Shown one piece after another: positions 1-39,915 of a stretch of 39,915 bases of DNA. The position numbers were made by a program, and so were the translations under genes. How positions within the stretch are numbered: the first letter of the stretch is position 1; every line of letters starts with the position of its first letter. Below the pieces are notes generated by a model. The model saw nothing but the letters and a program-made list of their open reading frames with translations. It searched no databases and was not told the DNA's origin. Origin of the DNA: Spirochaetaceae bacterium (lineage in GTDB: Bacteria; Spirochaetota; Spirochaetia; Treponematales; Breznakiellaceae); assembly GCA_031276945.1 (NCBI GenBank), contig JAISMB010000042.1, positions 1 to 39,915 on the forward strand, read 5' to 3'.

Positions 1-181
1 ATAAAGGATGAGAGAGATTTTTGGACTGTGTTTGAGTACATAGACCAAAACCCTGTCGCAGCTGGACTGGTGCAGAAGCCTGAAGACTGGCAGTACAGCG
101 GCGCATACCATCGGAAACACGGCATGGGGCGCATTATTTCTTTGGTAACTGACAAGCTTGGAGTCATGGCGGTCAGACCTC
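1..181 (+). pseudogene. 3' part of a REP-associated tyrosine transposase (RAYT), cut by the window edge
   Basis: The frame open from base 1 reads FEYIDQNPVAAGLVQKPEDW and then YSGAYHRKHG. It is nearly the same as residues 123-152 of the uninterrupted RAYT gene at 38483-39007, so this is the C-terminal part of a second copy in opposite orientation. The N-terminal HUH half lies outside the window, so I cannot say whether that copy is intact upstream. After SLVT the two copies diverge, and a repeat copy (GGTCAGACCTC) follows at once. There is no stop codon: the frame runs on into the EamA gene. Either the stop was lost or the end was rearranged. Confidence 0.65.
171..181. repeat. Dispersed REP-like repeat, copy after the left RAYT tail
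   Basis: GGTCAGACCTC is the reverse complement of the GAGGTCTGACC core found elsewhere in the window. It lies 20 bases past the conserved transposase end, matching the position of repeats at the end of the right-hand RAYT gene. Confidence 0.75.
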
Positions 182-199
182 GGTGGCACGGTGGCAGGA

Positions 200-228
200 T
201 TGGCAGCATAAAGACTTTGTGCTATAGT
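200..228 (+). promoter_or_regulatory. Likely sigma-70-type promoter of the EamA gene
   Basis: TTGGCA (200-205) and TATAGT (223-228) are separated by 17 bases. Transcription would start near 235, only a few bases before the ATG at 238. Together with the absence of a Shine-Dalgarno sequence this suggests a nearly leaderless mRNA. Confidence 0.45.
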
Positions 229-237
229 CAGCCCAGT

Positions 238-1113
238 ATGAAACTGAATGGTCAGGTAGCTATCCTTTTGTGTGCGCTCCTTTGGAGTACCTCAGGCTTA
301 TTCACCAAGCTGCTCCCATGGCATCCTCTGGTCATAGCCGGCATAAGGAGTTTTATCGCCGCACTCTTCCTGTTTGCCGTACGCCTCCTGTTCCCCCGAC
401 GCGGCTTGCAGAGCCGACTGCGCCCTCTGCTCTTAGGCGCCCTTGCCTATAGCCTGACTATGATAGCTTTTATCATTGCCAATAAAATGACATCCTCTGC
501 CAATGCCATCCTTTTGCAATACACAGCACCCGTGTGGACTGCGCTTCTCGGCTCGCTCATCCTCAAAGAGCAGGTGCGCGCCGCTCAGTGGGTTGCTTTA
601 GCAGTCGTTACCCTCGGACTGGGCATATTTTTCAAGGATAGTTGGCAGATAAGCAGCACAAACCTCATCGGGGACTGCATTGCGCTCTTTTCCGGACTGT
701 GCTTTGCCGCCAATGCGGTCTTTCTACGCCTCCAGAAGGAAGGCAATCCCCGCGACTCGCTGCTCTTATCGCATATTTTATGCGCGGTCGCCGCCCTTCC
801 GTTCCTTTTCATCGCGCCGCCCTCTTTTTCGTATCCGCAGGCGGGGACCATACTGTTTATGGGGGTCGTACAGATAGGGTGCGCCTCGCTTCTCTTTTCA
901 TACGGTATAAAACGGGTCAGCGCGGTCAATGCCATGCTGACGGCAATGATAGAACCGCTGCTCAACCCTCTGTGGGTCTTGCTCATTGTCGGGGAGCAGC
1001 CTTCAGCCGCCACAATCATAGGCGGCGCGCTCATCATCGGTGCGCTGGCAGGCTCGTCCTTAGCGGTAAAAACCCGCACCGAAGGCAGAGCCTCTGGGCA
1101 GCGGCAGACTTGA
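238..1113 (+). CDS. EamA/DMT-family membrane transporter
   Basis: The product is a 291-residue very hydrophobic protein with about ten predicted membrane helices in two similar halves, typical of the EamA (drug/metabolite transporter) family. It opens MKLNGQVAILLCALLWSTSG, the usual EamA start in which helix 1 carries an LLWSTSGLFTK-type motif. The second half contains IALFSGLCFAANAVFLR and a final MIEPLLNPLWVLLIVGE segment, the conserved 'EP' region of the repeat. The family exports metabolites, amino acids or drugs; the substrate cannot be told here. I chose the ATG at 238 although the frame is open far upstream, because the upstream codons belong to a transposase tail. No ribosome binding site is visible, but a promoter lies directly before the ATG. 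The lgt gene follows after 44 bases. Confidence 0.85.
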   Translation: MKLNGQVAILLCALLWSTSGLFTKLLPWHPLVIAGIRSFIAALFLFAVRLLFPRRGLQSRLRPLLLGALAYSLTMIAFIIANKMTSSANAILLQYTAPVWTALLGSLILKEQVRAAQWVALAVVTLGLGIFFKDSWQISSTNLIGDCIALFSGLCFAANAVFLRLQKEGNPRDSLLLSHILCAVAALPFLFIAPPSFSYPQAGTILFMGVVQIGCASLLFSYGIKRVSAVNAMLTAMIEPLLNPLWVLLIVGEQPSAATIIGGALIIGALAGSSLAVKTRTEGRASGQRQT

Positions 1114-1147
1114 AGCGGCTACTTGCGCAAAAAACACAATCATTATA

Positions 1148-1161
1148 GCATGAGTTCATGC
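1148..1161. promoter_or_regulatory. Palindrome across the lgt start codon
   Basis: GCATGA-GT-TCATGC is a perfect 6+6 inverted repeat whose right arm contains the lgt ATG. No ribosome binding site is seen before this start. It may be an operator, a small hairpin that hides the start, or chance. Confidence 0.25.
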
Positions 1162-2198
1162 TTTTAAGTATTCCCTTCCCTTCATGGCTCACGCCTGAAA
1201 TCATACCCGGCACAATCATCCGCTGGTACGGACTTATGTATGTCGTGGCTTTCGGCATAGCCTACAGTTTGTTCCGCAAACAGGTTCGTGAACGGCATTT
1301 TCCCCTGACTGAAGATGCGGTAGCGGCTCTCTTTACCTGGGGTATACTCGGCTTACTGCTCGGCGCGCGCATTTTTGCGACTATCGTCTATGAGACTTCG
1401 GATATATACCGGCGCCAGCCGTGGCTGATATTCTGGCCCTTTCGCAACGGGCAGTTTACCGGCTTACAGGGAATGAGTTACCACGGCGGCGTCATAGGCT
1501 GTGTTACCGCCGTGCTTATCTACTTGCATATAAAACATTTTGACAAGCGGGAAATCTGCGATATGGTTGTTGCGGCAATTCCCCTTGGCTATACCTTCGG
1601 ACGGCTCGGTAATTTTATCAATGCGGAGCTGCAAGGCAGGGTAACGACCGTTCCCTGGGGTATGATTTTCCCGAATGCCCAGCAACTTTCAACGCAAGAA
1701 CCGTGGGTGCGCGCGGTCGCTGAAAAGACCGGCATAGACATAGCCGGCGCCGCTCTGGTCAATCTGCCGCGTCATCCTTCGCAGCTCTATGAAGCTCTCT
1801 TTGAAGGGGTGGTACTCTGGGCGTTCTTGTGGTTTATGCGCAACCGTAAGCCTTTCAAGGGTTTTATCATTGCGCTTTACCTTGCCGGTTATGGACTTGT
1901 CCGCTTTATTATTGAATACTTTCGGGAGCCGGACTCTGCCTTAGGTTATAGGCTTGAACTTATTCCCAACAGTCTGCCTGTAGCTCAGGCGCATCCGCTT
2001 TTAAGCTTCTCAACCGGGCAAATCTTAAACTTTATGATGATTATAGCCGGCATTATCTGGGCTTTTATTGCAGCGCGCCTTCCGGATCGGCAGGTCATAC
2101 GGGTCTATCCTGACTCCAAGCCGGTCTCGTCCATCTCGGCAGAAGAACGGCAAGAGCAGCGCAAAAACCGGCGCAGGCTCCGCAAAAAACTTCGCTAA
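1158..2198 (+). CDS. lgt: Prolipoprotein diacylglyceryl transferase
   Basis: Lgt moves the diacylglyceryl group of phosphatidylglycerol onto the lipobox cysteine of prolipoproteins, the first step of lipoprotein maturation in the inner membrane. The 346-residue protein is multi-spanning and carries family landmarks: IRWYGLMYV near residue 21, GMSYHGGVIG with the important His at about 109, and GRLGNFINAELQGRVT at 148-163, which holds the Lgt signature. RHPSQLYEALFEG follows near 205. The tail after the last helix is long and basic (EERQEQRKNRRRLRKKLR). The frame has a stop 12 bases upstream of the ATG, so this start is the first possible. The convergent ABC-F gene lies 78 bases downstream. 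Confidence 0.95.
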   Translation: MLLSIPFPSWLTPEIIPGTIIRWYGLMYVVAFGIAYSLFRKQVRERHFPLTEDAVAALFTWGILGLLLGARIFATIVYETSDIYRRQPWLIFWPFRNGQFTGLQGMSYHGGVIGCVTAVLIYLHIKHFDKREICDMVVAAIPLGYTFGRLGNFINAELQGRVTTVPWGMIFPNAQQLSTQEPWVRAVAEKTGIDIAGAALVNLPRHPSQLYEALFEGVVLWAFLWFMRNRKPFKGFIIALYLAGYGLVRFIIEYFREPDSALGYRLELIPNSLPVAQAHPLLSFSTGQILNFMMIIAGIIWAFIAARLPDRQVIRVYPDSKPVSSISAEERQEQRKNRRRLRKKLR

Positions 2199-2255
2199 TC
2201 TTTCTGCCGCCTACCTGCGTGCTGCCCTTCGCGCAAAAGCCGAGACCGTCTGCAT

Positions 2256-2267
2256 AGGACAGACCTC
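2256..2267. repeat. Dispersed REP-like repeat between convergent genes
   Basis: AGGACAGACCTC (reverse complement GAGGTCTGTCCT) sits in the 78-base gap between lgt and the ABC-F gene, a classic REP location at two converging 3' ends. Confidence 0.75.
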
Positions 2268-2276
2268 GATCTGATT

Positions 2277-3776
2277 TCAAGCTAAAACCGATAAACGCTT
2301 CTTTGCACCGGCATCTTCTATATGCCAGAATGTTCGGCCGGTCTTCTCGGCAAAGAAGCGGTCATGGGTAACCAGCAGGACAGCGCCGGCAAATTCTTGT
2401 ATCGCATCAGCAAGGGACGCGGCAGCTATGCTGTCCAAATGGTTGGTCGGCTCATCCAAAATAATAAACGAAACTTGCTTTAAGAGGGCAAAGGCAAACA
2501 GAACTTTGCGCGCCTCACCGGGGCTGAGCGCCTGCGTTGCCAATAAAGCCTCAGGTTCACTGCCCAGACGGTACACAACCGATAAGACCGCCCCGCGATC
2601 CGTTTCATTCAGAGCACTCAGTTGTGCTTGAGCGCTCCTGAGTTCCTCAAAAGACAATTCTTGATGCAGGTACCAGACAGAAGGTGCCGGCAGATCCAGA
2701 TCAGAGACGATGCGCTCCACCAGCGAACTTTTCCCGACCCCGTTATTACCAGTTAACACGATACGGGCATCGTGAGTAATTGTCAAATCCGGATGCACAA
2801 GACGTATGCCGCCGGCAAGTACCATAGTGCCGGCGCTCTCTGTGTAGAGTATCTTCCGTTCCTGCCGCAGCCCTTTCAGATGTGCGCCGATTTTCCGCTC
2901 ACCGTTCACCACAAGCTCCTTGAGCTCCTGCTCTTTTTGGGTAAGAGCCGTTTTCAAATGCGCAACTTTCTTACCACCGGTTTTATCTCTACCGGATAAA
3001 ACTGCTAGATTTCTTTTTGCACGGCTATCAGAATCATGAGGATGAGCATTTCTGCCAGAAAGTTTCTTTCTTTTCTCTTGTTCAGCCGTCCTGACCGCAT
3101 CCTTCTGCTTTTTTGACAGAGTAGATACCGCATCCTGTAAAGCGCCCTTTTGTTTGCGTAGAAACCGTTGTTCTTTGTCGAATTCACAAAGCGCAGCACC
3201 TGGAGGCGCATTGATGCAAACAGCGCCTGTTCCTTGTGCTGACGGCATAAGGATTACGGTAGATCGGCACAGCGCATCTAAAAAGCTCATATTATGCGAG
3301 ACGGCAATACCGACACCGGCAAAATCGGTTAATCTTCTGGTTAAAAGTCCTATTGTGTATGCGTCAATGTGATTTGCCGGCTCATCCAAGAGGAGTACTT
3401 CAGGCTTGCGTATCAAGACATCGGCAATAATACAACGCTTTTTCTCGCCGCCACTTAAAGTATCCCAGCGTTCAGCCCACTCTTCTTTAATTTCCAATTG
3501 GCTGACTAACGAAAAGAATTCGGTATTGTTTACAATATCAGGATCAGAAAAACAGCTCGGCATGGTCTCCATATCCTGTCGGCACAGCACCAAGGACGGC
3601 ACCGCAATTATCCCTGAGTCAAGCTGGAGTGTTCCAGCAATCAAGCGGAGCAAAGTTGATTTCCCGCAGCCGTTTGGTCCTACCAAAGCAGTCCAGCCGG
3701 GTGAAAACGATAGTGATACCTGAGAAAAAACCGGTCTTGAATCATAAGAAAAAGAAAGGTTTGTTATCGTAATCAT
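2277..3776 (-). CDS. ABC-F family ATPase (two ATP-binding domains, no membrane domain)
   Basis: This is a 499-residue soluble protein with two fused ABC domains. Domain 1 shows Walker A GPNGCGKST, signature LSGGEKKR and Walker B LLLDEPANHID. Domain 2 shows GNNGVGKSS, a degenerate signature LSPGEARK and ILDEPTNHLD. The domains are joined by a charged linker rich in Lys, Gln and Arg. With no membrane helices, this is the ABC-F layout of proteins that act on ribosomes (translation factors or antibiotic-resistance proteins). Which subtype it is cannot be decided here. I chose the internal ATG at 3776 because GGAGG lies seven bases before it and the protein then begins directly with the ABC domain; the frame extends upstream without a plausible start. 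It is transcribed alone. Confidence 0.85.
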   Translation of the reverse strand: MITITNLSFSYDSRPVFSQVSLSFSPGWTALVGPNGCGKSTLLRLIAGTLQLDSGIIAVPSLVLCRQDMETMPSCFSDPDIVNNTEFFSLVSQLEIKEEWAERWDTLSGGEKKRCIIADVLIRKPEVLLLDEPANHIDAYTIGLLTRRLTDFAGVGIAVSHNMSFLDALCRSTVILMPSAQGTGAVCINAPPGAALCEFDKEQRFLRKQKGALQDAVSTLSKKQKDAVRTAEQEKRKKLSGRNAHPHDSDSRAKRNLAVLSGRDKTGGKKVAHLKTALTQKEQELKELVVNGERKIGAHLKGLRQERKILYTESAGTMVLAGGIRLVHPDLTITHDARIVLTGNNGVGKSSLVERIVSDLDLPAPSVWYLHQELSFEELRSAQAQLSALNETDRGAVLSVVYRLGSEPEALLATQALSPGEARKVLFAFALLKQVSFIILDEPTNHLDSIAAASLADAIQEFAGAVLLVTHDRFFAEKTGRTFWHIEDAGAKKRLSVLA

Positions 3777-3860
3777 ACTGATGCCTCCAGCGTTTGGGTT
3801 AGCGTTTATGCACTGTAATTGCCGCAGTATAACGTACCGCTTAAAGCAAAGACAAGACAT

Positions 3861-3953
3861 AGGACAGACCTCGCCCTCAAAATAAATAAATAAGGAAGTG
3901 ATCTACAAAGTATGATGGCTGTCAAACAAAGCCATAATTGATGTAAAAGAAAG
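3861..3953 (-). mobile_element. Relic of an IS1-like right end carrying a REP-like repeat
   Basis: Read on the minus strand, this stretch aligns with 33925-34023, the 3' end of the IS1-like relic. Shared blocks include TTTCTTTTACATCAATTATG, CATCATACTTTGT and TTATTTATTTT, followed by GCGAGGTCTGTCCTA (repeat copy at 3861-3872). By eye roughly four fifths of positions agree. No other part of the element is present. I see no gene in the rest of 3777-4195. Confidence 0.7.
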
Positions 3954-4195
3954 TCGAAGGGCATATAATACAGTAGGGATTTATAAATGGAGATTTTGAA
4001 TAAAAAATAAAAATAATGGCGTAGACCTCCCACTACGCAGAACAGAACTGTTTACGCTTCAGGGATGAAACTGTGGGTATTACCGGTCGCACAAACGTCA
4101 GATAAAGCCGGAACGTTATACGCCATCGTGCCTAACACAAGAGAAGCTTGAGTTCTGCCGCCGCCCTCTCTTCTCTACAACGCCGGACACGGTTA

Positions 4196-4250
4196 TTTAA
4201 CCAAATTTTAACAATTCTTTAACGATTTCTTAATAAGCACTGTTTATAGT
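4196..4250 (+). promoter_or_regulatory. Pho-box promoter of the pst operon
   Basis: TTTAAC occurs at 4196, 4207 and 4218, each exactly 11 bases apart, with a degenerate fourth copy CTTAAT at 4229. Direct repeats at 11-base spacing are the binding pattern of PhoB/PhoP-type regulators. A -10 element TATAGT (4245-4250) follows about ten bases after the last repeat, so the repeats take the place of a -35 box, as in PhoB-activated promoters. The PhoB-like regulator and PhoR-like kinase are encoded in the same cluster. Confidence 0.8.
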
Positions 4251-4280
4251 CTGCTCATCCATTGTGATAGGAGTAAGAAT

Positions 4281-5093
4281 ATGAAACAATCAATTTTTTT
4301 AGCGGTTATGGGGCTTGCCCTTACGGTCGTGGCTTTTGCCAGAGGGAAAACAGACAGCTCGTATACTATTGAGGCGGCGGGTTCAACCTCTGTTACACCG
4401 CTCATGGAACTGTTAGCGGCAGACTACAGCGCCTTAAACCCTGCTGTGAAGGTAAACATCAACGGCACAGGTTCTTCCGATGGTATCAAAGCTGCCGCCG
4501 CTGGAACAAGCGAATTGGGTATGTCAAGCAGAGAACTGTCCGCATCAGAAAAAGGACAAGGACTGACAGAACTCGTCATAGCCATTGACGGTATCGCGGT
4601 TATCGTGAACAAGAACAATCCGATTGGAAATTTGACGCTGGAACAGATACGGGATATTTACACCGGAGCAATTACCGACTGGGCACCTCTTTCAGGCGGT
4701 GCAAAAAGCGGCGCTCTTGCCGTAGTCTCGCGAGAACCGGGCTCTGGAACACGAGCAGCTTTTGAAGAAATTGTCCAATTTCAGGATAGAATGCGCGCCG
4801 GCGCCACGGAATTTGACGGTACAGGCGCGGTAAAGGCGGAGGTTTCCCGTAATGTAGATGCAATCGGCTATATATCCTTAGGTTCTGTTGATACTTCGGT
4901 AAAAGCTTTGAGCATTGAAGGCATCAGTCCTTCTACAGACGCAGTGGTAAACGGGACGTATAAGATAGCCCGCCCTTTTATCCTCCTGTTCAAAGAACAG
5001 TCCATCGCACAAGAGACAAAGGATTTTCTTGACTGGATACTGTCTGATGGAGGACAGACCATTGTTAAGAAAAGCTGGATTTCAGTACGGTAG
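4281..5093 (+). CDS. pstS: Phosphate-binding protein of the Pst transporter
   Basis: PstS captures inorganic phosphate outside the inner membrane and delivers it to PstC/PstA. The 270-residue product starts with a signal peptide (MKQSIFLAVMGLALTVVAFARG) that lacks a lipobox cysteine, so it is probably a soluble periplasmic protein. Mature-protein landmarks are the phosphate-loop residues AGSTSVTPLM near 32, NGTGSSDGIKAAAAGTSELGMSSREL, and REPGSGTRAAFEE near 152, all typical of PstS. GGAG precedes the ATG at good spacing. It is the first gene after the Pho-box promoter and is followed by pstC after 23 bases. Confidence 0.95.
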   Translation: MKQSIFLAVMGLALTVVAFARGKTDSSYTIEAAGSTSVTPLMELLAADYSALNPAVKVNINGTGSSDGIKAAAAGTSELGMSSRELSASEKGQGLTELVIAIDGIAVIVNKNNPIGNLTLEQIRDIYTGAITDWAPLSGGAKSGALAVVSREPGSGTRAAFEEIVQFQDRMRAGATEFDGTGAVKAEVSRNVDAIGYISLGSVDTSVKALSIEGISPSTDAVVNGTYKIARPFILLFKEQSIAQETKDFLDWILSDGGQTIVKKSWISVR

Positions 5094-5116
5094 CAAGAGG
5101 ATACAAGGAACGAGTG

Positions 5117-6373
5117 ATGAATACAGCGGTACAAGAAACACGAGCTTTTCAGGTAAAGCAGAGCGGCTCATTTAATGCAGGGGGAGCTTTGCAGATAAGA
5201 AAGAGAGTGGACTACTTTTTTACCGTTCTCTTCACTGTTACTTCGTTCTTTTCGGTACTTGCGCTGGGGGCAATACTGCTCTTTGTATTTGTTCAAGGAG
5301 CAGAGCCTTTCTTTTTTGCCACTTCGCAGGGTATAGAGCTGGTAACAGAACGCATAGATGAACTGTTTATTAACGGAGAACTGCACCGGAATGAAGATAA
5401 AATCATACTGCCTGAAGAGACGGATTCTCTCTCCATTCGCTTTAACAGCGGCACAGAGGAACGGCTTTTGGAATTTGCGCTTAACCCCGAAGAAAAAGAC
5501 CCGGATAAGATGCTTTCCGTTATTACCAATGAAACCGGAAACCTGAGTTCTCCGCAGGCTTTTGTGTACACGACAAGTTTTCCGGGGATAAATGCGGCTT
5601 TGCCTCAGAAAATTCATCTCATCCTGCCAGAACCGCGCTACGGATTCTTTAATTTTCTGAGCGGGCTTGAATGGCGTCCGACGCATAAGAAAGTATACGG
5701 CATATTCCCCATGATAGCCGGGACCGTTTTGGCAAGTCTGGGCGCGGTTCTCTTAGGCGTACCCATTGCCTTGCTTGTTGCGGTATTTTTGGCGGAATTT
5801 CTGCCTGAAAAAATAGCCGCGCCGGTGCGCGCCTGTATAGAACTGCTTGCCGGTATTCCTTCTGTGGTCTACGGATTTTTCGGGCTGATGATACTCTCTC
5901 CTGCGGTAAAACAAATCTTTGGCACAGCTTCGGGGAACTGTCTTTTATCCGCCATTGTCGTTCTTACAGTCATGATCCTTCCGACTGTGATAAGCATTGC
6001 TGAAACGAGCCTGCGCGCTGTACCACAAGCTCAAAGGGAGGCGAGTCTTGCCTTGGGTGCAAGCAAGATGCAGACCTCATGGCGTGTGGTGCTTGTTCAT
6101 GCCCGTTCAGGCGTTATTGCCGGCATTATTTTGGGTATCTCACGCGCCATTGGCGAGACTATGGCGGTTATTCTTGTTGCCGGCAATTCTGTTCAGATGA
6201 TAAACAGTCCTTTGGACAGCGTGCGCACCCTCACAGCTACCATAGCTTTGGAGATGGGTTATGCCCAAGGAAGGCATGGCAGTATTCTTTTTTCTATAGG
6301 CGTCGTACTTTTCGTGCTAATTCTTAGTCTGAACAGTGCGATCCTTTTTATCAGACACCGGGAGGTCTCTTAA
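5117..6373 (+). CDS. pstC: Phosphate ABC transporter permease PstC, with enlarged periplasmic loop
   Basis: PstC forms the phosphate channel together with PstA. The C-terminal two thirds show the binding-protein-dependent permease fold, including ELLAGIPSVVYGFFGL and the EAA-like loop EASLALGASKMQTSWRVVLV that docks on PstB. The protein has 418 residues, about 100 more than the E. coli protein. The excess is a hydrophilic, acidic segment between the first helix (about residues 30-60) and the permease core (about 200 onward), predicted outside the membrane. I chose ATG 5117 because AAGGAA lies before it; GTG at 5114 is the alternative. The stop overlaps the pstA start by one base (TAATG). Confidence 0.93.
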   Translation: MNTAVQETRAFQVKQSGSFNAGGALQIRKRVDYFFTVLFTVTSFFSVLALGAILLFVFVQGAEPFFFATSQGIELVTERIDELFINGELHRNEDKIILPEETDSLSIRFNSGTEERLLEFALNPEEKDPDKMLSVITNETGNLSSPQAFVYTTSFPGINAALPQKIHLILPEPRYGFFNFLSGLEWRPTHKKVYGIFPMIAGTVLASLGAVLLGVPIALLVAVFLAEFLPEKIAAPVRACIELLAGIPSVVYGFFGLMILSPAVKQIFGTASGNCLLSAIVVLTVMILPTVISIAETSLRAVPQAQREASLALGASKMQTSWRVVLVHARSGVIAGIILGISRAIGETMAVILVAGNSVQMINSPLDSVRTLTATIALEMGYAQGRHGSILFSIGVVLFVLILSLNSAILFIRHREVS

Positions 6374-7212
6374 TGCTGATAAAAAAAACAAAAAGCAGGC
6401 GTAAAGATACCGCTCTCTTTATCCTTATGGCATCTTCTTTGATCCTTGTCCTCTTCATCTTGGGCTTCATTCTCGTCTACATAGCGGTACAATCAGCCGG
6501 TTATCTTAACTTTTCGTTTCTACGCGGCGCCGAGGGAATATTTCCTATGATCGTCAGTACGGTATACGTTGTCTTGCTCTCTTTGGGGATAGCCCTTCCC
6601 ATTGGGGTAATGACCGCTCTTTACCTCAACGAATACGCCTCTGAGACAAGGCTCATCCGCTTTGTCCGTCTGGCGATAGAAACACTCGCCGGTATTCCTT
6701 CAATACTCTACGGTTTATTCGGGCTTTTGATGTTCTGCCGCTTCTTTGGCTTGGGTCAATCCATTGCCGCAGGAGCTGCCACCCTGAGTATTATGATACT
6801 GCCTATTATCATTCGGACTACCGAAGAATCCCTCAAAACTATTCCCGATGAGCTGCGGCAGGGTTCTCTTTCGCTGGGCGCTACGCGATTTCAGACCATA
6901 GTGCATGTTGTTTTACCGGGCGCTTTACCCGGTATTCTCACCGCGGCTATCCTTGCCATAGGACGGGTAGTAGGCGAGTCGGTTCCGGTACTCCTGACGG
7001 TCGGAATAACACGCAATCTTCCCAGTTCTATCTTTGAGTCCGGGCGCACACTGACCATACATCTTTATTATCTTACCAAAGAGGCAATAGCGCCTGATGA
7101 CTTCGGTAAAGCTTTTGCCACAGCCGGCGTACTCGTTATTGTGGTGATGATTGTCAACACCGCGGCAAAGATATTCGCCGGCGCTTTTAAGAAGCGTTGG
7201 GGGAGGCAGTAG
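6373..7212 (+). CDS. pstA: Phosphate ABC transporter permease PstA
   Basis: This is the second channel subunit, 279 residues with about six membrane helices. [16 protein letters not shown] near residue 100 is the partner of the same motif in Pst[20 protein letters not shown] is the coupling helix that contacts PstB. The basic N-terminus (KKTKSRRK) precedes the first helix and should stay in the cytoplasm. Start and stop are tightly packed: GGAGG lies ten bases before the ATG, which overlaps the pstC stop by one base, and pstB follows after two bases. Confidence 0.94.
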
Positions 7213-7214
7213 TC

Positions 7215-7964
7215 ATGAATAAATTGGATGTTCAAGCGTTGAATCTTTTTTACGGCACCTTTCAAGCTTTGAAGCAGATTGATTTTACCTTGGGGAACTG
7301 TGAAATAGCAGCTCTTATTGGACCTTCAGGATGTGGAAAATCGACCTTTATCCGTGTCTTAAACCGGATGAACGATCTGATTACAGGCTGCCGCATCAGC
7401 GGCACAGTACTGCTTGATGGACAAGACATATACGGCGCGCTTGACGTAACCGAACTGCGAAGCCGCGTTGGCATGGTTTTTCAAAAGCCTAACCCTTTTT
7501 CCCTGTCTATATTCGATAATGTTGCCTATGGACCTCGTATGCGGGGCATGAGGAATAAGGCGGCTCTTGCAGCTTTAGTGGAGCGTTCGCTGGTTAAAGC
7601 TGCGCTCTGGGACGAAGTTAAGGATCGCCTCAAAGATCAGGCGACACGGCTTTCAGGCGGGCAGCAGCAAAGGCTCTGTATAGCCCGAAGCATTGCCATG
7701 GAGCCGGAAATTATCCTCATGGATGAGCCGACAAGCGCTCTTGATCCGCTTGCGACAGGACGCATTGAAGAACTTATGGTTGAACTAAAACAGGAGTACA
7801 GTATTATTATCGTAACCCATGCTATGCACCAAGCTTCACGGGTAAGCGATAAGACCGCATTCTTCCTGCTGGGAGAAGTCATTGAATATGGGAATACCAA
7901 AGAGATTTTTACCAATCCCCGCGACCGGCGCACCGAGGATTATATTTCAGGGCGTTTCGGATAA
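7215..7964 (+). CDS. pstB: Phosphate ABC transporter ATPase
   Basis: PstB hydrolyses ATP to drive phosphate import. The 249-residue protein has Walker [10 protein letters not shown] at 36-44, the PstB-typical [11 protein letters not shown] after it, a Q-loop in [18 protein letters not shown], signature [14 protein letters not shown] and Walker [15 protein letters not shown]. The C-terminal [20 protein letters not shown] is the family's usual ending. I chose the ATG at 7215 (GGGAGG eight bases upstream) rather than an earlier in-frame start that would overlap pstA. phoU follows after 18 bases. Confidence 0.96.
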
Positions 7965-7982
7965 AAGCGCCAAGGAGAAAAG

Positions 7983-8636
7983 ATGAATACACGGATATTG
8001 TTTTTGGAAGAATTGAACCGGATACGGCACGATATTCTGGCTATGGCTTCTCGGGTTGATGAGAATGTGGGGAATGCGTGGGAGGCTTTGCGGAACAACG
8101 ATCAGGATTTGGCGCAGGAAGTCAGGTCAGCCGATGCCTTGGTTAATGCCATGCAGTTAAAGATAGAGGATCAGGCGGCGGTTCTCATCGCCACCCAGCA
8201 GCCGGTCGCACGGGATTTACGGGAATTAGTAACTATTTTCAAGATTACCTTAAATTTGGAGCGGGCGGGGGATCATGCGGTGCATCTTGCAAAGGTTGCG
8301 CTCGAACTTTCAGGCGAGCCTTCCTTCCGCGTTATGGAAGACCTTGAGAAGATGACCGAAACCGGTCGGGATATGATACGTTCTGCCCTGTCTGCCTACC
8401 TAAGTCAGGACAGCGCCGCGGCGCGGCAGACGGCTGCCTTGGATGATCAAATAGACAATGATCATAAAATCATTACCCAAGGCTTGTTACACCTGATGCA
8501 GGAACATCCTGAGCTTATCAATCAAGCCGTGCATATTCTCAGGACTTCAGGCTTTCTTGAGCGGCTAGGCGATCATGTTACCAATATATGCGAAGGAATA
8601 GTATATATGGTAGAGAACAAACACGAGGAACTCTAG
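7983..8636 (+). CDS. phoU: Phosphate transport regulator PhoU
   Basis: PhoU links the Pst transporter to PhoR: when phosphate import is active it keeps PhoR in its inhibiting mode. The 217-residue protein consists of two PhoU helical bundles, about residues 15-105 and 115-205. Conserved metal-binding stretches are visible: FKITLNLERAGDHAVHLAK in the first and TSGFLERLGDHVTNICEGIVY in the second. AAGGAG lies well placed before the ATG. The pst-phoU order is universal; here phoB and phoR follow in the same direction, so transport and regulation share one unit. Confidence 0.95.
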   Translation: MNTRILFLEELNRIRHDILAMASRVDENVGNAWEALRNNDQDLAQEVRSADALVNAMQLKIEDQAAVLIATQQPVARDLRELVTIFKITLNLERAGDHAVHLAKVALELSGEPSFRVMEDLEKMTETGRDMIRSALSAYLSQDSAAARQTAALDDQIDNDHKIITQGLLHLMQEHPELINQAVHILRTSGFLERLGDHVTNICEGIVYMVENKHEEL

Positions 8637-8640
8637 CGTC

Positions 8641-8652
8641 CGCCGCGCGGCG
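8641..8652. promoter_or_regulatory. Perfect GC palindrome between phoU and phoB
   Basis: CGCCGCGCGGCG is a perfect 12-base palindrome in the 30-base gap, just before the phoB ribosome binding site (GGGAG). It could form a small hairpin that tunes expression of the regulators relative to the transporter. There is no U-run, so it is not a standard terminator. Confidence 0.3.
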
Positions 8653-8666
8653 CAGGGAGCGTACCA

Positions 8667-9368
8667 GTGGCAAAAGCAGCGCTGCTCATTATTGAAGATG
8701 AAGCAGAGATACAGGAATTGCTTTCATTGGCAATGGTCAAGGAAGGCTGGAAACTTATCATGGCGCAAACCGCAGAAGAAGGCTTGGATCTCTTAAAACA
8801 GAGAGCGGTTGACTGCATTATTCTCGATATTATGCTGCCGGGTATGGATGGCTTTACGCTGCTCAAGAAGATCAAGACAGACCAAGACCTCCAAGTGCGG
8901 GGGATTCCGGTCATTATGACAACCGCGCGGGGAGAAGAAGCCGATATTGTTGCCGGTCTTGAACTAGGCGCTGATGACTATGTGGTCAAGCCGTATAGCC
9001 CCAAAGTGCTGATCGCACGGGTTAGGGCTGCGCTGCGCAGAAAAGAGGAAGGCGCCCCAAAATGTGCAGAGAAAACCTTCTTTCGTCAGGGTAGAATCAG
9101 TCTTAATACCCAGACTCATGCAGTTTTTCTCGATGAAAAACCCCTCGATCTCTCAGCAACAGAGTTTTCTCTGCTCAAGCATTTTCTTTCCCAGCCGGAT
9201 CGGGTTTTCTCCCGCAACCAGATCATTGATGCGCTGCACGGCTCTGATTATCCTGTAACCGACCGGTCTGTTGATGTCCAAGTACTGGCTTTACGCAAGA
9301 AACTGATGGATGGCGGCGACTGTATCGAAACTATTCGGGGCGTCGGGTATAGGTTAAAATCACTATGA
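8667..9368 (+). CDS. phoB: PhoB-like response regulator (OmpR family)
   Basis: This is the DNA-binding half of the phosphate two-component system. The receiver domain (residues 1-120) has the acidic pair at 11-12, the phosphorylated Asp54 in ILDIMLPGMDG, Thr85/86 and Lys108 in VVKPYSP. A winged-helix OmpR-type domain (about 133-233) contains the FSLLKHFLSQPDRVFSRNQI block and ends ETIRGVGYRL. The start is GTG, with GGGAG upstream. Its stop overlaps the start of phoR (ATGA). It should bind the 11-base repeats before pstS, giving positive feedback on the operon. The PhoB name rests on context; sequence alone says OmpR family. Confidence 0.9.
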   Translation: MAKAALLIIEDEAEIQELLSLAMVKEGWKLIMAQTAEEGLDLLKQRAVDCIILDIMLPGMDGFTLLKKIKTDQDLQVRGIPVIMTTARGEEADIVAGLELGADDYVVKPYSPKVLIARVRAALRRKEEGAPKCAEKTFFRQGRISLNTQTHAVFLDEKPLDLSATEFSLLKHFLSQPDRVFSRNQIIDALHGSDYPVTDRSVDVQVLALRKKLMDGGDCIETIRGVGYRLKSL

Positions 9369-11161
9369 AAACAGTTTTTCACCAGAGCTTAGGGGTACTC
9401 AGTGCGGCAGCGCTGGGGTTGTGCTGCTTCTTTACCCTTGCAATCCTTATTTTTATGAATTCGCTTTACTATGAGACAAACACGGCGAACCTGAGAGAGA
9501 CGGCGCTCCTAGTCTTATCGCTCTTAGACCCCGATCTTTTCACGGAGAGGGACCGTTCGGCTCTGCACAGACTGAGCACAGTCGGGAGCGCCTACAGGAT
9601 CAGCCTTATCAGTACCGAGGGGCAGGTGTTCTTTGATTCACAATTCGATCAGGCGGGCATGGATAACCATTTGAGCAGACCGGAAGTTGCCGCGGCGCTT
9701 GCGGGGCATGAGGGGCAGGCGATGCGCACCTCGAAGACCGCGGGGATTGACACGCTCTACCGGGCGCTTCCGGTCTTTCAGAGCGCACCCTCTCAAGAGG
9801 AGCTTATCGGGGTCTTGCGCCTCTCCCAGTCCGTGCCGTCTTTCCGCCGCCGCATCCTGAGCGCTGCTCTTCCCTATCTTTATCTGCCCCTGCTTATCAT
9901 TGCGCTTGCCATAATCGCTGTCTACCTCTTCTCACGCTCCTTGGGCAGGTCCTTCGCTCGACTTGTCGCCTTCACCAAAACTGTTTCCGCTCAGGCGTAC
10001 ACCCAGATAAGCGCCCTGCCGCCTGTGATCTCAAATACCGATGAATTCAGGGCGCTTGAAACAGCGTTGTGGGATATGGCTTCTGAGTTGACCAGACGTA
10101 TGCAGGAAATTCAGGCTGAAGGAAGACTGCTGCACGGCGTGCTGAACGGCATGAATGAGGCGGTATTTGCCGTTGATCAGAACCTCATGCTCCGCCTCGT
10201 CAATCCGCGCGCCGCAGCCTTGTTCGCCATTCCATCCGGACGGGAGATACAGAGCCTTTCCTTCCTTGAGGCGACTCATTCCACGGACTTAGAAGCTGCC
10301 GCACGTACCGCGCTTGAGGCGCTTGCCCCTTCGGAATCCGAGCTGAACCTGCCGTCCGCGGCTGCCCGGCACTGCTTTCGAGTTTTTGCCGGTCCGCTCA
10401 ATTCCGACAATGCCAAGCAGCCCAGCGGCGCTATCATTGTGCTTGAAGACATAAGCCAGCTCAAACGGCTTGAGCAGGTGCGCAAGGATTTTGTGGCGAA
10501 TGTTTCCCATGAGCTGCGCACGCCCATACAGCTTATAAAAGGTTACGCCGAGACGCTCCTTGATATGCTTCCTGAAAATGCGCAGACCGTGCGCCATGGT
10601 ATAGGCATTATTCAGAAAAATGCCCTGTCTATGGAAAATCTGACCACGGACCTGCTCACCCTTGCCATGCTTGAGGATTCGCAGGGCAGCCGCCCTCTGG
10701 CGCTGAAGCAGCCGCTCAAGCCGCTCCTTGAGGAAGCCGTTCAGACCATGACCCCCTTTGCCCGCGAGAAGGGGACGCAGCTCTCTCTTGACTGCCCGCA
10801 CGACTTGCAGGCGCCGATTTACGGCTCTCTCATTGTTCAGGCGCTGATAAATCTGCTTGACAATGCGATTAAGTACACGCCGGCACAGACGCGGGTGCAG
10901 GTGCGCGCTTTTCAGGTGAAAGAGGAGCGTTCGCTCATTATTACCGTGAGCGATTCAGGCTGCGGTATTCCTGCCGAGCATCTGGAACGGATATTTGAAC
11001 GTTTTTACCGTATTGACAAGGCGCGCAGTCGGAACGCAGGCGGCACGGGACTAGGGCTTTCCATAGTACGGCACATTGCGCTTATGCACCAAGGCAGTGT
11101 CTCAGTAGAGAGCCGCGCCGGCGAAGGCTCTGTCTTCAGCATAAAGCTGCCGGTTGCTTGA
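9365..11161 (+). CDS. phoR: PhoR-like sensor histidine kinase
   Basis: The product is a 598-residue membrane kinase. Helix 1 (about 9-33) and helix 2 (about 166-187) flank a periplasmic domain. A HAMP-like linker follows, then a PAS-type domain (about 255-365) and the dimerisation domain, with phosphorylated His382 in NVSHELRTPIQ. The ATPase domain has an N box NLLDNAIKYTP, G1 DSGCGIP, an F box and G2 GGTGLGLSIV. The extracytoplasmic domain is larger than in E. coli PhoR, resembling the Gram-positive type. The ATG overlaps the phoB stop, so the two are translationally coupled. Its partner and the Pho boxes support the role in phosphate sensing. Confidence 0.9.
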   Translation: MKTVFHQSLGVLSAAALGLCCFFTLAILIFMNSLYYETNTANLRETALLVLSLLDPDLFTERDRSALHRLSTVGSAYRISLISTEGQVFFDSQFDQAGMDNHLSRPEVAAALAGHEGQAMRTSKTAGIDTLYRALPVFQSAPSQEELIGVLRLSQSVPSFRRRILSAALPYLYLPLLIIALAIIAVYLFSRSLGRSFARLVAFTKTVSAQAYTQISALPPVISNTDEFRALETALWDMASELTRRMQEIQAEGRLLHGVLNGMNEAVFAVDQNLMLRLVNPRAAALFAIPSGREIQSLSFLEATHSTDLEAAARTALEALAPSESELNLPSAAARHCFRVFAGPLNSDNAKQPSGAIIVLEDISQLKRLEQVRKDFVANVSHELRTPIQLIKGYAETLLDMLPENAQTVRHGIGIIQKNALSMENLTTDLLTLAMLEDSQGSRPLALKQPLKPLLEEAVQTMTPFAREKGTQLSLDCPHDLQAPIYGSLIVQALINLLDNAIKYTPAQTRVQVRAFQVKEERSLIITVSDSGCGIPAEHLERIFERFYRIDKARSRNAGGTGLGLSIVRHIALMHQGSVSVESRAGEGSVFSIKLPVA

Positions 11162-11170
11162 GCGAAAACC

Positions 11171-11190
11171 GCTTGACAATGCGATTAAGT
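11171..11190 (+). repeat. 20-base duplication of a phoR segment
   Basis: GCTTGACAATGCGATTAAGT is identical to 10855-10874, the part of phoR that encodes the kinase N box (LDNAIK). The second copy starts ten bases after the phoR stop. It may be the remains of a tandem duplication of the kinase end. Confidence 0.6.
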
Positions 11191-11348
11191 GCAGTCTGAA
11201 TCCAGTCTTCGCGCTGTCGGACAGAATAAGTATCCCAATCTCGCTTAAATCGGCTCAATTCCGCTCCTTAACGGGGAGCCGGTCTTGGTTTGTTATGATT
11301 TTATCTCCCGTTCCGGTACATATCAACCGCACGCAATCCCGCCGCGCT

Positions 11349-11537
11349 AAAATTTATGACTATTATAGCAAAATTTACGATACTCACGCTAAAATTTACG
11401 ACTATTATGGCAAAATTTACGATACTCACGCCAAAATTTATGGCAACTATGGCAAAATTTACGATACTCACGCTAAAATTTACGGCAATTATGGCAAAAT
11501 TTACGATACTCACGCTAAAATTTACGGCAACCGTGCC
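11349..11537 (+). repeat. Nine 21-base tandem repeats with phased AAAATTT tracts
   Basis: Nine units of exactly 21 bases each begin AAAATTTA. Two unit types alternate: even units read AAAATTTACGATACTCACGC plus T or C, and odd units vary after AAAATTTA (for example CGACTATTATGGC or CGGCAATTATGGC), giving a 42-base higher order. On the plus strand one frame reads KIYDTHA/KIYGNYG heptads; other frames on both strands are also open because the unit has no stop and is a multiple of three. A TTG-started frame (11154-11627) covers it, but no ribosome binding site supports it. AAAATTT every 21 bases, two helical turns, predicts intrinsic DNA curvature. Confidence 0.85.
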
Positions 11538-11634
11538 GTGGATTACGGAAACGCCGTTATGGTGCGTAACCCGCCCCGCGTGCGTGTAGAGCGGAGTTAT
11601 GCGACATTGGGACAAAATATATTATAAAATAATA

Positions 11635-11661
11635 TTGACAAAATAATCGTAAGATTATACT
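11635..11661 (+). promoter_or_regulatory. Likely promoter of the broken DUF4279-like gene
   Basis: TTGACA (11635-11640) is followed after 15 bases by TATACT (11656-11661), a slightly short spacing. CAGGAG precedes the ATG at 11683. It lies about 100 bases after the curved-repeat block. Confidence 0.45.
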
Positions 11662-11682
11662 GTTTGAAATCAGGAGTAATAA

Positions 11683-12189
11683 ATGTCGGCGTCATCTACA
11701 TTGGAACCGCTGAATAAAGACGATAATTGGTTATTAAGTTTATCAATTAAATTTTTTCATTCGACAATGGGTGCAGAGGAAATTATTAATAGCATTGGAC
11801 TTACGCCATCAGTTAATAAAACGTTTGATAAAGATTATTTGAAAAAAACAGGGCGGTTAGGTAAATTAAAAAATGGAATAAATATATTAACAGAGGCAGT
11901 TTTTGATATACTGAAAACAGCGGCAGAAATAGCGAATGATATATTATTGGGGAAAAAAGATTTTCTGAAAAAATTTTAGAGGGAAGGCGGAGAAATAGAT
12001 TATTATTTATATATTTTAACAACCCTTGATCCGAATTATGAAAATAAAGCAGCATTTGAATGAGAGCCTGCAACAATTAAGAATTGTAATGAATTAGGTA
12101 TAGCAATACAGGCTGAATTTCATCCAAATTGTGATGAATGTGACTATAAGAAAAGTGGAAATAATAAAGGGGAATATTATGGAAAATAG
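11683..12189 (+). pseudogene. DUF4279-like gene broken by two in-frame stops
   Basis: A 98-residue frame with a good ribosome binding site ends at a TAG (11977). The same frame continues REGGEIDYYLYILTTLDPNY, meets a TGA (12061) where the context suggests Trp, then reads NELGIAIQAEFHPNC before its last stop. Read through, the about 167-residue protein resembles DUF4279 proteins: an opening like IKFFHSTMGAEEIINSIGLTP, a middle GGEIDYYLY strand and a C-terminal LGIAIQAEF strand. DUF4279 members often sit beside toxin genes as possible immunity proteins; no toxin is seen here. The region is far more AT-rich than phoR, suggesting acquired DNA. The family assignment is from memory of its pattern and is uncertain. 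Confidence 0.55.
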
Positions 12190-12276
12190 TGATGAGGTAT
12201 TTCAATAGTATGAAAATGAACGTATAGACAGAGGTAAGCCCGCCTAAGCGCAATCGGAAGGAGAACGGCGCTCTGA

Positions 12277-12392
12277 AAAAGACTTGTTAAAGAACGCCAT
12301 CTTATCGAGAATGGGTTTTGCCGGCTCAAACAGTGGAGAGGTATCGCTGCTTGTTATGCTCAACGCTCCGCTTTCTCTGTCAGAGCTATCGT
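12277..12392 (+). pseudogene. C-terminal fragment of an IS5-family transposase
   Basis: The frame reads KERHLIENGFCRLKQWRGIA, then CYAQRSAF. This matches the end of IS5-family (IS427-group) DDE transposases, with the catalytic Glu in HLIEN. The copy at 19251-19953 has HLIENVFRWLNQYRGIATRY at the same place, but the two differ clearly, so this is a divergent element. It joins, without a stop, the thiI fragment that follows. The 12190-12276 stretch before it holds no gene that I can support. Confidence 0.6.
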
Positions 12393-12771
12393 CCTTGCGC
12401 GGCGGTCGGCGGCGCACTGTCTTATTACAGGCGAAAGCCTCTCACAGCTCGCACGTCAAACCATTGAAAACATCACCTGCACCGGCAGCCTCAGCAGTCT
12501 ACCGGTTTTCCGCCCGCTTATCGGCATGGATAAAGAAGGTATTATGAGGCAGGCGGAGCGCAGAGGAACCTATGAAACCTCAATGCTGCCCTCCGAAGAC
12601 TGTTGTGTGCTTTTTAGTCCGGCATATCCTATACTGCGGGCAAAACTTACCGAAGCGCATGAGCTTTATAGCCAGTGCGCCTTAGATTCCCTGCGTGAAA
12701 AAGCGCTTGAGGAAAGCGCCAAGCCCTTATGCGTTGCTCTCTCTGCATAAAAAGCGCCCCCGGCGCTGGTA
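12393..12771 (+). pseudogene. Duplicated 3' third of thiI
   Basis: This segment encodes AHCLITGESLSQLARQTIEN and continues to SAKPLCVALSA, nearly the same as the last 115 or so residues of the intact ThiI encoded at 17654-18823. Similarity starts abruptly at CCTTGCGCGGC and goes a few bases past the stop (12748-12750). The N-terminal THUMP domain and the PP-loop are missing, so it cannot be an active ThiI. It is in the opposite orientation to the intact gene. Substitutions are few and the frame is open, so the duplication is fairly recent or recombines with the parent. An IS5 transposase end abuts it directly. Confidence 0.85.
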
Positions 12772-13070
12772 CAGAGCAGTCTTGAGCGCACTATAGTCTT
12801 GCTTTTCTCTCTGTCTTTGATTACTATAGTTAAGAAAAGTTTTTTAATATTTCCTATAAAATATCGATAATAATACTATATTATGACAATAAGCCTCAAA
12901 ATAGTCCGAGATGGTTTGATAAAAGACCAGAGGTAAACCTTTGGTGAATGTTCTTTGACATACTAAGGGAAGAAAGGAAAGCTGCAAGATACGTCTTGTA
13001 TAAGAGTTTTATACGTCTTTTTATTAAAAGACAGTCAATTTTAATTTTTATTATCCGGAGGGATAAAAGT

Positions 13071-14036
13071 ATGAATAATGAAAAAGCAAATATTGGACTT
13101 TTCTTTGATGGATACTTTTTTTATAAACTGTATAAGTATTTTTTCATTGAAAAAAGACTAGCCTTCAATTTTGAACAATTTAATGAATTTATTAAACAGG
13201 AAGTGCAGCATCAGTTTGATATAGTACCCTCTCAATGTGATGAAATCAATCCAAACAATATTCATCTTTTCATTGGCGGTGACGGCACCTCAGAAACAGA
13301 ACCAGAAAAGCAGCTTAAACGCTCGCTTACAGCTTTAAGAATACAGCTTCACAATTCGCCTTTGCAGATTAGGAATGATACTGAGTCTTTTCTGCAAGAA
13401 AAAGGTGTTGATGTCTCTCTTACCATAAGAGCGGTAGAAGATGCGTTGGATAAAAAATATAATACTCTCGTGCTAATAACCGGTGACGCTGATTTTGTGC
13501 CGCTTGTTAATTGGAGCAAGCAACGTAATATTAACGTTCTTGGCGTCTATTGGAGTAATAGTGATACAAATACTAAAGCAAGCCAAGATTTTATTGATAG
13601 TCTTACCGGAAAAGTTGATCTTTTGTCTCGGCTTGAAGACAAAAGTAATCGTTTAATTAAGGTTTTATTTGATGAAATAGCGATAAGTGACGAAAATATG
13701 TCAACGATACCTGCTTCCAAAATAGCGGCATGGAGGTTTTCCGGTGAAAGACCGCCGCAAACATTGACGCAAAAGCAGTTGGATGAGGTGCGCGAATCCG
13801 TCATTCTCAACCTAAATCATCAATATGGGTCTGGTTTCATTAGAAGTGAGCAATTTTATCCTGACAATAAAAAGTGGAACAACTATAGATTCTCACTGAG
13901 CGATGTAGAAGGCAGAAAAGCAGATGAAGTTGCCGCAGGCATGAGGGTACAGTTTAACCTTGAATATGACGGTCCTCGTTCTGCAAAAGAAGGTGTAACT
14001 TTGTACCGAGCCACGAATGTCATAATAATAGATTAG
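13071..14036 (+). CDS. NYN (PIN-like) nuclease-type protein with a C-terminal cold-shock-like domain
   Basis: The N-terminal part (residues about 7-185) has the NYN/LabA pattern: an acidic residue in GLFFDGYFFY (Asp13), an acidic ED pair at 123-124, TGDADFVPLVNW (Asp139, Asp141) and NVLGVYW. These residues would build the metal site of a PIN-like RNase. The C-terminal part (about 245-321) contains GSGFIRSEQFYPDN, a Tyr/Phe pair in NYRFSLSDVEG and GMRVQFNLEYDG, resembling an OB-fold cold-shock domain that binds RNA. It is therefore probably an RNA-processing or RNA-degrading protein; the target is unknown. I chose ATG 13071, preceded by CCGGAGGG, over an upstream in-frame ATG that adds 41 residues. 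It is AT-rich and flanked by thiI scraps, so probably acquired. Confidence 0.7.
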   Translation: MNNEKANIGLFFDGYFFYKLYKYFFIEKRLAFNFEQFNEFIKQEVQHQFDIVPSQCDEINPNNIHLFIGGDGTSETEPEKQLKRSLTALRIQLHNSPLQIRNDTESFLQEKGVDVSLTIRAVEDALDKKYNTLVLITGDADFVPLVNWSKQRNINVLGVYWSNSDTNTKASQDFIDSLTGKVDLLSRLEDKSNRLIKVLFDEIAISDENMSTIPASKIAAWRFSGERPPQTLTQKQLDEVRESVILNLNHQYGSGFIRSEQFYPDNKKWNNYRFSLSDVEGRKADEVAAGMRVQFNLEYDGPRSAKEGVTLYRATNVIIID

Positions 14037-14048
14037 CAGTTCTGAGTT

Positions 14049-14086
14049 CTTATTTTATTTATATTTATTTTTTTATTGAAAATAAG
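14049..14086 (+). terminator. Weak AT-rich hairpin after the NYN gene
   Basis: CTTATTTT (14049-14056) and AAAATAAG (14079-14086) are an 8-base inverted repeat around a T-rich loop, 13 bases after the stop. The stem has almost no GC pairs, so it is at most a weak terminator. Confidence 0.25.
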
Positions 14087-14112
14087 GCAGAGGGCTTCAA
14101 TAGCTCCTCGAA

Positions 14113-14229
14113 GGTTCTTGTGTGCGCCTGCTCTTCAGTCCGGCACAGCTATAAATAGGGTGCAGGCTTAAAGAAGCGCAGGCGCTTCACGAACAGCCAA
14201 GACCTTATACGTTGATCTCTCTGCGTAAG
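14113..14229 (+). pseudogene. Second thiI 3'-end scrap, overlapping the argH end in antisense
   Basis: The plus strand shows TGTGTGC, GTCCGGCACA, GAAGCGCA and then GCCAAGACCTTATACGTTGA followed by TCTCTCTGC. The intact thiI has the same blocks in the same order (SPAHP ... SAKTLCVDLSA), with internal material lost here. The last 25 bases (14205-14229) are also, on the minus strand, the last codons of argH (LRREINV and stop). Confidence 0.65.
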
Positions 14230-15590
14230 AGATCGATCTGCCGGCGCACGGCTTCGGGTGCAGGACCGCCGGGGAGACGACGCGCTGCAATACAGGATTC
14301 CGGTTTAAGTATCTGGTACAGGTCTGTATCAAAAAGCTCTGAGTATGACTGTAGTTGTGCAAGGCTCATGCCGTCTATGCTCTGTTTTCCGGCGGCGCTG
14401 CAATCACGCACCAGATGAGCAACGACCGCATGCGCGGTGCGGAACGGCATACCTTTACGGACTAAATAGTCGGCAAGGTCTGTCGCCTCTAAAAACCCGC
14501 TCCGGCAGGACTGCGCCAGCCGCTCCCGGTTAAACCGTGCGCTCTCTATCATCCCGCAGAACATACGCAGGCTCTGCGAAACAGTATCAAGACTGTCAAA
14601 AAGCGCTTCCTTGTCTTCCTGTAAATCCTTGTTGTACGCATAAGGGATTCCTTTAAGCATAGTCAGTAAACTGACTAAATTACCTGTGGTTCTGCCGGAT
14701 TTTCCGCGGATAAGCTCTGCAAAATCCGGATTCTTTTTTTGTGGCATAATTGAAGAGCCGGTACTCCACGTATCAGCGAGGCTGAGAAAGCCGAATTCAC
14801 TGCTTGACCAGAGGACTATATCCTCACAGAAGCGGGAGAGGTGTACTTGAATAAGGGCGCAGGCGGCGGCAAGCTCGACGGCAAAATCCCTATCCGCAAC
14901 AGAATCCATACTATTCAAAGTCGGACCGGCAAAGCCTAATGCTGCGGCTGTCGCCGCTCGGTCTATGGCTAACCCTGAACCGGCTAAGGCGCCTGAGCCG
15001 AGCGGACACTCGTTAAGCCGGCAAAGCGCATCGTTTAACCTGCCCCGATCACGAAACAAAGCAGCGCACCAGGCAACCAGATGGTGCGCTACGGTAACCG
15101 GCTGCGCCCGCTGGAGATGCGTATAGCCGGGCATGATAGTTTCAAGCTCTGCTTCAGCCCGCTCCAATAGTACAGCGATCAGATGCTCAAGCTCCGCGCT
15201 CAAAGCCGGCACAGTCTGTTTAAGATAGAGCTTACAATCAGTAACGACCTGATCGTTACGGCTCCGTCCGGCATGAACCATACGTCCCCTATCGCCCAGT
15301 CGGGCTGTCAGTATACCTTCAATAAATGAATGAATATCCTCGGCGCTCTCATCTATAGTAAGAGAGCCGGTTTTTAGCTCCAAAGCAATACTCGATAACT
15401 CGCGCTCAAGCGCCTGCGCCGTCTCAGTATCAATAATATGCTGCGCGGCAAGCATAGCAACATGCGCCCGACTGCCCTCAATGTCTTGATATACAAGCCG
15501 GCGATCCACCGCAAGCGATGCCTGAAAAGCAAAAGCTTGCGCCTGCGGCTTTTCTTTAAGCCGTCCCGCCCATAATACATTCTCCGTCAT
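14205..15590 (-). CDS. argH: Argininosuccinate lyase
   Basis: ArgH splits argininosuccinate into arginine and fumarate, the last step of arginine synthesis. The 461-residue protein has the superfamily signature SSIMPQKKNPD near 280, VHAGRSRNDQV near 110 and MPGYTHLQRAQPV near 155, the substrate-binding blocks of the fumarase/aspartase fold. AGGAGG lies five bases before the ATG. It is the last gene of a minus-strand run after the NUDIX and LolC-like genes, 21 bases from the latter. Its final seven codons coincide with antisense thiI-derived sequence, so the native C-terminus may have been replaced. Confidence 0.95.
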   Translation of the reverse strand: MTENVLWAGRLKEKPQAQAFAFQASLAVDRRLVYQDIEGSRAHVAMLAAQHIIDTETAQALERELSSIALELKTGSLTIDESAEDIHSFIEGILTARLGDRGRMVHAGRSRNDQVVTDCKLYLKQTVPALSAELEHLIAVLLERAEAELETIMPGYTHLQRAQPVTVAHHLVAWCAALFRDRGRLNDALCRLNECPLGSGALAGSGLAIDRAATAAALGFAGPTLNSMDSVADRDFAVELAAACALIQVHLSRFCEDIVLWSSSEFGFLSLADTWSTGSSIMPQKKNPDFAELIRGKSGRTTGNLVSLLTMLKGIPYAYNKDLQEDKEALFDSLDTVSQSLRMFCGMIESARFNRERLAQSCRSGFLEATDLADYLVRKGMPFRTAHAVVAHLVRDCSAAGKQSIDGMSLAQLQSYSELFDTDLYQILKPESCIAARRLPGGPAPEAVRRQIDLLRREINV

Positions 15591-15611
15591 AAATCCTCCT
15601 GAATACTTCCT

Positions 15612-16874
15612 TCAATACTTCCTCAGTATTGCTATTGGCGATAATTTTCCTGCCCGGTGCGCCGGTATCCACGAGGCAAAGACCGAACAGATCACCGTAA
15701 ATAAGGCAATGAGCCATACCGTTTCCCAATCAATGATAATGGGGATGGTTTCAAGGTAAATCCCCGGATCCAGAATGGTAACGGTATCGCCCTTAAACAG
15801 ATGCGAAAAGAAACTCAAAACAGCTTCCAGCGTATGAATAAATTCGTTGATAAAGATGCCGATGAAAAGCCCGCTACTAATACCGATAAGCGCGCCGGTG
15901 ATACCGGTTACTAATGCCGCACAGAGAAAAATACGTTCTACCTGTGCCGGTTTTGTGCCGGATGCTTTAAGGATAGCTATATCACGGGTGCGTTCTATGG
16001 CAAGCATGGATGTTGCTGCCGATACATTGACAGCGGCGACAATAACAATGAGCGCCATGATAAAAAGCAGGAGCTGGCGGGTTGATTGGTAGGAACTGTA
16101 CTGGGAATGCTGGAGTTTTTCCCAGGTATACACATCGTAGCCGGCTCCGAGCGCTGCGGACAAACGATGCGATAGAACCGTACTGCTGGTATACGGCTCA
16201 TCAATCTTTACCGTTAAATACGTGGTAGAAAGCTCAGCTGGCAGTACTTCCTCGCCATCCTGTAGACTCATAAGGCACCAGAGAGCATCCAATTCCCGGT
16301 AGCCTGAGGAGATAATGCCGCGCAGCTTAAAGGGCGTCATGCGGGGGATATTCCTGCCATCAAGACTAACCCTGATCGTCATGATCCTGATAGTATCGCC
16401 TATCTGCGCCCCAATGCTCTGTGCTAATGCTTCTCCCAAGAGAACTTCACGGGTATTTTCAAAATGAGTGCTGCCGGCAACGGTAATAAGGTAGAGATTG
16501 CTACCCGGATCAGTAAAGAAGGCAGGATCGACAGCCCGCAGCGTGGCGCCGGTTTTACCATTCTTGCCAATGACGACACCCAGCCCGTGCCGTTCCTGCC
16601 AGACACTGCGTACTCCCTCTGTTTGCGCAATGACCGCGCGCGCTTTAGCAAGCCCCAGCCGCATATAATCGTAGACCTGTAAATGACCCGTTCCTAATTC
16701 AAGGTAGCGGTCGGTTATCCCCTGTATCATCCCGTCAGCGACTATTAAGGTAACTATGATAGGAATAAGGCTCAAGGCGATACCGGCAGCAGCGCCTTTA
16801 AGGTAGCGCCCGCCTTCATGCGCCCGTCCGAGCAGGTAACGGATAGCGATAAAAGCAGTAACCGGTACTTTCAT
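15612..16874 (-). CDS. LolC/LolE-type ABC transporter permease (FtsX/MacB fold)
   Basis: The 420-residue protein has one helix near residue 30, a large extracytoplasmic domain (about 60-265) and three helices at the end, the FtsX/MacB layout. AIRYLLGRAHEGGRYLKGAA at the start and a C-terminal ATSMLAIERTRDIAILKASG block with IPAHRAGKLSPIAILR are typical of LolC/LolE, the permeases that release lipoproteins from the inner membrane. No LolD-type ATPase is encoded nearby, so its partner must be elsewhere. I chose ATG 16874, which overlaps the NUDIX stop as ATGA, over an earlier in-frame start. argH follows after 21 bases. Confidence 0.82.
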   Translation of the reverse strand: MKVPVTAFIAIRYLLGRAHEGGRYLKGAAAGIALSLIPIIVTLIVADGMIQGITDRYLELGTGHLQVYDYMRLGLAKARAVIAQTEGVRSVWQERHGLGVVIGKNGKTGATLRAVDPAFFTDPGSNLYLITVAGSTHFENTREVLLGEALAQSIGAQIGDTIRIMTIRVSLDGRNIPRMTPFKLRGIISSGYRELDALWCLMSLQDGEEVLPAELSTTYLTVKIDEPYTSSTVLSHRLSAALGAGYDVYTWEKLQHSQYSSYQSTRQLLLFIMALIVIVAAVNVSAATSMLAIERTRDIAILKASGTKPAQVERIFLCAALVTGITGALIGISSGLFIGIFINEFIHTLEAVLSFFSHLFKGDTVTILDPGIYLETIPIIIDWETVWLIALFTVICSVFASWIPAHRAGKLSPIAILRKY

Positions 16875-17491
16875 GGCGCTTTTTCTGCGCTCCTCTGCAA
16901 GAAGCTCTGCTCGGTTTGAGCGCATACAGACACAGGATTCGGCGGTGTATAGTTTCTAGTGTTCAGGAAGAGGAGTAAAGCGGAAGCCATGAGCGCATGC
17001 ACGTAAGGCGTTTTTCCCATGCCGGCTCTAACCTCCTCTATCGGCACAAGCTCGACTGCAAGGTACTCATCCGTGTCCAGATTTTGGCGGTCGGCGTGCA
17101 GGTCTTCCGCTAAAAAAATATGTACCTGATTGGTCATAAGTGCAGGATTAGGGTTGAAGGATCCGAGGCGTATCATACGGTGCGGGTAGTAGCCGGTTTC
17201 TTCATGCAGTTCACGCAAGCCTGCACAGAGCGGATCTTCGCCTTTATTACACACGCCGCCGGGGAACTCAAGGCTCAGAGCCTGCATTCCGTGCCGCCAC
17301 TGGCGCACCATAACAAAATGCTGCGCATCAAAGAGCGGAATGACGAGTGACCAATGCGCCGATTGCAGCACCTTGAAATTCCCCACGGTGCCGTCAGGCG
17401 AGCTGCTTTCAATGTTCTGTACCGAAAAGATAGGGCAGGAAAAAACGGTCTGCCGCTGCTGTTCTTTCCAGATAAGTTTTTCTGTCTCCAT
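16871..17491 (-). CDS. NUDIX hydrolase, ADP-ribose pyrophosphatase-like
   Basis: The product has 206 residues with a complete NUDIX box from Gly79 to Tyr101 (GX5EX7REUXEEXGU: GVCNKGE, then RELHEETGY). The Glu residues at 94, 97 and 98 bind the metal. The upstream beta-rich part with SLEFPGG just before the box is usual for ADP-ribose/NADH-type pyrophosphatases. The exact substrate is not visible. Its stop overlaps the LolC-like start, so the two are translationally coupled, although no functional link is known to me. The gene lies 162 bases downstream of thiI; I see no other gene in that gap. Confidence 0.85.
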   Translation of the reverse strand: METEKLIWKEQQRQTVFSCPIFSVQNIESSSPDGTVGNFKVLQSAHWSLVIPLFDAQHFVMVRQWRHGMQALSLEFPGGVCNKGEDPLCAGLRELHEETGYYPHRMIRLGSFNPNPALMTNQVHIFLAEDLHADRQNLDTDEYLAVELVPIEEVRAGMGKTPYVHALMASALLLFLNTRNYTPPNPVSVCAQTEQSFLQRSAEKAP

Positions 17492-17653
17492 AAGAGAGCA
17501 GTGTATGCTATTTTTGTGCTGATGGCTAGAGAGAGGGAAGCTGATCCGCTCATAGAAGGTATGACGCGAACCAAGGAAGAGAAAGCGCCCGTGGATGACT
17601 CAAACATGCGTGAAAGAGAGGCGTCGGGCGACCGTCCCAGCGCCGAGCGCTTT

Positions 17654-18823
17654 TTATGCAGAGAGATCAACGCATAAGGTCTTGGCGCTTTCTTCAAGCG
17701 CTTTTTCAAGCAGGGAATCTAAGGCGCACTGGCTATAAAGCTCATGCGCTTCGGTAAGTTTTGCCCGCAGTATAGGATGTGCCGGACTAAAAAGCACACA
17801 ACAGTCTTCATAGGGCAGAATTGAGGTTTCATAGGTTCCTATGCGCTCCGCCTGCCTAATAATACTTTCTTTATCCATGCCGATAAGCGGGCGGAAAACC
17901 GGTAGACTGCTGAGGCTGCCGGTGCAGGTGATGTTTTCAATGGTTTGACTTGCGACCTGTGAGAGGCTTTCACCTGTAATAAGACAGTGCGCCGCCGACT
18001 GCCGCGCAAGGCGGGAGGCACAGTCCATCATTGCCATGCGCAATAAAACCGTGGTCCACGGTTCAGGGGAACATTCCTTTATCCGGTTCTGCACTGCGGT
18101 AAAACCCACGGTCCACAGCTCTATTCCCCTCGTGTAGCGTCCGAGAATTGAGGCGAGTTTTATGACTTTCTGGCGCGCCTCCTCAGAAGTATACGGATAG
18201 GCATGAAAATAGACCGCCTCAAGGCGCATACCCCGCGAAGCCATGCAATAACCGGCAACAGGCGAATCAATCCCGCCTGAGAGCAGGAGCAGCCCTCGCC
18301 CTGCTGTTCCGACCGGCAGCCCTCGCAAACCGGCTCTTTCATTCCCGTAAATAAAGGCTTGTTCCCGTATTTCTACTGAAATGAGCAGGTCCGGCTTATG
18401 TACATCAACCAATAAATCCGGAAGAGCCGTTTTGATCGCATTGCCCGCCTCAACGCATATACCATAGGAATTCAGCGGGAAACTCTTATCAGTCCGCCGT
18501 GCGCTGATCTTAAAACTGCGCTTTCCCTGTGCAAAAGCTTCCTGCGCTTCCTTCACACAGGCTGCACAAACAGCGGCGGGCGTTTTTGCAGCAGTCCGTG
18601 CTTTTGCCCAGCCGGTTATGCCAAAGAGTTGCGAGAGGCTCTGTTCAATAAGCGCCTCCTTCTGCCGCTCGCACCGCACATAAAACCGCCCATGCGTACA
18701 CGCTACACGCACCGCCGCCGCTCTGAGCATACCTTCTAGGTTACGCTTCAAAACCTGTTCAAAGGAACGCCGGTTTTCTTTTTTAAGATTGAGTTCTCCT
18801 ATCTTCAGTAAATATGTTGTCAT
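17654..18823 (-). CDS. thiI: tRNA 4-thiouridine synthase (tRNA sulfurtransferase)
   Basis: ThiI adenylates U8 of tRNA and transfers sulfur to make 4-thiouridine; in some species it also helps make the thiazole of thiamine. The 389-residue protein has an N-terminal ferredoxin-like/THUMP part (about 1-165), the PP-loop SGGIDSP at 182-188, and the family region HCLITGESLSQVASQTIEN followed by PVFRPLIGMDKESI. No C-terminal rhodanese domain is present, so sulfur must come from another carrier. I chose ATG 18823, after AGGGACAGGA, since the earlier in-frame ATG would add 24 residues that overlap the divergent promoter region. Its 3' end has given rise to two partial copies elsewhere in the window. 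Confidence 0.93.
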   Translation of the reverse strand: MTTYLLKIGELNLKKENRRSFEQVLKRNLEGMLRAAAVRVACTHGRFYVRCERQKEALIEQSLSQLFGITGWAKARTAAKTPAAVCAACVKEAQEAFAQGKRSFKISARRTDKSFPLNSYGICVEAGNAIKTALPDLLVDVHKPDLLISVEIREQAFIYGNERAGLRGLPVGTAGRGLLLLSGGIDSPVAGYCMASRGMRLEAVYFHAYPYTSEEARQKVIKLASILGRYTRGIELWTVGFTAVQNRIKECSPEPWTTVLLRMAMMDCASRLARQSAAHCLITGESLSQVASQTIENITCTGSLSSLPVFRPLIGMDKESIIRQAERIGTYETSILPYEDCCVLFSPAHPILRAKLTEAHELYSQCALDSLLEKALEESAKTLCVDLSA

Positions 18824-18912
18824 CTGTTTATCCTGTCCCTCTAGTATTATCCGGCTCACGGCAGATTGCAAGTACCGTATACGCTGCGCCCTCACTATGT
18901 TAAACTAGCGTC

Positions 18913-19149
18913 ATGGAATATACAATACAAGGAACTTGCGCACGCAAGATTAGTTTTGAGATACAAGAGGGCAGAGTCAGGTCTGTCTCATTTAAGAATG
19001 GCTGTGAAGGGAACTTGCAGGGCATTGCCCGCTTGGTTGAGGGAATGCCGGTGGAAGAAGTTATTGCACGCTTAAAAGGGGTACAGTGCGGGAGTCGGGG
19101 AACTTCGTGTCCTGATCAATTAGCGCAGGCATTGCTGTCCGTCCGGTAG
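18913..19149 (+). CDS. Small TSCPD-domain protein (TIGR03905-like)
   Basis: The product is 78 residues and covers a single TSCPD domain: YTIQGTCARKISFEIQEGRV, then NGCEGNLQGIARLVEGMPVE, and a final GVQCGSRGTSCPDQLAQAL, which contains the naming TSCPD motif. Conserved cysteines (CEGN, CGSRGTSC) suggest metal binding. The domain also occurs at the C-terminus of some B12-dependent ribonucleotide reductases. The function of stand-alone members is unknown to me. It is divergent from thiI, whose start lies 89 bases away. The coding sequence ends within the first bases of a repeat array. Confidence 0.85.
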   Translation: MEYTIQGTCARKISFEIQEGRVRSVSFKNGCEGNLQGIARLVEGMPVEEVIARLKGVQCGSRGTSCPDQLAQALLSVR

Positions 19150-19228
19150 ACCTATTTTGACGGCGAGGTCTGAGGTCTGACCTATTCTAATTCTACCTAA
19201 TTCTAATTCTACGGCGAGGTCTGACCTA
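19146..19228. repeat. REP-like repeat array next to IS5 copy A
   Basis: The array contains a partial GTAGACCTA, a GAGGTCTGA half unit (19165), GAGGTCTGACCTA at 19172-19184 and again at 19216-19228. TTTTGACGGC precedes the second and ACGGC the fourth. Between them is a tandem of CTAATTCTA units. The IS5 terminal repeat starts 22 bases later. Confidence 0.8.
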
Positions 19229-19250
19229 TCTTGTCTATCTACCCTAGAGA

Positions 19251-19913
19251 GTGTCGTCAAAAGGAAGGAAGATAAATCTAAGATAGAGAGCGGCAAGAAA
19301 GGAATCAGAGCGTTTAGCATACCGAGTAGCAATACCTCTGTACTGATTAAGCCACCGAAATACATTCTCAATGAGATGGCATCTTAAATGGGCGGTGTCT
19401 ACTACATGATTCACGTCATACCCTCTATCGGCTAACAAGACTTTTACCGATAAACCTGCCATTAAAGGCGGCACATACGCGTAATTCGCCTCCTGCCTTG
19501 CCGAAACTATGATACGCACTGGCTTTCCCTTCTTAAGCAAGATGGATTTTTGTATTGATCCCCTTTTTGTACGCCCTATCGCTTGATTTCTTCCAACCGT
19601 TCCACATCCGTCCGCAGGGACTTTGCTATACGTTGCATCTATCATAAGCCCACTGGGTATCCACTTCCCCGATAACTTCAGTGGCTATTGTTTTCCAGAC
19701 ATCTCTATCCCGCCAAATGGCAAAACTTTTTGTGTGTATTTTTCCAGTTGCCGTATTCAGTCTGATAATCCACGATACAGCGTTGATAAACCGTCGATTG
19801 TCCTTCGCCATTCGACCCTGTTTACCTGCTGCTCCTGGTAGTAAGTCTTTTATCTTTTCCCACAGCGTATCACTGATGTCGTGTCTGTGCAATGCTTTTC
19901 CGTTTTCTTTCAT
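19251..19913 (-). pseudogene. IS5-family transposase, frameshifted and internally deleted (copy A)
   Basis: The 5' frame (19626-19913) starts MKENGKALHRHDISDTLWEK and has NRRFINAVSWIIR, then a loss of about 30 bases compared with copy B. Further single-base shifts move the rest to another frame (19244-19645), which holds the catalytic residues: Asp in MIDATYSK, Asp in LLADRGYD and Glu in HLIENVF. The three acidic residues survive, but no single protein can be made. Comparison with copy B at the breakpoints shows unequal insertions, arguing for decay, not programmed frameshifting. Confidence 0.8.
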
Positions 19914-19953
19914 CTTGTTATCTTAACTTTATTTCCTTTACTTTTGACGACAC
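19251..19953 (-). mobile_element. IS5-family (IS427-group) insertion sequence, copy A
   Basis: The inverted ends GTGTCGTCAAAAG (19251) and CTTTTGACGACAC (ending 19953) match over 13 bases and bound a 703-base element, short for this group. It carries one transposase gene in pieces. The flanks do not show a convincing target duplication; CTA occurs close to both ends. REP-like repeats lie directly before the left end. Remnants with the same end occur at 23325, 27763 and 33229. Confidence 0.85.
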
Positions 19954-20000
19954 CACCTAAAACTTATTGTGAAATGAGCATTCTTTGGTAGGTATGAAGC

Positions 20001-20028
20001 AGGGGGATGCAAAAGGCTGTATCCCCCT
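20001..20028 (-). terminator. Hairpin after cysK
   Basis: AGGGGGAT (20001-20008) and ATCCCCCT (20021-20028) form an 8-base GC-rich stem ten bases past the cysK stop. No U-run follows, so it may act as a 3'-end stabiliser, not a classic terminator. Confidence 0.5.
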
Positions 20029-20037
20029 TATTGAGAG

Positions 20038-20958
20038 CTATTCTTCCCACAACCACGTCGACAAATAGCGTTCGCCATTGTCCGGTAAAATCACGACTAT
20101 GGTTTTACCTTTGTTTTCCGTTCGTTTTGCAATAGTTAGTGCGGCTTCAAGAGCAGCGCCTGATGAAATACCGATCAAGATACCTTCTTCTTTTGCAAGC
20201 CGGCGCGCAGCGCTGCCCGCTTTAATATCATCAGTTTGGTAAATCTCATCTATGAGTGATGGATCATAGACAGACGGCTGAAACCCTGCACCAATACCCT
20301 GAATTTTATGCGGTCCGGGCTGTCCCCCAGAGAGTACCGGCGATGCCGCAGGCTCGACTGCAATAAGTTTTATCGAAGGTTTTTTGCTTTTAAGGTAGCG
20401 CCCAGCACCGCTAATAGTGCCGCCGGTACCCACTCCGCTAATTAAAATATCAACAGCACCTTCAGTATCTTCCCAGATTTCAGGTCCAGTTGTCTTTTCA
20501 TGTATAGCTGGATTTGCCGGATTGTTGAACTGTTGCGGAATAAAAGAATGGGGAATAGATGCTGCAAGCTCTTCAGCTTTGGCAATAGCACCTTTCATAC
20601 CTTTTGCCCCTTCAGTTAATTCCAGTTCAGCTCCCAAAGCTTTAAGCAATTTTCGCCGTTCCATACTCATAGTCTCAGGCATCGTTAAGATAATACGATA
20701 CCCCTTCACCGCAGCAACAAAAGCAAGTCCTATACCCGTATTGCCAGAAGTCGGCTCAATAAGAACAGTCTCCGGCTTAATGCTGCCATCACGTTCGCCA
20801 GCTTCAATCAAGGCAAGTGCAATACGATCTTTTACGCTTGAAAAGGGATTAAAGCTTTCCAGTTTTGCATAAATAGTCGCTTCACTCTTGTTTAGTTTGC
20901 TGATTTTAACCAGTGGAGTCTTCCCCACAAGATCCGTAATTTTTTCTACCCGTGCCAT
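20038..20958 (-). CDS. cysK: Cysteine synthase A (O-acetylserine sulfhydrylase)
   Basis: CysK makes cysteine from O-acetylserine and sulfide with pyridoxal phosphate. The 306-residue protein has the PLP lysine Lys43 in SSVKDR, the substrate loop TSGNTG at 70-75, the phosphate-binding GVGTGGTI near 175-182 and a C-terminal [11 protein letters not shown] block. Length and motifs are standard for CysK; O-phosphoserine or cystathionine-type variants cannot be fully excluded. AGGAGGAA precedes the ATG at proper spacing and a good promoter lies upstream. It is a single-gene unit flanked by an IS element on its 3' side. Confidence 0.94.
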
Positions 20959-21007
20959 AATAATATTCCTCCTGAATTATCATAAAAGTCCTAGTAAATA
21001 TATAGAC

Positions 21008-21035
21008 ATTATCTTAAGTGTACTGCTCTTGTCAA
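21008..21035 (-). promoter_or_regulatory. Promoter of cysK
   Basis: On the minus strand TTGACA (21035-21030) and GATAAT (21013-21008) are 16 bases apart, about 50 bases before the cysK start. Confidence 0.55.
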
Positions 21036-21145
21036 GAGTGGATACAGAAAAAGAGCGGGCAAAGCAGGTATTAGACAAAGAAATTTGTCGTGGATCAAAG
21101 CTTCATCACTGCAAGCCGTCTTCTGACCGCAGTGCAGAGCCATCG

Positions 21146-21186
21146 TATTACAAAAGGTAGTCGTAAAGTCCAAGCCTTTTGTAATA
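21146..21186. repeat. Perfect 12-base inverted repeat in a 600-base gene-free stretch
   Basis: TATTACAAAAGG (21146-21157) and CCTTTTGTAATA (21175-21186) are exact inverse copies around a 17-base loop. The stretch 20959-21564 has open frames on both strands, but none shows a recognisable domain or a good start, so I list no gene there. The inverted repeat could be a protein-binding site or the remains of a small mobile element. Confidence 0.5.
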
Positions 21187-21564
21187 AGACTTGACAAGAA
21201 AGATAGATAAGAGAGGAGCGAAACGGTGTCTTTAAAAGGGCGGGCATAGACTACAGGCATTGAAAGAGAGGCGGGAGCGGCGTTCAGGTATGAACCGTGC
21301 GGTATTCCGCCTTACAATAGACGCTTCCCATCTCTCAAAAGATAGGAAAGCGGCGCAGAGTATACGACAAGAAGGATTAAGATTCTGGGGAGGGCGCAAG
21401 AAACAATGCGTGCAGAGGCTGAAACCGCACTTATTGACAGGGCGTGCTCGGTCAGTCTACGTTTGGTCTGTGAAACAAGAAGCCCTTCGATCAAAGCGTT
21501 GGGTAGCTCACTCAGAGGAATTTTTCTTGGTAGAGGGGAGAGTGTGGATCTTCGAGGGAACGCT

Positions 21565-22659
21565 TCACGAGCCAGTAACAGCATCTCCGCGTAGATTTTC
21601 ACGGGCGTTATCTGCCTGTGCCCGTTTACGCCATGCGTGCAGCACGAGGGCAAGAGCAATAACAGCGTAACTAAAAGCATCGCGGAAATATTCGCCTATC
21701 ATTGCAGACCCAAAGAGATTAGTACCGGCGCGTGGTACAACGATGTACATAAGATGGAGCAGCACGGTCCCTATGAACACGTTCTGTATTGATGCTTTGC
21801 TAACCGAAGCGCCGCCCACTAAAATAGCTGCCGCTGCAAAGAAGCCGGTTTGTTTGTGCGCATTGTAGGTTGCTATGTTCCCCATGTTCTGTAAAAAGAT
21901 TATCTGTCCTATGCTTGCCAAGATGGTACTGATCATAATAGCTATGATTCGGGTACGGTCAACAGGAATACCGGCTGCATGGGATACTCCCTGCTCCTGT
22001 CCTATTGCCCGCATATCCTGTCCAAGCTTGGTTTTGCGAAACCAGATAATGAATAGGCACAGTGCGGTAATAACGAGGTAGTTAGCGATAGGCACTGAGA
22101 TAGTCCCCAGAAGGAGCGGTAGGAGCATATCCAATGATTGGCGCACCGAATCAAGGGTAAGGGTGTTGCGGATACCGTAACCGCGGCTCAGGGTGATATT
22201 AAGAGAATGTACCGGAATCACAGAGCCCATCAGGTAGAGTACGATAAATTGGTAAAAGCCATCCATAAAAAAACCAAGGATATAGCCGGTTACCATCTCA
22301 CGCCCGCGTGCCTTGTTAAGGATTATACCGGCAAGCCAGCCGAGAAGAGCCGCGATGGGAACTGCTATAAGGCTTGCAAAAATCAAGCCCGGTACGCCAA
22401 TAATGTTCCAGTCAACGGCAAAGATAAGTCCGATTTGTCCAGCCATTGCGCCTAGAACCATGCCAAAGTTTATGCCCATACCAGCCATAATGGGAAGGAT
22501 GAGACTAAAAACCAAAAAGCAGTTGCGTCCTAGACGGGTAACTATTTCCTGTGTTATAGACAGCATAGACAAGCCTGATATGGGGAGTGCTGCAAAGGTT
22601 ATGACAATAAAAATAAAGACGACGAGGTGATCTGCGGCAAAACGAATAAGTCGTTTCAT
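21565..22659 (-). CDS. ABC transporter inner-membrane permease (BPD_transp_2, nucleoside/sugar type)
   Basis: This 364-residue protein is very hydrophobic, with about nine to ten membrane helices. Landmarks include NCFLVFSLILPIMAGMGINFGMVLGAMAGQ, the coupling stretch GQDMRAIGQEQGVSHAAGI and GFFAAAAILVGGASVSKAS near residue 280. These are typical of permeases of the BPD_transp_2 superfamily, the type that works with Bmp/PnrA or RbsB-like binding proteins. A second permease, an ATPase and a binding protein would be expected next to it, but none is encoded here. Its start overlaps the stop of the NlpC/P60 gene as ATGA. The upstream part of the operon may have been lost at the repeat/IS block beyond 23124. 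Confidence 0.82.
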   Translation of the reverse strand: MKRLIRFAADHLVVFIFIVITFAALPISGLSMLSITQEIVTRLGRNCFLVFSLILPIMAGMGINFGMVLGAMAGQIGLIFAVDWNIIGVPGLIFASLIAVPIAALLGWLAGIILNKARGREMVTGYILGFFMDGFYQFIVLYLMGSVIPVHSLNITLSRGYGIRNTLTLDSVRQSLDMLLPLLLGTISVPIANYLVITALCLFIIWFRKTKLGQDMRAIGQEQGVSHAAGIPVDRTRIIAIMISTILASIGQIIFLQNMGNIATYNAHKQTGFFAAAAILVGGASVSKASIQNVFIGTVLLHLMYIVVPRAGTNLFGSAMIGEYFRDAFSYAVIALALVLHAWRKRAQADNARENLRGDAVTGS

Positions 22660-23123
22660 GGTAACTCCTTTAATGCCTCTTTAAGATAAGAACGTGCGCC
22701 GATTATACGAGGACCAAAGTACCTATCGGCAAGGGGAGAGACGATAACGCCACGCCGTGGTCCTGCAGAAACGGCATGAATGATATGATCAGTATCAAAA
22801 AGAATTGCTACATGGCTTATCACGCCGTGGTCGGCAAATGCAATGATGTCGCCCGGTTCAGCCTGTTCAAGTTGAAGCGCTTTGCCTGAATTCCACAATC
22901 CTTTTGAACTATGCGGTATAGCTATACCGGCAGCTTTTTGGTACACAAAGGATACGAAACCGGAACAGTCAAAGCCGTCAGGGGTAGTACCGCCATATCG
23001 GTAGGGAGTGCCGCGGTACTGTTTTGCTGTTTCAAGGATAAGCTCTCTGATGGTCTGGGCGTTTGAGGTGCCGGCACATAAAACACATACTACAAAAAGG
23101 CACGATATTTTTTTAAGGCGCAT
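22656..23123 (-). CDS. Secreted NlpC/P60 (C40) peptidoglycan hydrolase
   Basis: The 155-residue product starts with a signal peptide (about 1-23, ending SNAQT), followed directly by an NlpC/P60 domain. The catalytic cysteine is Cys53 in DGFDCSGFVSFVY, the histidine is His104 in GVISHVAILF and a third polar residue is His116. The core is preceded by GTPYRYGGTTPDG, the common entry to this fold. Enzymes of this type cut the D-Glu-meso-DAP (or equivalent) bond of cell-wall peptides. It overlaps the downstream permease gene, so the two are expressed together, possibly for recycling or import of wall fragments; that link is only inference. Confidence 0.88.
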   Translation of the reverse strand: MRLKKISCLFVVCVLCAGTSNAQTIRELILETAKQYRGTPYRYGGTTPDGFDCSGFVSFVYQKAAGIAIPHSSKGLWNSGKALQLEQAEPGDIIAFADHGVISHVAILFDTDHIIHAVSAGPRRGVIVSPLADRYFGPRIIGARSYLKEALKELP

Positions 23124-23206
23124 AGATACAGTTTGCCCGTTACTGTCTAAAAAGTCAAAGGGGCAGGGCAGATCTCTGGATAGATGTATGCTGCACCATG
23201 ACGAGA

Positions 23207-23323
23207 GATCTGACCTATTTTGACGGTAAGGTCTGACCTACTACCGCAGGACTGACCTACTACCGCAGGACTGGTCAATTCCATGGCATAATGAGCTCAT
23301 TTTACGGGGAGAGGTCTGACTTA
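23207..23323. repeat. REP-like repeat array next to IS5 copy B
   Basis: There are four units in a row, roughly 20 bases apart: AGATCTGACCTA (23207), AGGTCTGACCTA (23229), AGGACTGACCTA (23248) and AGGACTGGTCA (23268). The last three are separated by CTACCGC-type spacers. A fifth, GAGGTCTGACTTA, at 23311-23323 touches the IS5 end. TTTTGACGGT before the second unit recalls the spacers in the 19.2 and 34.0 kb copies. Confidence 0.8.
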
Positions 23324-23324
23324 A

Positions 23325-23894
23325 GGGTGTCGTCAAAAAGTGAGGAAATAAAGTAAGATAACAAGATGAAAGAAAACGGAAAAGCACTGCACAGACACGA
23401 CATCAGTGATAACCTGTGGAAAAAGATAAAAGACTTACTACCAGGAGGGGGCAGGTAAACAGGGTCGAATGGCTCATGACAATCGACGCTTTATCAACGC
23501 TGTATCTTGGATTATCAGAACCGGCGTTCCAGACAGAGATTTACCACCTGAATACGGCGACTGGAAAAATACATACTACAGATTTTGCCGCTGGCGGGAT
23601 AGAGATGTCTGGAAAACAATAGCCGCTGAAGTTATCGGGGAAGTGGATACCACGTGGCTTATGATAGATGTAACTTATAGCAAAGTCCATGCAGACGGAT
23701 GTGGAGCGGTTGGAGGAAATCAAGCAATAGGGCGTACAAAAGGGGGATCAATACCAAAGTCCACCTTGCTATAGATTAAGAAAGGAAAACCAGTACGTAT
23801 CATAGTTTCCGCGGGGCAGGAAGCGGATTGCACCTATGCACCGCCCTTCTGATCTCTATCTCAGATCTATCTCCCTCTCCTTTTGACGACACCC
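23325..23894 (+). mobile_element. IS5-family insertion sequence, copy B (internally deleted)
   Basis: GGGTGTCGTC at the left and GACGACACCC at the right bound about 570 bases. The left 40 bases match the outer end of copy A, base for base apart from small indels. A large part of the 3' half is missing relative to copy A. REP-like repeats flank it on both sides. Confidence 0.82.
23366..23774 (+). pseudogene. IS5-family transposase remnant (copy B)
   Basis: The start is MKENGKALHRHDISDNLWKK as in copy A, but one extra base in a G-run shifts the frame after LLPG. The frame from 23469 gives DNRRFINAVSWIIRTGVPDR, the DLPPEYGDWKNTYYRFCRW block that copy A has partly lost, and the first catalytic Asp in LMIDVTYSK. 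A TAG ends it at 23774, where copy A reads a Leu-Lys codon pair. The second Asp and the Glu are absent, so it cannot be functional. Confidence 0.82.
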
Positions 23895-23920
23895 CCTAGT
23901 CTCAGGTTAGACTACCTACA

Positions 23921-23973
23921 AGGTCTGTCCTATCCTTCCTTTGAGGTCTGACCGTTCCTTTGAGGTCTGACCG
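23921..23973. repeat. REP-like repeats after IS5 copy B
   Basis: The units are AGGTCTGTCCTA at 23921 and GAGGTCTGACCG at 23943 and 23962; the latter two are a 19-base tandem with TTCCTT between them. Together with 23207-23323 they enclose the IS5 copy. Confidence 0.8.
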
Positions 23974-24064
23974 TGCATATCCGCAGGTTATTGTCTAAAG
24001 ACAGCGGGGCATTATCCTTAACAAAGCAGGTCAAAGGGCATGTTTTGAAGATTGAAAGAAATTG

Positions 24065-24139
24065 GCAGAGGGCAGAGCGTCGCTAAACCTCGTATGGCGC
24101 AGCGCTTCTGCCACTACGATTCGGTTCTCTGCCCCCTGC
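24065..24139 (-). other. Nested inverted repeat, possible structured RNA after the Gfo/Idh gene
   Basis: The outer arms GCAGAGGGCAGAG (24065-24077) and CTCTGCCCCCTGC (24127-24139) pair over 13 bases, with the one mismatch becoming a G-U pair only in the minus-strand transcript. Inside are AACC/GGTT (24086, 24123) and CGTATGGC with GCCA-C-TACG (24091, 24110). All stems nest. It begins 57 bases past the stop of the minus-strand oxidoreductase gene. No U-run follows directly, and it does not fit a tRNA. Confidence 0.5.
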
Positions 24140-24196
24140 ACTGGAGCGGCTCAGAGGATGAGCCGTGCAAGAACGATAAACTGAAAGTTGCACCGC

Positions 24197-25360
24197 TTAT
24201 AGCTGACGCCCCGTGGTGATTGCACCGGTAAAGTCGGCTACTGAGGCTGATTTCTCATAAAAGTGCGGGACACCTGCCATAATACCCTCGACGGTGTAGA
24301 ACGGATCGTCCTTTGTCAAAGGCAGCTTGACGGTCGTACCCGTTGCACCGGATTTATAGATAGCGGTAATCAGTTCCAAGGTATTCCGTCCATCAATCCC
24401 CGTAATGAACGGCGGTTTCTGCTGTTCAAGAGCCTTGAGGATATTGTCCAATTCGCCTTTATGGGCTGTGTATTGGAGGGGCGGCAGGCTCTGCTTACAA
24501 TCAGTAAGTTTTTGTTCCAAGTCGCTGTCATGCGCTTCTTGTGGAAAGCCGTTCGGCGCCGCCCTATTGGCGCAGACTTTCCACGGCACTGAAACACGTG
24601 CTTTTTCACCTTGGAAGATGAGCTGCTGCTCCTCGCCGTGGTGAATAACAGAACTGGTTATGTGCGCCAACGCTCCCTGCGGGTACTGAAGGATCGCAAT
24701 AGAAATATCCTCAACCTCCGCATTATGGTGCGCCGCATTCGCCAGTACCGCCGTTACCTTTTCGGGCATACCGAGCATCCAGATGAGCAGGTCTATATGG
24801 TGTACCGCATGGTTTAAGGTGCAGCCACCGCCTTCGCTCTTCCACGTACCGCGCCACCATAAGTCGTAGTAGGATAATCCGCGCCACCACAAGGAATCCA
24901 CTTGCGCATGCAGTACCCGCCCTATCAAGCCTGAATCCACGATCTTCTTGAGCGCCATAACCTCATCGCGAAACCGGTTCTGCGCAATACAGGCAAGCAT
25001 GGTCCCATTCTGCTTCTGGGCATCCAGCATGGCATCGCATTCCGCAAGACTAGCTGCCATAGGCTTTTCCACGACTACATTACAGCCGGCGTTGAGGCAG
25101 TCAATAGCTATGCGTGCATGACAAAACGGCGGCGTACAGATGTCCACCAAATCGATTTTTCCTTTCAGCGCTTCCAGCATCGCGATATGCGAATCAAAGA
25201 CTTCCGCCTCGGTCAGATGGTACTGCTTCTTCGTTTCCCTGCATTTTTCTGGTATTATATCAGCAAGAGCAACGATGGTGCATCGCTGGGGAAAGGCGCA
25301 ATACGCCTCCACGTGGAAGCGAAAAATACTACCCGTTCCTATAAGTGCTACTCTAATCAT
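24197..25360 (-). CDS. Gfo/Idh/MocA-family NAD(P)-dependent oxidoreductase
   Basis: The 387-residue protein has an N-terminal Rossmann fold with VALIGTGSIFRFH at 4-16 and the family signature VVEKPMA at 96-102 (Lys99 and Pro100 are the conserved catalytic/binding pair). The C-terminal half has the expected beta-sheet domain with HAVHHIDLLIWMLG, whose His residues line the active site. Family members oxidise or reduce sugars, inositols and similar hydroxyl compounds; the substrate cannot be predicted. AGGAGGAAAC precedes the ATG. It lies between repeat-rich gaps with no clear operon partner; livH upstream ends 116 bases away on the same strand. Confidence 0.88.
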   Translation of the reverse strand: MIRVALIGTGSIFRFHVEAYCAFPQRCTIVALADIIPEKCRETKKQYHLTEAEVFDSHIAMLEALKGKIDLVDICTPPFCHARIAIDCLNAGCNVVVEKPMAASLAECDAMLDAQKQNGTMLACIAQNRFRDEVMALKKIVDSGLIGRVLHAQVDSLWWRGLSYYDLWWRGTWKSEGGGCTLNHAVHHIDLLIWMLGMPEKVTAVLANAAHHNAEVEDISIAILQYPQGALAHITSSVIHHGEEQQLIFQGEKARVSVPWKVCANRAAPNGFPQEAHDSDLEQKLTDCKQSLPPLQYTAHKGELDNILKALEQQKPPFITGIDGRNTLELITAIYKSGATGTTVKLPLTKDDPFYTVEGIMAGVPHFYEKSASVADFTGAITTGRQL

Positions 25361-25455
25361 TGTTTCCTCCTGAAGGCAATACTACTAGAAAGATAAAAAA
25401 GAAAAAAGAGGGATAATCAGCAAGCCGTTTCAATGCCTGCCACTGGTGAAAGGGG

Positions 25456-25467
25456 GAGGTCTGACCG
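25456..25467. repeat. REP-like repeat at the end of livH
   Basis: GAGGTCTGACCG, the same variant as at 23943 and 23962, lies ten bases past the livH stop, at the point where livM, livG and livF would be expected. Confidence 0.75.
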
Positions 25468-25476
25468 TTTATAACC

Positions 25477-26370
25477 TTATACTTTTTCTATCTGGTTTTT
25501 TCCTAAAAGCCCTGATGGTTTTATTAAGAGGACAATGATAAGCAGAATAAAGGCAAAAGCATCGCGGTAACCGGTGAGAGTCGGAAGGAAAGCTATGATC
25601 ATAATTTCAATAAAGCCCAGCAAAAAACCGCCCAACACCGCACCGGCAATATTACCAATGCCGCCTATGACCGCAGCGATAAAACATTTGAGACCCGGAA
25701 TCATGCCCATAGTCGGGTTAAGCTGCGGGTATTTCAAAGACCACATAATGCCCCCAATAGCCGCAAGAATAGAGCCGATACCAAAGGTAAAAGAAACAAT
25801 CTGGTTTACATCTATACCCATGAGCTGGGCGGCGGCAAGATCCGTTGACACAGCACGCATTGCCATACCGGTTTTAGTTTTCTGGACAATGATCAGTAAG
25901 ACAACTAAGAGTATCGTGGTTATTGCCGGAATGTATAAACTAATAGTAACGAAGGAAATACTGCCTATATGGACAATCTGATTAAAAATCTCAGGCACCA
26001 TAAAGCCTTTGGGACGACCGCCGAAGATAACCGTAGCAAGATTTTCCATGAGAAACGAGGCGCCGATAGCGCTTATCATAATAGAAATCTTCGGCGACTG
26101 GCGTAATGGTTGGTAGGCTACCCGTTCCAAACAGACGCCGAACAATCCGGTAAGTCCCAGCGAGGTAATAAAGCCAGCCCACCACGGCATAACAAAAAGG
26201 CTCATACAGTAGAAAGCTATGTAACCTCCCAGCATGAATATATCGCCGTGCGCAAAGTTAATAAGCCGCAGAATACCATAAACCATGGTATAGCCAATGG
26301 CAATAAGCGCATACAAGCTTCCTAAGGAAAGAGCGTTCGTTAAATATTGTAAAAAAAGCGCGACAGTCAT
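25477..26370 (-). CDS. livH: Branched-chain amino acid ABC transporter permease LivH
   Basis: This is one of the two membrane subunits of the HAAT (Liv) importer. The 297-residue protein has about eight helices. It begins QYLTNALSLGSLYALIAIGY followed by TMVYGILRLINFAHGDIFML, the hallmark N-terminal block of LivH. The coupling region TDLAAAQLMGIDVNQIVSFTFGIGS near 185 and GLKCFIAAVIGGIGNIAGAVLGG near 230 also fit. livK lies 61 bases upstream on the same strand. The usual downstream genes for LivM, LivG and LivF are missing; a repeat copy and an unrelated gene follow. It would need ATPases encoded elsewhere to work. Confidence 0.92.
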   Translation of the reverse strand: MTVALFLQYLTNALSLGSLYALIAIGYTMVYGILRLINFAHGDIFMLGGYIAFYCMSLFVMPWWAGFITSLGLTGLFGVCLERVAYQPLRQSPKISIMISAIGASFLMENLATVIFGGRPKGFMVPEIFNQIVHIGSISFVTISLYIPAITTILLVVLLIIVQKTKTGMAMRAVSTDLAAAQLMGIDVNQIVSFTFGIGSILAAIGGIMWSLKYPQLNPTMGMIPGLKCFIAAVIGGIGNIAGAVLGGFLLGFIEIMIIAFLPTLTGYRDAFAFILLIIVLLIKPSGLLGKNQIEKV

Positions 26371-26431
26371 TGCGCTGCTCCACTAATCAGGATGCGGTCC
26401 AGCCTTGTCATAACAACGCTGGACAAAAGCT

Positions 26432-27589
26432 TTAAGGATTTACAATAGTCTTAAATACGAATTTTCCGCCTTGTACTATTTTAATAAAGGCACTCTTGGT
26501 TGCATCGCCGTTAGCATCCAGCGTTACGGTGCCGGCAGCGCCGACAAAGCCGGAAGTTCGAGCAATGGCATCCCGTATCTTTTGGCGGTCAGTGGAGCCG
26601 GCACGTTTCAGCGCATCAAGGGCAACAAGGTAGCCGTCATACCCCAGAGCTGTAACTGCGGCTGGCTCTTTATTATACCGCGCCCGGTATTCTCTGAGGA
26701 AGGTCTCTGCAACCGGATTGGCGGCATATTCTGAAGCAAAGAAGGTTGAGAAGACAGCGCCTTCAATCCGTTCACGCCCGACATCAATGAACTCAGGCGT
26801 TTCCCAAGTATCACCGCCGAGGAATGGTATGGTAAGTCCGAGTTCACGTGCCTGCTTCATAACCAGCGCAGATTCGGTGTAATTGCCCGGCGCAAAAATA
26901 ACATCCGGCTTGAGCGCGCTAATTGCCGTAACTTGGGCGCTGAAATCCTGATCGCCTGTGTTGTAATCAACAGTTGCAAGTATAGCCTCCGGATTTCCCG
27001 TCAGCGTTTTGAATGTGTCGGCAAAGAATTTGGCAAGCCCTACAGAATAATCATTCGACACTTCCCGAACTAAGACGGCAGTCCGCGCATGAATCTCGTT
27101 GAAGGCATAATTTGCCATAACAGTCCCTTGAAACGGATCGATAAAACAGACGCGGAAATAATAGTCATTGCCAGCCGTTACCAGCGGATTAGTACACGAC
27201 AAGCCGATAGCCGGAACTCCCGCCTCTTTCGCCACCTCTCCGCCTGCCATTGCCAGTGAAGAACCCCATGAGCCGAGTAGAAGCGTTACTTTGTCCCGGT
27301 CAATCAGGCGCTGTACTGCATTAGCCGCCTCAACTTTATCGGATTTATTATCTGTTATCACCAGTTCTACGGTGTAGGTCGTAGCGCCGATAGTAACGGT
27401 CGGATAAAGCTCATGGGCAAGCCGTATACCTTCTACTTCCATGGCACCACCTGCCGCGTTTGCCCCGGTCATAGGCTCAAAGACACCGATTTTAATAACC
27501 GTGCCTGCTGTCCCAGAGTCCTGAGAACCGCGCGCGAAAACCGGTGCCATAAGCACGGTAACCAACGTCAGCATTAGTAATTGTTTCAT
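26432..27589 (-). CDS. livK: Branched-chain amino acid-type periplasmic binding protein
   Basis: This is a type I periplasmic-binding protein of 385 residues. The leader MKQLLMLTLVTVLMAPVFARG is a signal peptide without lipobox cysteine, similar to that of PstS here. IKIGVFEPMTGANAAGGAME is the typical first strand and loop of LivJ/LivK-type proteins, and LLLGSWGSSLAMAGGEVAKE with VPAIGLSCTNPLVT is the ligand-binding region. It should deliver leucine, isoleucine, valine or related amides to LivH. AAGGAGGAATTGTT precedes the ATG and a promoter lies about 45 bases upstream, so it is the first gene of the unit. Confidence 0.9.
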   Translation of the reverse strand: MKQLLMLTLVTVLMAPVFARGSQDSGTAGTVIKIGVFEPMTGANAAGGAMEVEGIRLAHELYPTVTIGATTYTVELVITDNKSDKVEAANAVQRLIDRDKVTLLLGSWGSSLAMAGGEVAKEAGVPAIGLSCTNPLVTAGNDYYFRVCFIDPFQGTVMANYAFNEIHARTAVLVREVSNDYSVGLAKFFADTFKTLTGNPEAILATVDYNTGDQDFSAQVTAISALKPDVIFAPGNYTESALVMKQARELGLTIPFLGGDTWETPEFIDVGRERIEGAVFSTFFASEYAANPVAETFLREYRARYNKEPAAVTALGYDGYLVALDALKRAGSTDRQKIRDAIARTSGFVGAAGTVTLDANGDATKSAFIKIVQGGKFVFKTIVNP

Positions 27590-27619
27590 AACAATTCCTC
27601 CTTAAATAGCGATAGTAAA

Positions 27620-27648
27620 ACTTTAGAGAAAAACTACCGCCTCGTCAA
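27620..27648 (-). promoter_or_regulatory. Promoter of livK-livH
   Basis: On the minus strand TTGACG (27648-27643) and TAAAGT (27625-27620) are separated by 17 bases, about 30 bases before the livK ATG. Confidence 0.5.
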
Positions 27649-27675
27649 CAGGTTATCAAGCACAGTTACACAGTT

Positions 27676-27710
27676 AGGTTAGACCTCGAAGGCACGATGG
27701 GTCAGACCTA
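27676..27710. repeat. REP-like repeat pair upstream of livK
   Basis: AGGTTAGACCTC at 27676-27687 and GGGTCAGACCTA at 27699-27710 lie 23 bases apart. A degenerate third copy, GAGGTCAGATCT, is at 27953-27964. Confidence 0.7.
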
Positions 27711-27762
27711 AGCGGGCCTCTTATGCCAGAAGCGGCATTCAGAAAAAAAATAACCAAGATAC

Positions 27763-27852
27763 GTAGGCTACTCGCTATGCTCAATGTTCTGAGCTCTTTC
27801 TTGCCGCTTTCTCTGTTCGATCTATCTTTCTTGCCTTTTGACGCTCTCCTAA
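27763..27852 (+). mobile_element. Solo end of an IS5-family element
   Basis: This aligns with the 3' end of copy A read on the minus strand: CTACTCG-TATGCT, then CTTTCTTGCCGCT-TCT, ATCTATCTT and CCTTTTGACG. The terminal GACGACACC is degenerate here (GACGCTCTCC). Only about 90 bases remain. I see no gene in the rest of 27590-28083 beyond promoters and repeats. Confidence 0.7.
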
Positions 27853-27859
27853 AAACTAC

Positions 27860-27887
27860 TTGACATTTAAATAAATCTCGCTATATT
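27860..27887 (+). promoter_or_regulatory. Promoter upstream of the acidic-protein gene
   Basis: TTGACA (27860-27865), a 16-base spacer and TATATT (27882-27887) lie right after the IS5 end. The next gene on this strand begins at 28084, so the leader would be nearly 190 bases long. A 7-base hairpin GGTGGGA-AACAA-TCCCGCC sits inside the leader at about 28029. Confidence 0.45.
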
Positions 27888-28083
27888 CCAAGCTATACTA
27901 CTAAAAAATGCTAAAAGAATAGGTAGGCTTTGAGAGATGCTCCTCAAAACAAGAGGTCAGATCTTTTTATGACAAAGCGGCTAGACGCTTGACTTCTCGG
28001 ACAGACGAGCATTTCTTTTAACAAGGAGGGTGGGAAACAATCCCGCCGGCGTTTCATCTTTTTCCCGTTGATGAAAAAGGTGT

Positions 28084-28395
28084 ATGGAGCACGCCGTATT
28101 TTTTATGGTTTTACGTGAAACTACTGATGCTGAAGTATCGTTGTCGTTAATGGCATGGGCAGATGGATCGCCTGATAGTACCCCGTCTTCTCATTTTATT
28201 TTTAGTGATGAAGACGAGGAAGAGGAAGACGATGATGAAGATGCCGAGAACTTTGATGATATTGACGATTTTGATGATGATGATTTTGACGAGGACGACG
28301 ATCTCTTAGAAGATCAAGATAATGATTTTGATGATGATTATGATGAAGATGCTCTTGACGATGCTGGTGATTACAGCGATGACTTTGATGACTAA
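28084..28395 (+). CDS. Small very acidic protein, function unknown
   Basis: The 103-residue protein has a conventional first 42 residues (VFFMVLRETTDAEVSLSLMAW followed by ADGSPDSTPSSHFIF) and then about 60 residues made almost only of Asp and Glu with spaced Phe, Leu and Tyr. The codons are simple GAT/GAC/GAA runs. The folded part resembles nothing I can name; the tail recalls the disordered acidic tails of RNA polymerase delta and of histone-like or DNA-mimic proteins. The upstream in-frame stop at 28072 leaves ATG 28084 as the only good start; AAAAAGG is close to it. The stop overlaps the rsfS stop (convergent, by four bases). Confidence 0.7.
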   Translation: MEHAVFFMVLRETTDAEVSLSLMAWADGSPDSTPSSHFIFSDEDEEEEDDDEDAENFDDIDDFDDDDFDEDDDLLEDQDNDFDDDYDEDALDDAGDYSDDFDD

Positions 28396-28766
28396 ATTAA
28401 CGGCACCGTATCCGATTCACCGCTAAAAGCCCAGAGCCGCTCTAGATCATAGAATGAACGGCTCTGCGCTGTCATCAAGTGGATAACGACAGTCCCTAAA
28501 TCTATAATTACCCACTCATCACTGGTGCTAAAGCCTTTAATCCCGGTGCGTTTCTTACTACGCACCGGTTCAAGTCCCTGTTCGGAACAAAATTCCATAA
28601 TATGCTTTTCTATACCGCGTAAGTGTGCCGCACTCGTTACGGTCGCCAGTACAAAAAAATCTGCCCATGAGCAGGTAGCGCGGATGTCCATTACACGAAC
28701 ATCAATACCTTTATGTTCTTGAATCAAGGCGGCACATTGTTCAACCACCGATAACATAGCGTCCAT
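28392..28766 (-). CDS. rsfS: Ribosomal silencing factor RsfS
   Basis: RsfS binds protein L14 of the large subunit and blocks subunit joining when nutrients are scarce. The 124-residue product shows the family pattern: GIDVRVMDIRATCSWADFFV, a HLRGIEKHIMEF helix and SDEWVIIDLGTVVIHLMTAQ, ending with YDLERLW. GGGAGGG lies before ATG 28766, so I prefer it over an in-frame ATG five codons earlier. The start lies inside the end of the LCP gene (26-base overlap). It is the last gene of the housekeeping run that starts with rplU. Confidence 0.93.
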   Translation of the reverse strand: MDAMLSVVEQCAALIQEHKGIDVRVMDIRATCSWADFFVLATVTSAAHLRGIEKHIMEFCSEQGLEPVRSKKRTGIKGFSTSDEWVIIDLGTVVIHLMTAQSRSFYDLERLWAFSGESDTVPLI

Positions 28767-29943
28767 CAAAATCCCTCCCAATAATAACAGTAAAATCTAA
28801 CCGGTATTCAAAATTATAGAGTTCATCATCCAAGTTTTTTACTTCCGGCGCCTCATATTTAATATTTTTACACCGAATAATATCGGCAAATGATTCTACC
28901 ATCTGTAGAGAACCTGAATGATCAATAATAAGTGTTTTATCGTAATTATTGCTGTCAGCATTACCCACTGCAACAACATCATAGCCAAAATCACGCAATA
29001 ATTCTGCGGTTCTTCCGGCTAACCCATTAGCCGTTGTTCCATTGAGTACTTCCACACTCCACACACGTTCGCTTTCTCCTTGATCCATGAGCGTTAAGCT
29101 CCCGAGTGTTTTGCGCACAATATCCTTAATGAGACTGCCATTATAGGTGGGAAAAAGAAGCAGCTGTCCAGACATATCACGCAGACTACCACTGACCGTT
29201 TGAATACTCAGTCTATCTATATTGATACCAGTATATTCATCAAAAATGCTCGTAAAACTGCGTTTATGAGCATTGGTTTTGAGCAATGATTGGTACAGTT
29301 GAGCAATACCTTGGGTTTTTAACATTTCATTTTGCTCACGTAGACGCCGCAGTAATCCTAAAAAAAGACGCTGACGGCGAGAATTGATAGACTCTCTGGT
29401 ATCATCCGGCAGCACATAGGTTAAGTAAATTTTAGCTTTATCACCATCAAGCCGAGTGAGACCGGGCGGAAAAAGAATAGGCGCTACCGTGTCGTACTCT
29501 TCAACTGGTGTGGGAATGAGTATGTCCACTCCCTCAATAAGATCAACAATTTTTCCTAAATTATCGAGATTGATAATGAATGAAAAATTTATCTCAATGT
29601 CAAGAAGCCGCTCTATTTCTTTTTGAAAATCTTCAATAGAGCGAGTATCGTACACAGCATCAATGCGATCAACCATGTTGAGCTTTTGTAAGATTAAACC
29701 TAAATCACCGGGGATATCAAAAATAGTTGCGCGTTTATTTGCCGGATAATACATAAGCACATAGGTAGATAAAGGTTTTCCTTTCTCCTCAATCACAAAA
29801 AGCGAATGAATGACTCTATCTTTCTGAATAATATCAGAATCCGGCTTCAGTATAGTAACAATAAAAACAGTACTGGCAATTACTATGGCAATGATTAAAA
29901 AAAGAAAAATAAAAGAAGTATCAAAATTAATCCGTTGCATCAT
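28741..29943 (-). CDS. LytR-CpsA-Psr (LCP) family protein with LytR_C-type domain
   Basis: The 400-residue protein has one N-terminal membrane helix (about 8-32), then an extracytoplasmic LCP domain (about 45-240). Key positions include IFDIPGDLGLIL, the stretch with VDRIDAVYDT, and DTRESINSRRQRLFLGLLRR, the Arg-rich motif that binds the polyprenyl pyrophosphate head group. The C-terminal part has WSVEVLNGTTANGLAGRTAE and LLRDFGYDVVAVGNADS, a LytR_C domain. LCP enzymes attach glycopolymers to the wall or to lipids. The TRESINSRRQR motif is intact, but the first LCP motifs are weak. The ATG at 29943 overlaps the nadD-yqeK stop; 29955 is the alternative start. Confidence 0.82.
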   Translation of the reverse strand: MMQRINFDTSFIFLFLIIAIVIASTVFIVTILKPDSDIIQKDRVIHSLFVIEEKGKPLSTYVLMYYPANKRATIFDIPGDLGLILQKLNMVDRIDAVYDTRSIEDFQKEIERLLDIEINFSFIINLDNLGKIVDLIEGVDILIPTPVEEYDTVAPILFPPGLTRLDGDKAKIYLTYVLPDDTRESINSRRQRLFLGLLRRLREQNEMLKTQGIAQLYQSLLKTNAHKRSFTSIFDEYTGINIDRLSIQTVSGSLRDMSGQLLLFPTYNGSLIKDIVRKTLGSLTLMDQGESERVWSVEVLNGTTANGLAGRTAELLRDFGYDVVAVGNADSNNYDKTLIIDHSGSLQMVESFADIIRCKNIKYEAPEVKNLDDELYNFEYRLDFTVIIGRDFDGRYVIGG

Positions 29944-31133
29944 GGCACTTTGCATTCGAGCAAAGAGAGAGTTTCCGGAGAAACATCCTGTTTTTGAGAA
30001 TGGAGATAGGACACTGAAGCAGTAACTACTGCATTAAATGCCTGATCAAGGGTAGCATTTTGCACATACGCCCGTAGAGCAGGATCCACGTCTTGTCGCG
30101 AGACTTCTACTTTGTCAGCAAGGTACAGTATTTTTGCTAGAGGTCCCATACCGGGCTCTCCAACCGTATGTACCCGTACCGCTTCTAAGAGCGCCGCATC
30201 AGTAATGCCAAAACAATCATGCAGTAATACAGCACCGGCTCGTGCATGCAGGAGCACCGTTTTTTTTTCTTCTAAAGAAGACAGACCTCGTCCATCGTTC
30301 AAAGCATAGCGTTTTAATATATCATCCGTACATTCTCTGCATATATCGTGAGTAATACCAGCAAGGTAGCCTTCATTTTCATCAAGATCATAATGCCGGC
30401 ATAAATCGGCACATAAAAGAGCAACATTACGGGAATGTAAAAACCGAGGCAGACTTAAGTACCGGTATACAGTTTGTTCCATAAACGAAAGGAAGCTGGG
30501 CAGCACTGAAGTATGCGGTGCAGAACAACCGTATAAACCGTGGTCACGGATAAAATCACGAACAGCCGGTGGTACCAAGTAATGCCACGGCTTCCCGGTC
30601 CGAATAAAATCCCGTACCATACTTGATGAAATATTCATAATACTATTATGGAGCTGCCGGTAAGGAAAAGGAAAGTCTAGTTTTTTTTCTGATGTCCGGT
30701 TTGCTACAATCAATTCAGTCTGAGCAATAAGTTTTGCCACATGCTTCCATTGGGGCAAACCGGCAAGTACGTCATCACCAATAATCAAGCCTACTTTTCC
30801 AGAAGGCTTATACCGTTTAATAATAGTAGTAACGGTATCAATAGTATATGAGATTCCTCCCCGTCTAATTTCACAGTCATCGACAGTCAAGCTGCTATCT
30901 CCGGCAAGGGATGCTGCGAGCATAGCCAGCCGGCTGGCAGATGATTCTATTTGTAGTGCTGATTTGAACGGCGATTGTGCTGTTGGTATAAATATAACTC
31001 TATCGTAATCGCCCGTTCTACATACCGCATCGGCTAAAGACAGATGCCCATTGTGTACCGGATCAAAACTACCACCAAGGACAGCTAATCTTATAGGAGA
31101 ACGAGGGTGAAAAGAATCGTATGCTTCTTCCAA
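29940..31133 (-). CDS. nadD: Fused nicotinate-nucleotide adenylyltransferase (NadD) and YqeK-type HD hydrolase
   Basis: Residues about 14-200 are NadD, which turns nicotinate mononucleotide into deamido-NAD: GGSFDPVHNGHL at 20-31 is the nucleotidyltransferase motif, and ISSSMVRDFI is the ISSS(T)xxR motif. Residues about 210-395 are a YqeK-type HD domain with HSRNVALLCADLCRHY, a metal-binding GITHDICRE and VLLHARAGAVLL; YqeK enzymes hydrolyse diadenosine tetraphosphate. In many bacteria the two are neighbouring genes. A fused form fits a spirochaete. It lies between obg (ten-base gap) and the LCP gene (four-base overlap). Confidence 0.93.
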   Translation of the reverse strand: MEEAYDSFHPRSPIRLAVLGGSFDPVHNGHLSLADAVCRTGDYDRVIFIPTAQSPFKSALQIESSASRLAMLAASLAGDSSLTVDDCEIRRGGISYTIDTVTTIIKRYKPSGKVGLIIGDDVLAGLPQWKHVAKLIAQTELIVANRTSEKKLDFPFPYRQLHNSIMNISSSMVRDFIRTGKPWHYLVPPAVRDFIRDHGLYGCSAPHTSVLPSFLSFMEQTVYRYLSLPRFLHSRNVALLCADLCRHYDLDENEGYLAGITHDICRECTDDILKRYALNDGRGLSSLEEKKTVLLHARAGAVLLHDCFGITDAALLEAVRVHTVGEPGMGPLAKILYLADKVEVSRQDVDPALRAYVQNATLDQAFNAVVTASVSYLHSQKQDVSPETLSLLECKVP

Positions 31134-31143
31134 ATTAGTCTCC

Positions 31144-32175
31144 TCACACCGGATTATTACGTATTCCTTCGTGTGCTTCTGTATTCTTTGTAGAGTTACT
31201 AACCAGTTGAAGAAAACAACGTGTTAGCTCTGCTAGTCCTTGACCGGAATAAACCGAAACTCCAATGATATGCTCATGAGGATATTTTTCCTTGAGCTGC
31301 TCTAGATGCTCGGTAGCATGCTCTGTATCAGTTTTTGAAGCAACAATTATCCGGCGTTTTTTAGACAATGCAGCGGAAAAGACGGTTAATTCATGACAAA
31401 GCACATCAAATGCAGTAATGAAATGTTCATCTGATACATCAATGACAAACGCAAGTGCGGCTGTTCGGGAAATATGTTTTAGAAAGTGTATGCCCAACCC
31501 CAAGCCTTCAGAGGCTCCTTCAAGTATACCGGGAATATCTGCAAGAATAATATCACGATCAGCTATGGTTAATATGCCAAGGTTAGGTATTTTTGTAGTA
31601 AAAGGATAAGGGGCAATTTTTGGACGTGCATTGGTAAAACGATCTAAGAGTGATGATTTTCCAGCATTAGGAAACCCAATTAAACCAATATCAGCTATAA
31701 GTCGTAATTCAACTCGGAGAGATTTACGGATTGCAGGCTGCCCCGGCAAAGCTTTCTGAGGAGCTTGATTTATTGATGACTTAAAGTGAATATTACCCCA
31801 GCCACCATTCCCACCACGCAAAAATACGAAATCCGCCTCATTATTACCAAAATCATGAATAAGTTCACCGGTATCAGCATCAAACAAGGCTGTTCCTGGT
31901 GGAACTGGGATAATGGCATGTTCACCATTGTGTCCATAACAACCGGCTCCCTGTCCATCTTGCCCATTTTCTGCCTTAAATAAGGGGCGGTGCCGCAGAT
32001 GTGCTAAGGTGCGCAGATCCCGGCGCACGGTAAAAATAACATCACCCCCTCGTCCACCATCCCCTCCTGCCGGCCCACCGTGAGGAACAAATCTTTCACG
32101 CCGGAATGCAATACAACCATTACCACCAGCTCCAGAAGCTACCTCAATAAGAGCCTCATCGGCAAATTTTTCCAT
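31144..32175 (-). CDS. obg: Obg/CgtA GTPase
   Basis: Obg is a GTPase for large-subunit assembly and stress signalling. The N-terminal Obg fold (about 1-158) is glycine-rich: VASGAGGNGCIAFRRERFVP, HGGPAGGDGGRGGDV. The G domain follows, with G1 GFPNAGKSS near 166, a G3 region DIPGILEGASEGLGLGIHFL and G4 ASKTDTE. At 343 residues it lacks the C-terminal OCT domain of the longer forms. The start overlaps the rpmA stop by one base (TAATG), and nadD follows after ten bases. The L21-Prp-L27-Obg order is the widely conserved one. Confidence 0.96.
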   Translation of the reverse strand: MEKFADEALIEVASGAGGNGCIAFRRERFVPHGGPAGGDGGRGGDVIFTVRRDLRTLAHLRHRPLFKAENGQDGQGAGCYGHNGEHAIIPVPPGTALFDADTGELIHDFGNNEADFVFLRGGNGGWGNIHFKSSINQAPQKALPGQPAIRKSLRVELRLIADIGLIGFPNAGKSSLLDRFTNARPKIAPYPFTTKIPNLGILTIADRDIILADIPGILEGASEGLGLGIHFLKHISRTAALAFVIDVSDEHFITAFDVLCHELTVFSAALSKKRRIIVASKTDTEHATEHLEQLKEKYPHEHIIGVSVYSGQGLAELTRCFLQLVSNSTKNTEAHEGIRNNPV

Positions 32176-32432
32176 TAGTTTGTTGCTGCAACAACTCCGG
32201 CAAATTTGCGACCTCGACGTGTTGTAAATGATACAGTGCCATCAACTAAAGCAAAAAGTGTCCAGTCTCCGCCACAACCTACATTCACGCCTGGATGAAT
32301 CTTGGTACCACGCTGTCTTACTATAATAGTACCTGCTTTTACTCTTTTCCCCCCAAGTGCTTTAACACCTAAATATTGAGGGTTAGAATCTCGCCCATTT
32401 TTGGCACCGCTGCCACCTCGTTTTCTTGCCAT
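32175..32432 (-). CDS. rpmA: Ribosomal protein L27
   Basis: L27 reaches into the peptidyl-transferase centre with its N-terminus. The 85-residue protein begins [20 protein letters not shown], the classic short start, and continues [20 protein letters not shown]. It lacks the FF-containing N-terminal extension that Firmicutes and some others cut with Prp, although prp lies directly upstream. GAGGAATAATATA lies before the ATG, where the GAGGA is also the end of prp. It overlaps obg by one base. Confidence 0.97.
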
Positions 32433-32436
32433 TATA

Positions 32437-32772
32437 TTATTCCTCCATGTATATTTTTACTGTACAAAACTGTGGATAGTCTTCAGATACAGACTGTAGT
32501 CCTTCTTTAAGGAAGGAGCCGACTGCAAAAAGAAAAGCGGCAGTAGATTCTTCTGTTGCTTCAGCTTCCAAAAAGAAAGTACCTCGTTTCGAGGCATCTT
32601 CCCATAATCTTATATCGGCCTTTTTAAGAAGTGTGCGGTATGTTGTTCTTAATAAGACTGAAACAGCAGCACAGACTATATCATTTCCTTTGTAACCGGC
32701 GCCAGCATGTCCATCTGCCCGGCACCGTTTCAGTAACCCGAAATGATCAAAATACAATTCAATACTTATCAT
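32437..32772 (-). CDS. prp: Ribosomal-processing cysteine protease Prp (YsxB family)
   Basis: The 111-residue protein shows the catalytic pair of the family: His22 in [20 protein letters not shown] and Cys34 in the same block. Length and position between rplU and rpmA are typical. Prp removes an N-terminal extension from L27 in Firmicutes. In this window L27 has no such extension, so the target must be different or the protein has another role. Its start overlaps the rplU stop by four bases; rpmA follows after four. Confidence 0.9.
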
Positions 32773-33080
32773 ACTCCAGTAATAGAGTCGATTTTAATAA
32801 CTGAATACTGCTGCCTATGCCCTTGTTTGCGCCGATAATCCTTTTTAGGCTTGTACTTAAATACAATAATTTTTTTATCTTTTCCATGTGACTCAATATG
32901 AGCAGACACTTTTGCTCCCGGCACATACGGAGCGCCTACTGAAATTGTATCACCAACTAGTAATAACACCGAATCAATAGCAAAGTTTGTACCGGGATCC
33001 GCATCAAGACGCGCAACTTTAAGAAGAGAACCGGTCTCAGCTTTGTACTGTTTTCCTTTAAATTCTATCAATACATACAT
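32769..33080 (-). CDS. rplU: Ribosomal protein L21
   Basis: L21 binds 23S rRNA in the large subunit. The 103-residue product starts MYVLIEFKGKQYKAETGSLL and has the C-terminal KIIVFKYKPKKDYRRKQGHR, the signature of L21. I chose the second possible ATG (33080), eight bases after AAGGA; the ATG at 33086 is too close to it. It is the first gene of a long minus-strand operon (rplU, prp, rpmA, obg, nadD-yqeK, LCP, rsfS) with gaps of no more than ten bases. Confidence 0.96.
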   Translation of the reverse strand: MYVLIEFKGKQYKAETGSLLKVARLDADPGTNFAIDSVLLLVGDTISVGAPYVPGAKVSAHIESHGKDKKIIVFKYKPKKDYRRKQGHRQQYSVIKIDSITGV

Positions 33081-33111
33081 GAACATAATCCTTGTAAATA
33101 ATTACAATTAA

Positions 33112-33139
33112 TCTATACCAGGGCATTAGGTGCTGTCAA
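33112..33139 (-). promoter_or_regulatory. Promoter of the rplU operon
   Basis: On the minus strand TTGACA (33139-33134), a 16-base spacer and TATAGA (33117-33112) lie about 30 bases before the rplU start. Confidence 0.65.
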
Positions 33140-33228
33140 GAGGGTTAAACCCAGGCATTTAAGCAGATTGAGAGCTGAGGTAAGCTGAAAGCTTGAGAAG
33201 TCAGGGTAAAAGTATCTATTCCTTAAAA

Positions 33229-33310
33229 GGTGTCGTCGAGGGGGCGAGAAAGATAGATCTGACAGAGAAAACGGCAAGAACGGAGAGGTAAAGACAACAA
33301 GGGCATAAAG
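33229..33310 (+). mobile_element. Solo end of an IS5-family element joined to the IS1-like relic
   Basis: GGTGTCGTC at 33229 is the IS5 end of copies A and B. The next 70 bases follow copy A: AGATAGATCT, AGAGAAAACGGCAAGAACGGA. After about 33310 the similarity ends and IS1-type coding sequence begins. Confidence 0.65.
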
Positions 33311-33330
33311 AAATACTATGAAGCATAAAA

Positions 33331-34037
33331 ATCACCATAGAACTCAAATGTAAAGACTGCGGACTCCAGTTTATAAGCGACTATGAAAGAGCCCATCAGG
33401 AATGTCTTTCTTTGATAGTCGATCTGGTTAAAATCATGTTCGTCCGCGGAATGGGCATAGACATCAGCGCCGTGTTGAAAATCAGCATCGCCAAGGTCTT
33501 AAAAGTGCTGAAATCGACCACATACCGGATAAGACCGAAGAGAAGTCACTATGACTGCCTTGAGAAAGACTGAGTTTTGGACATAGGTGGGGGAAACGAA
33601 GATCAAGATAGGGCTTATTACGCGCATCACCGAAAAAAGCAGGGAAATTGTGGCGTTTGTATAGAGGGAAAGCAGGACCTGAAAACCGCCCTAAAAGTGA
33701 GAAAGAGGATAAAAAGGATGAGGATAAGCTATGAAAGGATAACGACTGATAATTGGGACAGCTTTCTTTCAGCCTTCGCGGAGGACAATCATAAACACAC
33801 GGTGGGGATAGACAAGGAATAATTACTGGCTTAATGGCTTAAGGCTCAGGGTAAGGCGGGCATTTTGGAGGACCTGTTGTTTTTCCAAAAAAGCTGTTCA
33901 ACCACTGGAAAATGTTTGATATGGCTTTCTTTTACATCAATTATGGCTTTGTTCGGGGCTCATCATACTTTGTGGATCACCTTCAATATTTTTTATTTAT
34001 TTTTGACGGCGAGGTCTGTCCTATTTACGACACCCCC
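33331..34037 (+). pseudogene. IS1-family transposase relic, broken in several frames
   Basis: Pieces in three frames line up with an IS1-type InsAB protein. First comes a zinc-finger-like LKCKDCGLQFISDYERAHQE and GMGIDISAVLKISIAKVLK. Then EFWT and a TAG where a Tyr is expected, followed by VGETKIKIGLITRI. Next is TALKVRKRIKRMRISYERIT with TDNWDSFLSAF and HTVGIDKE, then RRAFWRTCCFSKKLFNHWKM and AFFYINYGFV. At least three frameshifts and two stops separate them. The last frame is open beyond the relic into the DUF1538 gene. The 3' end matches 3861-3953. The end at 34027-34037 reads ACGACACCCCC, an IS5-type terminus. Confidence 0.75.
34011..34023. repeat. REP-like repeat within an IS terminus
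   Basis: GAGGTCTGTCCTA lies between TTTTGACG (34001-34008) and ACGACACCCCC (34027-34037). Without it the two flanks would form the normal IS5-type end TTTTGACGACACCCCC, with ACG as a possible three-base duplication. Confidence 0.6.
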
Positions 34038-34154
34038 AGCCTGAGTATAAGACAGCCTAACCGGAGACTAAAGGATTTTTGGAGCAGCGCTGGGGCGATT
34101 GGGCGCGAGAGCCTTTCTGAGACGCACGGTAAACCCTTGACAAATAAACCGCTT

Positions 34155-35762
34155 ATGGCTAGGCTAAAAAGCGTGAACAAAGTACTACAAGAAAAGATTA
34201 TGGAGGCATTTGGCTCGGTACTGCCGATTACCCTGATTGTACTGATCGCCAGTGTTGTCTTTGTTCCTATGCCTTCTGGAACCATTTTAGTATTTCTTGC
34301 CGGTGCAGCGCTCTTGATAATCGGTATGGGTTTTTTTACTATGGGCGCTGATATGGCAATGATGCCAATGGGTGAAGGCATCGGCATACAACTGACAAAA
34401 GTATCCGCCCTTGCAAAGCCGAGCCAGAGCGCAGCTGTGCGCTCCCTCTTGCATGCCTTCGGCTTGTTCCTCATTATCATCATCAGTTTTATTATGGGGC
34501 TGGTCATCACCATAGCGGAGCCGGATTTGCAGGTACTGGCAAAGCAGGTCTCCTCCATACCCTCGAACGTCTTGATATTTATTGTCGGCGTGGGTGTGGG
34601 GATATTTCTTGTGGTTGCGGTACTGCGCATCGTGCTGAAGATTCAGCTTTCTATCCTGCTTTTGATCTTTTATGCGATTACCTTCACGGTTGCCTATTTT
34701 ACACCGAATAGTTTTATTGCGGTTGCCTTTGATTCAGGGGGCGTTACCACAGGACCTATCACCGTTCCTTTTATACTGGCTATGGGTGTCGGCGTCGCCT
34801 CAATCCGTAGCGATAAAAACTCCCAAGATGACAGCTTCGGCTTGGTCTCCTTATGCAGTATCGGTCCGATTTTAGCCGTGATGCTCTTAGGCATATTCTA
34901 CAACCCTTCCGGCGCCTCAATAGAGGCGCATGCGGTGCCGGATGTCGCCACCTCGCGTGATGTTGTGCTGGGCTTTGCGGAAAAAATTCCCCATGCCACC
35001 AACGATGTACTGCGGGCGCTCGCCGCGATTGTCGGCTTTTTCGTGATCTTCCAAATCATTTCAAGACGGTTCAAACGCCACCAGATCAGCAGGATTGCCG
35101 TGGGCTTTGTGTATACGTTTATTGGGCTTGTGGTATTTTTAACCGGCGTTGAGGTCGGTTTTATTCCGGTTGGGCAGCTGCTCGGCAGCGGTATGGCAGC
35201 CTCACCGTTTAAGTGGGTGCTTATACCGTTGAGCATGGTCATCGGCTACTTTATTGTATCGGCTGAACCTGCGGTACACGTGCTGAATAAACAGGTCGAG
35301 GAAATCTCATCCGGGGCAATTCCGCAAAAGGTTATGAGCAGAGGACTGGCTATCGGCATGGCTGGCGCGCTTGCCATTACTATGACGCGGATTTTAGTCG
35401 GCATTCCGATTATGTATATCCTCATTCCCGGCTACGCCTTCGCTCTTCTGCTGACATTTTTTGTTCCTAAAATATTTACTGGTATCGCCTTTGACTCAGG
35501 CGGGGTCTGTTCCGGTCCCCTGACCTCAACCTTTCTACTGCCCCTTGCCATGGGGGTCTGCGAAGGAGCGGGGCGCGAATTGATGCTCAACGCCTTTGGC
35601 ATTGTCGCTATGGTCGCTATGGCGCCGCTTATCGTGGTACAGTTTATGGGATTAGTGTACGGGAGCCGTATGAAGAGTCATCAACTCCAGACAGCAACGG
35701 AGATGGAGAACTTGGAGATTGGCGATGCCGGTACCATTATTGAATTTGAGGAGGTATACTGA
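34155..35762 (+). CDS. DUF1538 multi-spanning membrane protein with internal duplication
   Basis: This 535-residue membrane protein of the DUF1538 family has two similar halves. Each starts with a LPITLIVLI- or LIPLSMVIG-type helix, contains a GMGFFTMGADMAMMPMGE or GVEVGFIPVGQLLGSGM turn, and ends in a strongly conserved motif: AFDSGGVTTGPITVPFILAM and AFDSGGVCSGPLTSTFLLPL. A transporter with inverted or repeated topology is likely; the substrate is unknown. The frame is open upstream into an IS1-like relic, so that part was removed; ATG 34155 and ATG 34200 are both possible and neither has a clear ribosome binding site. The stop overlaps the start of the PII gene (TGATG), so the two are coupled. 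Confidence 0.82.
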   Translation: MARLKSVNKVLQEKIMEAFGSVLPITLIVLIASVVFVPMPSGTILVFLAGAALLIIGMGFFTMGADMAMMPMGEGIGIQLTKVSALAKPSQSAAVRSLLHAFGLFLIIIISFIMGLVITIAEPDLQVLAKQVSSIPSNVLIFIVGVGVGIFLVVAVLRIVLKIQLSILLLIFYAITFTVAYFTPNSFIAVAFDSGGVTTGPITVPFILAMGVGVASIRSDKNSQDDSFGLVSLCSIGPILAVMLLGIFYNPSGASIEAHAVPDVATSRDVVLGFAEKIPHATNDVLRALAAIVGFFVIFQIISRRFKRHQISRIAVGFVYTFIGLVVFLTGVEVGFIPVGQLLGSGMAASPFKWVLIPLSMVIGYFIVSAEPAVHVLNKQVEEISSGAIPQKVMSRGLAIGMAGALAITMTRILVGIPIMYILIPGYAFALLLTFFVPKIFTGIAFDSGGVCSGPLTSTFLLPLAMGVCEGAGRELMLNAFGIVAMVAMAPLIVVQFMGLVYGSRMKSHQLQTATEMENLEIGDAGTIIEFEEVY

Positions 35763-36457
35763 TGGCAGTTCCGCGGCTTCTTGTTTTCATTATTGACTGG
35801 GGAAAAGCAAAAGCTGTTACGCAAGCCTTTGAGCAAGAACATATACGATTCCATTTTGTGAGTAAAGGCAAAGGAACAGCCAGTTCAGAGATACTGGATA
35901 TTTTAGGTATAGGGGCGAGCGAAAAAGCAGTCGTACTGTGCATTGAACAGCCGGCAGTTGTGCCGGTTCTTGTTAAAAACGTACGCAAGAAACTCGGACG
36001 CCAAAGTGTCGGTGCCGGCATTGCCTTTACCATGCCGCTTTCGAGTGTTAATAAGCCGGTCTTAGAAATATTTGCAAAACATACAAACTTCAAATTATTT
36101 CCAATCAAAGGAACAGATAAAATGGAAGAAGAGACAAAACAGCCGATTGCCAACGATTTAATCATATCAATCATCAATCAAGGCTATAGCGATGAGTTCA
36201 TGGCAACAGCCCGCGATGCCGGTGCTCGCGGCGGAACCATCATCAATGCGCGCGGCTTTGCCCACCAAGGATTAAAATTCTTTGGGGTTTCGGTACAGGA
36301 TGAGCGCGAGATTATTCTCATGGTTACCAAACGTGAACAAAAGACCGCGATTATGCAGGCGGTCAGTCAGAAATACGGCATGACCAGTAAAGCCGGCGGT
36401 CTTATTTTCTCCTGTCCGGTAGATAGTATTATGAGTCTGAATGCAGATGCTGAGTAA
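35762..36457 (+). CDS. Two-domain PII-family regulator
   Basis: This is a 231-residue protein made of two PII-like ferredoxin-type domains, about 5-100 and 130-225. Domain 2 has NQGYSDEFMATARDAGARGG and TIINARG, then a REIILMVTKREQKTAIMQAV helix and a C-terminal GLIFSCPVDSI strand, like the core of PII proteins. Domain 1 has a similar order in degenerate form (RLLVFIIDWGKAKAVTQAFE). Normal PII proteins have one domain of about 112 residues and form trimers. The T-loop uridylylation Tyr is not evident. GAGGAGG lies six bases before the ATG. Coupling to DUF1538 suggests that it controls that membrane protein, as GlnK controls AmtB; this is inference. Confidence 0.82.
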   Translation: MAVPRLLVFIIDWGKAKAVTQAFEQEHIRFHFVSKGKGTASSEILDILGIGASEKAVVLCIEQPAVVPVLVKNVRKKLGRQSVGAGIAFTMPLSSVNKPVLEIFAKHTNFKLFPIKGTDKMEEETKQPIANDLIISIINQGYSDEFMATARDAGARGGTIINARGFAHQGLKFFGVSVQDEREIILMVTKREQKTAIMQAVSQKYGMTSKAGGLIFSCPVDSIMSLNADAE

Positions 36458-36512
36458 GAAGCAGATATTCCACGCTCTTCCTCCTTCCTTTTCTTTACAG
36501 TAAACTTGCCGC

Positions 36513-38465
36513 ATGTCAAATATACAAACCATCTTTGATAAGAATTTTCTTGAATACGCATCGTACGTTATTAAAGACAGGGCTATTCCTGATCTGGAAG
36601 ACGGCTTAAAGCCGGTCCAGCGGCGGATTTTACACTCATTGTTTGCAATGGATGATGGTAAATTCCACAAGGTTGCCAATGTCATTGGGCATTGTATGCA
36701 GTATCATCCGCACGGCGATGCCTCTATCGGCGGTGCGCTTGTGGTACTGGCAAATAAAGAGCTGTTTATCGACAAACAGGGGAACTTTGGGAATATTTTC
36801 ACCGGCGATGAAGCTTCCGCTGCCCGGTATATCGAATGTAAGGCGAATGCTTTTGCGAAACAGGTATTTTACAACCCCGCACTAACGACTATGGTTGATT
36901 CTTACGATGGGCGGCACAAGGAACCTCTTGTCTTTCCGGCTAAAGTGCCTGTCGTGCTGATCATGGGGGCTGAAGGAATCGCTGTGGGTATGTCAACGAA
37001 GATAATGCCGCACAACCTTATTGAAACTCTTGAAGCTGAAAAGAGCTGCCTTTTAGGGCAGGAATTTCATTTGTACCCTGACTTCCCTACCGGCGGACTC
37101 GTTGATGTCTCCGATTACCGTGACGGCACTGGAAAGCTTCTCGTCCGTGCAAAACTTGATACAAGCGATCCGAAGCGGATTGTCATACGGGAATTGCCAG
37201 CCGGTTCTACAACGGAAAGTTTAATCAATAGCATAGAATCCGCTGCAAAAGCTGGTCGCATTAAGATTCAGTCGATAAACGACTTTACCACAGAGCATGT
37301 TGAAATTGAGATAAAGCTCGCTCGCGGCGTGTATTCAGCCGAGACGGTCGATGCTTTATTTGCGTGGACCGATTGCGAACAGTCCCTCTCAGTCAATTTG
37401 CTGGTCATAAAAGACCATGTGCCGGTTCTTATGACCGTAACCGAAATAATTCAGTATCACAGCCAGCAGTTAGTATCTATCTTAAAACAGGAACTGGAAC
37501 GGGAAAAGAAAGAACTGCAAGAAAAGCTGCGCATTAAAAACATGGAAAAGATATTTATTGAAGAGCATGTATACCAGATTATTGAAAAGAAACGAAGCTT
37601 GGAGACCATAGAAAAAGCTATTACTGAACGCATGAGCGTCCTTAATCAGACTCTGGTCCCGGAAGACATAAACCGGCTCCTGACAATACCGATCAGGCGT
37701 ATTTCTCTCTTTGACAGCAGCAAAGCAAAAGCTGCCATAACAGCAATGCAGACACGCATTAAAGAGCTGGACATGGCTCTTAAAGATATAACCGGTTACG
37801 CAATAGCTTTTTTGGACAAGCTCATTGAGACGGTACGCAGTGCTGAGGGGGAACTTTTCAGCGGGGGGAAGCGGAAAACTATTGTCGGTAAATTTGATAA
37901 GATCAACCTTAAAGAACTGGTGAAACGGGATATACTGGTTAAATACGATGATAGAACCGGCTACCTAGGCAGCGCTATTGCCGGGCAGACTGTTGTCGTG
38001 GTTTCTTCCCTTGACCGTATCATCAGCATCCGCAAGAATGCGACCTACATGATAACAGAAGTTCCGGACAAAACCTTCATCGGCAGCGGCGCATGGTGGA
38101 TAGGCATAGCCGATAAAGATGAACTTGCCATGAGGGTATTTACCATTATTTATCAGGTCAACGGCGCGCTCTATCTCAAACGCTGTCTTATTGAAGGGGG
38201 GTTTATGAACCGTCTTTATGCTTTAGTGCCGGAGGATGCTGAGGTTATCTATCTGGGGGATAAAGCGCGGTTTACCATAACCGCAGAGTATGCGTCCAAA
38301 CCTCATGCAAAAATCCTCACGGAGGATTTCCACATTGAAGAATATCAGGTAAAAAGCTTAAAGGCAAAGGGCGTCTGTCTGTCTCATCGTGAACTGGAGC
38401 GTATAGCGCTTGATGGGGTAACGCTCTGGCGCCGGGAAAAAGACAGCAGGATTCTGGATTCTTGA
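36513..38465 (+). CDS. parC: ParC/GyrA-type DNA topoisomerase subunit A
   Basis: This is the DNA-cutting subunit of a type IIA topoisomerase. The 650-residue protein starts with SYVIKDRAIPDLEDGLKPVQ followed by RRILHSL, has the HPHGDASI region near 65-72 and the active-site Tyr106 in ASAARYIE. A coiled-coil arm (about 330-440, EREKKELQEKLRIKN) follows. The C-terminal domain is short (about 490-650) and lacks the GyrA box, supporting a topoisomerase IV-like decatenase over gyrase. The ParE partner is not in the window. A Shine-Dalgarno sequence is not clear. The stop codon TGA overlaps the first base pair of a repeat copy (TGAGGTCTGACC). Confidence 0.9.
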   Translation: MSNIQTIFDKNFLEYASYVIKDRAIPDLEDGLKPVQRRILHSLFAMDDGKFHKVANVIGHCMQYHPHGDASIGGALVVLANKELFIDKQGNFGNIFTGDEASAARYIECKANAFAKQVFYNPALTTMVDSYDGRHKEPLVFPAKVPVVLIMGAEGIAVGMSTKIMPHNLIETLEAEKSCLLGQEFHLYPDFPTGGLVDVSDYRDGTGKLLVRAKLDTSDPKRIVIRELPAGSTTESLINSIESAAKAGRIKIQSINDFTTEHVEIEIKLARGVYSAETVDALFAWTDCEQSLSVNLLVIKDHVPVLMTVTEIIQYHSQQLVSILKQELEREKKELQEKLRIKNMEKIFIEEHVYQIIEKKRSLETIEKAITERMSVLNQTLVPEDINRLLTIPIRRISLFDSSKAKAAITAMQTRIKELDMALKDITGYAIAFLDKLIETVRSAEGELFSGGKRKTIVGKFDKINLKELVKRDILVKYDDRTGYLGSAIAGQTVVVVSSLDRIISIRKNATYMITEVPDKTFIGSGAWWIGIADKDELAMRVFTIIYQVNGALYLKRCLIEGGFMNRLYALVPEDAEVIYLGDKARFTITAEYASKPHAKILTEDFHIEEYQVKSLKAKGVCLSHRELERIALDGVTLWRREKDSRILDS

Positions 38466-38510
38466 GGTCTGACCTATCTTGTTCACAGAAGCAGCTTGAG
38501 GTCTGTCCTC
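38464..38510. repeat. REP-like repeat pair at the 3' ends of parC and the RAYT gene
   Basis: GAGGTCTGACCTA (38464-38476) and GAGGTCTGTCCTC (38498-38510) lie 34 bases apart. The first touches the parC stop; the second encodes residues 168-171 of the transposase on the minus strand. Confidence 0.85.
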
Positions 38511-39007
38511 CAAGCTGTCTCAGTTACCAGAGAGACAATCTTTGTAATCCCCTGTTCTCGATGGTATGCACCGCTGTACCGCCATGTTTCAGGCTTTTTC
38601 ACTAGTCCTGCTGCGACAGGGTTTCGGTCTATGTACTCAAACACAGTCCAAAAGTCTTTCTTGTCTCTGATCTCGCGTGAGAAAAACCTATCTCCCCAGA
38701 AATGACCGGTCTTATTATGCTTTTTATTCCACCGTATGGCAAAAACCATCTTAATCCACTTCATTATACTGGACAGACTTTCCCCTTTTTCAGGTGTAAT
38801 GAGAAAATGGAAATGGTTACCCATGATGCAGAAGTTCCACAGCTTAAACTTGAAACCTTTAGAAGTTTTAGCTTCTTCAATCACGGTAAGAAAGAGTTCT
38901 TTCATCTTATCCGGCTCTAATTCAAAAGCGTCTCGATTTACTTTTGAAGTAACGTGGTAGGTCAGACCTTGGTCTGTACACCCCCGTAAATTGTGATGAT
39001 ACGACAT
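38483..39007 (-). CDS. REP-associated tyrosine transposase (RAYT, Y1_Tnp/IS200-like)
   Basis: The 174-residue protein belongs to the Y1/HUH transposase superfamily. GLTYHVTSKVNR at 14-25 is the typical first strand, and GNHFHFLITPE holds the HUH pair His65 and His67. The RAYT landmarks FWGDRFFSREI near 103 and FEYIDRNPVAAGLVKKPETW at 123-142 follow. In many relatives a Tyr precedes the N-K block (YxxxxN); the equivalent here appears to be Phe89 in MVFAIRWNKKHN, so nucleophile loss is possible. The last ten or so residues are encoded by a repeat copy and differ from the left-edge copy. No clear ribosome binding site precedes the ATG. RAYTs process and spread REP sequences, and this gene has repeat copies at both ends. 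Confidence 0.85.
   Translation of the reverse strand: MSYHHNLRGCTDQGLTYHVTSKVNRDAFELEPDKMKELFLTVIEEAKTSKGFKFKLWNFCIMGNHFHFLITPEKGESLSSIMKWIKMVFAIRWNKKHNKTGHFWGDRFFSREIRDKKDFWTVFEYIDRNPVAAGLVKKPETWRYSGAYHREQGITKIVSLVTETAWRTDLKLLL
38958..38979. repeat. REP-like repeat inside the 5' end of the RAYT gene
   Basis: TAGGTCAGACCT (38958-38969) followed by TTGGTCTGTAC lies within codons 10-17 of the transposase. It is inverted relative to the copy at 38464-38476, so the gene is bracketed by inverted repeats. Confidence 0.7.
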
Positions 39008-39073
39008 ACCCTTTATAAGGGCGAAACTGTGGATTTTGCTTTAATTTTGGCAGTATTTTCTTATTTTTTTTCT

Positions 39074-39194
39074 GAGGTCTGTCCCTTCAAGGTCTGTCCC
39101 TGTCCCCTTGAGGTCTGTCCCTTCAAGGTCTGTCCCTGTCCCCTTGTCCCTGTCCCCTTCCCCTTGTCCCTTCAAGGTCTGTCCCTGTCCCCTT
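39074..39194. repeat. Tandem REP-like block upstream of the RAYT gene
   Basis: Five AGGTCTGTCC copies occur within 121 bases (39074, 39089, 39110, 39125, 39174). The first four form an exact 36-base dimer repeated twice: GAGGTCTGTCCCTTC plus AAGGTCTGTCCCTG plus TCCCCTT. The rest is a decayed mix of CCCTTGTCCCTGTCC units. It lies 66 bases before the RAYT start and 12 bases from the end of the next gene on the minus strand. No gene lies in 39008-39206. Confidence 0.85.
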
Positions 39195-39206
39195 ACCTGC
39201 CTAATT

Positions 39207-39914
39207 CTAATTCCCAATCGTATTCACCGGCACGATACGGTTCTGAACCACGCTGCACACGTTCCACCGGTAGCCGTTCCCCGATGACGGAGCCGTGAAG
39301 GTGTCAACGAGCCGGTTGTTGTGATACACCCTGATAGTCGCCCCTGAACGGGACAACGCCGAAGAGCCGCGGTTCCCCTGGTTGGTATAGTCGATCACAG
39401 AGAGGCGGTACGTCCCGTTCGCATCGGCGGCGGCGACCGTGATGGTTTCAGGACCATAGCCGCTTGTATCATCCCGATCCAGCTTCGCGCTCCCGTCCGC
39501 AGCGTTCCGCATGTTCCGGTATGAAATAAGATAGCCCCCTTGTTTCTCAAAATGGAGGTCAAGGTCTGCGGGTCTTTCCCCCCAATCCAGCACAAAGCGG
39601 AAATCTCCCCGCAACTCAGGCGAAATGGAATACCAGTTGTTGATCACGGTTGACACCTGAATCTTAAACGGGATAGCGGTGGTGATAAAGCCTTCTTTAG
39701 CAAACGTCAGCGTATAACCGCCGTCCTTCTGTTGCGGGAACGAGATGATTCCCCGACTGTCCGTAACAAAGCCGCCGATACCGGCTATGTCAACCCGCGC
39801 CCCTGCTATGGGCTTTCCGTCCAATGCGTTGGCGAAGCGCATGGGGATGAGCCCGTCCAGTTTCATCAGCGCCATGTCCGACAGTATCATGGCTTGTTCC
39901 ACATCCGAACCCAT
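39207..39914 (-). CDS. C-terminal part of a secreted or surface-type protein (carboxypeptidase-regulatory-like plus YfaP-like domains), cut by the window end
   Basis: The visible 235 residues start at an ATG on the last bases of the window, so the true start is probably outside. Residues about 25-100 have a carboxypeptidase-regulatory-like/Cna-B fold pattern: ANALDGKPIAGARVDIAGIG, DSRGIISFPQQKDGGYTLTF. Residues about 105-225 have LDWGERPADLDLHFEKQGGY, DDTSGYGPETITV and TYRLSVIDYTN, similar to YfaP/DUF2135-type beta-sandwiches. These domains are usual in exported proteins. The function is unknown. Confidence 0.6.
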   Translation of the reverse strand: MGSDVEQAMILSDMALMKLDGLIPMRFANALDGKPIAGARVDIAGIGGFVTDSRGIISFPQQKDGGYTLTFAKEGFITTAIPFKIQVSTVINNWYSISPELRGDFRFVLDWGERPADLDLHFEKQGGYLISYRNMRNAADGSAKLDRDDTSGYGPETITVAAADANGTYRLSVIDYTNQGNRGSSALSRSGATIRVYHNNRLVDTFTAPSSGNGYRWNVCSVVQNRIVPVNTIGN

Positions 39915-39915
39915 G

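What the first reader, a model, noticed from the sequence alone, without database searches (positions are those of the whole stretch)
11349..11537. Helically phased AAAATTT tracts: a predicted DNA bend
Nine AAAATTT tracts recur every 21 bases, that is every two turns. Tracts of the A4T3 type without a TpA step are known to bend DNA, and in-phase copies add up. The block lies between the phosphate operon and the AT-rich accessory genes, so it may be a binding site for a nucleoid protein, a chromosomal boundary or a recombination hot spot.
Basis: partly seen in the sequence, partly recalled or inferred. Interest (0 to 1): 0.6.

Follow-up and report, generated by a model that had tools for sequence, protein, structure and literature searches.

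The report
21-bp intergenic satellite array in Treponema
The nine evenly spaced AAAATTT tracts are real and would probably bend DNA, but they are one of hundreds of short intergenic tandem-repeat arrays in this termite-gut spirochaete, which share a repeat length of 21 or 23 bases and not a sequence, so the length, not the bend, is what needs explaining.

Summary
In detail: nine AAAATTT tracts lie exactly 21 bp apart (11349-11537), organised as 42-bp dimers. Two wedge models make this the most curved 189 bp of the window. The array is one of three dispersed copies in its own genome that share flanking DNA, and it belongs to a genome-wide class. In sampled DNA of this probably termite-gut Treponema and several relatives there are about 150-320 tandem arrays per Mb, up to 10% of the sequence. 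Where a base period can be read it is mostly 21 or 23 bp (70 and 35 arrays, against 10 at 22 bp and none at 20 or 24), with unrelated unit sequences, and nearly all arrays lie between genes. Most 21-bp arrays are only mildly curved and 23-bp arrays are straighter than background, so phased bending is not the shared property. This matches the enigmatic 'constant size, variable sequence' bacterial satellites of Subirana & Messeguer (20-23 nt). Best account: a non-coding intergenic satellite that grows in whole units, with the bend a by-product. A wobble-position signal (p = 0.003) leaves a decayed or live heptad-repeat peptide possible. What fixes the period is unknown.

The parts
11349..11537 (+). 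Array of nine 21-bp units, each beginning AAAATTTA (invariant in 22 of 22 units of the three genomic copies)
11345..11530 (+). The same array as a 42-bp higher-order repeat, 4.4 copies, 93% match: growth by dimers
11203..11348 (+). Left flank shared with a second copy on another contig (C139, 78% over 168 aligned columns; runs of about 40 identical bases)
11539..11588 (+). Right flank shared with a third copy (C43, 90%) and, for 34 bp, with C139 (88%)
11154..11627 (+). Open frame of 157 codons reading the units as KIYDTHA/KIYGNYG heptads; TTG start overlaps the end of phoR; no family match; not shown to be a gene
11301..11615 (-). Antisense open frame of 104 codons (VNFSVSI heptads); no family match; probably a consequence of the stop-free unit
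9365..11161 (+). PhoR/PnpS-like phosphate sensor kinase, upstream neighbour
12948..14036 (+). NYN-domain protein, next well-supported gene downstream

Best explanation
The block is a short non-coding satellite in the intergenic region downstream of phoR, one of hundreds of 21- or 23-bp-period tandem arrays scattered between genes in this Treponema lineage. Shown: exact 21-bp unit, three dispersed copies with shared flanks, different higher-order units in two copies (42 bp here, 63 bp in C139), a genome-wide class with fixed period and unrelated sequences, and intergenic location. Inferred: arrays grow and shrink by slippage or unequal recombination in whole units, so an existing array keeps its period, and a piece of array with its flank is occasionally copied to a new intergenic site. 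Why new arrays start at 21 or 23 bp is not explained; a protein footprint or a replication/repair step that sets the unit length is my guess at the cause. The strong predicted bend follows from having an A-tract in a unit two helix turns long, and is probably incidental.
For: Tandem-repeat census: own genome 76 arrays in 486 kb (156/Mb, 2.6% of bases), same-genus G001 95 in 294 kb (323/Mb, 9.8%), complete same-family genome G030 3 in 400 kb (7.5/Mb, none at 21-23). Base periods over nine genomes: 21 (70), 23 (35), 22 (10), 20 and 24 (0), all others 15. 25 unrelated unit families in the 486-kb G000 sample and 26 in the 294-kb G001 sample. None of 48 period-21 arrays in G000 and G001 lies in a gene, while 81-83% of the other DNA does. 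Sister copies with shared flanks. The C139 63-bp trimer repeats a TAA in the heptad frame three times, so it was amplified without selection on that frame. No significant pN/pS constraint (permutation p 0.28), no RNA structure, no protein family. Literature class: PMC8161180.
Against: The 8-bp AAAATTTA core is invariant in all 22 units while 12 of the other 13 positions vary, which could be DNA-level selection; other arrays also show invariant runs of 8-10 bp, so it is not unusual. Variable third positions of the KIYDTHA frame are almost only C/T (p = 0.003; 0 of 15 other arrays show this), a coding-like signal. No orthologous empty site was found. Genomes are draft assemblies, and 42 of 107 arrays tested lie at contig ends.
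Confidence: 0.68

Rival explanations
1. Functional DNA bend: the phased A4T3 tracts are kept to curve DNA for a nucleoid-associated protein or a domain boundary after the phosphate operon.
For: Most curved 189 bp of the window in two models, 0 of 300 shuffles as curved. AAAATTTA invariant in 22 of 22 units, including wobble positions that a protein would leave free. Lies at a GC step.
Against: Other arrays of the class lack A-tracts and are mostly only mildly curved; 23-bp arrays are straighter than background. The two related copies sit in other gene contexts. Invariant runs of 8-10 bp also occur in other arrays. Curvature parameters were entered from memory.
Confidence: 0.1
2. Translated heptad repeats: the array encodes, or until recently encoded, a small KIYDTHA/KIYGNYG repeat protein in the 157-codon frame.
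For: Frame open for 474 bases; variable third positions are almost purely pyrimidine (p = 0.003; none of 15 other arrays); lowest pN/pS of six frames (0.38). Subirana & Messeguer name a 21-nt family that encodes seven-residue repeats in Bacillus.
Against: pN/pS permutation p = 0.28. C139 has TAA in units 3, 6 and 9 and no usual start codon between its upstream stop and the array; C43 has stops on both sides. No well-spaced ribosome-binding site seen before the internal ATG; no Pfam, NCBIfam or PDB relative. Wobble positions in AAA ATT never vary.
Confidence: 0.15
3. REP/RAYT-type repeat: the arrays are spread by the multi-copy RAYT (Y1_Tnp) family of this genome.
For: 97 Y1_Tnp matches in the own genome, 78-96% identical among 16 compared; GGTCWGWC motif 3.3 times denser around them. 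A subset of arrays carries CAGACCTC units.
Against: This array has no such motif and no dyad above shuffles. Arrays are not near RAYT genes (3 within 1 kb, 6.1 expected). G012 and G006 have many arrays with 1 and 6 RAYT matches.
Confidence: 0.05

Closest known systems
Constant-size, variable-sequence bacterial tandem repeats of 20-23 nt (Subirana & Messeguer, PMC8161180; their J Bacteriol 2020 e00229-20 known to me only through citation and memory)
   Same: Unit 21 bp, many sequence families in one genome, unrelated sequences between relatives, mostly non-coding, scattered between genes, function unknown.
   Different: Here a spirochaete lineage, very dense (up to 10% of sampled DNA), with two preferred lengths, 21 and 23, and few at 22. 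The species-wide short motif reported for Bacillus was found only as CAGACCTC in a subset and not in this array.
Leptospira interrogans satellites (Subirana & Messeguer 2019, PMC6749651)
   Same: Spirochaete, non-coding satellite families dispersed through the chromosome.
   Different: Leptospira families have 37-, 46- and 69-nt units and no short repeats.
Phased A-tract curved DNA (AnTn tracts; general knowledge)
   Same: A4T3 tracts without an internal TpA step at a multiple of the helical repeat; strong predicted curvature.
   Different: Tracts occur every two turns, not every turn; the wider array class is mostly not curved; no binding protein known.
REP/BIME repeats with RAYT
   Same: Short intergenic repeats in clusters, and the genome carries many RAYT genes.
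   Different: No palindrome above chance, no RAYT-linked motif, head-to-tail array.

Membership tests
20-23 nt constant-size bacterial satellites | Head-to-tail tandem repeats of constant unit length 20-23 nt | tested here: met
   21-bp unit, nine copies; class periods 21 and 23
20-23 nt constant-size bacterial satellites | Several families per genome, same length, unrelated sequence | tested here: met
   25 and 26 non-redundant unit families in G000 and G001 samples
[quoted passage not shown]
   Met for the class (0 of 48 period-21 arrays in genes); for this array the heptad frame is open with a wobble signal, while the sister array has stops
20-23 nt constant-size bacterial satellites | Short characteristic sequence shared by most arrays of a species (reported for Bacillus species; an accompanying, not a defining, feature) | tested here: not met
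   Only a CAGACCTC subset is enriched; this array lacks it
Intrinsically bent phased A-tract DNA | A/T tracts without internal TpA, in phase with the helix | tested here: met
   AAAATTT every 21 bp
Intrinsically bent phased A-tract DNA | Predicted curvature far above background | tested here: met
   0 of 300 shuffles, 1 of 795 windows (parameters from memory)
Intrinsically bent phased A-tract DNA | Anomalous gel mobility or protein binding | not testable with these tools
   needs bench work
REP/RAYT repeats | Palindromic unit and linkage to a RAYT motif or gene | tested here: not met
   stem p = 0.37; no GGTCWGWC motif and nearest RAYT domain 27 kb away
Protein-coding heptad repeat | Frame conserved between copies | tested here: not met
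   C139 KIY frame has TAA in three units

The most novel reading that the evidence does not exclude
This Treponema lineage has an active process with a molecular ruler of 21 or 23 bp (but rarely 22) that turns unrelated intergenic sequences into tandem arrays covering up to a tenth of the genome. Because 23 bp is not a whole number of helix turns, the ruler would not be helical phasing but a fixed-length product or footprint of an unidentified enzyme.
Probability: 0.25. Interest if true: 0.8.

Novelty: new member of a known kind. Interest (0 to 1): 0.42.

Why it matters
Constant-length, sequence-free satellites are an unexplained feature of some bacterial genomes. A lineage with hundreds of them, with two discrete lengths of which one is not helically phased, argues against the 'two turns of the helix' idea and makes the origin of the fixed length testable by comparing close species with long reads. 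For the single array the practical message is to treat the bend as probably incidental until tested.

Tried and rejected
Shared dyad symmetry of units: only a slight excess (12.9% of arrays at p < 0.05; this array p 0.37). Stable RNA: no (z -0.2 and -1.3); Rfam: no match in the window. Link to RAYT genes in cis: no, slightly fewer than expected. Codon constraint by pN/pS: not significant; the wobble test was made after seeing the pattern and is suggestive only. Conserved promoter in the left flank: the minus-strand TTGATA/TAAAAT pair is not kept, because C139 has a 23-bp insertion there. Relatives in phages, plasmids and viral contigs: none. Same locus in relatives: no close phoR orthologue in the genus; the DNA held after phoR in five Treponema MAG loci with about 51% identical PhoR has no matching array (L057 has an unrelated 21-bp array about 1 kb further on); conserved gene pairs gave no informative site. 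A species-wide short motif: only CAGACCTC in a subset. Orientation of flanking genes: no clear preference.

Full report
OBSERVATION. The window has nine AAAATTT tracts exactly 21 bp apart from 11349 to 11523, in nine 21-bp units that end at 11537. TRF gives the best account as a 42-bp unit with 4.4 copies at 93%, so the array grew by dimers. The array starts 187 bp after the stop of a PhoR/PnpS-like kinase that closes a pst-phoU-phoB-phoR cluster, at a drop in GC content.

SOURCE. The window is contig C73 of a 2.18-Mb, 152-contig assembly (82% complete). The best named relatives of its PhoR are Treponema MAGs JAITRH010000145 (Roe453_bin17), JAIRLU010000070 and others at about 51% identity.

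COPIES IN THE SAME GENOME. Two more copies exist: C139 (11 units with AAAATTTA, then degenerate units, near the start of that contig) and C43 (two units plus degenerate ones, near the end of that contig). The flanks are shared too: the left flank 11203-11348 with C139 at 78% including runs of about 40 identical bases, the right flank 11539-11588 with C43 at 90%, and C139 with C43 over 172 bp at 94% up to both contig ends. So a segment of array plus flank has been copied to three intergenic places. C139 is built of 63-bp trimers, C73 of 42-bp dimers, so the arrays were re-expanded separately after copying. No relative was found in phage, plasmid or viral collections.

THE CLASS. A protein search with the heptads hit many loci in relatives, and inspection showed that these were unrelated sequences sharing only a 21-bp period. 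I therefore took stretches without regard to repeats and ran TRF (score 80 or more). Arrays per Mb: own genome 156 (2.6% of bases), G001 323 (9.8%), G003 176, G006 178, G012 164, G013 67, G009 60, G002 20, and complete genome G030 7.5. G001, G003, G006 and G012 had been flagged by the earlier search, so their densities may be biased upward; samples are small (45-135 kb) for all but G000, G001 and G030. By autocorrelation, arrays with a clear base period gave 21 bp 70 times, 23 bp 35 times, 22 bp 10 times, 20 and 24 bp never, and other lengths 15 times; 86 further arrays had no clear short period. Units fall into 25 unrelated families in the G000 sample and 26 in G001. In an ORF-based gene map, 0 of 48 period-21 arrays of G000 and G001 lie in genes while 81-83% of other DNA does. 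They are intergenic satellites.

IS IT THE BEND? A wedge-model path for the array gives an end-to-end/contour ratio of 0.31 (Bolshoy) or 0.51 (De Santis), against shuffle means of 0.90 and 0.93, with no shuffle of 300 as curved; it is the most curved 189-bp stretch of the window (parameter sets entered from memory, phased A-tract controls came out curved as expected). Across 45 period-21 arrays the median is 0.84 or 0.93 against a background of 0.95 or 0.96, and 17 period-23 arrays have 0.97 or 0.99. Any unit two turns long adds up its own bend, while 23-bp units cannot. Curvature is therefore a by-product of unit length and A-tract content, not the property that the class shares. The AAAATTTA core is invariant in 22 of 22 units, which keeps a DNA-level role possible; invariant runs as long occur in other arrays.

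IS IT CODING? The heptad frame is open for 157 codons. Its variable third positions are almost only C or T; a permutation test gives p = 0.003, and none of 15 other arrays shows this. The test was designed after seeing the pattern. Against it: pN/pS is not significantly low (0.38, p = 0.28); C139 has TAA in units 3, 6 and 9, a stop amplified with its trimer; C43 has stops on both sides; there is no family or structure match. A past coding origin of this one family is possible; present translation is unproven.

OTHER READINGS. Dyad symmetry is only slightly enriched over the class and not in this array. RNA folding is ordinary and Rfam is silent. The genome holds 97 Y1_Tnp (RAYT-like) matches; 16 compared are 78-96% identical, with a GGTCWGWC motif 3.3 times denser around them. 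One subset of arrays carries that motif, but arrays are not placed near RAYT genes, and G006 and G012 have many arrays with few RAYTs. RAYTs do not explain this array.

KNOWN KIND. Subirana and Messeguer describe satellites of constant size and variable sequence: 20-21 nt or 52 nt in Bacillus, 20-23 nt in individual species of many groups, mostly non-coding, several families per species, function unknown, with the remark that 20-21 nt is two helix turns (PMC8161180); Leptospira has longer-unit families (PMC6749651). The array here fits the 20-23 nt class. What my data add is a spirochaete lineage with very high density, and a second preferred length of 23 bp with few arrays at 22, which is hard to reconcile with helical phasing as the reason for the fixed length.

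MECHANISM. Shown: fixed unit, whole-unit higher-order repeats, copying with flanks, intergenic location. Inferred: growth by slippage or unequal recombination in whole units. Unknown: what sets 21 or 23 bp when an array starts.

LIMITS. Draft metagenome-type assemblies, gene map by ORF length, partial sampling, no orthologous empty site, no expression data.

Noticed in passing
window 38483-39007 (-) and whole genome G000: 97 Y1_Tnp (RAYT/IS200-like) matches in a 2.18-Mb genome, nearly all open frames and 78-96% identical among 16 compared; same-genus genomes have at least 33 each. RAYTs are usually thought of as single-copy, so this looks like a strongly multiplied family.
   Followed up: partly
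window 39073-39194, 23229-23273, 23936-23974: GGTCTGTCC / GGTCTGACC-type repeat blocks; the motif is denser around the RAYT genes and is found in a subset of the 21-23-bp arrays elsewhere in the genome.
   Followed up: partly
window 11145-11258 (-): Minus-strand frame LSRFKRDWDTYSVRQREDWIQ with an AAGGAG-type site before a TTG, running antisense into the phoR end; its first 18 residues recur in the left flank of C139 (89%).
   Followed up: partly
L031 1699-2598, L099 10397-11823 and other G001 loci: In the same-genus genome G001 nearly 10% of sampled DNA is tandem repeat, with arrays of different unit families abutting each other (for example L099 10397-11823).
   Followed up: partly
window 23469-23774: DUF4096 (IS4/5-type transposase) fragment between two GGTCTGACC-type repeats.
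   Followed up: no
L169 19359-19623 and 4566-4868 (genome G006): 21-bp arrays in a related genome with low pN/pS in one frame (0.04, permutation p 0.025; and 0.15, p 0.07): a possible coding array of a different family.
   Followed up: no
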